From contig JAJDCS010000008.1 of the NCBI GenBank assembly GCA_029260715.1, positions 1 through 59,982 of the forward strand: DNA of 59,982 nucleotides. Direction: 5' to 3'. A model generated the notes under the pieces. That model saw nothing but the letters and a program-made list of their open reading frames with translations, was not told where the DNA came from and did no database searches. Source of the stretch: Phycisphaeraceae bacterium (GTDB lineage: Bacteria; Planctomycetota; Phycisphaerae; Phycisphaerales; Phycisphaeraceae). Position 1 is the first letter of the stretch. Every line of letters starts with the position of its first letter. The translations under genes were made by a program, and so were the position numbers. This document shows, piece after piece, positions 1-59,982 of the stretch.

Positions 1-9
1 ATTATAATC

Positions 10-909
10 ATGACCGTCCACACAGTGCCTTGGGCAACCTGGCCCCCAAGGAATTCGCTGCTTCATCCGGCCAGGCTAGCCTGGCCGGATGAAGCCCAAA
101 GCCTCAACCTCCAAATGGCTCAGCTTAGGGGACAAGCGCACTTCTGGCGGTGCCATGCAACCGCTGACGACTTTGGTGCGTTCCCGGCTGATCCAATCAT
201 TTGCAAGAACATTGCCGCGCCCCGGCGTGAACTTACCACCGATCAGGTCAAAGGCTGGCTCGACGAATTAGCCCGAGCGCACTTGATCAGGTATTGCCAG
301 CATGAAGGGGAGCTGTACGCGTCGATTGTGGGCTTCATCGAGCTACAACCCGCTAACCGCAATGGCCGGCGGATCCGCCGGTATCCAAAGTTGCCGTATG
401 AAGACTGTGAACCCGGTGTTAATGAATCCAAGGGCGGCGAAGGTGATCCAGTGGAATCCGGAGGAATCCAGGGGACGTCAAGTCAATCCTGCGCCTCCGA
501 TACCGAAACCGACGCCGACACCGAGAAGACAGGCGACGGCGGCAATGTTGAGCACGCACTCGAGGAGGCCGGGGTGCGGGCGCCTGGGGTGATTGAAGAG
601 ATCGTTGGTATGTCTGATGTGACGGCGGCCAAGGTGCGTCGATGCGTCGCTAAGGCGCGGTCGAAGCGACGAAAAAACAGGACCGAAGTGGCTGGACTGG
701 TCGTCAAACTCATCCGCGAACGCGATTGGAACCTCCCGCCTCCATGCTCCGCTAGGGAAGCCGTAGCCGCGTTCAAGCGCGGCGAATGGTCCAGCGTCAA
801 CAGGGTCGATTGCGCAGGCAAGATGGTGAAATTCAACGCGGAGGGGCTGGTCGTGGACGGCAGCTTGCTTGTCCCGACCAGTGAAATTTCAAAGGCCACT
901 TTCGAGTGA
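10..909 (+). CDS. Putative replication-type winged-helix protein of the mobile element
   Basis: No firm family name can be given. Residues about 36-125 (HFWRCHATADDFGAFPADP, then WLDELARAHLIRYCQHEGE) resemble the N-terminal winged-helix domain of phage and plasmid replisome-organiser proteins. A hydrophilic low-complexity linker follows, and then a basic C-terminal helical segment (SKRRKNRTEVAGLVVKLIRE). It overlaps the next gene by GTGA, so the two are probably translationally coupled. The gene lies in the lysogeny/replication end of an integrated element whose integrase is at 1840-3315. The first nine bases of the window are open in the same frame, so the true start may lie outside. A perfect 34-bp palindrome sits within its 5' coding region. 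Confidence 0.6.
   Translation: MTVHTVPWATWPPRNSLLHPARLAWPDEAQSLNLQMAQLRGQAHFWRCHATADDFGAFPADPIICKNIAAPRRELTTDQVKGWLDELARAHLIRYCQHEGELYASIVGFIELQPANRNGRRIRRYPKLPYEDCEPGVNESKGGEGDPVESGGIQGTSSQSCASDTETDADTEKTGDGGNVEHALEEAGVRAPGVIEEIVGMSDVTAAKVRRCVAKARSKRRKNRTEVAGLVVKLIRERDWNLPPPCSAREAVAAFKRGEWSSVNRVDCAGKMVKFNAEGLVVDGSLLVPTSEISKATFE
61..94. repeat. Perfect 34-bp palindrome
   Basis: The two halves are exact reverse complements (half-site CTTCATCCGGCCAGGCT) with no spacer. A smaller inverted repeat (CCTTGGG at 28-34 and CCCAAGG at 45-51) lies just upstream. The palindrome is inside the 5' coding part of the first gene. It could be a protein-binding or cruciform site of the mobile element, or a foldback artefact of assembly close to a contig end. 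Confidence 0.8.
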
Positions 910-1286
910 TAAACGAACTGAGCCAATTATTTGCACCTACCTACGCAGAAGCCCGGCGACCGACCTCGCTAGGCAATGCGCCGGCGAACAGCAGCACGAC
1001 GAGTAAACAGGCTACCGATTCGCTACGGCCAGATGTAGGTGGTTTAGAAGGCTTGACGCTAAGAATCATCGCGTCGTCCGGTGATCAATATGCGACAAAC
1101 AAAGAAGTTAGCGAGGTGTCGTCTCGGTTTGGTCGTTACATGCCTGTCGCCACTCTGTGCCCTCGCACCAACGCGCTTGCTCGGTGGGGATTAATTATCA
1201 ACAGCGTCCTACGCCGACCCGGCGCGTCGGGCGTCGCCTGTACAATTTGGGTCCTGGCTGACGTGGACAGGAGGGACGGCACGTGA
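906..1286 (+). CDS. Small winged-helix protein of the mobile element
   Basis: A 126-residue protein of unknown function. The start is GTG, overlapping the previous stop as GTGA. Residues about 48-120 read as a helix-turn-helix with a final wing strand: LRIIASSGDQYATNKEVSEV, then TNALARWGLI and CTIWVLADV. This pattern is common in small phage and integrative-element proteins. The N-terminal 45 residues look disordered. It ends in a second GTGA overlap with the excisionase-like gene, so genes at 10-1543 form one translationally coupled unit. Confidence 0.55.
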   Translation: MINELSQLFAPTYAEARRPTSLGNAPANSSTTSKQATDSLRPDVGGLEGLTLRIIASSGDQYATNKEVSEVSSRFGRYMPVATLCPRTNALARWGLIINSVLRRPGASGVACTIWVLADVDRRDGT

Positions 1287-1543
1287 TCCAGGCAACCGAT
1301 GCCATGCTAGATCAAGCCGAAGCTGGCGAGTCATTGGTGCTCAGTGACCAGCAAGCGGCCGGGTTATTTGGCTGCAGTCGTTCCCACTGGCGCGCGATGC
1401 AAAAACTTGGACAGGTGCCGGCGCCGATCAAGATCGGCCGCAACACACGGTGGAGAAGGGCGGAGCTGGTCGACTGGCTCAACGCCAACTGCCCACCGCA
1501 ACACAAATGGAAGTGGACACCCAAAAGAAAATCCGGCAGGTAG
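1283..1543 (+). CDS. Excisionase / AlpA-like helix-turn-helix protein
   Basis: An 86-residue DNA-binding protein. Residues 20-75 (LSDQQAAGLFGCSRSHWRAM, IGRNTRWRRAELVDWL) match the MerR-like fold of excisionases and AlpA-type regulators: a helix-turn-helix followed by a beta hairpin and a helix ending in W-L. It starts with GTG overlapping the upstream stop and lies two genes before the integrase, which fits a recombination directionality factor. A role in excision is inference from position and fold. Confidence 0.75.
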   Translation: MIQATDAMLDQAEAGESLVLSDQQAAGLFGCSRSHWRAMQKLGQVPAPIKIGRNTRWRRAELVDWLNANCPPQHKWKWTPKRKSGR

Positions 1544-1547
1544 GTAC

Positions 1548-1575
1548 TTGCCGTAATCGAAGCAAAGGGTATACT
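1548..1575 (+). promoter_or_regulatory. Sigma-70-type promoter of the XRE repressor gene
   Basis: TTGCCG (1548-1553) and TATACT (1570-1575) are separated by 16 nt. The expected transcription start falls at or next to the ATG at 1582, so the mRNA would be leaderless. No Shine-Dalgarno sequence is visible between the -10 box and the ATG. Confidence 0.6.
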
Positions 1576-1581
1576 GGATGC

Positions 1582-1836
1582 ATGGTAAAAATCAGCGATC
1601 AGATCAGGCAGGAAATCGAATCCAGCGGCATGACTCGCTACCGCATCTCGAAGCTGACGGGTGTTGCACAGAGCACGTTGTCACGCTTCATGTCCGGCGG
1701 CGAGATGTCCACCGCTGTACTCGACCGGGTGGCTGATGTGCTGAGACTGACGATCGGCCCGGTTAAACGCAGGCAGGTATCGAAACGCAGTAGCCGCAGC
1801 AAGACGACCAAGGCGCGAAAAACTAAAGGCAGGTGA
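1582..1836 (+). CDS. XRE-family repressor
   Basis: An 84-residue protein with a Cro/CI-type helix-turn-helix at residues about 18-58 (MTRYRISKLTGVAQSTLSRF) and a strongly basic tail rich in Arg, Lys and Ser. A longer reading frame opens at 1450 inside the excisionase gene, but the ATG at 1582 sits directly behind a good promoter and begins the homologous region. The stop is 3 nt before the integrase start. It probably controls the element's early genes or the integrase. Confidence 0.8.
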   Translation: MVKISDQIRQEIESSGMTRYRISKLTGVAQSTLSRFMSGGEMSTAVLDRVADVLRLTIGPVKRRQVSKRSSRSKTTKARKTKGR

Positions 1837-1839
1837 ACC

Positions 1840-3315
1840 ATGGCGCGAACGTTCATACCCAGTTACACCAAACGATCCGGCAAGCGTGGCCGTAGCAAAA
1901 ACTACCACGTCGAATTTGAGGACCATCTTGGTACCCGCCGGCGTGTCGTGGGGTTCCCTGTCGCCGCCGGCAAAGCGCGATCGGATGCACTGGGCGTCAA
2001 GCTCCAGCGTCTGGCGTCTTGCCGAGCGGTCAGCGAGCCGCTGCCGGCGGACCTGCGCGACTGGATCGACAACATGGCCCCCGACCTGCGCGACAAGCTG
2101 GCGGCTTGGGGCGTGATCGACAAACCCCGCCACGAGCGCTACAAACCGATTTCGTTTCACCTGATCGGCTACATGCACGCGATGAAGGCCAAGGGCGGCA
2201 ACCGGCGGCACGTCAGGATGACCATCCGCAAGCTGCTGGCGGTGATGAAGCACTGCGGCGTCCGGCAATTGGCCGACATCACAGATCAAGGGGTTGAGTC
2301 GTATCTCACTGCCCGGCGGCTAGACAAAAATTCGATCAGCCCTAAGACAAGCAACGCCTACCTCAAAGCGGTGCAGGCGTTTTGTAAATGGCTGGTGCCC
2401 AGCCGGCTCAGCCATTCGCCCGTAGCCGGCGTCAAATCAATGCCTGTAGCCGAGGAAGAGCACCGCTGGCCTCTGACCATTGGCGAGATGCGCACGCTGT
2501 TAGACGCAACCTCAGCGGCCCCGGCGCGGTTCGGGATGAGCGGGTCGGAGCGGGCACTGCTGTACCGTGTCGCAGTTGAGACCGGCTACCGTGCCGGTGA
2601 GCTACGCAGCCTGATCCGTGAGAGCTTCGACCTCGACAGCGACACGCCGACCGTGCGGCTGCTGGCCGGTTCGAGCAAGGGCAAGCGGCGGTCGTCAATC
2701 CCGCTGCGCCCCGAGACGGCGGTGATGCTGCGTGGGCACCTGGCGGCAAAGTCGCCGGCGGCGTCGGCGTTTGGTGTGCCGCCCTCGACCCACACCGCCG
2801 AAATGATCCGGGCCGACCTGCTCGAAGCCGGCGTGCCCATCAGCGACGCCCTTGGCAGGAAGCGTGACTTCCACGCCTTGAGGCACACAACCGGCACGTG
2901 GCTGGCAAATGCGAACATCCACCCCCGGCTGATGCAGAGCATCCTCCGTCACGCCAACATCACCACAACGATGAGCATCTACGCCCATGCCGATCAGGCC
3001 CAGACCAACGAGGCGATCGGAAGGCTGCCGAGCTTGTCGGAGGTTCAGTCTGCCCCGTTGGCCGCGACGGGTACCGGGGGCGCTTGCGCCAGGCTTGCGC
3101 CAGAGCACGGACAACCGGCGACAAACCTGGACAAGCCTGGACGCAAGGATAGGGGTGGGGTGACAGGTGTAAGTGTTGCACCTGTCGAAGGAAAGCCTTT
3201 AAAACAAGGCGAATGGGCGCGGCTGGATTCGAACCAGCGTAGGCATAAGCCAGCAGATTTACAGTCTGCCCCGTTTGGCCGCTTCGGTACACGCCCGGTC
3301 AATCCAGAAGAGTAA
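1840..3315 (+). CDS. Tyrosine recombinase / integrase reading through the tRNA-Tyr attachment site
   Basis: A 491-residue phage-type integrase. The core-binding domain spans roughly residues 100-195 and the catalytic domain 205-395. The catalytic set is visible: R251 (GYRAGELRSL), K280/K282 (SSKGKRRS), H345 and R348 (HALRH), H371 (RHAN) and nucleophile Y381 (SIYAH). A good ribosome site (AAGGCAGGTGAACC) precedes the ATG. From residue 459 onward the protein is a translation of the opposite strand of tRNA-Tyr, ending in host sequence, so the last ~33 residues depend on integration and are not part of the enzyme core. It defines the right boundary of the element. Confidence 0.95.
   Translation: MARTFIPSYTKRSGKRGRSKNYHVEFEDHLGTRRRVVGFPVAAGKARSDALGVKLQRLASCRAVSEPLPADLRDWIDNMAPDLRDKLAAWGVIDKPRHERYKPISFHLIGYMHAMKAKGGNRRHVRMTIRKLLAVMKHCGVRQLADITDQGVESYLTARRLDKNSISPKTSNAYLKAVQAFCKWLVPSRLSHSPVAGVKSMPVAEEEHRWPLTIGEMRTLLDATSAAPARFGMSGSERALLYRVAVETGYRAGELRSLIRESFDLDSDTPTVRLLAGSSKGKRRSSIPLRPETAVMLRGHLAAKSPAASAFGVPPSTHTAEMIRADLLEAGVPISDALGRKRDFHALRHTTGTWLANANIHPRLMQSILRHANITTTMSIYAHADQAQTNEAIGRLPSLSEVQSAPLAATGTGGACARLAPEHGQPATNLDKPGRKDRGGVTGVSVAPVEGKPLKQGEWARLDSNQRRHKPADLQSAPFGRFGTRPVNPEE
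3214..3296 (-). tRNA. tRNA-Tyr (GTA), integration site of the element
   Basis: Reading the minus strand, the acceptor stem GGGCGTG pairs with CGCGCCC, the anticodon loop is CTGTAAA (anticodon GTA) between GCAGA and TCTGC, there is a long variable arm, and the T arm is GCTGGTTCGAATCCAGC. The length is 83 nt, with discriminator A and no encoded CCA. The whole gene is overlapped on the opposite strand by the 3' end of the integrase gene. The element lies on the 3' side of the tRNA, as is usual for integration into tRNA genes. Confidence 0.95.
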
Positions 3316-3444
3316 TCCTGCCGGGCGGATTGTTCAACCAAGCCTGACTATTTATTTATCCGGCGAAGCGGCGGCTACAGCGCGCTACCCTGCTTTTAAC
3401 ACAGAGCCTAGGCGGGTATGGTGCCGAGGGTATAACTCTGATTC

Positions 3445-3464
3445 AAGGCTTATTAAGGCTTATT
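3445..3464 (+). repeat. Tandem 10-bp direct repeat upstream of the GH16 gene
   Basis: AAGGCTTATT is present twice head to tail, ending 16 nt before the GH16 start codon. It lies in the 165-nt gap after tRNA-Tyr. A role as a regulator-binding site is possible but unsupported. Confidence 0.5.
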
Positions 3465-3480
3465 AACGATTGAGGCTCAC

Positions 3481-4287
3481 ATGGATTGGCGTAGGCTCTA
3501 CCCCTTGATTGGCGGGTTCGCTCTCCTGGCGGGATTGGCTCATTGCACGGCTCAAGATCGGGCAATAGACGTGGGCCGGGCCCTGTTTGAGGACCATTTT
3601 GACGGCGAGCAGCTAGACCGTGACAAGTGGCAGATCCAATCGGGCTTCACACTTGGCCGCACCGAGTTCCGGGAAGACGCGCCGCCGGTGGCTGACGGCT
3701 TCGTCAGGCTCCCGTTCGACACCTACAACCCCGCCGTGCCGGGCCAAACCATGCTCGGCACGTCGATCTTCACCAACGCTCGGTTCGCCGTGGGTGACGG
3801 CTTGGCGTTCGAGTCGCGCCTGCGCATGCCGGCTGGCGCCCCAGGCGGCATGATCGTGGCGTTCTTTACCTTCATATGGGACGATGGGGCATTCGATGAG
3901 ATCGACTTCGAGTTGTTAACCAACGAAGCGGTTAGCGGCCAACACCGCGTCATGATCAATACATGGAACGACGGCTCGCCGGGCAAGGACGCGGGCAACC
4001 CCGGGTTTGCCCATCAGCCGGGGCTGGACCTGCAAGCGTTCAACACCTACCGCTTCGAGTGGTTCCCCGATCGTGTGGATTTTTACATCAACGGCCGACG
4101 CGTGCGGTCCACGAACGTTGACGTCCCCGACACCCCGATGCACGTTTGGCTGAATTTCTGGGCGCCCGACCGCACGTTTGCCGTGGCCTTCAACGACGCC
4201 CTACAGCCGACCGTTGAGCCCGGACGCAATCAGCAGTGGGTGTATGAGGTGGATTATGTCAAGGTTGTCAGGATTCCGAAGCCATAG
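3481..4287 (+). CDS. Secreted glycoside hydrolase family 16 protein
   Basis: A 268-residue protein with a signal peptide (residues 1-24, hydrophobic core LIGGFALLAGLAHC). The catalytic GH16 signature is FDEIDFELLTN, giving nucleophile E140, assisting D142 and acid/base E144. The concanavalin-like fold is supported by NTYRFEWFPDRVDFYINGRRV near residue 190, and the length fits a single catalytic domain. It is expected to hydrolyse beta-1,3/1,4-glucans or related algal or plant polysaccharides in the periplasm or outside the cell. The cysteine at 22 is not in a good lipobox. The exact substrate cannot be read from the sequence. Confidence 0.88.
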   Translation: MDWRRLYPLIGGFALLAGLAHCTAQDRAIDVGRALFEDHFDGEQLDRDKWQIQSGFTLGRTEFREDAPPVADGFVRLPFDTYNPAVPGQTMLGTSIFTNARFAVGDGLAFESRLRMPAGAPGGMIVAFFTFIWDDGAFDEIDFELLTNEAVSGQHRVMINTWNDGSPGKDAGNPGFAHQPGLDLQAFNTYRFEWFPDRVDFYINGRRVRSTNVDVPDTPMHVWLNFWAPDRTFAVAFNDALQPTVEPGRNQQWVYEVDYVKVVRIPKP

Positions 4288-4361
4288 ATCACCGCATATA
4301 TCAGCATCGAAGCGGTACGAGCTGTTCACTCGAAGCGATGATCTAATATAAACTACCCGCC

Positions 4362-6032
4362 ATGGATCTTTGGACACTACTGGGAGACACCGTTGTTCTA
4401 TTGTCCGCGTGCCTGTTGCTCGGGGGTATATTCTCGCGATTTGGGCAGAGCCCGCTGGTCGGATACCTGTTAGCGGGCATGTTGCTTGGCGGGCCGGGCA
4501 GCATTCACGCGGTGGGGTCTGAACACGAAATCGAGGCGATCGCTGAACTGGGCGTTGCCTTGTTGCTGTTTAGCCTTGGCCTTGAGTTTTCTGTGGAGCG
4601 GTTGAAGAAACTGGGCATCAAGCCGCTGCTGGGCGGGTTCGCTCAAGTTCTTTTAACGATTGTCATAGGGGCTGGCGCGGCGTTCGTGTTCGGCTTAAAA
4701 GCCACGGAGGCGATCGCCTTTGGGGCCATGATTTCACTGAGCAGCACAGCGGTGGTGTTGCGGATACTCATGGAACGGTCTGAGTTAGAGATGCCCCACG
4801 GGCGAAACAGCCTGGCGGTGTTGCTGACTCAGGATATGGCCGTTGTGCCGTTGGCTTTGCTCATGACGCTGCTGGCCGGTGGCGGCGGTCCGCTGGAAGT
4901 GGTGACCCATGTGGGCAAATTGCTGCTGATGGCTGGGGCTCTCGTCTTGGGGCTGTTTCTTTTGAACAAAATCGCGATGCTCGCGTTGGGTACGCTAACG
5001 CTGCACCGTAACCGCGAGTTGACCGTCATTTTCGCGATTGTGACCGGTTTGGGCGCTGCGTGGGCGGCGCATTTTGCGGGGGTCTCTCCGGCGCTGGGGG
5101 CCTTTGTGGCCGGGATGCTGCTGGGCAGTTCCGCGTTTGCGACTCAGATCCGTGCGGATATATCGTCACTGCGAGTGGTCTTGTTGACGCTTTTTTTCGG
5201 TGCGGCAGGCATGGTGGCCGACCCTGTCTGGATCATCAAACATTGGCACCTTGTAGCTGGGGTCACCATTTTGCTGACGGTTGGCAAGCTGGCTGTGATA
5301 TGGGCCATTTTCCAGGTTTTGGGGCACACGGCCCGCGTGGCGGCGGCGACAGGGCTTTGTCTTGCCCAGATCGGCGAGTTCGCGTTTGTTCTGGGCAGCA
5401 TCGGCCGCACGAACGGCGTGGTGTCGGCGGACGTGTACGCGCTGGTTGTCTCCGTCACCATAGTTTCGTTTTTCTTGTGCGCTTTTCTTGTGCCAAGGGC
5501 TCCACGCTTTGGTAATTACGTTGCTTCACTGTTCGGCGCAGAACCCCCGGAAGCGGGTGACAAACGAGAATCAGAGCACGCTCCCGATGTGGTCATCATT
5601 GGGTTTGGGCCCGCGGGACAAATCGCGGCAAGGCCTTTTGTTGACCGGAACAAACGGGTCATTGTCATCGAACTCAATCGTGACGGGATACGCCGCGCCC
5701 AACAACTTGGATTCCAAGGAGAGATAGGCGACGCCACACAGAACGACGTGTTGGAGCACGCGCGGCTGAGCCACGCCAAGGCCGTGGTGATCACCGTCCC
5801 GCACCACGGCTCGGCCATGACCATCCTTGAGCACGTCCGTCAACTGGCACCGCACGCACACATCGCTGTCCGCTCACGGTATCAACAGCACACCGATGAT
5901 TTTATTGCAGCCGGGGCGCACGTCGTCATTGGAGACGAAGAGCAGATTGGCAAGGGCTTGGCCAGCCACCTCCGGCGGTGGCTGCACGCACACGGAGGCA
6001 AAATGAATCGTGTGGAAAGCAAACCGAGCTAG
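4362..6032 (+). CDS. CPA2-family monovalent cation:proton antiporter with TrkA-N domain
   Basis: A 556-residue inner-membrane protein of the KefB/YbaL type. Residues 1-385 hold about 12 membrane helices with the Na_H_Exchanger signatures (LVGYLLAGMLLGG, LGVALLLFSLGLEFS, SPALGAFVAGMLLGSS). Residues about 405-530 form a regulatory NAD-binding TrkA-N domain with the Rossmann motif GFGPAGQ. The family exchanges K+ or Na+ for protons. No ancillary KefF/KefG gene is adjacent. A -10-like TATAAA at 4347-4352 lies 9 nt before the ATG. It converges with the next gene, leaving only 12 nt between stops. Confidence 0.92.
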   Translation: MDLWTLLGDTVVLLSACLLLGGIFSRFGQSPLVGYLLAGMLLGGPGSIHAVGSEHEIEAIAELGVALLLFSLGLEFSVERLKKLGIKPLLGGFAQVLLTIVIGAGAAFVFGLKATEAIAFGAMISLSSTAVVLRILMERSELEMPHGRNSLAVLLTQDMAVVPLALLMTLLAGGGGPLEVVTHVGKLLLMAGALVLGLFLLNKIAMLALGTLTLHRNRELTVIFAIVTGLGAAWAAHFAGVSPALGAFVAGMLLGSSAFATQIRADISSLRVVLLTLFFGAAGMVADPVWIIKHWHLVAGVTILLTVGKLAVIWAIFQVLGHTARVAAATGLCLAQIGEFAFVLGSIGRTNGVVSADVYALVVSVTIVSFFLCAFLVPRAPRFGNYVASLFGAEPPEAGDKRESEHAPDVVIIGFGPAGQIAARPFVDRNKRVIVIELNRDGIRRAQQLGFQGEIGDATQNDVLEHARLSHAKAVVITVPHHGSAMTILEHVRQLAPHAHIAVRSRYQQHTDDFIAAGAHVVIGDEEQIGKGLASHLRRWLHAHGGKMNRVESKPS

Positions 6033-6044
6033 GCGCGGGCCGGG

Positions 6045-7841
6045 TCATTCGCCAACCGTTACCGTTGCCCCGTTAAGCAGCTTCCGCCTGTTCAGCAAGT
6101 ACCAGCTACGCAGCACGTCGAGCTGAAACGCCTCTAGTTCAGCGTCCGCCCACACCCATAACGGCGGGGCGCCTTCGGGCAGATACCGCTTGAGCACCAG
6201 CCACCAGCGGTGCTGGTCCAGCAGTTCGATCAGGTCGAGGTGTAACTGGCCGGTGCTGGAGAACAGATAGTCCCACGCGTCGGCTCGCCCGCGGTGCAGC
6301 ATGGCCAGCAAGACCGTTGTGGTCGGCAAATCATCGCGGGTGAGCATCGCCTCCACCGCCGTGTCCATATCGGGTAGCCGCCCCTGCATCCACAAGCCCA
6401 GCCGCAGCACCTGGCGCACCGGCCAGATGTCCTCGTACCTCGCCTTCTTTTCTAATAACTCTGTCCGCAGCCCAGTCAGCCCGGCAAGGATGCCACCGCT
6501 ACGCTTGGCGTTGTCACTAAAGTCATTCAGTAGTGAAGCCGCTAAGTTGTCTAGCTGTGGCCGTGTAAGCCGGTCCATGGCCGCGACACACGCCAAGTCG
6601 CGTAGCGTCGGTTCGTCTGACGCCAAGGCGTCATACAGGTCTTGCGGGTCTGGTGTTTTCGTGACCGTGAACGCGGCGATCCGCGCCAGGTCCGGCGTGT
6701 CCGGCGGGATGGGGACGTCGAACCGTCCGACCGGCAGCCCTTCCAGCAACGCCAGCAGCGGCACCGGCGACAGGGGCGATTGCGAAAAGCCGCCCCGGCC
6801 AAGGCTATCCAAAAAAGGCTGGGGCGGTGCCAACCCGCGGTACAGGGCAGCCAATGCGATCGGTTGTGAGCGGGGGTGTTCCAGGCCTTGGATGATCTGT
6901 TGCTGTGTATATGTCGGTTGCGCCGCGCCTGCGGCGCCCAGGACCGCCCGCCACGCGATCAGCGTGTCTGCTTCAGACGCCGCGTCAAAACCGCGCGCGA
7001 CCCAAGCGGACAACGCCTGCTGTGCGGACGACGACGTGCTCATGTGCAAGCAATACGCCGCCATCGCGCGCACCGAGTCGGGCGCCTCTGGGTTTTGCAG
7101 CGCGTCGATTGCCGGCTGGGGTCGGTCGGGGTTGGCGTAGACCATCGCCCACAGGCGCGCCGCCACCACCTCAGGCTGCCCCGCCAACCAATCGACGTGT
7201 TCAGCCGTACCCGAGCGGTCGCCCAGCAACCCGCGCATGATCCAGGTCTGTGCAGCGGTGTCGCTGTCGCCCGCTGTGGTACTGTTGGCGATGACCGCTA
7301 AATAAGGCGCCGTGTCACGGGCCGCGCCGGCCAGCAGCGCCGCCGCGGTCAGCGCTTCGCTGCGGACCTGGGGGTCGGTGTCCGCGAGCAGGGCCTTGAG
7401 TAAGCCATGGACAGCCGGGCCATCCGCCAGATCGTTCAATTGGCCGGCCAAGTACGCGGCGCTGACCCGCGAAGGCGCGTCGGCCTCGGATACCAAGACC
7501 CCCAACCACCGCAGCCACGCCGCGTTCGGGATCGGGGGGCGTCGCCACTGCCGGGCGCGGTCCAGCGCGTTGACGATTTGTAGAAAGTTGGCGTTGTCCT
7601 TAACCTCCAGCAGTTGTCCGACCGCGCCGTCTAGCACGCGTTGGTCGCGCCCGGCACGCCGGACCACAAAATTCAACGCACGCTCCCGCTCCTCCAGCGA
7701 CACAGAGGTGAGTTTGTCTATATTGACGCGGACGTGCCACAGCGGCAGCAGTACAAGACCCAGGACGATGACTAAAACCGTCAGGGCCAGGTGAATAGCC
7801 AAGGGGACCCAAGCGGGGCGTCTGACGTTCCGGTGAACCAT
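6045..7841 (-). CDS. Membrane-anchored HEAT-like repeat protein, function unknown
   Basis: A protein of about 598 residues with one N-terminal membrane helix (residues about 12-37, WVPLAIHLALTVLVIVLGLVL) and a long alpha-helical region of degenerate HEAT/Armadillo-like repeats, for example PSRVSAAYLAGQLNDLADG and DPQVRSEALTAAALLAG. The helical part should lie in the periplasm or at the membrane face and act as a protein-binding scaffold. The reading frame opens at a TTG at 7868, but the ATG at 7841 starts just before the basic residues that precede the helix. No enzyme motif is seen. Transcribed divergently from the next lipoprotein gene. Confidence 0.75.
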   Translation of the reverse strand: MVHRNVRRPAWVPLAIHLALTVLVIVLGLVLLPLWHVRVNIDKLTSVSLEERERALNFVVRRAGRDQRVLDGAVGQLLEVKDNANFLQIVNALDRARQWRRPPIPNAAWLRWLGVLVSEADAPSRVSAAYLAGQLNDLADGPAVHGLLKALLADTDPQVRSEALTAAALLAGAARDTAPYLAVIANSTTAGDSDTAAQTWIMRGLLGDRSGTAEHVDWLAGQPEVVAARLWAMVYANPDRPQPAIDALQNPEAPDSVRAMAAYCLHMSTSSSAQQALSAWVARGFDAASEADTLIAWRAVLGAAGAAQPTYTQQQIIQGLEHPRSQPIALAALYRGLAPPQPFLDSLGRGGFSQSPLSPVPLLALLEGLPVGRFDVPIPPDTPDLARIAAFTVTKTPDPQDLYDALASDEPTLRDLACVAAMDRLTRPQLDNLAASLLNDFSDNAKRSGGILAGLTGLRTELLEKKARYEDIWPVRQVLRLGLWMQGRLPDMDTAVEAMLTRDDLPTTTVLLAMLHRGRADAWDYLFSSTGQLHLDLIELLDQHRWWLVLKRYLPEGAPPLWVWADAELEAFQLDVLRSWYLLNRRKLLNGATVTVGE

Positions 7842-8140
7842 GGCGTTAGATCGTAAGTAATATGACAAGTAAGGGGTTCGAGAGACGGCGGTTGATAAAA
7901 CTGGTCAACACGACTGACATTGTTAATGTAAATCAGCATGGGTAGCAATCGGAGCGGGCAGCTGGCTGACAAGCAGCGGATTTTGATATCAAACCGCAAC
8001 TAAGTGCATTTTATATATGCGGTTAAGTTTTCCGAATGATTCAGCCGATAGACCCTAACGCAGCCTAGACTCTTAGAAAGAGAAAGAAGCGAGACCGCCT
8101 AGTGACACACGCACGACACGTCCATCAGACCAACAAAACC

Positions 8141-9343
8141 ATGAGCGATTGGCGTGCGAGAACACCACTTGGTGTGCTGGCGGCAATCGTTGTGGCGTTA
8201 ACCGGGTGCATCGATTATCAGGGGATGCACCACGTCCGCGACGACGGCCCATCCACCGCCGAGTTCCGCAACGAAGCGGAGTTTATCCCCAACGCGGTCT
8301 TGGTACGGGAAGACACGTCACCCAAGTGGCAACTCGGCCGATACGCCTTCAAACGCGGAGCCGATCGGCTGCTGGTGATCAGCAGGATCACCTCCTTCGC
8401 CGAGAAAGAAAGCGGCAGCCGCAGCAGAAACAGAAGAAACACCAACGCCAACTCGACGCCCAAGCGTTACGACCAGATCTTGGAGCGCGTTTGGATTTCG
8501 CTCGAACTCGGCGTCGAAACGGGCAAGCGGCTCGACCTGGATATGCTTCAGCAGAAGTTCCGCGTCGGCTACGACGAGGGGCCGATCGACGGGGAGATGT
8601 ACGTTCAGCCCAACCGGGTGATCGGCCAACTCACGCTGGTGGAAGAAGGGCCCAATATCGTGGTCATCGATATCAGCATGCGTGTGAAGCCGATCCGCCT
8701 GCCCGCGTGGGAGTACAGCGGCGTGATTTCGGTGCCTGTCACACCCGCGGGCGTGCGGGCCAAGGCCGTTCAGCCTCAAGAATGGGCCAGACGCATGTCC
8801 GCCAAGCAGAAAGAAGCCGAAAACGCGGCGGCCAAAGAGGCACAAAAACGAGCGGCGGACGAAGCCCCGAAAACGACCCCGCCCCCCCAAGAACCTATGC
8901 CAGGCGAAGCCCCCGCCGTGACCCAGCCGGCCGAGCAGACGGGCCAGGACATCGAACTGGAAAAAATCCTTCTGAATCACAAGTGGATCGGCGACGACGG
9001 CGGGATTGAGTACAGGTTCCAATTCGACGCGGACGGAAAGTTTACTTACTCCACGAGCAGCACAGGCAACCCGCCCACGCTCAAGTGGGGCAAATACACC
9101 GTCAAGCGGGATCACGTGGTCCTGTCGGTGGCGTACGCCGGCAACGGCTCGGCGGGTCCAGAGGAGCAGCCCGCTAACACCACCGAGATCGTCAGGTGCC
9201 AACCGCAATCCGATGACAGCCTCTTGCTGGAGATGGTACACCCCGAGGGGCACACGTTTCATGGCGAAGGCGGCGGTACAATCTTCGTCACACCGACATC
9301 CTTCGAGGACATGCGTCTGGTGCCCCCGCCCGCTCGCAGGTAA
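8141..9343 (+). CDS. Lipoprotein of unknown function
   Basis: About 400 residues. From the ATG at 8141 there is a clear lipoprotein signal peptide ending in the lipobox LTGC (C23). A frame extension to GTG 8102 would bury it. The middle part is beta-rich, then comes an Ala/Lys/Glu/Pro-rich linker (residues about 220-275), and the last 125 residues (HKWIGDDGGIEYRFQFDADG, then LKWGKYTVKRDHVVL) look like a small lipocalin-like barrel. It is expected to be anchored in the inner or outer membrane facing the periplasm. No function can be assigned. Confidence 0.8.
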   Translation: MSDWRARTPLGVLAAIVVALTGCIDYQGMHHVRDDGPSTAEFRNEAEFIPNAVLVREDTSPKWQLGRYAFKRGADRLLVISRITSFAEKESGSRSRNRRNTNANSTPKRYDQILERVWISLELGVETGKRLDLDMLQQKFRVGYDEGPIDGEMYVQPNRVIGQLTLVEEGPNIVVIDISMRVKPIRLPAWEYSGVISVPVTPAGVRAKAVQPQEWARRMSAKQKEAENAAAKEAQKRAADEAPKTTPPPQEPMPGEAPAVTQPAEQTGQDIELEKILLNHKWIGDDGGIEYRFQFDADGKFTYSTSSTGNPPTLKWGKYTVKRDHVVLSVAYAGNGSAGPEEQPANTTEIVRCQPQSDDSLLLEMVHPEGHTFHGEGGGTIFVTPTSFEDMRLVPPPARR

Positions 9344-9809
9344 AGCCGTACAGGCTTGACTGAATCACCCAATAGCCCGCTTAGCGATACGGATTAGCGT
9401 AAAAGCGGCTATCCCCCGGTCTGTAACGCGGCATTGCGTCGCGGCTCTCTCACATCGTTTGGGTGCCCTGACTTCGTATCAATACACCGAAGATTGTGGA
9501 CAACCTGACAGTCCTTGTCGGCCCAGGCTGTCACGCGGACGCCTTACTAAAAATTTGTTAGCCTCTTAACCTCAACTGAACACCAAGATTAGAAATTGCA
9601 CTGAATTTTTACCATATTTTGTAATGAAAAGCCTTGAAACCACAAGATATAGTATTATAATGGCGTGTCGCGGGTCATGGAGCGGGTTTAAGTCTTAGGT
9701 TCACCGGGGAGTAAAGAAAGATCGTTGAGGGGTTTGCAGGTCTAGCGTCTTGCCGCCGGTAGGGGCCGGTGGCGGGGTGATATAGCCGTTGTGCGTAGAG
9801 GAGCCTGTA
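9344..9809. other. Intergenic region before dcd
   Basis: 466 nt with no credible gene. The first 280 nt become AT-rich towards 9550-9660, unlike the surrounding genes. The right part carries a sigma-70-like promoter (9634-9661) and a leader of about 140 nt for dcd. That leader contains a GC hairpin near 9750-9777 (GCCGCCGG pairing with CCGGTGGC). Confidence 0.7.
9634..9661 (+). promoter_or_regulatory. Sigma-70-type promoter upstream of dcd
   Basis: TTGAAA (9634-9639) and a consensus TATAAT (9656-9661) are spaced by 16 nt in an AT-rich stretch. It would drive dcd and perhaps the following gene with a 5' leader of about 140 nt. Confidence 0.7.
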
Positions 9810-10382
9810 ATGGCGGTTCTTTGTGATACCCAAATCCGTGAATTGATCCCGATCGAGCCATTCGAGGACAACGTCAAGCGGGCTGGGCGCGTCTCGTATG
9901 GCGTGTCGAGCTACGGGTACGACGTGCGTGTGGGCACGGTGTTCAAGATATTTACTAACGTCTCGCCCACCGGCGGGCAGGCCGTCGTGGACCCCAAGAA
10001 ATTCACGGACGACTCGTTCGTCACGGTCGACACCGCCAACACAGGCAAAGACCACGTGATCATCCCGCCCAACAGCTTCGCGCTGGCCGAGACGGTCGAG
10101 GTGTTCGACATCCCGCGAGACATCCTGGCCATCTGCGTGGGCAAGAGCACCTACGCGCGCTGCGGGATCATCGTCAACGTCACGCCGCTGGAGCCCCAGT
10201 GGCGCGGCAAGGTGACCATCGAGATCAGCAACACCACGCCGCTGCCGGCCAAGATCTACGCCAACGAGGGCATCGCCCAGATGATCTTTCTTAAAGCCGA
10301 CCGTGTCTGCGCGGTCAGCTACGCGGATAAAGGTGGCAAGTACCAGAACCAGGGGGGGCTAACACTTCCAATGGTCGATTAA
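9810..10382 (+). CDS. dcd: dCTP deaminase
   Basis: A 190-residue enzyme that deaminates dCTP to dUTP, feeding dTMP synthesis. The family core is intact: [30 protein letters not shown] with the catalytic Glu, and the nucleotide-binding region [10 protein letters not shown]. The ATG at 9810 follows a good ribosome site (GAGGAG), so it is preferred over the GTG at 9789. ThyX and B12-dependent ribonucleotide reductase in the same window complete a route to dTTP. Whether it also has dUTPase activity cannot be judged from the sequence. Confidence 0.95.
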
Positions 10383-10414
10383 ACCCCTTTCTGTGAGCCC
10401 GAGGTATGGTTGCC

Positions 10415-10963
10415 ATGAAACGACAATACGCCAAGCCGCTATTGGAGCCGGATGTGCTGTGTCTGTACCGCCGGCCCGGATCGGTCGTCGCCCAGTTGGT
10501 GCGTGCCGGCCGGTGGGAAGGCGCCGCCGTGGGCTACGCGCCCGACACGGACAGCCAACTGCTCTACCACCGCTTCATGCGAACCCAGCCGCACGTGGGC
10601 CCGCTGGCGGGGGTCAACGAGCAACACCTAGTCGAGCTCCCCGAAGACGCGTCGGCTTACGAGATCGCCGCGGTGTTCGTCGAGCAGCTCGCCGGCGACG
10701 CCAAGATCGCAGACGACGGGGCACGGCTGTTGGAGCGCATCCCCACACTGGCCGGCCCGGTGCGCGTGGAGGTCATGGTCCCCCCCGGCCCGAATTGGCG
10801 GTGGGTTGTCCAGATCAACGGCAAGCAGGTGGCTAGCACCGAAGCCGACTGGCACGTGGACGCGCTCAAAGACCTAGCCAACCACCTACGCGACAAGGCG
10901 GAGGGGTTGGCGATGAACGAACCGAACGGCAGGATTGATCTGAGCTCGCTGACGGTGGAGTGA
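10415..10963 (+). CDS. Unknown protein between dcd and nrdJ
   Basis: 182 residues with no recognised domain. The ATG at 10415 is 9 nt after GAGGT, so it is chosen over the in-frame ATG at 10406. The sequence is soluble, mixed alpha/beta and without a signal peptide. The C-terminal half (VRVEVMVPPGPNWRWVVQIN) ends in a helix (DWHVDALKDLANHLRDKAEG). It starts 32 nt after dcd and is probably co-transcribed with it. A role in nucleotide metabolism is only suggested by position. A 147-residue frame at 10393-10836 is a shadow of this gene. Confidence 0.7.
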   Translation: MKRQYAKPLLEPDVLCLYRRPGSVVAQLVRAGRWEGAAVGYAPDTDSQLLYHRFMRTQPHVGPLAGVNEQHLVELPEDASAYEIAAVFVEQLAGDAKIADDGARLLERIPTLAGPVRVEVMVPPGPNWRWVVQINGKQVASTEADWHVDALKDLANHLRDKAEGLAMNEPNGRIDLSSLTVE

Positions 10964-11190
10964 AGCAGGGGGGCTGTGCCCGTTTTGCGATGGATGGTCC
11001 GCCGGATGGCGGACCCTACGAAAAAACAGGAGCCGACCACCACGAGCCGCGACCGTAAGGGAGCGGTCACGAATAAGAAAGAAGTTTACTGCGTCGCCGC
11101 CGGGTGCCACTGGCAGCTTGCTGCCAGTGTGGGACGACAAAAAGGTTAGATCGCCACTGGCGGGCGAGCCGCCAGTGGCACACAAAATTA
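10964..11190. repeat. Cluster of palindromic repeats upstream of nrdJ
   Basis: Four hairpin-forming units lie in 200 nt: GGTCCGCC/GGCGGACC (10996-11015), the dispersed family repeat (11043-11068), CACTGGCAGC/GCTGCCAGTG (11108-11129) and an 11-bp stem GCCACTGGCGG/CCGCCAGTGGC (11153-11179). None is followed by a U-run, so they look like REP-type elements rather than terminators. Confidence 0.75.
11043..11068 (+). repeat. Dispersed 26-bp repeat, copy 1
   Basis: The core CGACCGTAAGGGAGCGGT is shared with copies at 41068-41093, 44865-44890, 50073-50098, 50233-50258 and, in altered form, 53358-53392. It can fold as alternative CCGC/GCGG or GACC/GGTC hairpins. Confidence 0.8.
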
Positions 11191-11248
11191 GTTAACAAGC
11201 TCGTCGGTGCACGGACGCACCGGCGGGCTCTTTGGGTTAAACGTCCGT
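11191..11248 (+). ncRNA. Structured nrdJ leader with predicted pseudoknot
   Basis: A 12-bp helix (11199-11210 with 11217-11228, two G-U pairs) closes a 6-nt loop ACGGAC. That loop is complementary to GTCCGT at 11243-11248, giving an H-type pseudoknot. An outer helix TTAAC (11192-11196) with GTTAA (11236-11240) encloses the hairpin. The structure ends about 10 nt before the purine-rich ribosome site of nrdJ, so it could control translation. No B12 box was found, so it is not an obvious cobalamin riboswitch. A candidate nrdJ RNA motif has been described upstream of such genes, but I cannot confirm a match. Confidence 0.5.
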
Positions 11249-11279
11249 CACAATTAGCCAAGAAAGGGCACGCCGCCAT

Positions 11280-14200
11280 ATGAAAATCGAACGCCGATTC
11301 ACGACAGCAGACACGGACGTTTTCGAAACAGTGGAATGGACTTCGCGGTCGTGCAAGATCTCCAATCTTGACGGCTCAACGGTTTTCGAGATGAACGACG
11401 CCCAGGTGCCGTCGACCTGGTCGCAGCTCGCCACGGACATCATGGTCAGCAAGTACTTCCGCAAAGCGGGCGTGCCGCAGACCGATGAGAACGGCGATAC
11501 GCTGCACGACGACAACGGTAAGCCGGTGACCGGCCCGGAGCGGTCGGCCCAGCAGGTCATCGCGCGCCTGGCCGGCTGCTGGAAGCATTGGGGCGAGAAG
11601 CACGGGTATTTCGATACCGCCGAGGACGCCCAGGCGTTCCACGACGAGCTGGCGCACATGATGCTCCACCAGATGGCCGCGCCCAACAGCCCGCAGTGGT
11701 TCAACACCGGGCTTTCCTGGGCGTATGACATCACCGGCCCGTCGCAGGGGCACTGGATCACCGACCCCGTCACGGGTGAGACGCGCCTGGCCGACGACGC
11801 GTACAGCCACCCCCAGCCGCACGCTTGCTTTATCCAATCCGTCAACGACGACCTGGTCAACGAAAGCGGGATCATGGACCTGTGGGTGCGTGAGGCGCGC
11901 CTGTTTAAGTATGGCTCGGGCACCGGGACGAATTTCTCCAAGCTCCGAGGAGAAAAGGAGCCGCTGTCGGGCGGCGGCAAGAGCTCCGGGCTCATGAGCT
12001 GGCTGCGGATCGGCGATCGTGCCGCCGGGGCGATCAAGTCCGGTGGCACGACCCGCCGAGCCGCGAAGATGGTCTGCCTCGACATGGACCACCCGGACAT
12101 CGAGGCGTTCGTCGACTGGAAGGTACGCGAAGAGCTCAAGGTCGCGGCCATGGTCGAGGGGGCCAAGCATTTTTCGGACGACCTAAAAGAGGCAGCCCAG
12201 TCGCTCGGCTTAAAGCTGGACTACGACTTCAACGGCGAGTCGTACCAGACCGTCAGTGGGCAGAACTCGAACAACTCCGTGCGCATCGGCAACGACTTCT
12301 TCGCCGCGTTGGACCACAACGACGAGTGGTCGCTGGTCAACCGCACCGACGGGAAGGTGGACAGGAAGCTGCCCGCCAGACAGTTGTGGGAGAAGATCGC
12401 CTACGCAGCGTGGCGGTGCGCCGACCCGGGCGTGCAGTTCGATACGACGATTAATCAGTGGCACACCTGCCCGGAGTCGGGGCGGATCAACGCGTCGAAC
12501 CCGTGCAGCGAGTACATGTTCCTGGACAACACGGCTTGCAACTTGGCGTCGCTGAACCTGCTGAAGTTTTTCGATTCTAAGGAGCGGGCGTTCGACGTGG
12601 ACGGCTTTGAGCACGCCACGCGCTTGTGGACGGTGGTGCTGGAGATCAGCGTGCTGATGGCGTCTTTCCCGAGTCGTGAGATCGCCCGGCTCAGTTATGA
12701 GTACCGCACGCTTGGCCTGGGCCACGCCAACATCGGGGCCATGCTCATGCAAGCGGGCATCCCATACGACTCAGACCAGGGCAGGGCTGTGTGCGCGAGC
12801 ATCACCGCGATCATGACCGGTCGCAGCTACGCCACCAGCGCGGAGATGGCCTCGCAGCTTGGGCCGTTCCCGGGGTATTACCCCAACCGTGAGGCCATGC
12901 TGCGCGTCATCCGCAACCACCAGCGCGCCGCCCACGGCGTGAATGATGCCGTGGACGCATCGCGGGTCGGCCTGGACGACTACGAGGCGCTGGACATCCC
13001 CCCCGTGCCGATCGACAAGGTGTGCTTGCTTGAGCCTGTCCAAGACGTCGGGCAGATCGCCAACGCCCCGACGCTGGTCGAGCGAGCGGGCGTGGCGTGG
13101 GACGAGGCGCTGAGCCTGGGCATCCGCTACGGGTACCGCAACGCTCAAGCCACCGTCATCGCGCCCACCGGCACGATCGGCTTGCTCATGGACTGCGACA
13201 CCACCGGGCTTGAGCCGGACTTCGCGTTGATCAAGTTCAAGAAGCTGGCAGGCGGCGGGTATTTCAAGATCGCCAACCAGTCGCTGCGTCCGGCGTTGGA
13301 GAACCTGGGCCTCAATGACGAGCAGGTCCGCGACATCATGCGATACGTGCTGGGTCGATTGGACCTGGGCGTGCCCATGCCGGGTCAGGCGGTGGTCACC
13401 GCAGGCGACCAGAGCAACGAGCCCCAGACATTTGCGGACTTCTTAAAAGACAAAGGCCTCAACGACGAAGACCTGCGCAAGCTCACCGATTCACTGCCAA
13501 CCATATTCGAGTTGGCCCACGGGTTCACAGCCTGGACGCTCGGCGAAGAGGCCATGGAGCGGCTTGGCATCAGCGAAGCGGATATCCAGTCAGCGGGCGG
13601 CAGCGTGCTCAAGGCCCTGGGCTTGAGCGGCGCGCAGATCGACGCGCTGAACCGCGTGATCTGCGGCACGCAGACCGTCGAGGGCGCCCCGCACCTCAAA
13701 GACCAGCAACTGCCCGTGTTCGACTGTGCCAACACGTGCGGCCCAACGGGCAAACGGTTTATCTCCACGCAAGGGCACATCCGCATGATGGCCGCCGCCC
13801 AGCCGTTCATCTCCGGGGCGATCAGCAAGACGATCAACCTGCCCAACGCCGCCAGCGTGGACGACATCAAGTCCTCCTACCGGCTTAGCTGGGAGCTCGG
13901 TTTAAAGGCCAACGCCCTGTACCGCGACGGGTGCAAGCTCAGCCAACCGCTGAACACCAAAGCCGACGCGGACGACGGCGTCGAGGACGAGGAGGCCATC
14001 GAATTGGGAAAGGAAGAGGTCGCTACCGAGGTGGCGGCTGTGGCTGGCCGCGTGGCGGCTGCGGTGAGTGACGAAGAGGCGATCGAGGCGGACGCGGATG
14101 AGCCAACCGGCATGAAAGAGATTATTAAAGAAAGGGTCCACACGGTCGAAAAGATCGTCGAGCGCGTGGTGGAGCGCCCGTTGCGGCGGCGCCTGCCCGA

Positions 14201-15095
14201 CACGCGCAGCAGCGTCACCCACAAGTTCAACGTGGCCGGGCACGAGGGCTACCTCACCGTCGGGCTGTACGAAGACGGCACGCCGGGCGAGCTGTTCATC
14301 ACCATGGCCAAAGAGGGCTCGACCATCGGCGGGCTGATGGACTCGCTGGGCACGGCTGTGAGCGTGGCGCTGCAATACGGCGTGCCGGTCGAGTCATTGG
14401 TCACCAAGTTTACCCACCAGCGGTTCGAGCCTGCGGGCATGACCCACAACTCGGACATCCCGTTCGCTAAGAGCCTGGTGGATTACATCTTCCGGTGGAT
14501 GGGCATGGAGTTCATCCCCGGCTACCGCGCTGCCAACGCCCCAATGCGGCTGCGTCAAGCGGACGTGGAGATTTCACTTGAAGACAGCGACGAAGCCGAG
14601 GCAAAGGCTTCCAGTGAAGCGCTGACACACGCACCCGAAGCGGTAAGGCGTGATCTACGCGACCACGCTGACACGCAAGACCGCGACGCGGATCAGCCAG
14701 AAGCCGCCTCACCACCCCGCCACGTCACGGCGGAGACGGCTGAAGCCGACCACGGCGACGCAGACACTTCAAAAAAACCAGCCGGGCAGAGCGGCCAAGG
14801 CGTTACAGACCCCAAGGCCCGCATCGAGAAAAGCTTGCTGGACCTGCTGCGTCGTGGCGCAACGCAGCCCCAACGCGACAAGAACGCGACCGCAGCTGCT
14901 GAGCAGGCCAAGACAAGCCCGCAGGGGCAGAACGTGCATATCCGCACCAAGGTTTCGGCGTCCGCCACGCTGGCCACCGCGATGACCCACGTGCAGGCCG
15001 ACGCGCCGGCGTGCGACGTGTGCGGGACCATTACCGTGCGCAACGGTACCTGCTACAAGTGCTTGAACTGCGGGAACTCAATGGGTTGCAGTTGA
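11280..15095 (+). CDS. nrdJ: Adenosylcobalamin-dependent ribonucleotide reductase (class II)
   Basis: A 1271-residue enzyme that reduces ribonucleotides to deoxyribonucleotides with adenosylcobalamin and no oxygen requirement. Seen: the redox cysteine C183 in HACFIQSV; the finger-loop motif NPCSE with C409 and E411; the substrate-binding segment APTGTIGLLMDCDTTGLEPD; and a C-terminal cysteine cluster in the last 28 residues (CDVCG, CYKCLNCG, MGCS) expected to bind zinc and re-reduce the active site. Residues about 895-960 and 1095-1200 are charged, probably flexible linkers, which makes it longer than minimal NrdJ proteins. A purine-rich ribosome site precedes the ATG. The leader contains a predicted pseudoknot. 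Confidence 0.97.
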   Translation: MKIERRFTTADTDVFETVEWTSRSCKISNLDGSTVFEMNDAQVPSTWSQLATDIMVSKYFRKAGVPQTDENGDTLHDDNGKPVTGPERSAQQVIARLAGCWKHWGEKHGYFDTAEDAQAFHDELAHMMLHQMAAPNSPQWFNTGLSWAYDITGPSQGHWITDPVTGETRLADDAYSHPQPHACFIQSVNDDLVNESGIMDLWVREARLFKYGSGTGTNFSKLRGEKEPLSGGGKSSGLMSWLRIGDRAAGAIKSGGTTRRAAKMVCLDMDHPDIEAFVDWKVREELKVAAMVEGAKHFSDDLKEAAQSLGLKLDYDFNGESYQTVSGQNSNNSVRIGNDFFAALDHNDEWSLVNRTDGKVDRKLPARQLWEKIAYAAWRCADPGVQFDTTINQWHTCPESGRINASNPCSEYMFLDNTACNLASLNLLKFFDSKERAFDVDGFEHATRLWTVVLEISVLMASFPSREIARLSYEYRTLGLGHANIGAMLMQAGIPYDSDQGRAVCASITAIMTGRSYATSAEMASQLGPFPGYYPNREAMLRVIRNHQRAAHGVNDAVDASRVGLDDYEALDIPPVPIDKVCLLEPVQDVGQIANAPTLVERAGVAWDEALSLGIRYGYRNAQATVIAPTGTIGLLMDCDTTGLEPDFALIKFKKLAGGGYFKIANQSLRPALENLGLNDEQVRDIMRYVLGRLDLGVPMPGQAVVTAGDQSNEPQTFADFLKDKGLNDEDLRKLTDSLPTIFELAHGFTAWTLGEEAMERLGISEADIQSAGGSVLKALGLSGAQIDALNRVICGTQTVEGAPHLKDQQLPVFDCANTCGPTGKRFISTQGHIRMMAAAQPFISGAISKTINLPNAASVDDIKSSYRLSWELGLKANALYRDGCKLSQPLNTKADADDGVEDEEAIELGKEEVATEVAAVAGRVAAAVSDEEAIEADADEPTGMKEIIKERVHTVEKIVERVVERPLRRRLPDTRSSVTHKFNVAGHEGYLTVGLYEDGTPGELFITMAKEGSTIGGLMDSLGTAVSVALQYGVPVESLVTKFTHQRFEPAGMTHNSDIPFAKSLVDYIFRWMGMEFIPGYRAANAPMRLRQADVEISLEDSDEAEAKASSEALTHAPEAVRRDLRDHADTQDRDADQPEAASPPRHVTAETAEADHGDADTSKKPAGQSGQGVTDPKARIEKSLLDLLRRGATQPQRDKNATAAAEQAKTSPQGQNVHIRTKVSASATLATAMTHVQADAPACDVCGTITVRNGTCYKCLNCGNSMGCS

Positions 15096-15279
15096 TAAGG
15101 AATAAATCCGCGACGCGGCGTATTGCACCTTGGTAGCACGGGGCGGCTCCGCGCGGAAGACAACGGAGGTTGTTTGCATGTTTCTATGCATACGGCTGAC
15201 CCGGCGTGTTGATACAGCCTCACGTCGGCAGGCGAATCGCGTCTGTCAATGAAAATAACAAAATAGTTAAAGTTATTCA

Positions 15280-15308
15280 TTGACGAAACGGTTCTGTGAT
15301 ATTACAAA
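15280..15308 (+). promoter_or_regulatory. Sigma-70-type promoter of a possible small RNA
   Basis: TTGACG (15280-15285) and TACAAA (15303-15308) are spaced by exactly 17 nt. Transcription would start near 15315. Confidence 0.5.
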
Positions 15309-15314
15309 TAAGAG

Positions 15315-15598
15315 TGACAAGTCGGATTGATTGTGACGCGGGAGGCACCGGAAGGACGGGAACAACACTAAACAAACGCATCGTGCGATTGTCAGCAACA
15401 CACAATACCGGGCGGAGGTGTTTGAATACACTTCGGTGGTTGCTTTGAAGACGGGCTTGGGGGTCAACAGTGACGCGGCCGCGCTCCGGCCCTTGGCTTT
15501 CGAACAATTCAGATCTGTAACAAGCTAACTTTGTTCTCTTCTCTCTCCTCTCTTCTCCACTCCCCCTCGGGCACCACCACCCGAGGGGGAATTTTTTT
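15315..15598 (+). ncRNA. Candidate ~280-nt non-coding RNA or cmk attenuator
   Basis: The segment is bounded by a promoter and a strong intrinsic terminator and has no convincing reading frame. Its 3' part is an unusual pyrimidine tract (15530-15565, repeated CTCTCT/CTCCTC) that could pair with purine-rich ribosome sites. It shows none of the hallmark sequences of RNase P, SRP or tmRNA that I would recognise. Alternatively it is the leader of cmk, which starts 72 nt after the terminator. Confidence 0.35.
15562..15598 (+). terminator. Strong intrinsic terminator before cmk
   Basis: A perfect 10-bp stem CCCCCTCGGG / CCCGAGGGGG with an 8-nt loop is followed by AA and seven T residues. Confidence 0.92.
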
Positions 15599-15669
15599 AA
15601 CCCCACCCGCCCACACGCAGCGCCTAGAAATACCGCCGGTGGCAAACAGATCTGCTACACTCCCCGCCG

Positions 15670-16365
15670 ATGGAACCGCTGATTGTTACGCTCGACGGCC
15701 CGGCCGGGTCGGGTAAGTCGACGGTCGCCGGGCTGTTGGCCAAGCGGCTGGGGCTGGAGCTTCTAGACACCGGCGCGATGTACCGCGGGCTGACCGCGTG
15801 CTGCCTGGACCGGGGCATCGATCCGGCCAGCCAACCCGATGCGGCGATGGACTTGGCCAAGCGGGTCTCGGTGCGGTTTGACTGGGGGGGGCACCCGCCG
15901 CGGCTGTACGTGGACGAACGCGACGTAACCGATCGCCTGCGCGACGCGGACGTGACCGCCAGCGTCAGCGACATCGCGTCGATGAGCGACATCCGGATGG
16001 TGCTGGTCAAAGCCCAACGTCAGATCGCCGAACACCACCCCCGGCTGGTGACAGAAGGGCGGGACCAGGGGTCGGTGGTTTTCCCCAAAGCGGCGGTGAA
16101 GTTTTATTTAGACGCCAACCCACGCGTGCGAGCGGCCAGGCGCGCTGCCCAGTTGCGCGAATCGGGGCGACCCGCCGATGAAGAAAAGATCCTTCAGCAG
16201 ATCACCCGCCGCGACCACCGTGACGCCAACCGGACGGACGGGCCGTTGATCTGCCCCGACGACGCGATCAAAGCGGATACGTCCGACTTACCGCTGGACC
16301 GGGTCGTTGACCTGCTTGAACAAAAGGTCCGCCAAGCCGTGGGCGACCGCCTGGGGCCGAACTGA
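15670..16365 (+). CDS. cmk: Cytidylate kinase
   Basis: A 231-residue enzyme that phosphorylates CMP and dCMP. The Walker A motif GPAGSGKST is at residues 8-16. The family markers LLDTGAMYRGLT and TEGRDQGSVVFP, and the lid region RRAAQLRESG, are present. The start ATG has no Shine-Dalgarno sequence. A -10-like TACACT lies 8 nt upstream, so the message may be leaderless. The stop overlaps the plsC start (TGATG), a pairing seen in many bacteria. Confidence 0.96.
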   Translation: MEPLIVTLDGPAGSGKSTVAGLLAKRLGLELLDTGAMYRGLTACCLDRGIDPASQPDAAMDLAKRVSVRFDWGGHPPRLYVDERDVTDRLRDADVTASVSDIASMSDIRMVLVKAQRQIAEHHPRLVTEGRDQGSVVFPKAAVKFYLDANPRVRAARRAAQLRESGRPADEEKILQQITRRDHRDANRTDGPLICPDDAIKADTSDLPLDRVVDLLEQKVRQAVGDRLGPN

Positions 16366-17060
16366 TGGGTGAGATGGGGGTCATCGAGTCGCTGCGTGCC
16401 CGCCAGCCCGGGTCACCGCTGGGGCGGGTGGCGTGGTGGTACTTCATCCACGCGGTGTGCTTCACGTGGTTGGTCACCTGTTACAGGTTCCGCGCCTGGG
16501 GGCTGCACAACCTGCCCCGGCGCGGGCCGGTGCTCTTGCTGAGTAATCATCAGTCATACCTTGACCCCATCGCGATCGGCGTGGCGTGCCACTACCGGCA
16601 GTGCCACGCCATGGCCCGATCCACGCTTTTCCGCAACCCCGTGTTCGGGGGGCTGATCCGGTCGATGAACGCCACCCCGATCGAGCGTGGGCAGGCTGAC
16701 TTGGCGGCCATACGCCGCTGCATTGAGGTGCTGCGTCAGGGGCACGCGCTGCTGCTGTTCCCCGAGGGCACGCGCACGCCCGACGGCACGACCAAGCCGT
16801 TCGCCAGCGGCACCACGCTGCTAATCAAGCGGGCCATGCCACAAGTTGTGCCCGTGGCGGTCGAAGGAGCATACGACGTCTGGCCCAAGGGGCGGGCGAT
16901 GAGGCTCACCGGACAGATCAGCATCGCGCTGGGCAAGCCGATCCAACCCCAAGAATTACTGGACATGAAAGGCGACGCGGGGCTGGAGCGCGTACGAAGC
17001 GAAATCGAGGCGATGAGACTCTCATTGGTTGATCGACACAGGCGCGGGCTATCAAGTTAA
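16365..17060 (+). CDS. plsC: 1-acyl-sn-glycerol-3-phosphate acyltransferase
   Basis: A 231-residue membrane-associated acyltransferase making phosphatidic acid. The HX4D catalytic motif is NHQSYLD (H62, D67), and the substrate-binding motif is FPEGTR (residues 132-137). A hydrophobic segment lies at residues 24-40. It is translationally coupled to cmk through a TGATG overlap. Confidence 0.94.
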   Translation: MGEMGVIESLRARQPGSPLGRVAWWYFIHAVCFTWLVTCYRFRAWGLHNLPRRGPVLLLSNHQSYLDPIAIGVACHYRQCHAMARSTLFRNPVFGGLIRSMNATPIERGQADLAAIRRCIEVLRQGHALLLFPEGTRTPDGTTKPFASGTTLLIKRAMPQVVPVAVEGAYDVWPKGRAMRLTGQISIALGKPIQPQELLDMKGDAGLERVRSEIEAMRLSLVDRHRRGLSS

Positions 17061-17111
17061 ATCGCTTAACGAGGCCATTCAAAATATCCGCCACATGTTT
17101 GAAAGCAATAG

Positions 17112-18263
17112 ATGTTCGTCGCGCAAGCCCATTCATTCTCACAGCAAGCCCGCCTGGCGATTACGCTTTCTTGGGTGGCCGGCTACACCAACACCCTGAC
17201 GATCTTGACGTGTGACGCTGTGACTTCACACGTCTCAGGCACGACTTCCAGCTTCGGTCGAGCTGTAGCCGAAGGGTCGTGGGGGGTGGCGGGGTTTCTG
17301 TTGTTTCTGCTGACTTCGTTCTTATTTGGCGCGGTGATATCGGGCTACACCACGGAGCTGGGGCATCGCCGGGCATGGGCATCGATCTATGTGCTGCCCA
17401 TGTCGATAGAAGCCGTCTTGTTGGCTGTTTTCGCCTTGAGCGTGGAGCTTCATGGCCACCGGCAGCTTGAGCAAGGCGCGGCTTTGCTATGGATGACAGG
17501 TGTCGCCTCAGCGGCGATGGGTCTGCAGAACGCCACCATTACCCGTATATCCAACAGTGTAGTACGCACCACGCACGTCACGGGCGTGCTGACCGATCTA
17601 GGGCTTGAGGCCGTGCAATTCCTCTGGTGGCTTAGAGACCGGCGCTGCAATGCACCGCAGGGGCTAATCCGCGCAATCGTTCGCAGCGTCCAGACGCACC
17701 CCACCGCAGGTCGTCTGGTGATGCTCGCGTCGATCGTCGGCTCGTTCGCGTTAGGAGCCGGGTTAGGAACTTTCGCGTTTGATCACCTAGCCCACTGGTC
17801 GATGTGTCCGCCGGTGGCGTTCTTGGTGTGGATTATCTACCAGGACCGCCGCCACCCCATCGCGGAGATTGAGCCGTTTACCCTCGAATCAGTCACCAGA
17901 CAAGCACGGGACGGACTGGCGGTGTTCCATTTACGCAACGGTGCTTCCGGGGACAAGAAAAGCCACCACATGCCTAACCTGCAACTGTGGTCCGAACGGC
18001 TGGCACCCACTATACGGGTGGTAATCCTTGATATCGGTGATATGTTGCAACTGGACGCCAACGCCGCATTGGAGTTGCGGGCTTTACTGGCTCACTTCGA
18101 CGCCCGACGGCGGCGTTTGATCATCGCGGGCGTCAGCGAGAAGCAGATGGCCCAGTTCCGCCGTGCCGGCGTCAAGGAACTGTTAGACCCTCAGAACATT
18201 TGTCCGGATTTGGACATTGCCATTGCTCGCGGGTTGGTCCTGTTGGATGACATGCAGGGGTAA
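17112..18263 (+). CDS. DUF1275 (YoaK-like) membrane protein fused to a STAS domain
   Basis: 383 residues. Residues about 15-245 are a six-helix DUF1275 membrane domain with family motifs (SWVAGYTNTLTILT, HVSGTTSSFGRA, GLQNATITRI, VVRTTHVTGVLTDLG). Residues about 260-380 form a cytoplasmic STAS-like domain (IRVVILDIGDMLQLDANAAL, LLAHFDARRRRLIIAGV), as found at the C-terminus of SulP anion transporters and in anti-anti-sigma proteins. The serine phosphorylated in anti-anti-sigma factors is replaced by Q-L-D-A in the IGDMLQLDANA segment. The function of DUF1275 is not known; the fusion suggests a regulated transporter. Confidence 0.85.
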   Translation: MFVAQAHSFSQQARLAITLSWVAGYTNTLTILTCDAVTSHVSGTTSSFGRAVAEGSWGVAGFLLFLLTSFLFGAVISGYTTELGHRRAWASIYVLPMSIEAVLLAVFALSVELHGHRQLEQGAALLWMTGVASAAMGLQNATITRISNSVVRTTHVTGVLTDLGLEAVQFLWWLRDRRCNAPQGLIRAIVRSVQTHPTAGRLVMLASIVGSFALGAGLGTFAFDHLAHWSMCPPVAFLVWIIYQDRRHPIAEIEPFTLESVTRQARDGLAVFHLRNGASGDKKSHHMPNLQLWSERLAPTIRVVILDIGDMLQLDANAALELRALLAHFDARRRRLIIAGVSEKQMAQFRRAGVKELLDPQNICPDLDIAIARGLVLLDDMQG

Positions 18264-18423
18264 TAAGCCCTCCTTTTGTAGTATCACCGATTAGATCGTC
18301 CAATTTTTAAGACACGCTCAAGCGGGCGGGGTTGTAGAAATGTGCCTAAAATGATTGCCCGGAATAAGTTGTATGTGATAACCTTTGGAGCCGGGCAGGT
18401 TTAGCCCGTGATCAAGGCTTGTT

Positions 18424-20436
18424 ATGGCGACACTGTTCATCGCAATTGGGGCGGGGGTGGCGTTCATCATCGCGTACCACACGTACGGGCGGTGGCTGGG
18501 CGGGAAGATATTCAGCCTAGCCGCCGACGCGGTCTGCCCGTCGTGTCGCCTCAATGACGGCGTCGATTACGTGCCCACGCCCAAAGCGATCGTGTTCGGG
18601 CACCACTTCACATCCATCGCCGGGACCGGTCCGATTGTGGGGCCGGCGATCGCGATCATGTGGGGGTGGCTGCCGGCGCTGCTGTGGGTGGTGCTGGGGT
18701 CGATCTTCATCGGCGCGGTGCACGACTTCGGGGCGCTGGTCGTGTCGCTACGCAACAACGGGCAGACCGTGGGCGACATCGCCGGGCGCGTGCTGAACCG
18801 CCGCGTGCGACTGCTGTTTTTGTTGGTGCTGTTCATGTCGCTGACGATTGTGCTGGCGATCTTCGGGCTGGTCATCGCGGCGGTGTTTCAGCAATACCCG
18901 TCGTCGATCTTCCCTTGCATGGTGCAAATCCCAATCGCGGTGGCGATCGGGCTGTGGCTACACCGCAAGGGGGTGGGCCTGTTTGTGCCGTCGCTGGTCG
19001 CGCTGGCGGTGATGTACCTCACCGTGATATGGGGCGACGCGGGTTGGCTACACAGCATCAACCAAACCCTGGCTGGCTGGTCGAAGATGCAATGGGTGCT
19101 GGTGCTGCTGGGGTATTCGTACATCGCGTCGGTGCTGCCGGTGTGGACGCTGCTTCAGCCGCGGGACTACATCAACTCGCTTCAACTGCTCACCGCGTTG
19201 GGGCTGATTGTGGGTGGGCTGGTGTGGGCGACGTTTTTAGGCGGGGCGCCGCCGGTGCCGGGCGCGGCCAGGCCGGCGCTGGAGATCGTCGCCCCCGCTT
19301 GGCAGTTCAGCCCGGCCGACGCGCCGCTGATGTTCCCGTTCTTGTTTATCACCATCGCCTGCGGGGCGATCAGCGGGTTTCATTGCCTGGTCTCCAGCGG
19401 CACCAGCAGCAAGCAACTAGAAAACGAAGCAGACGCCCGTTTTGTGGGGTTCGGCGCGATGCTCACAGAGGGTTTTTTGGCGACGCTGGTGATCCTGGCG
19501 TGTGTGGCGGGGATCGGGCTAGGGGTGCAGGCAAACGACGGGTCGGTCCTGCTGGGCGAAGCGGCGTGGCAGACGCGATACGCCTCGTGGACCGCTGCCC
19601 AGGGGCTTAGCGCCAAGGTCGGCGCTTTTGTGGACGGGTCAGCCAACTTCCTGAAAGCGATCGGGCTGTCACCGGGTGTGGCGGTGGCGCTGATGGGTGT
19701 GCTGGCGGCGTCGTTCGCCGGGACCACGCTCGACACCGCCTGCCGCTTGCAGCGGTACGTGGTGCAGGAGCTAGCCGCCACGTTCGCGCCGCGCGTGTCC
19801 CGGTCGGCCTGCGGGGCGTGTGGGTATGACCTGTCATTCAACGTTTCGGGGCAGTGCCCGAAGTGCCAGGCGCCGCTAAGCGGGCACGACCACCCAACCG
19901 CCGGCACCGGCGTAGGCCTCAACCCGCTAGTGTGGCTCACCAACAAGCACACGGCCACGGTCTTCGCGTGTGTGGTCGCCGCTGCTATCGCCGCGATGCC
20001 GCTGCCGGGTCAAAGCTGGGCTTGGGCCAACGCGGGCAAGGGCGGCATGATCCTTTGGCCGATGTTCGGGGCGACAAACCAACTGCTGGGCGGGTTGTCG
20101 TTCCTGGTGATCGCGTTTTATCTGTGGCGACGCGACAAGCCGATATGGTTTTTGGTCCTGCCGATGGTGTTTATGCTCATCATGCCGCTGTGGGCGATGG
20201 GGATGCAGCTATTCGTGGGGTTCGGCAAGACGCCCAGTTGGTGGTCGTCGGGTAATTGGGTATTGGTAGTGATCGGGTTGGCCACGCTGGCCCTGGAGGT
20301 GTGGATGATCTGTGAAGCCGTGTTGCTGATGCCGCGTGTCAAGGGCGTGCTTGAGCCCGTGCTTGAGGGAGCGGCGGCGGGCGTGGCTGAACCTGTCAGC
20401 TCGGCTGGAACGGAAACAAGGGGTGTACGGTGTTGA
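18424..20436 (+). CDS. cstA: CstA-family peptide/pyruvate transporter with inserted zinc ribbon
   Basis: A 670-residue protein of the carbon-starvation CstA family with about 16 membrane helices. CstA motifs are clear: GHHFTSIAGTGPIVGPAIA near the N-terminus, FIGAVHDFGALVVSLR, and SFAGTTLDTACRLQRYVVQE. Family members import pyruvate or peptides. At residues 463-481 there is a four-cysteine zinc ribbon (CGACG 12-nt-like spacing CPKC: C463, C466, C478, C481) not found in the E. coli protein. It lies in a loop between helices and may sense metal or bind a partner. The stop overlaps the next gene. Confidence 0.93.
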   Translation: MATLFIAIGAGVAFIIAYHTYGRWLGGKIFSLAADAVCPSCRLNDGVDYVPTPKAIVFGHHFTSIAGTGPIVGPAIAIMWGWLPALLWVVLGSIFIGAVHDFGALVVSLRNNGQTVGDIAGRVLNRRVRLLFLLVLFMSLTIVLAIFGLVIAAVFQQYPSSIFPCMVQIPIAVAIGLWLHRKGVGLFVPSLVALAVMYLTVIWGDAGWLHSINQTLAGWSKMQWVLVLLGYSYIASVLPVWTLLQPRDYINSLQLLTALGLIVGGLVWATFLGGAPPVPGAARPALEIVAPAWQFSPADAPLMFPFLFITIACGAISGFHCLVSSGTSSKQLENEADARFVGFGAMLTEGFLATLVILACVAGIGLGVQANDGSVLLGEAAWQTRYASWTAAQGLSAKVGAFVDGSANFLKAIGLSPGVAVALMGVLAASFAGTTLDTACRLQRYVVQELAATFAPRVSRSACGACGYDLSFNVSGQCPKCQAPLSGHDHPTAGTGVGLNPLVWLTNKHTATVFACVVAAAIAAMPLPGQSWAWANAGKGGMILWPMFGATNQLLGGLSFLVIAFYLWRRDKPIWFLVLPMVFMLIMPLWAMGMQLFVGFGKTPSWWSSGNWVLVVIGLATLALEVWMICEAVLLMPRVKGVLEPVLEGAAAGVAEPVSSAGTETRGVRC

Positions 20437-20906
20437 AACGATGCGCGGTGTTGATATTTACGGTGTTTGCCCTTGGCTGCCACGGCGGCCTGGAGCAGGT
20501 TGTGCCGCCGCGCGCCACGGTGGTTGGCGTTGAACTCATCGAGCAGACCCGCGACGGCGCGCGTGTGGAAGTTGTGATCGGCGTGGGCAACCCCAACCGC
20601 GCAGCACTGCCGCTGGCGTGGAGCCGGTACACGCTGGCGGTCGACGGGGTGGGGGAGTTTACCTTTTCGGATGACCCAAACCGCACCGTGCCTGCCGGGC
20701 AAAACAAGGGCGCCAACAGCCTCGGTTGGCAGAAGGTGCGGCTGCCGCTGGCGTTCGCCACCAACGGGGCCTCGCTGCGGGGGGCGCGCTTCGACGTGCG
20801 GGGCGATCTGCACTACCAGCCGCCGGGCGAGATCCGCAAAATCCTGATCAACACAAAAACAGACCTGCCGTCGGTGCGGTTCGACGGCCAGGGCGTGATC
20901 CAGTAA
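20430..20906 (+). CDS. LEA14/WHy-like lipoprotein
   Basis: 158 residues starting with GTG, overlapping the cstA stop by 7 nt. The lipoprotein signal ends in FALGC (C17). The rest has the beta-sandwich pattern of LEA type 2/water-stress domains: ARVEVVIGVGNPNRAALPLA, then a strand-rich region ending in VRFDGQGVIQ. Such domains are linked to desiccation or hypersensitive responses. It is probably anchored in a membrane facing the periplasm. Role here unknown. Confidence 0.8.
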   Translation: MLKRCAVLIFTVFALGCHGGLEQVVPPRATVVGVELIEQTRDGARVEVVIGVGNPNRAALPLAWSRYTLAVDGVGEFTFSDDPNRTVPAGQNKGANSLGWQKVRLPLAFATNGASLRGARFDVRGDLHYQPPGEIRKILINTKTDLPSVRFDGQGVIQ

Positions 20907-20967
20907 TAAAAAGCTAGGTAAATGCGCCTCAGACCGCCTCGCTCTTGTCGTTAAACGGTTAAACGCC

Positions 20968-22746
20968 ATGCACACGCTCCCTGAAGATCGCCGCTACCTG
21001 ATCCCGTTCCGGTCGGTGCTGCTGCCGCAGATTTTTACGGACGTGCTGGTGATCGGCGCGGGCGTGGCGGGCTTGCGCGCGGCGTTGGCGGCGAGCGAGT
21101 ACGCCGACGTGATCGTCGCGTGCAAGGGCGACCTGAGCGGGTCGAACACCTGGATGGCCCAAGGCGGCATCGCGGCGGTGCTCGACCGCAACGGCGCAGA
21201 CCAAGGGCAGTCATTAGAAACCACGGACGCAGAGCACGACTCTTGGACGGCCCATATCACCGACACACTCAACGCGGGCGCCGGGTTGTGCGACGAGTCC
21301 ATGGTGCGCCGCGTCGTCGAGGCCGCACCCGCACGGATCGCCGAACTGCTCAAGTGGGGGATGCGGTTCGATACCAAAGCTGGGCCCACCACACCCACCG
21401 CCGACTTGGCGCTTGGCAGAGAGGGGGGGCACACGTTTGCAAGAATCCTGCACGCCCACGGCGACGCCACCGGGCGGGAGCTGATGCGCACGCTCCACCA
21501 ACGGGTCGGCGATCAAGACCGCGTCCGCCTGTTTGATCAGTGCTTTGTCTTGGATTTACTAACCGTGGACGCGCCCCCGTCGCACGGCGGCAAAGACGCC
21601 GCCGCACCAGCCGGCCGGTGCGTGGGCGCGATCACCCACCACCCCAAGTACGGGCTGCAGGTGATCTGGGCCGGCGCGACGATCCTGGCAAGCGGCGGGT
21701 GCGGGCAGGTCTACCGCGAATCCACCAACCCGCCCGAGGCGACGGGCGACGGTTTGGCCATGGCGTACCGCGCGGGGGCGAGGCTGGCGGACATGGCGTT
21801 CGTGCAGTTCCACCCGACCACGCTGTACATCGCCGGCGCCGCGAGGTCGTTGATCTCCGAAGCCGTGCGCGGCGAAGGCGCGGTGTTGATCGACCGCAAC
21901 CACCACCGGTTCATGCCCGAATACGACAGCCAAGCCGACCTGGCGCCCCGCGATATTGTCAGCCGCGCCATCTTGGCGCAGATGGCCAAGACGCACTTTA
22001 GCCACGTCTACCTCGACTGCCGCCCGATCGGGCGCGACCGATTCGCCCAGCGGTTCCCCGGCATCTACTCGGTACTTCAAAAATTTGGAATGGACCCCGG
22101 GCAGACGCCCATCCCCGTCCACCCCTCGGCTCATTACATGGTGGGGGGGGTCCACACCGACGAGCAGGGGCGCACCGGCGTGGACGGGTTGTACGCGTGC
22201 GGCGAGGCGGCGAGCACGGGCCTGAACGGCGCCAACCGCCTGGCCAGCAACAGCCTGCTCGAGGGGCTGGTGCTCGGGCAGATTACCGGCAGCGTCTGCC
22301 GTGAGGCGATGGAGAACAAAACGGCCAACGGCGAACCGCAGGGCAGGCCCGTAAAAATTGTTTCGGACATCCGCCCGTCGGACCGGTCGGAGCTTGACTT
22401 GGCCGATGTGCGGTCGAGCCTGCGGTCGGTCATGTGGCGGCACGTGGGCATCGAGCGAGAAGGCGACCGGCTGGCGGAGGTGATGGAGATGTTTGAATTC
22501 TGGTCGCGGTACACGCTCGATAAAATTTTCGACGAACGAGCGGGGTGGGAGGTGCAGAACATGCTGCTGGTGGGCGCGTTGATCACGCGCTCGGCCCAGT
22601 GGCGGTGCGAGAGCCGTGGCACGCACTACCGCAACGACCACCCCTACCCGGCTGAGGATTTCCGTTGCCACGACCTCTGGCAGCGGTCACACAAAGACCC
22701 AGCCGTGCAGCCGGTCCGGACCGTCGAATCACCGGTTGTGACGTAA
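20968..22746 (+). CDS. nadB: L-aspartate oxidase
   Basis: A 592-residue FAD enzyme making iminoaspartate, the first step of NAD synthesis. The FAD site VLVIGAGVAGLRAALAA is at residues about 26-42. The flavin motif GSNTWMAQGGIAAV and the catalytic region HPTTLY with SEAVRGEGAVL follow, and the C-terminal helical domain is complete. It is distinguished from succinate dehydrogenase SdhA by its length and the early FAD motif. No nadA or nadC is adjacent. The stop codon lies inside a 7-bp inverted repeat, CCGGTTG...CAACCGG (22732-22758). Confidence 0.95.
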   Translation: MHTLPEDRRYLIPFRSVLLPQIFTDVLVIGAGVAGLRAALAASEYADVIVACKGDLSGSNTWMAQGGIAAVLDRNGADQGQSLETTDAEHDSWTAHITDTLNAGAGLCDESMVRRVVEAAPARIAELLKWGMRFDTKAGPTTPTADLALGREGGHTFARILHAHGDATGRELMRTLHQRVGDQDRVRLFDQCFVLDLLTVDAPPSHGGKDAAAPAGRCVGAITHHPKYGLQVIWAGATILASGGCGQVYRESTNPPEATGDGLAMAYRAGARLADMAFVQFHPTTLYIAGAARSLISEAVRGEGAVLIDRNHHRFMPEYDSQADLAPRDIVSRAILAQMAKTHFSHVYLDCRPIGRDRFAQRFPGIYSVLQKFGMDPGQTPIPVHPSAHYMVGGVHTDEQGRTGVDGLYACGEAASTGLNGANRLASNSLLEGLVLGQITGSVCREAMENKTANGEPQGRPVKIVSDIRPSDRSELDLADVRSSLRSVMWRHVGIEREGDRLAEVMEMFEFWSRYTLDKIFDERAGWEVQNMLLVGALITRSAQWRCESRGTHYRNDHPYPAEDFRCHDLWQRSHKDPAVQPVRTVESPVVT

Positions 22747-22852
22747 TAGAGCAACCGGCGTCATTATCCTATTCGGTGACAGTTGTCATGGCGGAGCCGC
22801 GTTTCACGGCTTGCAAGCAAGCCGTGCCACCCAGCCGGTTGTGACTTAATAG
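22732..22852. repeat. 18-bp direct repeat flanking a palindromic element after nadB
   Basis: CCGGTTGTGACGTAATAG at the nadB 3' end (22732-22749) recurs with one mismatch at 22835-22852. Between them lies a perfect hairpin, CACGGCTTGC/GCAAGCCGTG (22805-22826). The arrangement looks like an inserted palindromic unit flanked by a duplication of the gene end. Confidence 0.7.
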
Positions 22853-22863
22853 CGAGGCCCGAA

Positions 22864-23685
22864 TTAAAAATGGCAGAACATTGACAGCAGCACGCGGCTG
22901 TCGAAGTTTTTGTCGTTTGAGATGGGGAAACTCACGCCCAGGCCGAAAATCAGGTTCGATGACTCGATCGGCCGGACCTTGATCCCCGGCGTAAGGTTCA
23001 CCACCGTTTCTTCTTCGTGTCCGCTGACCACCGATGAGCCGTCCAGCTCGATCAGGCCCTCGATCCGTGGTGTGAAGTGGTAGAGGACCGACAGGTTGAA
23101 CTCTAATTCAAGGTCTTCCTCGTCTTTTTCCGCTTCCGGCTCGTTGGTGGGGATGCCGAACCCAAGAGACGCGATCACTTCGAGACTGTCTTTCTTGTAG
23201 CCCGCAGTGATAAACGGCTCGATGTGCAGGGTGTGGTCGTTGCCGATGTTTTTGTCGTCGTCGCCGGTCGGCAGCACCAACTCGATGCCCCCGCCGATGA
23301 CCAGGCCGTGCGACTCGAGGGCGTAGCTGGCGAGCTTGATGGCGACCTCGACATCCCCGAAATTATTTTCGTTGGGTTCGTCGGATGGGTTGGTGAAGGT
23401 GAAGGGGGCGTGGATCTCAACGCTGACATTCTCGTTAAACGCGTACTCCGCTTCCAGGCGAAGCATCTGGTCGTCGCTGACACGTTCGTCGTTGTCGACC
23501 TTGGTGAAGATGTAGTCAAAACGGATTTTTGTGTCCGGCGTGGGGGATTCGGCGACAAGTGGGTGGCTGAAGTGCAGGTGCGTGTGGCGGCGGGCCGGGT
23601 TAACTTCCTCGGGTTGAACGGCGAGCACGCCCTGAGCGGAGAGACACAAGAGCAATGCTGCAAGACAGACGATGCGACGTGGCAT
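22864..23685 (-). CDS. Outer-membrane beta-barrel (MetA-type transporter-like) protein
   Basis: About 273 residues. A signal peptide (residues 1-22, CLAALLLCLSAQGVLA) is followed by alternating amphipathic strands. The C-terminus is SRVLLSMFCHF, with a terminal Phe as in outer-membrane barrels recognised by BamA. The spacing of strands and the acidic loops (DDDKNIGND, EAEKDEEDLE) resemble the Phenol_MetA_deg/transporter family. The ATG at 23685 is preferred because it starts directly before the signal peptide; the frame extends to 23718. Substrate unknown. Confidence 0.72.
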   Translation of the reverse strand: MPRRIVCLAALLLCLSAQGVLAVQPEEVNPARRHTHLHFSHPLVAESPTPDTKIRFDYIFTKVDNDERVSDDQMLRLEAEYAFNENVSVEIHAPFTFTNPSDEPNENNFGDVEVAIKLASYALESHGLVIGGGIELVLPTGDDDKNIGNDHTLHIEPFITAGYKKDSLEVIASLGFGIPTNEPEAEKDEEDLELEFNLSVLYHFTPRIEGLIELDGSSVVSGHEEETVVNLTPGIKVRPIESSNLIFGLGVSFPISNDKNFDSRVLLSMFCHF

Positions 23686-23947
23686 GGATATAGACCCTTT
23701 TGTTTGTGCTAAGAACAATGGTTCGGGTTCAACAGGGTTTCGAGTTCAAATGACACTCATTGTGACCCTGCTGATGTGCCGCCCCCTGATCTTGGCGCGG
23801 CGGCAGCAAACTATTCACTAGACGCCGCGTGAGCTTGGGGCATCCACCGCCCAAAACCGCTCACGAGCCAGATGGTAATGCCCGAACAGTCGGTGTCAAT
23901 TTCCATCTGTGTGTGCCGTCGTTGTCCGCCTGGGCTAGAATCCGCGT

Positions 23948-24463
23948 ATGACCATGCGATTGGTGAAAAATATTTACTTGGCTGACACCGCGCGTGTGCT
24001 GGGTGAAGTTGAATTGGGCGAGGGTGTGAGCGTGTGGTACGGTGCGTCGATCCGCGGCGACGTGGCCAAAATCACCGTCGGCGGGGGCAGCAATGTCCAG
24101 GACAACGCGGTCATTCACTGCGACTCGGGCGTGCCCAACACGATCGGCCGCGACGTCACAATCGGCCACGGGGCGATCGTGCATGGCCAATCGGTCGGCG
24201 ACGGGACGCTGATCGGCATGGGCGCCACCGTGCTGGGGCGCACGCGCATCGGCAAGGGGTGCCTGATCGCGGCCGGGGCGGTGGTCACGCCCGGCTCTGA
24301 GGTGCCCGACGGGATGGTCGTCGCCGGTGTGCCGGGCCGGGTCGTGCGAGAGACAACGGACGAAGAGAAGAAGTATTTGCAGTGGCTGGCTCCGCATTAC
24401 GTAGCGTTGGCTCGCCTGCACGAACAGCAGAAAGACGACCCGCGTGTGCGCCCGTGGGGGTGA
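23948..24463 (+). CDS. Gamma-carbonic-anhydrase-family protein
   Basis: A 171-residue left-handed beta-helix with hexapeptide repeats (VSVWYGASIRGDVAKITVGG, NVQDNAVIHC, TIGHGAIVHG, IGMGATVLG). The three expected zinc-binding histidines are present (VIHC, GHGAIVHG). Members of the YrdA/PaaY/CaiE group are trimeric, and many lack proven carbonic anhydrase activity. A TAGAAT box lies 6 nt before the ATG and no ribosome site is seen, so the message may be leaderless. Confidence 0.9.
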   Translation: MTMRLVKNIYLADTARVLGEVELGEGVSVWYGASIRGDVAKITVGGGSNVQDNAVIHCDSGVPNTIGRDVTIGHGAIVHGQSVGDGTLIGMGATVLGRTRIGKGCLIAAGAVVTPGSEVPDGMVVAGVPGRVVRETTDEEKKYLQWLAPHYVALARLHEQQKDDPRVRPWG

Positions 24464-24505
24464 GACCTCGCATGTCACGCCAATTCAAACTCAGGGGCTT
24501 TATTG

Positions 24506-25237
24506 ATGTATCTATTCCCCGCGATCGACCTACGAGGCGGCCAAGTTGTGCGCCTGTACCAAGGCGACTTCGCTAAAGAAAAAACATATTCCGCCGACCC
24601 TGTGGCACAAGCACAGGCCTTCGCCCAAGCGGGGGCCACGTGGCTACACCTGGTCGACCTGGACGGCGCGCGCAGCGGGCGTATGGCCCACCTGGACGTG
24701 ATCCGGCGGGTCTGCCAAGAGACACCGCTGCGCGTCGAGGTGGGCGGCGGTGTGCGATCGGAGGGGGCGATCCAACAACTCTTGGAAGCCGGTGTTGAGC
24801 GAGCGATCGTGGGCACAGCCGCGCTCAAAGACTGGGCCTGGTTCGAGGGGTTGATGGGCAACCCGACGTATCGGGGGCGCGTCGCCTTGGGGCTCGACGC
24901 GCGCGACGGCAAGCTGGCCGCCGACGGGTGGGAGAGCGCCACAGCCCTGACCGCGATCGAAGTCGCCAAGCGCATCCGCGACTGGCCCGTGCCCGCGATC
25001 ATCTACACAGACATCGCCACCGACGGCACCATGCAAGGCCCAAACGCGGAGGCGACCCGCCGTGTGGCGGAATCGACCAACGTCCCCGTCGTGGCTTCGG
25101 GCGGCGTGGGCAGCCTCGACCACCTCCGCGCCCTAACCAAGCTACCCATCCAAGGCGCGATCGTGGGCAAGGCGCTCTATGAAAAAGCGTTTACGATCGA
25201 AGAAGCGATCGAGGCGTTTGAAAAAACGCCAAATTAA
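24506..25237 (+). CDS. hisA: Phosphoribosylformimino-5-aminoimidazole carboxamide ribotide isomerase
   Basis: A 243-residue TIM-barrel enzyme of histidine synthesis. The N-terminal MYLFPAIDLRGGQVVRL carries the catalytic Asp. The second catalytic Asp is in YTDIATDGTMQGPN, and the phosphate-binding loops GGGVRS and ASGGVGSLDHL are present. A TTG at 24503 is also in frame, but the ATG gives the standard N-terminus. No other his genes are adjacent. Confidence 0.95.
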   Translation: MYLFPAIDLRGGQVVRLYQGDFAKEKTYSADPVAQAQAFAQAGATWLHLVDLDGARSGRMAHLDVIRRVCQETPLRVEVGGGVRSEGAIQQLLEAGVERAIVGTAALKDWAWFEGLMGNPTYRGRVALGLDARDGKLAADGWESATALTAIEVAKRIRDWPVPAIIYTDIATDGTMQGPNAEATRRVAESTNVPVVASGGVGSLDHLRALTKLPIQGAIVGKALYEKAFTIEEAIEAFEKTPN

Positions 25238-25488
25238 TACCCGCCCCCTGTAGCATCTCCACGCCGAATACCCACCTTCAGCACGCGGACAACGCCGTAC
25301 CCAGAGGCGCAAGCCCGCACCGCGATCCGCTGTTATCGCCCTTAAGCGCATTGGTTCACTAACCCAAACTGCTTAAAGGGTTCTGAATCGCCACCTTAAG
25401 AATGTCGATGAGTAAACATTGGGAGGGTTTTATCGTTAAGGCCTCTTTGCCAGTGTAAAAATAGACATATTATTGGTCTTGCCAGCTT
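25238..25488. other. Intergenic region before the signalling operon
   Basis: 251 nt with no gene. It contains a short inverted repeat, TTAAGC...GCTTAA, around 25343-25376, and becomes AT-rich near 25440-25480. A weak promoter may lie there (TTGCCA near 25448), but I see no convincing -10 box at a good distance. Confidence 0.5.
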
Positions 25489-27567
25489 ATGCGGATCACA
25501 CACAAGCTCATTCTCGGGATCATACTACACGCCGCTCTGATTTGGGGGGTGGGCGTCTACGCAACCCGGACCAGCCAAGAGAGCCTGCGGAACGCGATCG
25601 AGCAGGCATCCGCCACACGCGCCACGGCTGTCATGGATGAGATCGACAGGACGATCCACGCCCGCGCCGCTGAGTGGTTGGCCTACACATACAGCCCGCT
25701 GGTGCAGAGGGTCTTGCAAGCCTCAAACGAAGCGTTTGAAAATATGCCCGACCCGCAGGGTTTTATTGACCGGCATGATAAAACATGGCGCAACGCGGAG
25801 GGGCAGCCCGCTAACCAATTTATGGAAGGGCTCTTGGCCAATGAATTGGCCCATGACATGTGCGTCAGGCTCAACGAGCTGGCGAACGAGAACGGGTACG
25901 CCGTGTTTGGCGAGGCGTTTATCACGAACCGCTACGGCGCCAACGCGGCGCAGACAAACCGCACCTCCGACTACCGGCAGGACGACGAGTATTGGTGGCG
26001 CACGGCTGTCCGAGACCGGTTGTATATAGGCGACGTGGGCTTCGACGACAGCTCGGGCGTGTTTTCCACCGACATCTGCGTGCGTGTGGACGATCATGAC
26101 GGCAACCTCTTGGGTGTCCTCAAAGCGGTTTTTAATATTCAGGAAGTGATCAGCATCCTCGACACGCGCTCGGAAGGGCCTTGGAGCGAGTCGAACAAAC
26201 GCCTGGTCCTGTTCACCAAAAACAAGCAAATTATCCATGTAGGCAACGAGACGGTGTCGCCTCTGCGTGATGGGTCGGCTTACTTCGACGGCATCGAGCT
26301 GCAAGCTGGCCACGACGTGGTCACCACCCAGCGAATCGACCAAAAGGCGGGTGACGAGTTGCTATCGACCTACGCGCCTTCACACGGCTACAGCGGTTTC
26401 AAAGGGCTGGGCTGGGTACTCCTTGTCGAGAACCACGCGGAGTCCGTCCTGGAGCCGGTCCGCCGTCTCCGGGATCACATCATGCTGATCGCCATGCTCG
26501 CGACGCTTGTCACGCTGGTCATGGGCGGGCTCTTGGCGGTCTCACTTTCCAGCCGCATCGGCCGCCTGGCCAGCGCCACCGAGCGGTTCGGGCAAGGCGA
26601 ACTGGACGCCGCGGTCCAGCTCGAAGGCCGCGACGAGTTGGCCCAGTTGGCGGCCTGCTTCAACCGCATGGCGCGCGACCGCAAGCAAGCCGAAGACGAA
26701 CGCCAGAATATCCACGATGAACTGGTGAAAGCCTCGCGCATGGCGGGTATGGCCGAGGTGGCGACCGGCGTGCTGCACAACGTGGGCAACGTCCTGAACA
26801 GCGTAAACCTCAGCGCCAACCAGATCGCCAAGACCGTGCGCAAAAGCCAGTCGCGGCACTTGGCGTCGGTGACCGAGCTGATCCAGCAACACACCGAAGA
26901 CCTCGCCCAGTTCATTACAAAAGACGAAAAGGGCAAGCTCCTGCCGGCGGTGCTGGGGGAAATCAGTGAACTCTTGGCCCAAGAGCAGGCACAACTCGCC
27001 AAAGAGGTTCTGTTGCTGACGGACCACGTCGAGCACATCAAGACGATTGTGAGCATGCAGCAGGGCCTGACCAAGTCCAGTGGCGTGATGGAAAAAGTAT
27101 CGCTATCGGCGATGGTGAAAGACGCGGTACACGTAAGCCTGAAGGGCTTGTCTCGGCACGGGATCCGGCTAGTGGAGCAATACGAAGCCCAAGCCGACCA
27201 GGTCATCCTGGACAAACACAAGGTGCTCCAGATTTTGATCAACCTCATCCGCAACGCAAAAGACGCGATGAAAGGCTGTCATGATGGCGAGCGTGTGTTG
27301 TCGCTGCGTGTCCACCGGTGCGACCCGCTGCGCATCCAGGTGCAAGTGACCGACACGGGCAGCGGCATCGACCCGGAAAACCAAGCCAAGATTTTCACGC
27401 ACGGCTTTACCACCAAACAAGACGGGCACGGTTTTGGCTTGCACGCAAGCGCGCTGGCCGCCAAGGAACTGGGCGGCTCGCTGACCGCCCACAGCGACGG
27501 CGCCGGGGAAGGGGCGACGTTCACGCTGGAACTGCCCTACACCCAAATGGAAACTGTGCAGACATGA
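25489..27567 (+). CDS. Membrane sensor histidine kinase (Cache-HAMP type)
   Basis: 692 residues. A first membrane helix (residues about 7-26) and a second (about 330-352) flank a 300-residue periplasmic sensor that looks like a double Cache domain. A HAMP domain follows (residues 353-405, ATERFGQGELDAAVQLEGRD). The phosphoacceptor is H430 in GVLHNVGNVLNSVN. The ATPase domain has the N box NLIRNAKDAM, DTGSGID, and GHGFGLHASALAAKELGG. Its stop overlaps the start of the response regulator by ATGA, so the pair should act together. Cache domains usually bind small metabolites; the ligand is unknown. Confidence 0.92.
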   Translation: MRITHKLILGIILHAALIWGVGVYATRTSQESLRNAIEQASATRATAVMDEIDRTIHARAAEWLAYTYSPLVQRVLQASNEAFENMPDPQGFIDRHDKTWRNAEGQPANQFMEGLLANELAHDMCVRLNELANENGYAVFGEAFITNRYGANAAQTNRTSDYRQDDEYWWRTAVRDRLYIGDVGFDDSSGVFSTDICVRVDDHDGNLLGVLKAVFNIQEVISILDTRSEGPWSESNKRLVLFTKNKQIIHVGNETVSPLRDGSAYFDGIELQAGHDVVTTQRIDQKAGDELLSTYAPSHGYSGFKGLGWVLLVENHAESVLEPVRRLRDHIMLIAMLATLVTLVMGGLLAVSLSSRIGRLASATERFGQGELDAAVQLEGRDELAQLAACFNRMARDRKQAEDERQNIHDELVKASRMAGMAEVATGVLHNVGNVLNSVNLSANQIAKTVRKSQSRHLASVTELIQQHTEDLAQFITKDEKGKLLPAVLGEISELLAQEQAQLAKEVLLLTDHVEHIKTIVSMQQGLTKSSGVMEKVSLSAMVKDAVHVSLKGLSRHGIRLVEQYEAQADQVILDKHKVLQILINLIRNAKDAMKGCHDGERVLSLRVHRCDPLRIQVQVTDTGSGIDPENQAKIFTHGFTTKQDGHGFGLHASALAAKELGGSLTAHSDGAGEGATFTLELPYTQMETVQT

Positions 27568-29426
27568 CCGACTCGCAAGAGAACATGAACCGCCGCATCC
27601 TCGTGATCGACGACAACGAAGCGATCCACGAGGACTTCTGCAAGGTCCTGGGCCACGACGACGGCGGAGACGCCGGCGGGCTCACCGCGGCCATGCTCGG
27701 CCAAGACAAGACGAGCAACCATGTCGTGACGTACGAAATCGACTCGGCGTTCCAAGGGCAGGAGGGCCTGGAAAAAGTCCGGGCCGCCCTAGTGGCGGGG
27801 CGGCCCTACGCGATGGCGTTTGTCGATATGCGCATGCCCCCCGGCTGGGACGGGCTGGAGACGATCAAGCGGATCTGGGACGCGGACCCGCGCATCCAGA
27901 TCGCCATCTGCACCGCGTATTCAGACTACCCTTGGGGTGACATCGTGGATCAGTTGGGTGTGACCGACTCGCTGCTGATCCTCAAAAAACCGTTTGACGA
28001 AGCCGAGGCCTGCCAGATGGCGCTGGCCATGACGGAGAAATGGAACATCACCAACCAGCGGGACATCGCCGATGACCTGCTCCGCCACGACACATACCAC
28101 GACAAACTCACCGGCCTGCCCAACCGGACCTTGCTTAACGAGCACATCCAGCGTTGTATCCAGCGGTCGCTGCTGCACCCGGAATACGCCTACTCGCTGC
28201 TGATCGTTGAGATGGATGACTTCAAAGTTGTCAACGACAGCCTCGGCCACAAGACCGGTGATGACCTGCTGATCGGGATTGGGAAAAGACTGTTGGACAT
28301 CGTACGCACGCTCAACATCGCCATACGCCCGATTGACGGCAAGATCGGACGCCTGGGCGGTGACGAATTCTTCATCTTGCTAGACGGCCTAAAAAAGTGG
28401 GAAGACGCCGCTTCGATTGCCCAACTGGTCCATGACTCGCTGCAAAAACCGTTTTTGTTAAACGAGGTTGAACGCACGGTGTCGGTCAGCATCGGGATCA
28501 CGACCAACCAGGTTAAATACACCCTGCCCGATGATATGCTCCGTGACGCGGACACCGCGCTTTATCAAGCCAAGGCACGGGGTAAAAGCCGCCACGTCGC
28601 CTTCAACTCGCAGATGCACGACCGCGCCGTTGAGCGGTTGCACATGGAAAACGACCTGCGCAAAGCCCTGGACCGCAACGAACTGAAAATCCAGTACCAG
28701 CCCCTCGTGTCGCTTTCGACTGGGCGGATCGATAGCTTTGAAGCGCTGGTCCGTTGGAACCACCCCGAGCGCGGCTTCACCCCGCCTGACAAGTTTATCC
28801 CGCTTGCTGAGAGCACCGGGTTAATCGTCCCGATCGGGCACTGGGTGCTGTGCGAAGCCTGCCGGCAGGTCCGGAAGTGGCAGCAAGAGATTCCGGGGTA
28901 TGACGACTTGTCCATCGGCGTGAACGTCTCTGTCAAGCAGTTGGTCAAGCCGGGTTTGGATGAAGAGGTCCAGCAGGTGTTGCGGCATATTGACCTGGAC
29001 CCAAACAACCTGCACCTGGAAGTAACAGAGAGCGCCGTCATGGAGAACACGGAACTGGCTACCTCCATGCTCGAAAAACTCAGGGCACAGGGCATCGGCA
29101 TCCACCTGGACGACTTCGGCACCGGCTACTCATCACTGAGCTACCTGCACACCCTGCCGATCACTGCGATCAAGGTCGACCGTTCATTCATCAGCCGTCT
29201 GAGCACCGACAACAGGCACACAGCCACCGTGCAGGCGATCCAGACGCTCGCAGAGAACCGCAATATGAAACTCATCGCCGAGGGGATCGAAACCCTGGAG
29301 CAACTGGTCCAACTCCAGGCGCTGAATTGCGACTTGGGCCAAGGGTATTACTTCGCCAAACCGATGGACGCTCAGGACGCCACCGCGCTGATATCCTCTG
29401 ACAGGAACCTTGTCTTGTTGCAATAG
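27564..29426 (+). CDS. Response regulator with GGDEF and EAL domains
   Basis: 620 residues. The receiver domain (residues 10-165) has phosphoacceptor D88 in FVDMRMPPGWDGLE. A GGDEF domain (about 180-335) has an intact GGDEF motif at 265-269, preceded by an RPID sequence resembling the inhibitory I-site. The EAL domain (about 350-610) has EAL at 393-395 and DDFGTGYSSLSYL. Both cyclic-di-GMP synthase and phosphodiesterase motifs look intact. The frame extends upstream to 27318 inside the kinase gene, but the ATG at 27564 overlaps the kinase stop and begins the receiver. Its 3' end overlaps the convergent ftsW-like gene by 55 nt. Confidence 0.94.
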   Translation: MTDSQENMNRRILVIDDNEAIHEDFCKVLGHDDGGDAGGLTAAMLGQDKTSNHVVTYEIDSAFQGQEGLEKVRAALVAGRPYAMAFVDMRMPPGWDGLETIKRIWDADPRIQIAICTAYSDYPWGDIVDQLGVTDSLLILKKPFDEAEACQMALAMTEKWNITNQRDIADDLLRHDTYHDKLTGLPNRTLLNEHIQRCIQRSLLHPEYAYSLLIVEMDDFKVVNDSLGHKTGDDLLIGIGKRLLDIVRTLNIAIRPIDGKIGRLGGDEFFILLDGLKKWEDAASIAQLVHDSLQKPFLLNEVERTVSVSIGITTNQVKYTLPDDMLRDADTALYQAKARGKSRHVAFNSQMHDRAVERLHMENDLRKALDRNELKIQYQPLVSLSTGRIDSFEALVRWNHPERGFTPPDKFIPLAESTGLIVPIGHWVLCEACRQVRKWQQEIPGYDDLSIGVNVSVKQLVKPGLDEEVQQVLRHIDLDPNNLHLEVTESAVMENTELATSMLEKLRAQGIGIHLDDFGTGYSSLSYLHTLPITAIKVDRSFISRLSTDNRHTATVQAIQTLAENRNMKLIAEGIETLEQLVQLQALNCDLGQGYYFAKPMDAQDATALISSDRNLVLLQ

Positions 29427-30562
29427 CCCGCCTCGTCCAGCGAGGCCACGAGCCCCAACGCCCCGGCGGTGAGGACCCACCCCGTGCCCCCGGCGCTGAC
29501 CAGTGGCAGAGCGATGCCCTTCGTGGGGATCAACACCGTCACCACCGCGATATTGATCAGCATCTGTAGCCCCAGCGTCATGATCACGCCAAGCCCAAGC
29601 AGCCGCCCGAATCGGTCACCGCACCTGCTGATGACGCCCAGCCCCGCGATGATGACCACCAGGTACAGGCCGATGATCAGCCCCGCGCCGGACAGCCCCA
29701 ACTCCTCGCAGATCACCGCAAAAATAAAATCGGTTGTGTCTTCGGGCAAGTAGCCCATTTTCTGCAACCCGTTGCCCAGCCCCCGGCCCCACAGCCCGCC
29801 GTGCGCGATCGCCACCATGGACTGGATCGGGTGATATCCGCTGCCCATCGGGTCTGCCCAGGGGTCCATAAACGCGGTCAGGCGAGCCAGCCGGTACGGG
29901 CTTTGAGCAATCGCCGCCACCACCGTCGCAGCAGCCACCGGCAAGGGCAACGCGATCTGCCACACACTAGCCCCGCCGGCGATCAGCACGCCAACCGCCA
30001 CCACACCGATCAGCACCGCCGTGCCCAGGTCTTCAATCATGACCAGCCCACACGCCAGGCCTACTAACACCAACGCCGGCGCCAGCCCGTGCCAGAACCT
30101 ACCCATCACACCGCCCCGCCGCGTACACCAGCCCGCTAACGCCAACACCATCACCCACTTCACAAACTCGCTGGGCTGGAACGAGACGCCCCACGACCGG
30201 GGCCCCAGGTATAGCCACCGCGTCGAGCCGTTCACCGTCCTGCCCATCCCCGGCACCAGCGTCAGCACAACCAAACCCAGCGACAACACCACAACCCACA
30301 ACACCGGGCTAGCCGGCCCGCGAACCGCCAAAACATGGCGGATGTTGACCCGGCTGGCCAGAATCATCACGCCCACCGCGATCACCGCGTAAAGCGTGTG
30401 CCTGCCCAGCACCAGCAGCTTCATCTGCTGCGTAAAACCGTGGGAATCGCCCCCGACCGACACCCCGGCCGAGTAGACAAAGACTACCCCTAGCCCAAGC
30501 AGCGCCATCACCGCTAATTGAATGGTCTGTCCCGTGCGTAACACCAAACCCTTATCGGCCAA
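29372..30562 (-). CDS. FtsW/RodA/SpoVE-family glycosyltransferase
   Basis: A 396-residue polytopic membrane protein of the SEDS family with about 10 helices. Family motifs are seen: GSTRWLYLGPRSWGVSFQPSEFVKW, GYHPIQSMVAIAHGGLWGRG split over two loops, and PTKGIALPLVSAGGTG near the end. SEDS proteins polymerise lipid II. It is probably FtsW-like, but the sequence alone does not exclude RodA. The gene is isolated from murE-murF-mraY (50828-55271). The C-terminal 18 codons overlap the end of the GGDEF-EAL gene on the other strand. Confidence 0.92.
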   Translation of the reverse strand: MADKGLVLRTGQTIQLAVMALLGLGVVFVYSAGVSVGGDSHGFTQQMKLLVLGRHTLYAVIAVGVMILASRVNIRHVLAVRGPASPVLWVVVLSLGLVVLTLVPGMGRTVNGSTRWLYLGPRSWGVSFQPSEFVKWVMVLALAGWCTRRGGVMGRFWHGLAPALVLVGLACGLVMIEDLGTAVLIGVVAVGVLIAGGASVWQIALPLPVAAATVVAAIAQSPYRLARLTAFMDPWADPMGSGYHPIQSMVAIAHGGLWGRGLGNGLQKMGYLPEDTTDFIFAVICEELGLSGAGLIIGLYLVVIIAGLGVISRCGDRFGRLLGLGVIMTLGLQMLINIAVVTVLIPTKGIALPLVSAGGTGWVLTAGALGLVASLDEAGYCNKTRFLSEDISAVAS

Positions 30563-30774
30563 CCCCCTTGCGGTACATGCAAAGATCGCTCAACCCCCAC
30601 GTGTGGCGGCCGGAACGGTCGCCAGCGGCCACGGGGCCGACAGCTAGAAAACTTCAACCGGTAGCGCCGCGTGGCGGGAAGGTTCTATAATTATCTCATG
30701 TCATAGGGGCTAATCCGGCACCGTACGCCGAGTGTTGTACACACCACCCCATATGCAAGAACAAGGTGTTGTTT

Positions 30775-31515
30775 ATGCTACTTAAAGATTACCTGGCGGA
30801 CAGTGGGCGGTACTTCTTTCGCTGGCGCAGCTACCTGCCGCTTGTCATGGTCAGCCTATTTTTGGTGGGTATCACTAATTTCGATTACATCTTCAGGTCA
30901 CACGCCGCGGACCAGGTATACGACCTGCTCTGTTTGGGGATCGCCCTTTTGGGGTTGGCGATGCGCGTGTTGACCGTCGGCTTCGTGCCCAGGGGCACAA
31001 GCGGGCGTAACACCAAGGCCATCAAGGCGTACACGCTCAACACCACCGGGGTGTACTCGGTGGTCCGACACCCGCTGTACGTCAGTAATTTTGTAATCTG
31101 GCTGGGGACGCTTCTGTTTCTGCATATCTGGTGGGTCGTCGTGATCGGTGTGCTGGCGTACTGGCTTTATTACGAACGGATCATTTTGGCTGAAGAGGAG
31201 TTCTTGCTAGAGACCTTCGGCTCTGAGTATCAAAGCTGGGCGGACAGGGTGCCGGCGGTGTGGCCGCGATTGAGTTCCTGGGTGAAGCCGGAATTGCCAT
31301 TCAGCACACGCACGGCGTTGCGGCGTGAGCACACGACGTTTTTCGCCATCGTCGTGGTGTTTATGGCCCTGGAGATGGCGGGGCATTTCGTGGTGAGCGG
31401 CAACATCATGATCGAACCGCTGTGGGGCGTGCTTTTCATCACTGGGTTGGTGCTCTACGTTACGACACGCGCGATCAAGAAGCACTCATGCATGCTTGAG
31501 GTTTCAGGCAGGTAA
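30775..31515 (+). CDS. Isoprenylcysteine/phospholipid methyltransferase-like membrane protein
   Basis: 246 residues with 5-6 membrane helices. The ICMT/PEMT signature is TGVYSVVRHPLYVSNFVIW followed by YERIILAEEEFLLETFGSEY, which binds S-adenosylmethionine at the membrane. A final helix pair lies near the C-terminus. The ATG at 30775 is preferred over the GTG at 30766. The methyl acceptor is unknown; prokaryotic members often act on lipids or unusual substrates. Confidence 0.85.
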   Translation: MLLKDYLADSGRYFFRWRSYLPLVMVSLFLVGITNFDYIFRSHAADQVYDLLCLGIALLGLAMRVLTVGFVPRGTSGRNTKAIKAYTLNTTGVYSVVRHPLYVSNFVIWLGTLLFLHIWWVVVIGVLAYWLYYERIILAEEEFLLETFGSEYQSWADRVPAVWPRLSSWVKPELPFSTRTALRREHTTFFAIVVVFMALEMAGHFVVSGNIMIEPLWGVLFITGLVLYVTTRAIKKHSCMLEVSGR

Positions 31516-31548
31516 GGCCCGTTTTTCAGCGAGGCGTGCCGTTCCACG

Positions 31549-32082
<534 letters not shown>

Positions 32083-32091
32083 GGGGCGGGC

Positions 32092-32898
32092 CTATATGCT
32101 GGTGGCCGGGGTGTGGCTGTCCACGGGGTCGCGCAGGGCCAAGGGCGGGTCGATGATTTCCTTGAATATCACGGCTTGTCGGAGCATGGCCGAGCCGCGC
32201 GCCCGCATGCCGTGAAGGCCGCCCCCCTCGACGCTCACCGGCTGGTCGGGGTCCAACACATCGGCCACGAGGCGGTGAGTGGTATGGATTTCCGTACCCT
32301 CATCGTGCAACTTCGCGTGCTTCTTGGGGTCGCTGTAGTGAGTTGCGAAGGCGGCGGACCGTGATTGCCCTGTCTTCGCGGCTTGGTAAGCGGCCGCTGC
32401 CTGGCGCTTTTGTTTGGCTTGAGACTGGGCGGAGGCCAGGCGGGCTTGACGCTGGCGCTGTAGCTGGAGATCGGCAGCGGAGCGCGATTGCGCGTCCCCA
32501 ACGGGCTCTGGGCGGGGCGGGGCTTCCTTCTTGCCCATTTTTTTGGCCCGCTTTTCGTAGAGACGCTTGGCTCGATCCCGCTGAGCCTGCTGGGCCATTG
32601 TGAGGTTGCTTGGCTGAGGTGAAGTAGATTTCGGCTGCTGACGCATGAGCCGGCGCTGCCGCGCTAGCTCTTCGAGCTTGCCTTGGCGCTGTGTGGCGAA
32701 TTGGCCAGCCTGTTTCGACCGCTGCTTGTCGGCTGAAACTTGCCGGGTCGGCTGTGAGGGCGGCGAGCCGCTTTGCTGGCTTGCCTGTTTGAGTACCTTG
32801 GCCAACCACGGGCCGAAGATAAAAATCGCCATGAATATGTAGAAAATAATGTCGCTTAGGGTCAGCGCGAGCATGGGTCTACCGGCAAAGGCGTGCAT
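32092..32898 (-). CDS. Membrane-anchored coiled-coil protein, function unknown
   Basis: About 268 residues. An N-terminal membrane helix (LSDIIFYIFMAIFIFGPWLA, residues about 13-32) precedes about 170 residues rich in Gln, Arg, Lys, Ala and Ser with heptad-like character (QRQGKLEELARQRRLM, RLYEKRAKKMGKKE). A conserved-looking 60-residue C-terminus follows. The reading frame extends far upstream over the ABC ATPase gene, but the ATG at 32898 starts just before the helix and 25 nt after the ATPase stop. Reminiscent of membrane-tethered scaffold proteins; no domain recognised. Confidence 0.7.
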   Translation of the reverse strand: MHAFAGRPMLALTLSDIIFYIFMAIFIFGPWLAKVLKQASQQSGSPPSQPTRQVSADKQRSKQAGQFATQRQGKLEELARQRRLMRQQPKSTSPQPSNLTMAQQAQRDRAKRLYEKRAKKMGKKEAPPRPEPVGDAQSRSAADLQLQRQRQARLASAQSQAKQKRQAAAAYQAAKTGQSRSAAFATHYSDPKKHAKLHDEGTEIHTTHRLVADVLDPDQPVSVEGGGLHGMRARGSAMLRQAVIFKEIIDPPLALRDPVDSHTPATSI

Positions 32899-32923
32899 CG
32901 GGGTGCTCCGAAGGGGCTTGTTC

Positions 32924-33784
32924 CTAAAGCAGTGTATCGGATTGTGGCTGCTCGGGCCCGTTTTTTTCCGGGTCGACGCAGAAAATCGGCCGACCGCGCC
33001 CGCCGCCGGCCAGGGCACGCAGCCGCACCTCGTACACCGGCTCAAGCACGCTGGGCACCAGCACACGGTCCCACGGCCCGGCGGCGGCCATACCGCCGCG
33101 TTGCATCAGCCAAACCTCGTCGGCGTAGCGCGCCGCCAGGTTCAGGTCGTGTAGCGCGATCAGGACCGCCAGCCCCGACGCGGCCAACCCACGCAACGCC
33201 CGCATCGTCTGCTCGACGTGCTTCAGGTCCATGCTGCTGACAGGCTCGTCCAACAGCATCACGCGCCCCCCGCCCGCCAATTGAGCCATCGCCCGCGCCA
33301 GCAAGACACGCTGCTGTTGACCCGCTGACAGGTGCCCATACACACACCGCCGCAAGCCCGTTAGCTCACACACCTTCAGGGCGTGCTCAACCGCTGGGCG
33401 GTCCTCCCGCAAGGCGTGACGCCCCATGGCGACCGTCTCTTCAACCGTGAACGCGAAGCTCGCCGTGGCGTGCTGGGGGACGTACCCGATCCACTCGGCA
33501 CGCTGATGGGGGGCGGCCTGGGTAACGTTACGGCCGTCTAACGCCACCGACCCCGACCACGGCTCTAGCTGCCCCAACAGCAGCCGCAGCAGCGTGGTCT
33601 TGCCCGCCGCGTTTGGGCCGATCAACGCGCACACCCGACCCTTACCCAGCGCGGTCGATACACCGCTTATCACCGCGCGGTTGGCTTTGTACCCAAACCG
33701 CAGGTCTTTGCAGACGAGGTAATCGGTTGAGAGGCTTGTATTGGCCGGGGGCGGGGGGGTTGGCGGGGCGGTGGTGTCTGTCAT
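32924..33784 (-). CDS. ABC transporter ATPase of the iron-siderophore/B12 type
   Basis: A 286-residue FecE/BtuD-like ATP-binding subunit. Walker A is GPNAAGKTT, the signature motif is LSAGQQQRVLLARAMAQL, Walker B is VMLLDEPVSSMDLKH, and the switch His is in ALHDLNLAARYAD. The first 20 residues are Pro/Thr-rich and precede the domain. No permease or binding protein lies next to it, so its partners must be encoded elsewhere. It could import ferric siderophores, haem or cobalamin; the presence of a B12-dependent reductase makes cobalamin possible but this is not evidence. Confidence 0.9.
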   Translation of the reverse strand: MTDTTAPPTPPPPANTSLSTDYLVCKDLRFGYKANRAVISGVSTALGKGRVCALIGPNAAGKTTLLRLLLGQLEPWSGSVALDGRNVTQAAPHQRAEWIGYVPQHATASFAFTVEETVAMGRHALREDRPAVEHALKVCELTGLRRCVYGHLSAGQQQRVLLARAMAQLAGGGRVMLLDEPVSSMDLKHVEQTMRALRGLAASGLAVLIALHDLNLAARYADEVWLMQRGGMAAAGPWDRVLVPSVLEPVYEVRLRALAGGGRGRPIFCVDPEKNGPEQPQSDTLL

Positions 33785-33823
33785 GGCCGGTTTACAACCT
33801 TAGCACCGGCGGCGGCGATCGGC

Positions 33824-34483
33824 TTACCCCAGCGGCTGGCGGTCGCTGGGCCACTTTAAAGATTCCAAGAATTCTTTGATCTCCACGTCAACCATGTCGT
33901 TGTAAGGCTGGAACGAGTTGACGCTGTACTCCACAAAGAAATTCTTATGCCTGAACAGGTACTTGTGGGTAAACGACCGCTGAACACCGTAGGCGGTGTT
34001 TTGCTCAGCGGTAAACAGCGCGAACCGGCCGCTTATGATCCTGCCGCCTTGGTTGAGGTTCATGGTGCCGACGGATTCAAGCCGGGCGTTGCGCGTGTTC
34101 TTCCACACGGACAGTTGGATTCTTTTGAACCTCGCCTCGAGCGCTTGGTCGGTGGTATCCTGCGAACTGGGGGCGGTGTAGACGTAGACGGTAACGCCCA
34201 CGGCGGTGCCCGAGCGGGCCAGCTTGTACCCCACGCTGACGCGGGTCTCCGCCGGGTCGTACGCCACCACCTGCTGCCGCCGGAACACGCCCACCTGCTC
34301 CGGGAACGCAAAACCGGATAGCTCGTGGACATACACCCCCTGCGTTTGGATCGGGTGGGGTGTGTCGCCAAACATCGATTCCGTTAACGACTTGCACCCC
34401 GCCATTGAAGCGGTGACGCAGAAAAGCAACCCGGCGATCGTTGCGGGTGTTGGGCGTGTCATCATCAACACTGCTTTAGTCAT
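33824..34483 (-). CDS. Lipoprotein of unknown function
   Basis: About 219 residues. The signal peptide ends in the lipobox SMAGC, and the mature part is mixed alpha/beta (GVYVHELSGFAFPEQVGVFR, RFKRIQLSVWKNTRNARL, then VEIKEFLESLKWP). Several starts are possible (34516, 34483, 34465); the choice of 34483 gives a usual signal length. It overlaps the 3' end of nuoA by 8 nt, so the two are co-transcribed. No domain recognised. Confidence 0.75.
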   Translation of the reverse strand: MTKAVLMMTRPTPATIAGLLFCVTASMAGCKSLTESMFGDTPHPIQTQGVYVHELSGFAFPEQVGVFRRQQVVAYDPAETRVSVGYKLARSGTAVGVTVYVYTAPSSQDTTDQALEARFKRIQLSVWKNTRNARLESVGTMNLNQGGRIISGRFALFTAEQNTAYGVQRSFTHKYLFRHKNFFVEYSVNSFQPYNDMVDVEIKEFLESLKWPSDRQPLG

Positions 34484-34874
34484 ACCGGAACACGCCCTTG
34501 CGCCAGGCGTAGGCAAACGCGATCACGCTGGTCAAGACAAAGAACAGCATCCTGCCCAGGAATAGCGGGGCCAATTCGCTGCCTTCGGCTAGACTCGGAA
34601 ACGTGGTCGCCCAGGGGTAGAGGAAAACAATCTCCACGTCGAATACCAGGAACGTCATCGCCACGATGTAGAACCGCACATTGAACCGCCGCCGGGCCGA
34701 GCTGATCGGGTTCACGCCCGATTCGTAGACCATGCCCTTAACCTCGCCCAGCCGGCGTGGCCCGACGACACGGGTCAGCACCAAGTTGCCCGCCCCAAAG
34801 GCAAGGGCAATCAGCAGCAAGACACCCAAGGGCGCGTAGTGACTAAAACTGTCCACGGCCAGTGTGGTTAACAT
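34476..34874 (-). CDS. nuoA: NADH-quinone oxidoreductase subunit A
   Basis: A 132-residue membrane subunit of respiratory complex I. Three helices (about 14-38, 68-92, 100-122) and the conserved segment KGMVYESGVNPISSARRRFNVRFYIVAMTFLVFDVEIVFLYPWA (read here in overlapping pieces) are diagnostic. The rest of the complex is not adjacent: nuoB is 3.6 kb away on the other strand, and downstream genes of this operon are unrelated. Complex I genes are usually in one operon, so this is unusual. Confidence 0.95.
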   Translation of the reverse strand: MLTTLAVDSFSHYAPLGVLLLIALAFGAGNLVLTRVVGPRRLGEVKGMVYESGVNPISSARRRFNVRFYIVAMTFLVFDVEIVFLYPWATTFPSLAEGSELAPLFLGRMLFFVLTSVIAFAYAWRKGVFRYD

Positions 34875-34953
34875 GGCGGCTAGTGTAACACCGCTAAATC
34901 ACGGGGCAACTAAGTAAGGTGCCCGGCAGCGGTAGTTTTTATATGATAAGCCC

Positions 34954-35865
34954 ATGACCACCGCCACGGCAGCGAGCCACACAGTGACCGACAAGCAGCC
35001 CCAGATCGACCGCAAGCCCTTCGAGAGCGACACGGTCGATGTGATGGGCGGGGCAGCGCGTTGGGAAGTCAAGGTCCACGAGCACGGCCTGATCGCCTTG
35101 GTGGACACCATGCCCCGCCTGGTGCCCCAGGGCCAGACCGCCGATAGCGCGATCGTCCAAGCAGCCCGCGTCAGCTACGGCCAAGGCACCAAGCGTGTCA
35201 ACGAAGACCGCGGGCTGATCCGCTACCTGCTGCGCCACCGGCACACCACGCCGTTGGAGATGATCGAGTTCAAGTTCCACGTGGTCATGCCGATCTTCGT
35301 CGCCCGCCAGTGGATCCGCCACCGCACCGCCAACGTGAATGAATACTCCGCGCGGTACTCCGTGGTGCCCGATCGGTTTTATGTGCCGTCGACCGAAAAC
35401 GTGCGCAAGCAGTCAGCCAGCAACCGCCAGGGGGGCACCGAGCAAATCGAGGTCGGCACCGCCCAAGAATTCCTGGACTACCTAGAGCAGTGCCAATCTC
35501 AGTATGAGACATACGAGCGGCTACTGGAGAAGGGGGTTAGCCGTGAGCTAGCCCGGATCGGCCTACCCGTGAACGTCTACACCGAGTGGTACTGGAAGTG
35601 CGACCTGCACAACACGCTGCACTTCCTGAGCCTGCGCATGGATGAACACGCCCAGCAGGAGATCCGCGATTACGCCTACGCCATGTTCGCCCTGATCAAG
35701 CCGATCGTCCCCATCACCTGCGAGGCGTTCGAGGACTACCGTTTGGGCGCCGCGCACCTGACCCGCCTGGAGATTGAGGCCCTACGCACAGGCCAACCCC
35801 TGGCCACCGACAACAAGCGTGAGCAGGCCGAGTGGCAGGCGAAGCGGGCAAAACTGGGGCTGTGA
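34954..35865 (+). CDS. thyX: Flavin-dependent thymidylate synthase
   Basis: A 303-residue FAD enzyme converting dUMP to dTMP with methylenetetrahydrofolate. The ThyX motif RHRTANVNEYSARYS starts at R122. Other family regions are TPLEMIEFKFHV and the C-terminal LHNTLHFLSLRMDEHAQQEI with R636-type dUMP contacts. A TATGAT box lies 6 nt upstream of the ATG with no ribosome site, suggesting a leaderless mRNA. It complements dcd and nrdJ found in the same window. Confidence 0.96.
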   Translation: MTTATAASHTVTDKQPQIDRKPFESDTVDVMGGAARWEVKVHEHGLIALVDTMPRLVPQGQTADSAIVQAARVSYGQGTKRVNEDRGLIRYLLRHRHTTPLEMIEFKFHVVMPIFVARQWIRHRTANVNEYSARYSVVPDRFYVPSTENVRKQSASNRQGGTEQIEVGTAQEFLDYLEQCQSQYETYERLLEKGVSRELARIGLPVNVYTEWYWKCDLHNTLHFLSLRMDEHAQQEIRDYAYAMFALIKPIVPITCEAFEDYRLGAAHLTRLEIEALRTGQPLATDNKREQAEWQAKRAKLGL

Positions 35866-36150
35866 GCCGCGTCGGCTAGATTTTTTAAATAGCCGCCGCA
35901 ATAGCCGTAAGTGCCTTTAGCAATATAGATAAGCTATATGTTCTGTACTGGCCCCCGGGTGCGGAAAGGGTATTTTTTTGCCCAAGTAGGTGTTTTCACT
36001 AGCCACAGCGGGTCTATCCGGGATAATATATGTATTGAGTAGTCGTCTCCGTTTCGCAGCCACCACGCCGCAGACGAATCGCCTACTTCTAGCCGGCTTC
36101 GGGGGAGATGATTTTTTTGATTGATTTGAGGCGATCCGTGTCTACCTGTT
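35866..36150. other. Intergenic region between thyX and the PEP-CTERM protein gene
   Basis: 285 nt, AT-richer than the flanks. No convincing gene, riboswitch or terminator is seen. A T-run (36111-36118) follows a GC-rich stretch but without a clear stem. Confidence 0.5.
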
Positions 36151-38337
36151 ATGAGGGGATTGTTTGTGTTCATACCCACCGCATCTAAGCACAGCGAACC
36201 GTCCGCAAGACTTTTTACGAATCGTGTGATCCGGGTTGTCGCCGGCGTGGCGTGCCTGTGTACGGTCGGCTTCGCCTCGCCCACCTGGGCGGCCACACAG
36301 CAGGCCAACTGGACCGGCGGGACCGGCTTCTGGAACACCCCGGGCAACTGGAGCGGCGCGGTGGTGCCCGACAACGGCGCGGACACCTACAACGTCTTCA
36401 TCGACAACGGCGATTTAGGCACCGCCTCTATCGTTGAACTGGACGCCGACATCACCATCGACAGTCTCACCATCGACCAGGGCGACCGGCTGACCATCGT
36501 CAACGACATTTCGAACAACTTCGCGCTCACGATCCTGCAAGACCCAAGCCGCGCCCTGAGCGGGGCGATCGTGAACAACGGCACGCTGGAGATGCTGGTC
36601 GAACGGACCATGATCAGCAACCCCGAGTTTACGGGGCCTAAGCTGATCGCGCAGGGCAACGTGACGCTTTCGGGTTCCGGGTCGCTGTTGATGCACGGCC
36701 AGAGTTCCGGCCGGCTCTTTTTGAGGAACAACACCACCTTCACCAACGCGGCCGGGCACACGATACGGGGCGTCGGCGGCGTCGGGAATTTCTCAGAGGG
36801 CACGATGGTCGGGTTTGTCAACGACGGCACCGTGATCGCGCAGATCGATCAGGTCACGGTGAACACCGTGGACGACGAGGAAGAATTAAAATTAGTCCCC
36901 CTGGCGTTCGAGTCGCTGGCGCTTGGCCTAACGAACAACGGCATGATGATGGCCGACGCGGGCGGGGGGGTGCTGGTTTTCGAGGGCGGGCAGGTTTTCA
37001 ACAACGGCATTATCCAAGCGCTCGACGGCGGCTCGGTTGAGCTATGGGAGACGACCGAGATTTATGGTGGCACGCTCGCCAGCACCGGCAGCGGGCTGAT
37101 CTTGATCGACACCTCCGAGGCGCCCTTTACATCGGTGGCCCTGTCAGGCGTCACCATCGCCGCGGGCACCACCGTTGAACACGCCAGCTCCGCCAGAGAC
37201 CACACCGCGGCGATCGACGGCTCGGTGACAAACAACGGGTTGTGGCGGCTTAAGTCGGCCAGCCTATTGAACGAACACACCATCACTTTCAAAAATGCGG
37301 CCACCCTTTCCGGCACCGGCACCATACGGATGACGGAATTTACCGACGGCAATTCGATCTTCGCCGACGACTCCGTGATGACCCAATCCGCCGGCCACAC
37401 GATCAGCGGCACCGGGCACCTGCTCAACGGCACAGGCGGGATGATCAACCAAGGCACGGTCCTGGCTGACCTCGCCGGGGGGATGACCATCCGACCCGGC
37501 ACCCAGGGTTTTATCAACGACAACGGCGGCACGCTCCAAGCCTCCGGCGATGGCAGCCTCATCATCCAAGAAGGAGACCTCACGAACGCCAGCGGGGGGA
37601 GCGTCGTCATCGATTCAGACACGCTGCTGCTGCTGACCGGGGGTTCCGTTTTCACCAACAACGACGGCGGCACAGTTTCTGGCAGCGGCATCATCAACGC
37701 CACCAACGGGGCGTTTATCAACAACGGGACCGTGAGCCCCGGCGCTTCGCCCGGCGTTCTTAGCGTCACCGGCTCATACACGCAGGGCGGCACGGGCAGG
37801 CTGCAAATCGAAATCGAAGCGGCGGACTTTGACCGACTGGCCGTCACCGCGGGCGTCTCCCTGGACGGCACGCTGGAGGTGATGTTAGACCCCGGATTCA
37901 CCCCGCAATACAACGACACTTTCCGCGTTCTCTCCGCCGCCACGCGCACGGGCCGGTTCGCACAGTACACCGGCCTTAACGTCAACAGCGACATGACCCT
38001 CGCCCCGGTCTACGACCACAATAGCCTCGTGGGCCTGTCACTCGTCGCGGCCATCCCCGGCGACGCCAACCTCGACGGCATCGTCAACGGCTTAGACCTG
38101 CTGGCCTGGCAGTCCAACCTCTTCTCGGGCAACCAGTGGACACACGGCGATTTCAACCACGACGGGTTGGTCAACGGCCAAGACCTGCTGGTCTGGCAAT
38201 CGCATCTGTTTAACAGCATCCCCCAACCGGGCCCCGGCGCCAGCCCGCCGCCCGCATCGACCGTTCCAGAACCCAGCACAATGGCGATCTTCGGCCTGGG
38301 GCTGGCGCTGTCGTGGCGACGCGGCACCCGCCGCTAA
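36151..38337 (+). CDS. Secreted beta-helix-like protein with dockerin pair and PEP-CTERM tail
   Basis: 728 residues. A signal peptide (cleavage near FASPTWAA, residue ~48) leads to WTGGTGFWNTPGNWSG, the start of many autotransporter-like passenger proteins. About 500 residues rich in Asn, Gly, Thr and Ser follow with repeated NNGT/GSG turns, as in parallel beta-helices. Near residue 632 come two dockerin-like calcium repeats (GDANLDGIVNGLDLLAWQSN and GDFNHDGLVNGQDLLVWQSH). The C-terminus is VPEPSTMAIFGLGLAL followed by an arginine-rich end, a PEP-CTERM sorting signal processed by exosortase. Expected at the cell surface or in extracellular matrix. Confidence 0.9.
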   Translation: MRGLFVFIPTASKHSEPSARLFTNRVIRVVAGVACLCTVGFASPTWAATQQANWTGGTGFWNTPGNWSGAVVPDNGADTYNVFIDNGDLGTASIVELDADITIDSLTIDQGDRLTIVNDISNNFALTILQDPSRALSGAIVNNGTLEMLVERTMISNPEFTGPKLIAQGNVTLSGSGSLLMHGQSSGRLFLRNNTTFTNAAGHTIRGVGGVGNFSEGTMVGFVNDGTVIAQIDQVTVNTVDDEEELKLVPLAFESLALGLTNNGMMMADAGGGVLVFEGGQVFNNGIIQALDGGSVELWETTEIYGGTLASTGSGLILIDTSEAPFTSVALSGVTIAAGTTVEHASSARDHTAAIDGSVTNNGLWRLKSASLLNEHTITFKNAATLSGTGTIRMTEFTDGNSIFADDSVMTQSAGHTISGTGHLLNGTGGMINQGTVLADLAGGMTIRPGTQGFINDNGGTLQASGDGSLIIQEGDLTNASGGSVVIDSDTLLLLTGGSVFTNNDGGTVSGSGIINATNGAFINNGTVSPGASPGVLSVTGSYTQGGTGRLQIEIEAADFDRLAVTAGVSLDGTLEVMLDPGFTPQYNDTFRVLSAATRTGRFAQYTGLNVNSDMTLAPVYDHNSLVGLSLVAAIPGDANLDGIVNGLDLLAWQSNLFSGNQWTHGDFNHDGLVNGQDLLVWQSHLFNSIPQPGPGASPPPASTVPEPSTMAIFGLGLALSWRRGTRR

Positions 38338-38486
38338 GTAGCGCATCCGACTCAACTGATACGAACCGCAACACTAACCGTGAGTTGGCTCACGGCGATG
38401 TGTTTGTTTACAATGAAAAAAACCGTGGGCCGGCAAGCGATTCTTGCCGATAGTATCTATAGCAACCCCTCAACAAGGGCCGTCAC

Positions 38487-39032
38487 ATGAGCTGGATTGA
38501 AAACCGCTTCGAAGAAGGCCTGATCATCACGCAGCTTGATTGGGTGATCAACTGGGCGCGCAAGAGCAGCCTGTGGCCGATGACGTTCGGCTTGGCGTGC
38601 TGCGCGATTGAGATGATGGCCTTTGGCGCTTCCCGGTTCGACGTCGACCGCTTCGGCGCCGGCGCCTTCCGCGCCACACCGCGGCAGAGCGACCTGATGA
38701 TCGTCGCCGGAACCGTCACCTACAAAATGGCCTCGCGCGTGCGACGGCTCTACAACCAGATGCCCGACCCGAAATACGTCATCGCCATGGGCGCCTGCAC
38801 CGTCGGCGGCGGCCCATACTTCAAATACGGCTACCACGTGGTCAAAGGCGTCGACCTGGTCGTCCCGGTGGACGTGTACGTCCCCGGCTGCCCGCCACGC
38901 CCCGAGGCGCTGATCGAAGGCTTGATGCGCCTCCAAGACAAGATTACTAGCCAAACCATCGCCCTACCCAAGGGCTCCAAGCGCGCGGCTAAAGCTTATG
39001 ACCTGCCCCTGCCGGCGCCGACGGCGGTGTGA
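38487..39032 (+). CDS. nuoB: NADH-quinone oxidoreductase subunit B
   Basis: A 181-residue subunit of complex I that carries iron-sulfur cluster N2. The tandem cysteines [11 protein letters not shown], a third Cys in [12 protein letters not shown] and the fourth in [11 protein letters not shown] are intact. The N-terminal helix region is short, as usual. It stands alone here, away from nuoA (34476-34874, opposite strand), and the next gene unit has its own promoter and riboswitch. Confidence 0.96.
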
Positions 39033-39152
39033 ATGTTCAGGGTTGTGCAGCCTAACCGGGGCCGTATTGACCGGTCAGCAACCGTTTTTCTACTTTCTAT
39101 TGACGCCGCCCATCGGGCAAGCTAGAGTTACTCTAACAATTTGGTTACGCGA
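39033..39152. other. Promoter region of the riboswitch-controlled sulfur operon
   Basis: Contains the end of the nuoB transcript region and the promoter at 39100-39128. A short palindrome AGAGTTACTCT (39124-39134) overlaps the start of the transcript. Confidence 0.55.
39100..39128 (+). promoter_or_regulatory. Sigma-70-type promoter of the SAM-riboswitch operon
   Basis: TTGACG (39100-39105) and TAGAGT (39123-39128) are separated by 17 nt, placing the transcript start about 20 nt before the riboswitch P1 helix. Confidence 0.65.
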
Positions 39153-39334
39153 CTTATCCAGAGTGGCTGAGGGTAGGGCCCTACGACGCCACCGCAACCG
39201 CCTCCGCAAGGGGGAAATGGTGCGAAGTCCCGCCTCCGTTGACCGATACGAACCGCGGCTTAACGCCTCGGTCCCTGGAATCTTCCGGGGGGTCACGGTA
39301 GGGCAGATAGGAAGCGGCTGAACTCCCCCCGGAA
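39153..39334 (+). promoter_or_regulatory. SAM-I type riboswitch with alternative pairing element
   Basis: The aptamer core matches the S-box consensus: CTTATC closing with GATAGG (39306-39311) as P1, AGAGTGGCTGAGGGTAGGGC, the GCAACC segment at 39194-39199, and GGTGCGAAGTCC at 39219-39230. A long extra arm lies between P3 and the P1 3' strand. TTCCGGGGGG (39283-39292) in that arm can pair with CCCCCCGGAA (39325-39334) downstream, competing with an internal CCCTGGA/TCCGGGG hairpin. This is a plausible switching device. It controls the threonine-synthase-like gene 105 nt downstream. Confidence 0.87.
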
Positions 39335-39438
39335 TCTAAGCCTCTTCTTGCTGACGAAGCGCCCCCGGATTTTGTCGTGTATACGGCACTGGTGCCCGTT
39401 GATGGCGTCGCGCCGGAACAGGCTTGGAGACCAGCCTC

Positions 39439-40710
39439 ATGAGCTTTATCAAATCCTTACGCTGCAAAGAGTGCGGAGCCCAATACCCCGTTGAGCCGCG
39501 CACCGTCTGCGACAACGATTTTGGGCCGGTGGAGGTCGAGTTCGACTACGAAGCGATGCGCGGCAAGGTGACGCGCCAGTCGATCGAGTCTGGTCCACGC
39601 TCGCTGTGGCGGTACCGCGACCTGCTGCCGATTGATGGCGAACCCCGCGCCGGGCTGCGGTCGGGGTTCACGCCGCTGATCAAAGCCGACCGTTTGGCCC
39701 GCGAGTTGGGCGTCAAAGAACTCTACATCAAAGACGACAGCGCCAACTACCCTACGTTTTCTTACAAAGACCGCGTGGTGGCTGTGGCGCTGACCAAGGC
39801 CATCGAGTTCAACTTTGACACGGTGGGCTGCGCGTCCACGGGCAATTTGGCCCACAGCGTGGCCGCGCACGCGGCGGCGGCGGGCATCCGTGCGTTTGTG
39901 ATGATCCCCCACGACTTGGAAGAGGGCAAGATCATCGGGTCGCTGGTGTTCGGCCCGCGCATGGTCAAAATCCGCGGCAACTACGACGACGTCAACCGCC
40001 TGTGCAGCCAGATCGCGGACAAATACAACTGGGCGATCGTGAACGTGAACCTGCGCCCGTTCTACACCGAGGGCGCCAAGACGCACGGGTTCGAAATCGC
40101 CGAGCAGCTTGGCTGGCAACTGCCCCAGCACACGGTTGTGCCCGTGGCCGGCGGGACGCTGTTGCCCAAGGTCTACAAAGCCTACCGCGAATTCATCACG
40201 CTGGGCCTGGTCGAGGACAACAAACCCCGCTTTTACGCCGCCCAGGCTGCCGGGTGTAACCCCGTGTCACAGGCTATCGAGCAGGGCACTAACCTGTTCA
40301 AACCCCAGAAGCCCAACACCATCGCCAAGAGCATCGCCATCGGCAACCCAGCCGACGGGTACTACGTGATCAATCTTGTGAACGAGTCGCAGGGCTACAG
40401 CGCGTCCGCCCAGGATCAAGAAATCCTTGACGCGGTGAAGCTGCTCGCCCAGACCGAGGGCATCTTCACCGAGCCAGCCGGCGGCACGACCCTGGCCTGC
40501 GCCATCAAGCTCATCGAGTCGGGGCGCATCCCGCGCGACGAGTCCATCTGCGTGTGTATCACCGGCAACGGGCTCAAGACCGTCGAGGTCATGCAGGGGC
40601 AGTTCGCCAAAGCGCCCGTGATCAACGCCAAGATGACCGAGTTCGACCAGATCGTCGAGCAGATCGCAGAAACACCGCCCCAAACCACACAGCCGCCCGT
40701 CAAGGCGTAA
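39439..40710 (+). CDS. thrC: Threonine-synthase-like PLP enzyme under SAM riboswitch control
   Basis: A 423-residue fold-type II PLP enzyme. The Schiff-base lysine is K110 in FSYKDRVV, the phosphate/substrate loop is CASTGNLAHSVAAHAA, and the glycine-rich PLP phosphate loop is AGGTLLPKV. By sequence it is called threonine synthase, which uses O-phosphohomoserine. The N-terminus resembles a zinc ribbon (C9, C12, C24), but the expected fourth cysteine is Asp27, so the ribbon is incomplete. The start ATG follows TTGGAG by 9 nt. Regulation by SAM and the downstream MoaD, NIL and MoeB genes argue that the true product is homocysteine, from O-phosphohomoserine and carrier-bound sulfur. That is inference; ordinary threonine synthesis is the alternative. 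Confidence 0.85.
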   Translation: MSFIKSLRCKECGAQYPVEPRTVCDNDFGPVEVEFDYEAMRGKVTRQSIESGPRSLWRYRDLLPIDGEPRAGLRSGFTPLIKADRLARELGVKELYIKDDSANYPTFSYKDRVVAVALTKAIEFNFDTVGCASTGNLAHSVAAHAAAAGIRAFVMIPHDLEEGKIIGSLVFGPRMVKIRGNYDDVNRLCSQIADKYNWAIVNVNLRPFYTEGAKTHGFEIAEQLGWQLPQHTVVPVAGGTLLPKVYKAYREFITLGLVEDNKPRFYAAQAAGCNPVSQAIEQGTNLFKPQKPNTIAKSIAIGNPADGYYVINLVNESQGYSASAQDQEILDAVKLLAQTEGIFTEPAGGTTLACAIKLIESGRIPRDESICVCITGNGLKTVEVMQGQFAKAPVINAKMTEFDQIVEQIAETPPQTTQPPVKA

Positions 40711-40745
40711 AATAACCAGAGAAACCCTCGCAAGGAGGACGAACC

Positions 40746-41033
40746 ATGGCAGATAACATCACCGTATTAATCCCCACCGCGCTGCGTCCGCAGGTGGACA
40801 ACCAAGACACCGTCAGCGTGGCCGGCGGGTCGGTGCGCGACGTGCTGGGCTCGCTGGCGGGCAAGTACCCCGACCTGGGCAAGCGCCTGTTTACCGCCAA
40901 CGGCGAGCAGGAAATAAATCGTTTCATCAACGTGTACGTAAACGACGAGGACATCCGCTTCCTCGAAAACCTCGACACCGCAGTGAAGCCGGGCGACGAG
41001 TTATCGATCGTTCCGGCGATCGCGGGGGGGTAA
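40746..41033 (+). CDS. MoaD/ThiS-like sulfur-carrier protein
   Basis: A 95-residue beta-grasp protein. It starts TVLIPTALRPQVDNQDTVSV and ends PAIAGG, exposing the C-terminal Gly-Gly needed for adenylation and thiocarboxylate formation. The RFLENLDTAVKPGDELSIVP segment is typical of the family. A strong ribosome site (AAGGAGG) lies 7 nt before the ATG. Because it already ends in GG, it needs no protease to unmask the tail, unlike HcyS. It lies 35 nt after the threonine-synthase-like gene and two genes before a MoeB-like E1, so it probably supplies sulfur to the PLP enzyme. Molybdopterin synthesis is less likely: no other moa or moe gene is nearby. Confidence 0.9.
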   Translation: MADNITVLIPTALRPQVDNQDTVSVAGGSVRDVLGSLAGKYPDLGKRLFTANGEQEINRFINVYVNDEDIRFLENLDTAVKPGDELSIVPAIAGG

Positions 41034-41067
41034 AAAGGCCAGGCTCCTCGAAAGCCTCCACCATTTG

Positions 41068-41093
41068 GACCGCTCCCTGACGGTCGCGGCTCG
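41068..41093 (-). repeat. Dispersed 26-bp repeat, copy 2
   Basis: Reverse-oriented copy with ACGGTCGCGGCTCG core, located in the 115-nt gap between the MoaD-like and NIL genes. Confidence 0.8.
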
Positions 41094-41114
41094 TAGTGGG
41101 GCTTTTAAGACTCT

Positions 41115-41141
41115 GGACTACGGACTATAGGACTTTGGACT
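41115..41141 (+). repeat. Four GGACT repeats before the NIL gene
   Basis: GGACT occurs at 41115, 41122, 41130 and 41137, that is every 7-8 nt, ending 8 nt before the NIL start codon. It is a short tandem array of unknown role. Confidence 0.7.
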
Positions 41142-41148
41142 TTTTAAA

Positions 41149-41406
41149 ATGACCGCAAAATACAAATGCAAATGCTGGCTCACGTTCGAGGGCGGCCGCC
41201 AGAACGAGCCGTGCCTGTGGAAGACCACCACCAAGTTCCCCGACGTGTCGTTCGACATCCGCCAAGCCAGCGTCCAGCAGGACATCGGCGTGATGGCGGT
41301 GTTGTTCTCCGGCGAACAGGACCGCGTTGAAGGCGCGTTGGCATACCTGCGCGAGCAAGGCGTAAAAGTTGACCCCGTCGAGGGCGGAGACCTGGTGACC
41401 GGATGA
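41149..41406 (+). CDS. NIL-domain protein
   Basis: An 85-residue protein that is essentially one NIL domain: a ferredoxin-like alpha/beta fold with KYKCKCWLTFEGGRQNEPCL at the N-terminus and ALAYLREQGVKVDPVEGG at the end. NIL domains occur at the C-terminus of MetN methionine-importer ATPases, where they bind methionine, and in NIL-ferredoxin proteins that take part in homocysteine synthesis in anaerobes. The stop overlaps the MoeB-like start by ATGA. Either a methionine sensor or a sulfur-transfer helper for the operon is possible. Confidence 0.85.
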   Translation: MTAKYKCKCWLTFEGGRQNEPCLWKTTTKFPDVSFDIRQASVQQDIGVMAVLFSGEQDRVEGALAYLREQGVKVDPVEGGDLVTG

Positions 41407-42497
41407 GCCAAGACCTTTCACGTTACCACCGCCAGATGTTGATCCCCGGCTTCGGCGAAGAGGGGCAGCGCAAGCTGCTGGGCTCAAAGGTGCTAGTCTT
41501 GGGCTGCGGGGCTTTAGGCACGGTCATCGCCAATCTTTTAGCGCGCGCCGGCGTGGGGCATTTGGTCGTCGTCGACCGCGATTTCATCGAGCTGACCAAC
41601 CTGCAGCGCCAGGTGCTGTTCGACGAGCAGGACGTGACCGACGCCATCCCCAAAGCCGAGGCCGCACGCCGCAAGATCGCCAAAATCAACTCGCAGGTGA
41701 AAGTCACCGCCGTCATCGACGACGTGAACCACACAAACATCGAGAAGCTCGCCGAGGGCTGCGACGCCATCGTGGACGGCGTGGACAATTTCGAGACGCG
41801 GTTTTTGGCCAACGACTGCGCGGTCAAGCACGGCCTGCCCTATATCTACGGCGGCGCGGTCGGCACGGTGGGCATGACGTATGCGATCCTGCCCCACACC
41901 GAACGCGGTGATTCGCCCTGGGAGCAAGCCGGCGCCGCCACGCCCTGCCTGCGGTGCATCTTCGAGCAAGCCCCGCCCCCGGGCATGAACCCCACCTGCG
42001 AGACCGCGGGCGTGCTGTCGCCAGCCGTGTCGATCATCTCCAGCTACGAGGTAAACGAAACGCTCAAGGTGCTCACGGGCAACTGGTCAGCCGTGTGCCC
42101 CACGATGCTGAGCATCGATATCTGGGCCAACACGGTCAAGCAGTTCAAGGTGAAGCGCGCGTACGACGTGGGCGAGTGCGCCTGCTGCAAAAAGCGCAAC
42201 TTCGAGCACCTGGCCGGCCTGCTGTCCAGCGCCACCACCACGCTGTGTGGACGCAACGCCGTGCAGCTTAGCCAACCCAAAGACGCCGCCGCGCCCAAGC
42301 TGGATTTTGAAGAGTTGGCCCAGCGCCTCCGCGCCCACGGCCCCGTCACCGCCAGCAAATTCATGCTCCGGGCCGACATCAAAGACAACGGCGCCGAGTA
42401 CGAACTGACGCTCTTCACCGACGGCCGTGCCATCGTCAAAGGCACCAAGGAACCCAACACCGCCAAGAGCATCTACGCCAAATATGTCGGCGCGTAA
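41403..42497 (+). CDS. MoeB/ThiF/HesA-type activating enzyme with extra C-terminal domain
   Basis: A 364-residue E1-like adenylyltransferase. The ATP site is VLVLGCGALGTVIANLLARAG (residues 30-50, two pieces), followed by DRDFIELTNLQRQVLF. Zinc ligands are C182/C185 (CLRC) and C259/C262 (CACC). C199 in TCETAGVLSP matches the crossover-loop cysteine that accepts sulfur in ThiF/MoeB. Residues about 300-364 form a small extra domain (LRAHGPVTASKFMLRADI, FTDGRAIVKG) ending in YAKYVGA, instead of the rhodanese domain of MOCS3-type enzymes. It should adenylate the GG tail of the adjacent carrier. Confidence 0.92.
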   Translation: MSQDLSRYHRQMLIPGFGEEGQRKLLGSKVLVLGCGALGTVIANLLARAGVGHLVVVDRDFIELTNLQRQVLFDEQDVTDAIPKAEAARRKIAKINSQVKVTAVIDDVNHTNIEKLAEGCDAIVDGVDNFETRFLANDCAVKHGLPYIYGGAVGTVGMTYAILPHTERGDSPWEQAGAATPCLRCIFEQAPPPGMNPTCETAGVLSPAVSIISSYEVNETLKVLTGNWSAVCPTMLSIDIWANTVKQFKVKRAYDVGECACCKKRNFEHLAGLLSSATTTLCGRNAVQLSQPKDAAAPKLDFEELAQRLRAHGPVTASKFMLRADIKDNGAEYELTLFTDGRAIVKGTKEPNTAKSIYAKYVGA

Positions 42498-42533
42498 CGC
42501 GACGTTATTAACACCGCATCAGGGGACTGGATC

Positions 42534-43025
42534 ATGAAAAACCTTGTGCTAGAAGGATTCGCGTTCAACCTCAATTACGCCAAGCTGCTGGTGGGTGACG
42601 TGTCTCAAGACCAGATGTGTGACCAACCCGGCGGGTTGAAGAACCACCCGGCCTGGGCGATCGGGCACTTGACCGTGTCTTGCGACTTTACCGGCTCTAT
42701 GCTGGGGCTACAGCCGATAAACCCACAAGAATGGGGCGAGTTACTCGGCATGGACAGCCAACCCGTGGCCGACACATCCAAATACCCCGACAAACAGACA
42801 CTGGTGGATGCGTTTGAAAAAACGCACCAGGCGGTGGCCAAGGCTTACGAACAGGCCCCCGATTCGCTGCTGGCCAAACCCACGCCGCACGAAGGTTTCC
42901 GCAAGATGTTCCCGACCATCGGCCAAGCTCTGTTTTTTATGATGGGCTCACACGAATCGATCCACCTTGGCCAACTCGCCTCGTGGCGCCAGGTCAAGGG
43001 GCTGCCCCGCGCGTTCGGGGGTTAA
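42534..43025 (+). CDS. DinB-family metal-binding protein, copy 1
   Basis: A 163-residue four-helix-bundle protein. The metal-binding histidines are visible in NHPAWAIGHL and HESIHLGQL. DinB-superfamily proteins of this type are often thiol-dependent transferases or isomerases (bacillithiol or mycothiol users); they are unrelated to DNA polymerase IV. It starts 36 nt after the MoeB-like gene with a GGGGAC-type ribosome site and is followed by a paralogue. In this context a thiol or persulfide role is likely but unproven. Confidence 0.85.
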   Translation: MKNLVLEGFAFNLNYAKLLVGDVSQDQMCDQPGGLKNHPAWAIGHLTVSCDFTGSMLGLQPINPQEWGELLGMDSQPVADTSKYPDKQTLVDAFEKTHQAVAKAYEQAPDSLLAKPTPHEGFRKMFPTIGQALFFMMGSHESIHLGQLASWRQVKGLPRAFGG

Positions 43026-43069
43026 ACCGCCGTTAAATTTGTGCCGCTTACAGACGTGAATAAACACGC

Positions 43070-43567
43070 ATGGAGACTCACGTGATCTTCACCGAATCAC
43101 TGCTCTACAGTTGGGGTAAAAATGGGGACTACGCCAGCCGGCTCGTCGCCGACGTGCCCGACGATCGCATGGCCCACCAGCCCGCCGCCGCCATGAACCA
43201 CCCGGCCTGGGTGCTGTGCCACCTGAACATCTACCACCCGGTCATCGTCGCGCTGCTGCGTGGCCAGACGTTCGACGATCCCAAAGGGCACCAGTTCGGC
43301 ATGCAGTCCAAGCCGGTAGCGGACGGCTCGGTTTACCCGGCCAAGAACGAGTTGATCGGCGCGTTCACCCGCGGTCACGATGAAGTCGCCCAAGCGCTAC
43401 GCGCTGCCGACCCGAGCGCGCTGGACGCGGACATGTCACTCGAACGCTGGAAACCGGTCATGCCCAAAGTCGGCATCGCGCTGGGGTATCTGATGTTCCT
43501 GCACGAATCGATCCACCTGGGCCAGATCAGCGTGTGGCGGCGCGTCCAAGGCTTGCCCAGCGTGTGA
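43070..43567 (+). CDS. DinB-family metal-binding protein, copy 2
   Basis: A 165-residue paralogue of the preceding gene, with the same landmarks (NHPAWVLCHLNIYH, LHESIHLGQISVWRRVQGLP). The two copies probably arose by tandem duplication, but the sequences have diverged well beyond the motifs. An alternative start is the GTG at 43082. It may be co-transcribed with the cysteine desulfurase that follows. Confidence 0.85.
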   Translation: METHVIFTESLLYSWGKNGDYASRLVADVPDDRMAHQPAAAMNHPAWVLCHLNIYHPVIVALLRGQTFDDPKGHQFGMQSKPVADGSVYPAKNELIGAFTRGHDEVAQALRAADPSALDADMSLERWKPVMPKVGIALGYLMFLHESIHLGQISVWRRVQGLPSV

Positions 43568-43659
43568 ATGACAACAGCAACGCGGTCAGTATGATGCAAC
43601 CCGGATTACAAACAACGACTGAGGCCCTTGCGGAGGCGTCTCAACCCACAAGTTCGGCC

Positions 43660-44838
43660 ATGATTTACTTTGACAACGCCGCAACCAGTTTCCCCAAGGC
43701 GCCGGGCGTCTCCGAGGCCATGGCCGCTTTCCTGGCGCGCGACGCGGCCAACCCCGGTCGCGCCGGGCACCGCATGGCCGTCGCCGCCGAGCGCATGCTC
43801 GACGACACCCGTCTCAAGCTTACCCGTCTGTTCGACGGGGCCGACCCCAGCCGCATGGTCTTCGCGCTCAACGGCACCGACGCGCTGAATATGGCCATCA
43901 AAGGCGTGCTGGGTCCACTGGCCGGCAAAGGCGCGCACGCGATCACCACCGTGCTGGAGCACAACTCCGTCAGCCGCCCGCTGCAAGCGATGGCCGATGC
44001 CGGGGCGATCGAACTCACACGCGTCACCTGCGACGACCAAGGCTTTGTCGACCCCGACGACATACACAAAGCGATCACGCCCAGCACCAAGCTCATCGTG
44101 ATTACCCACGCGTCAAATGTGCTGGGCACCATCCAAGACGCCGTTGCCATCGGCCAAGTCGCGCGCGAGCACGGCGTGTTGTTCTGCCTCGACGCGGCAC
44201 AGACGGCGGGCGTCGTGCCAGTCTCGATTGAGCAGATGAATATTGACCTGCTGGCCTTCCCCGGCCACAAGTCGCTGCTGGGCCCCACGGGCACCGGCGG
44301 GCTGTACGTGGGCGAACACTGCCCCGCCCCCGGAAATGGCGACACGAACCACCTACGTCCGTGGCGCGAAGGCGGCACCGGCGGCGATTCGTCCACACCC
44401 ACGCAGCCGGCCATCTACCCGTACTACCTCGAAGGCGGCACGCCCAACACCGTGGGCATCGCCGGGTTGGCCGCGGGCGTTGACTACCTGAGCAAGCAAG
44501 ACACAACTCAACTGCTAGCCCACGAGCAGGCCTTGGTGGCCAAAATCATCGAGCGGTTAGCGAGCGACGACCGCTTCACCGTCTACGGCTCGCTCGACGC
44601 GACCAAGCACGTGGGCACGGTGTCGATCAATATCCAGGGTTACGAGGCATCAGACGCAGGGTCGATCCTCGACGACAGCTTTGAGATCGCTGTGCGCCCG
44701 GGGCTACACTGCGCCCCATACGCTCACCGGCGTTTGGGAACGTTCCCATCCGGCACGGTCCGCATCAGCCCAGGACCGTTCAACACCGAAGGTGAATTGG
44801 ACACGCTATTGGACGCGCTGGACCAAATCGCCGGGTAA
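43660..44838 (+). CDS. Cysteine desulfurase family protein (class V aminotransferase)
   Basis: A 392-residue PLP enzyme that should release sulfur from cysteine as an enzyme persulfide. The start MIYFDNAATSFPKAP matches the family N-terminus, so 43660 is chosen over the longer frame from 43534. The PLP lysine is in FPGHKSLLGPTGTGGLY (K204), the aspartate site is CLDAAQTAG, and the sulfur-accepting cysteine is in RPGLHCAPYAHRRLG. The C-terminal half resembles the EF2568-type branch, separate from IscS and SufS. Being last in the sulfur cluster, it is the obvious persulfide donor for the MoaD/MoeB pair. Confidence 0.9.
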   Translation: MIYFDNAATSFPKAPGVSEAMAAFLARDAANPGRAGHRMAVAAERMLDDTRLKLTRLFDGADPSRMVFALNGTDALNMAIKGVLGPLAGKGAHAITTVLEHNSVSRPLQAMADAGAIELTRVTCDDQGFVDPDDIHKAITPSTKLIVITHASNVLGTIQDAVAIGQVAREHGVLFCLDAAQTAGVVPVSIEQMNIDLLAFPGHKSLLGPTGTGGLYVGEHCPAPGNGDTNHLRPWREGGTGGDSSTPTQPAIYPYYLEGGTPNTVGIAGLAAGVDYLSKQDTTQLLAHEQALVAKIIERLASDDRFTVYGSLDATKHVGTVSINIQGYEASDAGSILDDSFEIAVRPGLHCAPYAHRRLGTFPSGTVRISPGPFNTEGELDTLLDALDQIAG

Positions 44839-44864
44839 AGCACATTGAAAAAAACTGTCCACAA

Positions 44865-44890
44865 CGAGCCGCGCCCGTAAGGGAGCGGTC
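44865..44890 (+). repeat. Dispersed 26-bp repeat, copy 3
   Basis: Forward copy with CGTAAGGGAGCGGTC, in the 95-nt gap between the convergent cysteine desulfurase and bioF genes. Confidence 0.8.
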
Positions 44891-44933
44891 CCGATGGTGG
44901 AAAAAGCGTACCAAGCAAACACGATCAATAAAT

Positions 44934-46139
44934 CTACTGGCTCCGTTTCCACTCCAACAGCGCCTCGATCACCCGCGTGATATCGCCATCCTCCAAATCC
45001 GCTCGCAGGCTGATGCGCACACGCGCCGAATTGGGCGCGACCGTCGGCGGGCGTATCGCCGGCGCGAACAGCCCTTGCTTTTCCAACGACTCGGCTAGAT
45101 TCATCGCGGCTTGCGAGCTACCAACAATCACGGGCAGGATCGGCGTCACCGTGTCGCCGTGCCGTGTTCGCGTCGTATCAAGGCCCATGTCAATCAACGC
45201 CGCGTGCAGCCGATTGGCTAATTCCAACACGCGCCGGCGGCGCCACGGCTCTTCTTGCACGACCCGCAAAGCCGCTTGGATCACCGCCGCCTGGGCCGGC
45301 GGCACAGCCGTGGTGTAAATAAACGAGCGAGCGTGGTTGATCAGCGTGTCGATGACCTCTTGTCTGGCGGTGACGATCCCGCCCAGCCCGCCCAGCGCTT
45401 TGCTGGCCGTGCTGACCACCACGTCCACCCGGTCGCCCACGCCCCGCAACTCGCAAAGCCCAGCGCCCGTGTCGCCTAGCACACCGGTCGCGTGCGCCTC
45501 ATCGACCATCAAAACCGCGTCGTATTTGTCCGCTAGATCGCACAGCGCCGGCAGGTCGGCCGTGTCGCCGTCCATGGAAAACACACTGTCCGTAACAATG
45601 AACCGGCGGGGCGGCCGCTTGCTTTCATCCGCGGATTGATCGGCGTGCTGCTTCAATAACCGCTCGAGCTTTTGTGTTTGCAAGTGAGGGTAAACGCGCA
45701 CGTCAGCATCGCTTGCCCGCGCCGCGTCGAGCAGGCTGGCGTGGTTGAGCTTATCCACACAGATCAGATCACCGCGCCCAGCCAGCGCGCTGATCGCCGC
45801 CAGATTCGCCATGTACCCCGTCGGGCACAGCAGCGCCGCCTGGGCGTGCTTGAACGCGGCGAATTGAGATTCTGTGTCGGCGTGGACCTGGAAATGGCCG
45901 CTCGTCAGACGGCTGGCGCCGGCGCCGACACCTAACGACTCAATCGTTTCAATCGCCGCGGCTTTCAGCGCAGGGTGGTCCGCAATCGCCAAATAATCGT
46001 TGCCAGCCAGATTGACCAGCTTGACGCCGCGTCGCTCGATGTGTCGCCCGCAAGGCTGAACGGGCTCTAACCCGCGCAACAACAAATCAGAGCGTCGCTT
46101 AGACAAGTCCGTCTGAAGCTGGCGCAGCCAACGATCCAT
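44934..46139 (-). CDS. bioF: 8-amino-7-oxononanoate synthase
   Basis: A 401-residue alpha-oxoamine synthase making the first dedicated biotin intermediate from pimeloyl thioester and alanine. The PLP lysine is K247 in STASKALGG, the PLP-binding MVDEAHATG is at 211-219, and VTDSVFSMDGDTADL is typical. Closely related glycine C-acetyltransferase (Kbl) cannot be fully excluded, but the N-terminal ~30 residues (QTDLSKRRSDLLLRGLEPV) and NLAGNDYLAIADHP fit BioF better. No other bio gene is adjacent. Confidence 0.88.
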   Translation of the reverse strand: MDRWLRQLQTDLSKRRSDLLLRGLEPVQPCGRHIERRGVKLVNLAGNDYLAIADHPALKAAAIETIESLGVGAGASRLTSGHFQVHADTESQFAAFKHAQAALLCPTGYMANLAAISALAGRGDLICVDKLNHASLLDAARASDADVRVYPHLQTQKLERLLKQHADQSADESKRPPRRFIVTDSVFSMDGDTADLPALCDLADKYDAVLMVDEAHATGVLGDTGAGLCELRGVGDRVDVVVSTASKALGGLGGIVTARQEVIDTLINHARSFIYTTAVPPAQAAVIQAALRVVQEEPWRRRRVLELANRLHAALIDMGLDTTRTRHGDTVTPILPVIVGSSQAAMNLAESLEKQGLFAPAIRPPTVAPNSARVRISLRADLEDGDITRVIEALLEWKRSQ

Positions 46140-46169
46140 GAGGTTTAATGACGGTTACGCGGGCGTAAC

Positions 46170-46490
46170 TTATTGAGGCGGTTGTTGGGCCGGTTGCGCA
46201 GGCTGATTGTCGCTAAGGGTTTGCTTCATCAGCCGCCCGACTTTGAACTTCACCGTCCGCTTGGGCGGCACGTGAACCGGCTCAAGCGTCTTGGGGTTCT
46301 GCGCGGTCCGGGCGCGGCGCTGTTTGACTTCGAACACACCGAAGTCTCTGAATTCCAACCGGTTATTCTTGCCAAGCTCTACGATGATGCTGTCAAGAAA
46401 GCTCTGGACGATCTTCTTGACAACAACGCGCTTTTGCTTGGTGGCGTCGGCGATCTGATCAATGAGTTCTTTTTTGGTAATCGTGGCCAT
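46170..46490 (-). CDS. HU/IHF-family nucleoid protein
   Basis: A 106-residue DNA-bending protein: helical dimer part ITKKELIDQIADATKQKR, the DNA-binding arm RLEFRDFGVFEVKQRRARTA, and the arm tip NPKTLEPVHVPPKRTVKFK. A Gln/Pro-rich tail of 14 residues (NQPAQPAQQPPQ) extends beyond the usual end. A GGGAG ribosome site precedes the start. It may work as a homodimer. Confidence 0.94.
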   Translation of the reverse strand: MATITKKELIDQIADATKQKRVVVKKIVQSFLDSIIVELGKNNRLEFRDFGVFEVKQRRARTAQNPKTLEPVHVPPKRTVKFKVGRLMKQTLSDNQPAQPAQQPPQ

Positions 46491-46713
46491 CTAGTCAGCT
46501 CCCAGTGCTCAACACTAAAGTACCTCATTTCGCATCAAAACACCGCCCGTGCATCCCGAGCCGAGCGGCTCCAAGTTTAGGGGACAGTGTATCTTATCTC
46601 ATGTCCCTGACTTCTTGTAGTATGACAAGCAAAAGCCCACCGGTCAAGGCTGAAGTAGAAGATATTCGCCGCTTGTGGCAGGGCCTCCATACCTCTAATA
46701 TCTTAATCCACAG

Positions 46714-47238
46714 ATGCCTGTGCAGATTGAACAACTACGGATCGTGCAATACCCCAACCCGGTTTTGCGCGTTAAAGCCCAGCCAATTACTGAAGTTACG
46801 GACGAAGTCCGCCGGGTGGCGCTACGCATGCTGGAGATGATGCACGAGGCCCCGGGCGTAGGTCTGGCCGCGCCGCAGGTGGGCTTGAGCTGGCAGATAT
46901 TCGTGGCCAATCCCACGCGGGAACCTGAGGATGACCAAGTGTTTATCAACCCTGTCTTGACTCGCCCAGCCAGGGAAACCGTCCCCCAAGACGAGGGCTG
47001 CCTGAGCCTGCCTGGCGTCAACGCGCCGATCTACAGGCCAAGGTCCATCACCATCGAAGCAACCGACTTGGACGGGGCAAAATTCACCATGACCAGCGGT
47101 GATCTAGCCGCCCGCGTCTGGCAACACGAGTACGACCACCTTGAAGGCATTCTAATCATCGACAGGATGGCTGAGATCGACAGAATCGCCAACAAACGCA
47201 CCCTGAAAGACCTAGAGCAGGCGTACAAGCAGAAGTAA
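46714..47238 (+). CDS. def: Peptide deformylase
   Basis: A 174-residue metalloenzyme removing the formyl group from nascent peptides. All three motifs are intact: GVGLAAPQVGLS, EGCLSLPG (metal ligand C96) and QHEYDHLEG (H138, E139, H142). It starts 33 nt before the next unit, fmt, whose product makes the substrate formyl-Met-tRNA. No clear ribosome site precedes the ATG. Confidence 0.97.
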   Translation: MPVQIEQLRIVQYPNPVLRVKAQPITEVTDEVRRVALRMLEMMHEAPGVGLAAPQVGLSWQIFVANPTREPEDDQVFINPVLTRPARETVPQDEGCLSLPGVNAPIYRPRSITIEATDLDGAKFTMTSGDLAARVWQHEYDHLEGILIIDRMAEIDRIANKRTLKDLEQAYKQK

Positions 47239-47271
47239 AACCAAGCGGCAGCCAACCCTTGGAGTGCCCCC

Positions 47272-48276
47272 ATGCGCGTGATTTTTTTCGGCGCCGGTGA
47301 ATTCGGCTTACCCACACTCCAACGCCTCCACGAAAAGCACAGCGTTGTTGCGGTCGTCACACAGCCCGACCGCCCCGCGGGCCGCCGCAAACAACTCGCA
47401 GCCACCGCGATCGCGCAGTGGGCCCAAGGCGCGGGCCTAACGGTCCACAAATCCGAGAACGTAAATGAGCCGGCTTTTGTCGAAAAAATCGCCGGTTTGA
47501 AGCCGGACGCGGGCGTGGTCATCGCGTTCGGGCAGAAGCTTAGCGATCCGCTGATCCAGGCCATGGGGCGGCTGGCCGTCAACCTCCACGCGTCGCTTTT
47601 GCCCAAGTACCGAGGGGCAGCTCCGATCAACTGGGCGATCATCAACGGTGAAACCGAAACGGGTTTATCCGTGATCAGCCTGTCACAAAAAATGGACGGC
47701 GGCCTCATCTACGGTCAAGCCAGCACACCGATCGAGCCTTTGGAAACCACAGGCGAACTGCACGACAGATTGGCGGCGATGGGCCCGGACCTTGTCGATC
47801 GCGTCCTCAACGACTTGGAGCACGACAGCCTAAACGGTCACGCCCAGGACGAATCGCTTGTCACGCGCGCCCCAAAGTTCACCAAAGCCGATAGCGCCAT
47901 CACCTTCGACGCCGACGCCCAAGACGTGCGCAACCGCATCCACGGGCTAACCCCGTGGCCCGGCGCGCGTGTGCAGTGGGTCCGGGGGGGCGGGGGGGGG
48001 AGTGCTGACAAGCCGGGCGATCCGGGGCAAACGCTGTTGATCCGGCGTGTCGAAGCCAGGCCCGACCTGTCGTGCTTCATCGGGCTAGACGCGACCGAGC
48101 AAACGCCTAAGCCGGGCACGGTGTTGGACAACCAGTGCGTGGCTGTACGCGACGGCTCGATCCGCTTGCTGGAGGTGCAACTGCCCGGCGGAAAACCCAT
48201 GCCGATCGCGGATTTTGTAAGGGGACACCCCATCAGCACTGGCGATGTCCTGCGGGCTGATGAGCCGAGCGTGTGA
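47272..48276 (+). CDS. fmt: Methionyl-tRNA formyltransferase
   Basis: A 334-residue enzyme formylating initiator Met-tRNA with 10-formyl-THF. The N-terminal domain has [15 protein letters not shown] and the catalytic loop [19 protein letters not shown] with Asn and His. The C-terminal OB-like domain begins near residue 210 and contains a short Gly-rich stretch ([12 protein letters not shown]) in a loop. It sits behind def in a standard def-fmt pair with a GGAGTG ribosome site. Confidence 0.96.
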
Positions 48277-48281
48277 ACCGA

Positions 48282-50294
48282 TTACTCTGCATCTCGCGTC
48301 ACTTTCACCCGCTCTAGTTGCCGTATTTTCCAGGGATTAATCGGCAACCCCTCCACGCGCCGCGGGTCGTACAGCCATAGGTTCACGTAGTAAAAAATCG
48401 GCGCCACCGGCTGATGAGCGAGCACCATCGCCTCGGCTTGGCGCAGCAATTCGGCGCGGCGGGCGCGGTCGGTCTCCGCCGCTGCTTCGTGCATAAGTTG
48501 GTCGTAGTCGGCGTTGGACCATGCACAGTCGTTGTTGCCGTTGCCGGTTAGGAATTTATCGAGGAACGTGGTGGGGTCTTGGTAGTCGCCAAACCAGCTT
48601 GCGCGGCAGATGGTGTAGTCCTGGTTCTTGAGGCGTTCGCTGAAGTGCTTGCTCTCGACGGCTTCGAGTTTCACCGCCACGCCCAGGTGGGTCTGCCACG
48701 CGTGCTTGATCTGCTGGGCGATGGTGCCGTGTCCGCCTTCGGAGTTGTAGAGGATGGACAACCCGGTCAAGCCTTGGCCGTCGGGGTAGCCGGCCTGGGC
48801 CAATAATTGCTTGGCGCGTTGCGGGTCGAAGCCAACGCCCGCTTGGGCAGGCGGGTCGTAACCCGGTAGTGAGCCCGGCGGCACGAACGACAACGCTATT
48901 GGCTGCTTGTCGCCCAGGCGCGTGACCCGGTCCACGATTGTTTTCCGATCGATGCCCATGGACAGGGCGACGCGCACGCGTGGGTCGTTTAGCGGGTTGG
49001 GCGAGCCGTCGTTGAGCGTGGGTTTGCAGTTGAAATTGTAAAAATACGTCCCCGCGGCTGGGCAGACGTGTACGTCGCCGCGGTTGCGGTGGATCAGGTC
49101 CGCGGCAATGGGCTTGGCGGTGGGGATGTCGGGCACCCAATCCACCTCGCCGTTTTCGTATTTGAGTAGGGCGGTCTGCGGGCTTTCGACGATCAACTCC
49201 AAGATGCTCGTGTTGCGCATTGCCGCTCGCCCCCAGTAGTGCGGGTTGGCTGTGAGCAGCAGGCGTCTTTTGAAGAGCCACTGCTTGAGCGTGTACGGGC
49301 CGTTGCCCACCATGTGTTTGGGCTTGGTCCAGGTGGGGTCTTGGACGAGCGTGCTCGTGTCAACGTTGAAGCCGGCCATGGCTCGGACGCTGGCGGCGTG
49401 GACGGGGCTGAACGTGGCAAACGCGCACAACTCGATGAAGTAGGGGGTCGGCTGGGCCAATTCGACCCGCAGCGTGCGGTCGTCCGGGGCGGATAGGCCG
49501 ACCGTCTGGGCGAACCTTGCCTGGGCTTCCTCCCAGAGCCGCGTGGCGGATTCTGCTGTACGCGCTTCGCCCGGCTGTTGGTATTGGGCAAGTTGATTGC
49601 TACGCCACTTAAAAAACGCCTCTGCCCCACGGATGCAGAAGAACAACTGCGTGTAATCAGCAGCCGAATCGGGCAGCAAGGCTCGCTGCCAGGCGTAAAT
49701 AAAATCACCGGCTGTCACCGGGTCGCCGTTGCTCCACTTGGCGTCTGGGCGCAAGGTAAACGTATAGGCCAGCCCGTCTTCGCTAGCTTCCCAGCTTTGG
49801 GCGGCTGCGGGCTCGACCTGTAAATCATCCGGGCGCACACGCACCAGCGGCTCAAAGAGACACTCGATGATGCGGATGTCGTGTGACCAGCTAGCCTTCT
49901 GCGGGTCGAGGTAGTGGTGGGCGCTAGCGGAAATGAAGCGGAAGTCCGCTTCGTCAGCGGGGTTCCCACAGCCCGCCAATGCAACGCCGCAGACAAGCGG
50001 CAGCAGCCAGATTAAGCGACGGACTCGGGCGGCGAAGGGGAATTTAGAGCGTATTCGAAAAGCCGCCCGTGACGAGCCGCGACCGTGAGGGAGCGGTCCG
50101 CGTGGTGGGATCGCCTGATCTGGGACTTGATCGGCGTGGGGGACGCGATCCTTTTTGACCCGCTTGTTGGGCCTACATGTCCAATCGCTTGCCACGCAGC
50201 ATCGTGGGGTAAGGTGGGTTTGCCGGCATCGGGACCGCTCCCTGACGGTCGCGGCTCGTCGTGGGGCATTCTTCTCAAACAAGCTTTTATACAT
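48282..50294 (-). CDS. Oligopeptide-binding lipoprotein (OppA type) with displaced N-terminus
   Basis: 670 residues from the only available start, ATG 50294. The binding-protein part (residues ~115-665) is a full family 5 solute-binding protein: WSNGDPVTAGDFIYAWQRAL, VGNGPYTLKQWLFKRRL, VRVALSMGIDRKTIVDRVTR, WFGDYQDPTTFLDKF. The lipoprotein signal RRLIWLLPLVCGVALAGC ends at C109 and lies ~90 residues inside the reading frame. The stretch before it is a translation of two inverted copies of the dispersed repeat and the DNA between them. No ATG, GTG or TTG lies between the repeats and the signal. The protein may be missorted, or translation may start at a non-standard codon. No opp permease genes adjacent. 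Confidence 0.85.
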   Translation of the reverse strand: MYKSLFEKNAPRRAATVRERSRCRQTHLTPRCCVASDWTCRPNKRVKKDRVPHADQVPDQAIPPRGPLPHGRGSSRAAFRIRSKFPFAARVRRLIWLLPLVCGVALAGCGNPADEADFRFISASAHHYLDPQKASWSHDIRIIECLFEPLVRVRPDDLQVEPAAAQSWEASEDGLAYTFTLRPDAKWSNGDPVTAGDFIYAWQRALLPDSAADYTQLFFCIRGAEAFFKWRSNQLAQYQQPGEARTAESATRLWEEAQARFAQTVGLSAPDDRTLRVELAQPTPYFIELCAFATFSPVHAASVRAMAGFNVDTSTLVQDPTWTKPKHMVGNGPYTLKQWLFKRRLLLTANPHYWGRAAMRNTSILELIVESPQTALLKYENGEVDWVPDIPTAKPIAADLIHRNRGDVHVCPAAGTYFYNFNCKPTLNDGSPNPLNDPRVRVALSMGIDRKTIVDRVTRLGDKQPIALSFVPPGSLPGYDPPAQAGVGFDPQRAKQLLAQAGYPDGQGLTGLSILYNSEGGHGTIAQQIKHAWQTHLGVAVKLEAVESKHFSERLKNQDYTICRASWFGDYQDPTTFLDKFLTGNGNNDCAWSNADYDQLMHEAAAETDRARRAELLRQAEAMVLAHQPVAPIFYYVNLWLYDPRRVEGLPINPWKIRQLERVKVTRDAE
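50073..50258. repeat. Inverted pair of dispersed repeats at the oppA-like 5' end
   Basis: Copy 4 (50073-50098, forward) and copy 5 (50233-50258, reverse) face each other across 134 nt. The pair lies between the start codon and the lipoprotein signal of the oppA-like gene. It has the layout of a small non-autonomous inverted-repeat element, although no target duplication was seen. Confidence 0.7.
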
Positions 50295-50578
50295 GCAGGT
50301 CTATCCGTTAATCGTTATCGGGCTTTGTGTCCGCTACGCCCGGCTAGTATTGTTAAACACTCTATTCACGCTTCATTCCGTTGATACCTAGGCTCAATAA
50401 AAACGCGACTAGTTGCTGTGCCAGCCTGTCCGCCGCGCATTATCGGCCCCTACGGGTGACACGCTCAAGGTTATAGGGCAACCAGGTCGATCCCGTATTG
50501 GCTGTCCGATATTCCAAGTCTGTGTCGGCTTGGGCCGATCGCTGAAGCTGACGCAGGATACCCTGGAGGCACACTGCC
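50295..50578. other. Intergenic region before the murE unit
   Basis: 284 nt between divergent genes. No convincing reading frame. It presumably holds promoters in both directions, but none stands out; no riboswitch or terminator was recognised. Confidence 0.5.
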
Positions 50579-50776
50579 ATGATGTCCAAACACCAAATCA
50601 TTGACGAAATCCGCAAGCAGAACCGCTCCGCAGCCGTGGCGTTCTTGACCTCGTTCGACGAGCAGGACCTGCACAGCTACCTCCAACGGCTCACACGGGT
50701 GAACGGCCAGCGCGGGCGGGCCAGCGTCTGGGTGCGCCAAAGCAAGTCTCCCGCGGTGGTCGCACGCCTGCATTGA
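50579..50776 (+). CDS. Small hypothetical protein before murE
   Basis: A 65-residue protein with two adjacent ATG codons (50579, 50582) behind a good ribosome site (CTGGAGG). It is basic and helical (IIDEIRKQNRSAAVAFLTSF, DEQDLHSYLQRLTRV), without a signal peptide or metal motif. It lies 51 nt before murE and may be part of the same transcript. No family recognised; the good ribosome site and codon pattern support it being real. Confidence 0.6.
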   Translation: MMSKHQIIDEIRKQNRSAAVAFLTSFDEQDLHSYLQRLTRVNGQRGRASVWVRQSKSPAVVARLH

Positions 50777-50827
50777 ATCCAAAACCATCTTGGGGCATCC
50801 CGCTGGCCGGGTTAAGATGGATCAGCG

Positions 50828-52444
50828 ATGACCCTCGACGAACTCATCCAAGGCCTGCCCCTTAGCGTGGCCCGTGGCGACGGCGCCACGGCGATCACCG
50901 ACGTGGTGGACGACTCGCGTCAGGCTTGCCACGGCTGCGTGTTTGTCGCACGCGGCGGCACCCAGGCGGACGGTAAGCAATATATCCAAGACGCGATCCG
51001 GCGCGGTGCGGCTGCGGTCATTACCGACCGGCTGTCGCTCGGTGACGAGTCTTTATATACCGCCTCCACCAGCCGACCCGTCGCGTGGGTCTGTGGCGAG
51101 CCATCGGACATCGACCAACGCCTGGTCGGCAGGCTAGCCGATCGGTTCTGGGGCTACCCAAGTAAGAAGCTGCGGCTGGTCGGCATCACAGGCACCAACG
51201 GCAAGACCACCACCGCGTTTTTGATGCAGCACCTGCTCAACCAAGCCGGCTGCAAATGCGGCATGATCGGCACGGTATTGGTCGACGACGGCGATACTCG
51301 GGTTACTGCCACGCTCACCACGCCCGGGCCCGCGGTGATCGCAAGGCACTTAGCCGCGATGGCAGCCAACGGGTGCGAGGCCGCGGTGATTGAGGTCTCC
51401 AGCCACGCCCTTGAGCAAGGCCGCACCGACGCGATCGCCTTTGATGTGGGCGTTTTCACAAACCTGACCGGCGATCACCTGGACTACCACGGCGACATGG
51501 ACACCTACGCCACAGCCAAAGCCAAGTTGTTTGAGATGCTGCCTAGCACCGCCTGGGCTGTGGTGAATGCGGACGACCCGTATGCCCGACGCATGGTGCG
51601 AGATTGCCCCGCGCAGGTGACGTGGTGTACCGTCGCCTCTGACGAAGTGCCGCAAAACGTCTCGGAGCCGACCTGTGCCGCAAATATATTGCACCTGGGT
51701 ATCGGCCACACCCGTGTCCGGTTCGACGGGCGGTGGGGGGGTGTTGAAGCCAACCTGCCATTGGTCGGGCAACACAACGTTTGCAACGCGCTGCTGGCAG
51801 TTGCGGCGGCTAGCTTGGTCACTGATATGTCCGGCTGTCTGCAAGCAGCCCTTGAGCGGTGCAAAGGCGTACCCGGACGGCTTGAACGGGTCAGCCTGCC
51901 GGGCATCGATCGGGCGTTGCCCACGGTCTTTGTGGACTACGCCCACACGCACGATGCCCTGGACCGCGTGCTGCGGACGCTCAAAGGGCTTGTGACGGGG
52001 CGTCTAATCGTCGTGTTCGGCTGCGGGGGTGACCGCGACCGCACGAAGCGCCCCAAGATGGCCGCCGCCGCTTGCCGCTGGGCGCACCGCGTGTATATCA
52101 CCAGCGACAACCCACGTACCGAAGACCCCACGAAGATCATCCAGGACGTGCTGGCCGGCGCACCGGAAGGTGCCCGGGATCGTGTATCCGTTGTGGCCGA
52201 CCGCGCCGAAGCCATCCGCGTCGCCATCGCACAAGCCGCCCCGGACGACACCGTCCTGATCGCTGGCAAGGGACACGAGGATTACCAGATCATCGGCACG
52301 CGGAAACACCCGTTCGACGACCGACTACAAGCGGCTGATACCCTGCGTGCGTGGGTCGATGTTCGCACGCAAACCGTCGTTACAACGCAAACCTCGCAGC
52401 AGCCCGGCACCGCGAAAGCAGTGCTTGATCAATCATCAGCATGA
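50828..52444 (+). CDS. murE: UDP-MurNAc-tripeptide synthetase (meso-DAP adding)
   Basis: A 538-residue Mur ligase. The ATP loop GITGTNGKTTTAFLMQHLL starts near residue 117, the Mur motifs AVIEVSSHALEQGR and FTNLTGDHLDYHGDM follow, and DNPRTEDP near residue 427 is the meso-diaminopimelate specificity motif. The last ~25 residues (TQTVVTTQTSQQPGTAKAV) are an extra low-complexity tail. It overlaps murF by 4 nt (ATGA). Confidence 0.96.
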   Translation: MTLDELIQGLPLSVARGDGATAITDVVDDSRQACHGCVFVARGGTQADGKQYIQDAIRRGAAAVITDRLSLGDESLYTASTSRPVAWVCGEPSDIDQRLVGRLADRFWGYPSKKLRLVGITGTNGKTTTAFLMQHLLNQAGCKCGMIGTVLVDDGDTRVTATLTTPGPAVIARHLAAMAANGCEAAVIEVSSHALEQGRTDAIAFDVGVFTNLTGDHLDYHGDMDTYATAKAKLFEMLPSTAWAVVNADDPYARRMVRDCPAQVTWCTVASDEVPQNVSEPTCAANILHLGIGHTRVRFDGRWGGVEANLPLVGQHNVCNALLAVAAASLVTDMSGCLQAALERCKGVPGRLERVSLPGIDRALPTVFVDYAHTHDALDRVLRTLKGLVTGRLIVVFGCGGDRDRTKRPKMAAAACRWAHRVYITSDNPRTEDPTKIIQDVLAGAPEGARDRVSVVADRAEAIRVAIAQAAPDDTVLIAGKGHEDYQIIGTRKHPFDDRLQAADTLRAWVDVRTQTVVTTQTSQQPGTAKAVLDQSSA

Positions 52445-54090
52445 GCAACGCTAACGAATCATTCTGGTCGCCCCAACAGTTGCAAGTAGCCACGCATGGG
52501 GTTTGGCTGCGCCCGCCTCAACAGCAAACCCTGCTGCCAGGGTTGAGCATCGACTCGCGCGCCATCGCACCCGGCCAAGCGTTTGTGGCGCTACCCGGCG
52601 AGCGCTTCGACGGCCACGGCTTTCTAGGCCAGGTGATTAGTGGGGGGGCCAAGCTCTTAATCGTGTCCCGCCCCGAGGCAGCCAAAGCCCTGCAAGACAA
52701 AACGATCGCTGTGCTGCACGTCCCCGACACGCACCGGGCGTTACTGGACTTGGCGTGCGCATACCGACAGGTCTTAGCCCAAGCCGGCACCAAGGTGATC
52801 GCGGTGACCGGCTCCAACGGCAAGACCACCACGCGTCGGCTCATTCACGCGGTGCTATCGACCCGCTACACCGGCACACAGAGCCCGCGCAGCTTTAATA
52901 ATCACATCGGCGTGCCGCTGACGCTGCTGGCCGCTAAGCAGGACGATGATTTCGTGGTCGTGGAGGTCGGCACCAATGCGCCCGGTGAGATTGCGGCGTT
53001 GGGCGCTATCGCTCAGCCGGACGCGGCGGTGATCACCACCATCGGCGAAGCCCACCTGGCGGGGCTGGGCGGCTTGAATGACATTGTGGCTGAAAAAGCG
53101 TCGCTGCTTGAGCACCTAAAGCCACAAGGCTTGGCGGTGGTGTATGGCGATGAGCCTTTGCTGGTGACTCACCTGAAGCAACGCCCGACCGGGGCAGCGG
53201 TGGTGCGGTTCGGGCGTGATCATGACAACCACCTGCAGTTGTGCGGCTGCGATAGCGATGCGGACGGCTTGAGCTTCGAAATCGTTATAAAACAGGGGTG
53301 GTCGCAACCCGTCATGCGCGCATCGAGAAATGCTGAATCGATGCGGAAACGAGAAGAGACCGCTCCCTTATCCGCCTCAGGCGGACGGCTCGTTGCGGAC
53401 GATTACGGATACACCCCATCTTCAGCCAGCCGTTTCCGCTTGCCGCTGCTCGGCAGTCATAACGCCTGCAACGCGCTGGCTGCGGTCGCGGTGGGGCGGT
53501 GGATGGGGCTAGACGACCGGCAGATCCAAGAGGGGTTGTTGCGTGCCGAAGTAGCCCCGATGCGCTTGAGCGTCAGCCGACTTGGTAACGCCTCACGCCC
53601 CCTGACCGTGATCAACGACGCCTACAACGCCAACCCGCAGTCCGTCGCCGCTTCCATCCACACGCTGGCCACGTTTGAGCCAAACCCGCCCAGCCGCCGC
53701 GTTCTGATTTTGGGCGACATGCTCGAACTGGGCGACGCTGGGGCCAAGCTCCACGAAGAAGTAGGGCGGCAACTCGCGGCGCTGCCATCGCTGATGGAGC
53801 AAGTGGCGCTGATCGGCCCGTTGATGAGCCACGCTGCCAAGGCACTGCGAGACGGGGGTTGGCCGTCGCACCGACTGCAGTATTTTGAATCGTGGGATGA
53901 CTCGATGGCCGACGAAATCACAGCCACGCTGCGCGCGGGCGACGTGGTGATGCTCAAAGCCTCGCGCGGCATGCGCCTCGAACGGCTCTTGCCCCGGTTT
54001 GAGCGGGCCGCGTCCGATTGGAGCCTGCCCCTCGCAAAAACACCAGACCAGCAAACTCAAAGCACAAGTGTTACTGTAGACCAAGCATGA
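52441..54090 (+). CDS. murF: UDP-MurNAc-tripeptide:D-Ala-D-Ala ligase with repeat-derived insertion
   Basis: A 549-residue Mur ligase adding D-Ala-D-Ala. ATP loop AVTGSNGKTTTRRLIHAVLS at about residue 122, SPRSFNNHIGVPLTLL, and the C-terminal INDAYNANPQSVAASI are intact. Between about residues 290 and 335 the sequence (SRNAESMRKREETAPLSASG onward) departs from Mur proteins; it encodes a variant of the dispersed repeat at 53358-53392. The frame is preserved and family sequence resumes at FRLPLLGSHNACNALAA. It is coupled to murE and mraY by ATGA overlaps. Confidence 0.94.
   Translation: MSNANESFWSPQQLQVATHGVWLRPPQQQTLLPGLSIDSRAIAPGQAFVALPGERFDGHGFLGQVISGGAKLLIVSRPEAAKALQDKTIAVLHVPDTHRALLDLACAYRQVLAQAGTKVIAVTGSNGKTTTRRLIHAVLSTRYTGTQSPRSFNNHIGVPLTLLAAKQDDDFVVVEVGTNAPGEIAALGAIAQPDAAVITTIGEAHLAGLGGLNDIVAEKASLLEHLKPQGLAVVYGDEPLLVTHLKQRPTGAAVVRFGRDHDNHLQLCGCDSDADGLSFEIVIKQGWSQPVMRASRNAESMRKREETAPLSASGGRLVADDYGYTPSSASRFRLPLLGSHNACNALAAVAVGRWMGLDDRQIQEGLLRAEVAPMRLSVSRLGNASRPLTVINDAYNANPQSVAASIHTLATFEPNPPSRRVLILGDMLELGDAGAKLHEEVGRQLAALPSLMEQVALIGPLMSHAAKALRDGGWPSHRLQYFESWDDSMADEITATLRAGDVVMLKASRGMRLERLLPRFERAASDWSLPLAKTPDQQTQSTSVTVDQA
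53358..53392 (-). repeat. Variant dispersed repeat inside murF
   Basis: GACCGCTCCCTTA and CGGCTCG match the ends of the family repeat, but the centre is replaced by the near-palindrome TCCGCCTCAGGCGGA. It is translated in frame as part of MurF. Confidence 0.65.
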
Positions 54091-55271
54091 TCTACAACCT
54101 GATTCTGCTATTAAAGCCGTGGCTGATCGAGCACGGCCTGTTCGGCTGGTTCCGGGTGTTCACGTTCATCACCTTCCGCGCGGTGCTGTCGATCGTGCTG
54201 GCCTTCCTGCTGGTCACGATGCTGGGCAAAGGGACCATCCGCTCGCTGCTGCGCCTGAAGATCGGCGACCACCCCGAGTTCTACAACAAGAGCCTCAATC
54301 AGCTCATGCGTCAGAAAGCCAACACGCCCACCATGGGCGGCATCCTCATCAGCGGGGCGATCCTGGTGGTGACGCTGCTGTTGGCGGACCTGAGCAGCTT
54401 CTACGTGCAGATGGCTTTGCTGTGCCTGATATGGCTGTCGGCGCTGGGCGGGGCGGACGACTGGCTCAAGCTCACCTCCGCACGCCGCAAGCCCGGCTCG
54501 CGCGAGGGGCTGTACTTCTGGGAAAAAATGGTGTTTCAGTTCGGCATCGCCGTGCTGCTGGGGCTGTTCATCCACCACCACGGCCAATCGAACGACCTGT
54601 CAAAGATGGCGTTTAGCCTCACGCTGCCGTTCACCAAGACGTGGGTGTACGACTTGGCTGCGAACGCGTATGTCCCGTCGCCCGATCTGATCGTTCTAGG
54701 CTCGCTGTCGTTTGTGCTGCTGACGCTGGTCGTGCTGGTCGGCTCATCCAACGCGGTGAACCTGACGGACGGCATGGACGGCCTGGCCAGCGGGATCATG
54801 GGCATCGTCGGCTTCGCGTTTATGCTGCTAACGTTGATCGCCGGCGAGGAAATCGACGCCAAGCGGCTGCTGCTGCCGTATATCCCGTATAGCTCCGAGT
54901 TAGCCGTGGTCGCGGGGGCGATCGTGGGCAGTTGTCTGGGGTTTTTGTGGTTCAACTGCAGCCCCGCGCAGGTTTTTATGGGCGACACCGGGTCGCTGCC
55001 GCTGGGTGGGCTGATCGGGTACATCGCCGTGGTGATCCGCCAGGAGCTGCTGCTGCTATTAATCGGCGGGGTGTTTGTGATGGAGGCTGGCAGCGTGATG
55101 CTTCAGATTGCGTACTTCAAGTTCACCGGCGGGCGGCGGGTGTTCCGCTGCGCGCCGATCCACCACCACTTCCACCTGGGCGGCTGGACCGAGCAGCAGG
55201 TGGTGGTGCGGTTTTGGCTAATTAGCGCCATCTTCGCGGCCGTGGCCCTAGCTACGATCAAGCTGCGGTAG
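54087..55271 (+). CDS. mraY: Phospho-N-acetylmuramoyl-pentapeptide transferase
   Basis: A 394-residue membrane enzyme making lipid I, with about 10 helices. Active-site motifs are NTPTMGGILI, DDWLKLTSARRKPGSREG, NLTDGMDGLASG and APIHHHFHLGGW. The ATG at 54087 overlaps the murF stop (ATGA), so the frame extension to 54018 is not the start. The next gene is not murD but a glycogen-debranching enzyme, so the division cluster is broken here. Confidence 0.97.
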   Translation: MIYNLILLLKPWLIEHGLFGWFRVFTFITFRAVLSIVLAFLLVTMLGKGTIRSLLRLKIGDHPEFYNKSLNQLMRQKANTPTMGGILISGAILVVTLLLADLSSFYVQMALLCLIWLSALGGADDWLKLTSARRKPGSREGLYFWEKMVFQFGIAVLLGLFIHHHGQSNDLSKMAFSLTLPFTKTWVYDLAANAYVPSPDLIVLGSLSFVLLTLVVLVGSSNAVNLTDGMDGLASGIMGIVGFAFMLLTLIAGEEIDAKRLLLPYIPYSSELAVVAGAIVGSCLGFLWFNCSPAQVFMGDTGSLPLGGLIGYIAVVIRQELLLLLIGGVFVMEAGSVMLQIAYFKFTGGRRVFRCAPIHHHFHLGGWTEQQVVVRFWLISAIFAAVALATIKLR

Positions 55272-55309
55272 GCTATACACTCTTTCACCGCTTGTAGGGA
55301 TCGACTACA

Positions 55310-57406
55310 TTGACAAGCATGGATTCAAACTGGCGCACGCACGACCTGACGATCGAAACGGGGCAGCCCGCGCTGGATTGGCTCGACCGCGAGTGGCTGC
55401 TAACCAACGGCACCGGCGCATACGCCATGGGCACCGCACCGGGTATCAACACAAGGCGGTACCACGGCCTGCTCGTCGCCGCCACGAAGCCGCCCGTGGG
55501 ACGGGTTGTCACCGTCAACCAGATGCTTGAACAACTGACAGTCAAGCACGCTGGTAAAGAGCAATCTTTTGACTTTTCGTCCTGTTCTTTCCGCGCCTCG
55601 GACGGCAACGAGGTTCTTTCGCCCCAGGGGCACACGATGTTGACGCGATTCGAGCGGGGCTTAAGCGTCCGGTGGACGTACCGGGCCGCGGTTGACGCGG
55701 ACCTCGACATCGAATTCACGCGTCAGCTCTGCCTGCACTGGCAAGAGCAAGCCGCCACGCTGCATTACGCCCTACGCGCCTTCAGCAACGGCAAACCGGC
55801 CGACCTGCCCCAGGGTGTGCTGTATATAAGCCCGATGCTCACGCTGCGCGACTTCCACGCGACGCTGCGCATGCAAAACGCGGGCAGCCTATCGCTGGAG
55901 ATCAAAGACAACGGCGTCGCGACCGTCCACCGCCAAGACACCGCCGTGACGCTCCAATGCGACACCGCCAAATTCGTCGGGATCAACCCCGCCAAGTCAG
56001 ACCCCTGGTGGCACGACGTGCATTACGAGCTAGAAACCCGGCGGGGCCAAGACGACGTCGAGGACTATTTCGTCCCCGGCCGGTACGAAGCGGAATTTAA
56101 GCCGTGCGCGGAAGTTAAGCTGGCCCTGACCCTTGCCTTCGGCGATCAACCCGCCAAGCCCTGCAACCCCGATCAAGCCGATCGCGGCAAGTACCTGGCC
56201 CCGGTATACGACCACCTAAAAAGCAAAGGTGACCGTGACGAGTTGCTCAGCCGCGCGTTCGCCATCGCAGCCGATGATTTCATCGTCACCCGCCGGTTCC
56301 GCGACAAGCCGCTCAAGACCGTTTTGGCCGGTTACCCCTGGTTCGCCGACTGGGGCCGCGACACGCAGATCTCCTTACCGGGACTGCTGCTAGCCACCGG
56401 CCGGTTTGAGGAGGCCCGTTCCACGCTTGAAGTATTCGCCGCCGCCATCAAAGACGGGCTGGTGCCTAATCGGTTTGACGACTTCGACCCCACCGCCGCG
56501 CACTACAACTCCGTCGATGCCAGCATGTGGTTCGTCCACGCGGCCATGGAGTACGTCCGCCTCACCAAAGACAAGCAGTCGTGGGACGGTTGGCTGGCCG
56601 ACGCGGCCGTGCAGGTGGTCGATGCGTTCCTGCGCGGCACGGTTTATGACATCCGCATGTCCGGTGACGGGCTGATCACCGCGGGCTCACCGGACACACA
56701 ACTCACGTGGATGGACGCCGCCTGCAACGGCGTGGTCTTCACGCCGCGCCACGGCAAAGCCGTCGAGATCAACGCACTGTGGTACAACGCACTGGTCGGG
56801 CTTGCCGAACTTTTCGCAACCTCAAATAAGCCGGTCGCAGACCACTACACCAAGCTGGCCAAGCGGGTCAAACGCGCTTTCGCAAAGGTTTTTTGGGACG
56901 ATGAACTCGGCTACCTAAGGGACCATACCTGGACCGATGAACACGGCGAAGAGCACACCGACCGGTCGTTACGCCCCAATCAGGTGTTCGCAGTCAGCCT
57001 CCCCCGCTCGCCGCTGCCGCTGACCAAGCAGCGCCTGGTGCTCAAAGCGGTGCAAGAGCAGTTGCTTACGCCCTTTGGCCTGCGCACGCTGCCCACCGAC
57101 GACCCCAACTACCACGGCCGATACACCGGCCCGCCGTTCGAGCGGGACAAAGCCTACCACCAAGGCACGGTCTGGCCGTGGCTGATCGGCCCCTACGCAG
57201 AGGGCGTGCTGCGCGTGGGCAAGTTCAGCCCCGCAGCCAAGCAGCAAGCCCGCCAGGTCATCACCCCCTTGATTCAGGAGTTGACCCAGCGTGGCCTGGG
57301 CCAACTCCATGAAATCCACGAAGGCGACGCGCCGCACCGCCAAGTCGGGTGCATGGCCCAGGCGTGGTCCATCGCGGAAGTGCTGCGTGTATACACGATG
57401 CTATAA
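55310..57406 (+). CDS. Bacterial glycogen-debranching enzyme (amylo-alpha-1,6-glucosidase)
   Basis: 698 residues. The N-terminal beta-sandwich domain (NGTGAYAMGTAPGINTRRYH GLLVA region, residues 28-55) is followed by an (alpha/alpha)6 catalytic barrel, GH133-type: AGYPWFADWGRDTQISLPGL near residue 345 and the C-terminal RDKAYHQGTVWPWLIGPYAEG. It removes alpha-1,6 branches left by phosphorylase. A TTG at 55310 lies 9 nt after AGGGA and is better placed than the ATG at 55319. Confidence 0.92.
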   Translation: MTSMDSNWRTHDLTIETGQPALDWLDREWLLTNGTGAYAMGTAPGINTRRYHGLLVAATKPPVGRVVTVNQMLEQLTVKHAGKEQSFDFSSCSFRASDGNEVLSPQGHTMLTRFERGLSVRWTYRAAVDADLDIEFTRQLCLHWQEQAATLHYALRAFSNGKPADLPQGVLYISPMLTLRDFHATLRMQNAGSLSLEIKDNGVATVHRQDTAVTLQCDTAKFVGINPAKSDPWWHDVHYELETRRGQDDVEDYFVPGRYEAEFKPCAEVKLALTLAFGDQPAKPCNPDQADRGKYLAPVYDHLKSKGDRDELLSRAFAIAADDFIVTRRFRDKPLKTVLAGYPWFADWGRDTQISLPGLLLATGRFEEARSTLEVFAAAIKDGLVPNRFDDFDPTAAHYNSVDASMWFVHAAMEYVRLTKDKQSWDGWLADAAVQVVDAFLRGTVYDIRMSGDGLITAGSPDTQLTWMDAACNGVVFTPRHGKAVEINALWYNALVGLAELFATSNKPVADHYTKLAKRVKRAFAKVFWDDELGYLRDHTWTDEHGEEHTDRSLRPNQVFAVSLPRSPLPLTKQRLVLKAVQEQLLTPFGLRTLPTDDPNYHGRYTGPPFERDKAYHQGTVWPWLIGPYAEGVLRVGKFSPAAKQQARQVITPLIQELTQRGLGQLHEIHEGDAPHRQVGCMAQAWSIAEVLRVYTML

Positions 57407-57490
57407 GTATTATGGCCGTGGCGGACCGGTCCCATCTGACCCACCCATTTGACCGGGGTTACAGCACGCACAACAATAAACCGCTTCGCC

Positions 57491-57564
57491 GGCCGCGTGC
57501 CCGAGTGGACTAAGGGGACGGATTGCAAATCCGTTATTCGTGGGTTCGAATCCCACCGCGGCCT
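57491..57564 (+). tRNA. tRNA-Cys (GCA)
   Basis: A 74-nt cloverleaf: acceptor GGCCGCG/CGCGGCC, anticodon loop TTGCAAA (GCA) between ACGGA and TCCGT, T arm GTGGGTTCGAATCCCAC, discriminator T (U73, typical for tRNA-Cys), no encoded CCA. Confidence 0.96.
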
Positions 57565-57700
57565 ATTCTGGGAAAATCGTCGGGGAGGCGTGACAAGATG
57601 TTGGGGGGCCGGCTACAACGCCGCGGCTTGTGACGTGAGCAAGACCGAGGCGATCGTGGGTTTACCCGGCCCAAGACGGACAACGACGGACCCGCTAATC

Positions 57701-58609
57701 ATGATCCCTCGCGAACCTCCCAGGGGCCCCCAGTTGGGCTTTTTGTATGTCCCGCCGTACCGCGTTCAGGGCGTGTCGATCGCCGGCGAGCAGGCAGCCG
57801 TACAGGTACCGGAGCTGGATGTCTGCTTCGACATCGGCCTGTGCCCGCGCCCGGCGCTGGCAAGCCCCTACGTCGCGCTGACGCACGGGCACATGGACCA
57901 CGCGGCCGGCCTGGCGTATTACTTCTCGCAGCGCCACTTCCAGGGCATGGGCGTGGGCACGGTCGTCTGCCACCCGCTCTTGGAGCAGCCCATCCGCAAC
58001 ATCATGCGCGCCTGGGTCGACGTGGAGGGCCAGCAAACGCCGTACAAGCTTGTGGCCCTGCCGCCCGACGGCGAGATCGAGATCAAGAACAACATCTACC
58101 TGCGCGCTTTTTCCACCATCCACACCGACTCATCCGTGGGATACGTCGTGCTCGAGCGACGGAGCAAGCTCAAGCCCGAATTGGTCGGCCTGCCCCAGGA
58201 AAAACTGATGGAGCTGAAGCGAAGCGGCCAGGAGATCACACGCACGCTTGAGATCCCGCTGGTGTGCTACACGGGCGACACGCAGTGGGGCGACCACTTC
58301 GACCGCCCCGACGTGCTCGAATCGCAAACCCTGATCACCGAGTGCACATTCTTAGAGCCGGGCCACAAAGACCGCGCCGCCATCGGCAAGCACCTTCACC
58401 TGGACGACATTGTCCGCTTGCTTGAGCGGTGCAAGTCCAGCGCGGTGGTGCTCACGCACCTGTCGCGGCGGACCAACATGAACGAAGCCCGCCAGCAGAT
58501 CGATGAGAAGATCCCACCCGAACACCGCGACCGCCTGCACGTGCTCATGGACCGCCGCGCCAACCGCGACCGTTACGAGCGACAGCTACGCGAGGTTGAG
58601 GCGGGGTAA
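57701..58609 (+). CDS. RNase Z-like metallo-beta-lactamase-fold hydrolase
   Basis: A 302-residue zinc hydrolase. The metal motif is LTHGHMDHAAGL, with further ligands in VCYTGDTQWG and VLTHLSRRTN. The layout resembles short RNase Z/ElaC-type tRNA 3' processing enzymes. The reading frame opens at 57449 and runs through tRNA-Cys, but the ATG at 57701 starts the homologous region. The gene lies 136 nt downstream of tRNA-Cys, a tRNA without encoded CCA that would need such processing. Function as tRNase Z is likely but not certain; another MBL activity is possible. Confidence 0.8.
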   Translation: MIPREPPRGPQLGFLYVPPYRVQGVSIAGEQAAVQVPELDVCFDIGLCPRPALASPYVALTHGHMDHAAGLAYYFSQRHFQGMGVGTVVCHPLLEQPIRNIMRAWVDVEGQQTPYKLVALPPDGEIEIKNNIYLRAFSTIHTDSSVGYVVLERRSKLKPELVGLPQEKLMELKRSGQEITRTLEIPLVCYTGDTQWGDHFDRPDVLESQTLITECTFLEPGHKDRAAIGKHLHLDDIVRLLERCKSSAVVLTHLSRRTNMNEARQQIDEKIPPEHRDRLHVLMDRRANRDRYERQLREVEAG

Positions 58610-58661
58610 CAACCGTGTTCCACGGCGCATACCTAAGCGATCACCGCGTATAGAATCAAGC

Positions 58662-59492
58662 GTGACGATTCATGACGCGAAACACACAGCCTTGAAACGC
58701 CCCGCGGCGGCGTCTCCGCTGGCCACGAACCGCTCTGTGAAAATTATCGCCGACCCAGAAGACGACCCCGCGCTACGCCGATCCGCGGATGGGCTGGCGC
58801 GGCGGCTAAACCTGCTTGCCACGGAACCGGCGGAACCCAGCCCAGGTATGCAGCTAGCGGTGACGCCGCTGCGCCTGGAGCTGCGCATCAACGCCGAACA
58901 CCGCACGCGACCCGTCTGCGTGGACTTTTCCAAGCTCGACACGTCGTCTCCCGCCGGCCGCAGCAGCCGCCAGCCGTTGGCCAAAGCGGTAGGGGGGCGC
59001 AAACTCGTTCGCGACACCCACGTCGTCGACGCGACGGCCGGGTGGGGGGAAGACGCATGGCTATTGGCATCGCTGGGGTGTCGGGTGACCATGATCGAGC
59101 GGTCACCGGTTGTGGCGGCCCTGCTGGCCGATGGACTCGAACGCGCCAAGCAATTTAATTCCGATGTGGCTCAACGGATTAGCTTGGTCGTGGGGGACGC
59201 GTGCGCCGTGTTGCCGGGTATCAAGCCGCAGCCGGGGGTGGTTTACTTGGACCCCATGTTTCCGGTCAGGCGGTCCAGCGCGTTGGAGCGCATGCCCATG
59301 CGCGTGCTGCGAGCGGTGGTGGGTGACGACGCCGACGCCCCGGGCTTGTTCGATGCGGCGTGTAGGGCGGCGCAGCGACGGGTGGTGGTCAAACGCCCGC
59401 TGCGAGCCGAGCCGCTGGCGCCCGGCCCGGTGGCCACGCACAAAGGCAAAGGCGTGCGGTACGACGTGTACCCGATCACCGCGCGGCCTTAG
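58662..59492 (+). CDS. rsmJ: 16S rRNA (guanine-1516-N2)-methyltransferase
   Basis: A 276-residue SAM-dependent methyltransferase. The SAM loop is VDATAGWGEDAWLLASLG, the acidic residue ending strand 2 is in VTMIERSP, and the catalytic motif is VYLDPMFPVRRSSAL; RYDVYP closes the domain, as in RsmJ (YhiQ). The start is taken as GTG 58662, directly preceded by a TAGAAT box at 58651-58656 without a ribosome site. A longer frame opens at 58503 inside the previous gene. Confidence 0.87.
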   Translation: MTIHDAKHTALKRPAAASPLATNRSVKIIADPEDDPALRRSADGLARRLNLLATEPAEPSPGMQLAVTPLRLELRINAEHRTRPVCVDFSKLDTSSPAGRSSRQPLAKAVGGRKLVRDTHVVDATAGWGEDAWLLASLGCRVTMIERSPVVAALLADGLERAKQFNSDVAQRISLVVGDACAVLPGIKPQPGVVYLDPMFPVRRSSALERMPMRVLRAVVGDDADAPGLFDAACRAAQRRVVVKRPLRAEPLAPGPVATHKGKGVRYDVYPITARP

Positions 59493-59971
59493 CCGCCGTC
59501 TTCGCCGAAACGGATGTCGGCGCTTGAGTACGTTGTGCCGTAGTTGAGGCGGAGGTTGACGACCTGCTCGACGCCGGTGTGGAACTGCTTTTCTGATAGT
59601 TCAGCCAAGGGATGGAGATACGCGGCCCACACCTGGCCTTTCCAGATGGCGTAGCGGGCGTCGAGCGTGCGGTCGAAGTTGGCTTCAAGCATCTTGCGCA
59701 GCTTGTCGGGGTCGATCTCCGCAGCGGCGGCTACCGGGGAGATGACGCGCATCCGGTTGTGTTGCTCGTCAGCCAAGACCGTGACCGGCGTGTCGTGAAC
59801 GCGGAAAAACCACCGCCCGGGCTGCTCGTTCACATCGTTGGACCACCGCTGGATGAACTTTCTCAAGGATGCGTAATCGGTGATGGGGTTGGCCTGCTGA
59901 GGCGGTGCCTCTTGGTTTGACGCCGTGCTGGGCAGGGCTAGCAACACAGCGCAAAGACCCGCAACGGCCAT
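59489..59971 (-). CDS. Exported YbjN/CesT-like protein, possibly 5' truncated
   Basis: At least 160 residues. The N-terminus is the hydrophobic core and cleavage site of a signal peptide (AVAGLCAVLLALPSTASNQE) but lacks the usual positively charged start, so the true start may lie beyond the window edge 11 nt away. The mature part (ASLRKFIQRWSNDVNEQPGR, LDARYAIWKGQVWAAYLHPL, VVNLRLNYGTTYSS) resembles the YbjN/type III chaperone-like alpha/beta fold. Function unknown. Its stop overlaps the rsmJ stop region by 4 nt. Confidence 0.65.
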   Translation of the reverse strand: MAVAGLCAVLLALPSTASNQEAPPQQANPITDYASLRKFIQRWSNDVNEQPGRWFFRVHDTPVTVLADEQHNRMRVISPVAAAAEIDPDKLRKMLEANFDRTLDARYAIWKGQVWAAYLHPLAELSEKQFHTGVEQVVNLRLNYGTTYSSADIRFGEDGG

Positions 59972-59982
59972 CGCGGTGGGGT

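Follow-up and report, generated by a model that had tools for sequence, protein, structure and literature searches.

The window, the whole stretch of 59,982 nucleotides that was analysed, belongs to a Phycisphaeraceae genome of 44 contigs (G000, the own genome below) and carries nrdJ, a gene for class II ribonucleotide reductase. This gene is flanked on the same strand by a dCTP deaminase-like gene (9822–10382) and a cytidylate kinase gene (15670–16365), which together make up a nucleotide-metabolism cluster; an open reading frame at 10406–10963 sits between the deaminase-like gene and nrdJ. A palindromic, REP-like repeat, GCCACTGGC...GCCAGTGGC, occupies positions 11102–11183, directly 5′ of the hairpin discussed here, and has 30 more partial match rows in the genome, some of which are both strands of one place. 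Further along, a SAM riboswitch aptamer (RF00162, 54 bits) is located at 39151–39252 on the + strand. The nrdJ locus contains the following features:

11192..11196, + strand: 5′ half of the outer helix, TTAAC (in the window; without conservation in relatives)
11198..11210, + strand: left arm of the conserved hairpin, AGCTCGTCGGTGC (sequence; covarying stem in 19 aligned leaders including the window)
11211..11216, + strand: hexaloop ACGGAC with exposed GGA (sequence, alignment, triplet enrichment)
11217..11229, + strand: right arm of the conserved hairpin, GCACCGGCGGGCT (sequence; covarying stem in 19 aligned leaders including the window)
11236..11240, + strand: 3′ half of the outer helix, GTTAA (in the window; without conservation in relatives)
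11243..11248, + strand: GTCCGT, proposed pseudoknot partner of the loop (in the window; without conservation in relatives)
11263..11268, + strand: AAAGGG, without GGA, probable ribosome-binding stretch of nrdJ (from the sequence)
11280..15095, + strand: nrdJ, class II (B12-dependent) ribonucleotide reductase, 1271 aa (PF02867, PF08471, TSCPD domain)

The hairpin at 11198–11229 comprises 13 pairs, two of them G-U, and lies 50 nt upstream of the nrdJ ATG at 11280; the preliminary description had seen it as a continuous 12-bp hairpin, one pair too few. That description also proposed an outer helix and a pseudoknot between the loop and a complement 15 nt downstream. The segments for both are present in the window: TTAAC and GTTAA make up a helix of 5 bp, and all six bases of GTCCGT are complementary to ACGGAC, at a distance of 13 nt past the hairpin. 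When the 53 nt downstream are shuffled, a six-base Watson–Crick match to the loop arises in about 0.3% (1/300) of cases, so that it is unlikely by chance, as had been claimed, for one preselected hairpin, and less so for a hairpin picked by eye from 60 kb. In a program that leaves pseudoknots out of its model, positions 11186–11260 fold at −29.5 kcal/mol, whereas shuffled versions average −18.4 and none of 200 reaches so low a value (z −3.86); the predicted ensemble probability of an unpaired GGA in the window leader is 1.00. There is no GGA between the hairpin and the nrdJ start in the window, and a scan of 10900–11400 found no sigma-70-like promoter. Searched as DNA against the 61 genomes, 87 bases of the leader returned the window itself and otherwise weak short matches (best E 0.0025).

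A longer fold of the leader in the window, in an anti-ribosome-site form, reaches −38.5 kcal/mol, compared with −37.6 kcal/mol when the 13-bp hairpin is enforced. A switch of this type was rejected for lack of conservation, since pairing of the right arm with the ribosome site averages −8.4 kcal/mol in 18 other leaders and −9.0 and −9.1 in swap controls. The hairpin is also among the candidates of a terminator scan; an intrinsic terminator or attenuator was rejected, as the tail CTTTGGGTTA is poor and a U-run is not common to the leaders of relatives (L021 has one).

nrdJ was matched in 58 of the 61 genomes, C-terminal fragments counted; many of these relatives are metagenome-assembled genomes, and among named records those whose nrdJ is most similar come from planctomycetes, for the most part Phycisphaeraceae/Phycisphaerales. 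In genus g19, genomes G018, G063, G065 and G066 give only weak matches to this nrdJ, while the full match in G064 falls together with a sequence of family f6 on the tree, a pattern suggestive of replacement, transfer or a binning error. The leaders compared comprise 39 from the own family (f1), six from family f6 and 30 from four other families of the order (f2–f5). A leader passed the hairpin test if it contained, within 110 nt of the start, a hexaloop A-N-xyz-N on a stem of seven or more pairs, in which one mismatch was tolerated. Excluded from the test were the second nrdJ fragment of G010, which sits at a contig end (L084), and any genome lacking an nrdJ start; the L063 leader was taken from codon 2. 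The leader of G004 (L013), which also contains a stretch similar to the repeat at 11102–11183, has a hairpin of 12 pairs at −170, outside the 110 nt, and was scored as a miss in this test and in the density comparison below.

With GGA as the triplet xyz, the test is passed by 15 of the 39 f1 leaders (the other 24 fail it), 4/6 f6 leaders and 1/30 f2–f5 leaders. The 63 other triplets give means of 0.048, 0 and 0.032 leaders, respectively, and 200 dinucleotide shuffles give means of 0.15 (maximum 2), 0.005 (maximum 1) and 0.065. When there is no selection on pairing, at least six of eight flanking pairs are found at 22 of 39 A.GGA. sites between −100 and −36 of the 45 f1 and f6 leaders, as compared with 18/610 for A.xyz. 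sites with another triplet; the corresponding figures for the 30 f2–f5 leaders are 2/5 and 15/362. The hairpins are concentrated in front of nrdJ. At 28 loci, the last 110 nt before the gene (3.1 kb) contain 14 sites, or 4.5 per kb, against two hairpins in 36.2 kb (0.055 per kb) in an upstream control that begins beyond −180 and extends from there to −1500. The 138 kb that follow, counted from the start codon, yield 11 hairpins (0.08 per kb). In two families outside the order, 1/20 leaders has a hairpin, 22 nt before the start. Among 80 named loci, a site with seven or more pairs occurs within 120 nt in six, and in five of these it lies 50 nt or more upstream; these five correspond to G032, G014, G053, G064 and G034. 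The last of these genomes (leader L075) is that of Poriferisphaera heterotrophicis ZRK32, a carrier available in culture, described in PMC10945688 as a cultured bacterium with a single polar flagellum. Across 50 rows, the NrdJ tree requires hairpin state to change nine times, so gain and loss of the hairpin are frequent.

An alignment of 19 rows (A1) differs from the set of 19 carriers in that L018, with its site at the ribosome site, is out and L029, with five pairs, is in; a second alignment, A2, consists of 17 A1 rows, without L021 and L080. Both-side changes occur at 10/10 stem pairs of A1, and 87.4% of the cells are paired, compared with 29–49% in slid controls; since the rows were partly picked for pairing, this covariation adds less than the triplet-enrichment and flanking-pair tests. 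The A, GG and A of the loop are invariant in 19/19 rows, which were picked for containing them. The arms vary between genomes and the loop hardly does: many f1 and f6 leaders share the hexaloop A-N-G-G-A-N, with C or T mostly as the last base. The loop-closing pair is U-G in 11 of the 19 rows, its first base being U in 11, C in seven and A in one, and the loop starts 50–61 nt before the start codon in 15/19 rows. The predicted ensemble favours the stem with exposed GGA in 14 of the 19 carriers and shows no strong preference in five. Past the hairpin, an AT-rich CATAA or GATAA, often followed by ACG, is found in L015, L016, L019, L027, L029, L031 and L074. Guanidine-II RNAs have ACGR-type loops; a likeness to them was rejected, because loop position 2 varies and GGA does not.

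The covariation expected of homologous leaders is thus found in the hairpin stem, while the pseudoknot and the outer helix stay at chance level. The best Watson–Crick match between loop and downstream sequence averages 2.83 nt in the 18 other leaders and 3.05 nt in the swap control, in which downstream parts are exchanged between genomes (4.17 and 4.15 with G-U allowed); for the outer helix, the average in relatives is 3.67, against 3.66 for the control. The hairpin with its loop is far above chance in relatives and is judged real; the other two elements are features of this one leader sequence only, by chance or by local refinement. The earlier reading is right as to a structured, covarying and probably regulatory leader of the B12-dependent reductase, and its pseudoknot and outer helix are not supported as functional features.

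The loop resembles the binding site of the RNA-binding regulator CsrA. The CsrA/RsmA consensus is RUACARGGAUGU, and contacts of RsmE give CANGGANG, as reported in PMC6849547. The SELEX results given in PMC7652899 place GGA mostly within six-base loops, on stems of no more than four contiguous pairs in most winners. The loop of the window with its closing C-G pair, CACGGACG, matches CANGGANG, and its GGA, the triplet enriched over the 63 others, stands within a hexaloop of a hairpin. The CsrA gene (PF02599) is present in 61/61 genomes and that of FliW in 59/61; both being nearly universal, their presence shows no contrast with presence of the hairpin among the 61 genomes. The hairpin is not essential for nrdJ, because 24 of the 39 f1 leaders fail the test and families f2–f5 are almost without it, yet all 61 genomes tested have CsrA. 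The gene order in the own genome is fliW, csrA, flagellin. Its CsrA, of 87 aa, matches solved CsrA/RsmE-type chains, best the carbon storage regulator homologue 5dmb, which we take to be a complex with FliW; it has L4 and R44, residues through which CsrA contacts RNA.

A second site 10–63 nt away, near the ribosome site, is not strictly defining for CsrA sites and is absent from the window; a single-site CsrA target is described in PMC7652899. GGA is found between −30 and +6 in 4/19 carriers against 16/26 non-carriers, and a ribosome site like AGGGG or GGGGT in 11/19 against 5/26. As counts, the GGA figures suggest that GGA at the ribosome site may trade off against a hairpin further upstream; the tree offers two independent pairs on supported branches for this comparison. 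In four genomes of one genus (L018, L020, L230, L231), the hairpin GGCC-ANGGAC-GGCC lies 27 nt before the start and is accompanied by a second GGA loop further upstream, at about 90 nt from the start and longer than six bases in three of the four.

Twenty-four csrA loci from f1 and f6 genomes served as an internal positive control, a flagellin start being found behind csrA in 23 of them. All 23 flagellin leaders carry an ANGGAN hexaloop on 5–7 contiguous pairs, 13–15 nt before the start, in a hairpin that covers the ribosome site; GACAATC-AAGGAG-GATTGTC is exact in 17. Because flagellin leaders of the same genomes carry it, the grammar of the nrdJ loop is that of a known kind of CsrA target. 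In addition, of the 24 csrA leaders, which comprise L249 (G000:C30) and 23 related ones, 13 contain an ANGGAN hairpin with at least five contiguous pairs within 110 nt, which suggests autoregulation of CsrA in this lineage.

A 26-position model (R2), trained on nrdJ leaders only, has three hits within E 10 when run on the own genome. The first is nrdJ itself, a training row (26.1 bits). The second (18.0 bits, E 2.8, not significant alone) lies 19 nt before a flagellar rod-type gene, whose product scores above the cut-off of PF00460; this leader reads CCCGC-ACGGAC-GCGGG and then CCCAC-AAGGAG-GTGGG over the ribosome site. The third is weak (15.9 bits). In the 61 genomes, under stricter filters with which the nrdJ of the window itself was lost, nrdJ leaders account for 12 of the best 23 rows (E up to 0.028), namely 11 training rows and one site further upstream (G004), and the other 11 rows are not at nrdJ. 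Inspection of 18 non-nrdJ loci showed that L301 (G011) precedes a gene with an N-terminus near-identical to that of the rod gene and that L277, L278, L294 and L297 lie 20–30 nt before an open frame; the remaining ones are without a clear leader position.

A GGA-loop hairpin thus recurs before nrdJ in genomes that contain CsrA, FliW and flagellin genes and their sites. We infer that the hairpin is transcribed and bound by CsrA, and likewise the direction of control discussed below. It is probably a CsrA binding site in the nrdJ 5′ leader, controlling synthesis of the class II reductase. It is unlikely that the GGA hairpin is a site for some other protein or serves only the stability of the 5′ end of the mRNA, its likeness to CsrA sites having arisen by convergence. 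Such an origin would suit the mostly single site without GGA at the ribosome site and the absence of the hairpin from many CsrA-bearing relatives; against it stands the occurrence of this hexaloop class, in the same genomes, before flagellin, csrA and flagellar rod-type genes.

A palindromic DNA operator or part of a promoter is a less likely explanation still, although a vaguely −10-box-like stretch, CATAAACG or similar, follows the hairpin in several relatives. All 10 stem positions keep their complementarity although the arms change in sequence, what stays fixed is the loop, which is not palindromic, and the same loop grammar recurs over the flagellin ribosome site; moreover, the closing pair is most often T-G in DNA terms, and this U-G pair of 11/19 rows favours RNA over a DNA palindrome.

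The preliminary description considered that the leader may sense a nucleotide, B12 or another ligand. At gathering score, Rfam, in a set of 4227 families which may or may not include the nrdJ motif, has no match in the nrdJ leader of the window, its three matches in the window lying elsewhere, or in 20 nrdJ loci of related genomes. With the limit relaxed to E 10, the 301-nt leader matches only a miRNA model, which falls on the palindromic repeat, and, on the opposite strand, a CRISPR-repeat model below threshold. A ligand-sensing pseudoknot is not supported and very improbable: it has in its favour the perfect loop complement and outer helix of the window and the riboswitch control known for a ribonucleotide reductase gene elsewhere, and against it the chance level of both elements in 18 relatives, the Rfam result and a recurring part, a bare hairpin with one fixed trinucleotide, that appears small for an aptamer.

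If the hairpin is a CsrA site, the stem would only present the hexaloop A-N-G-G-A-N, its last base mostly Y, and a CsrA dimer would hold the exposed GGA. In Bacillus, FliW and flagellin govern free CsrA (PMC7652899). The level of free CsrA may likewise be set here by FliW and unexported flagellin, since csrA has fliW and flagellin as its neighbours and the same grammar spans the ribosome site of the flagellin leader; nrdJ output would then rise or fall with the state of flagellum assembly. Translational repression by CsrA is somewhat probable and likelier than protection or activation of the mRNA, which is possible. Because the window lacks GGA at the ribosome site, repression would have to proceed from a single upstream site; blocking of the ribosome site is plausible but does not follow from the anatomy, 5′-end protection being the alternative.

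DNA synthesis begins with ribonucleotide reductase, and discussions of how the enzyme is controlled usually centre on NrdR, riboswitches and allostery. If CsrA acts on nrdJ, this control would gain an input that is post-transcriptional and linked to the flagellum, and nrdJ is probably a new target of a known kind of CsrA site. Among the open-access papers listed for CsrA with ribonucleotide reductase, nrd or nrdA, or with Planctomycetes, titles and abstract beginnings contain no such link, and a text search of the CsrA papers PMC7652899 and PMC4894983 did not find the word "ribonucleotide". A more speculative and rather doubtful extension is a checkpoint beyond motility, in which CsrA, FliW and flagellin would set synthesis of the B12-dependent reductase and so couple flagellum assembly to the supply of DNA precursors; if true, it would be a possible link between motile state and replication.

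The nrdJ RNA motif and AdoCbl (cobalamin) riboswitches are leader RNAs of ribonucleotide reductase genes; the present leader is unlike them, having no gathering-score match in Rfam either in the window or at the related loci. It is closer to the hairpins of the CsrA/RsmE family, such as those of glgC, RsmZ and Campylobacter flaA (SL1/SL2): it shares with them the GGA hexaloop, the closing C-G pair (U-G in many relatives) and a covarying stem in a 5′ leader, and CsrA is encoded in the genome. It differs from them in its target, nrdJ, in its long stems of up to 13 pairs and in having usually one site, mostly 50–61 nt before the start, without GGA at the ribosome site. The flaA mRNA of Campylobacter has two such hexaloops, the second covering the ribosome site, according to PMC4894983. 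With the CsrA–FliW–flagellin checkpoint of Bacillus hag and Campylobacter flaA, the present system has in common the regulator genes fliW, csrA and flagellin and the class of loop; the flagellin leader of the checkpoint has its hairpin over the ribosome site, whereas that of nrdJ is upstream of the ribosome site in most carriers. The leaders L018, L020, L230 and L231 resemble the classical dual-site arrangement of CsrA targets.
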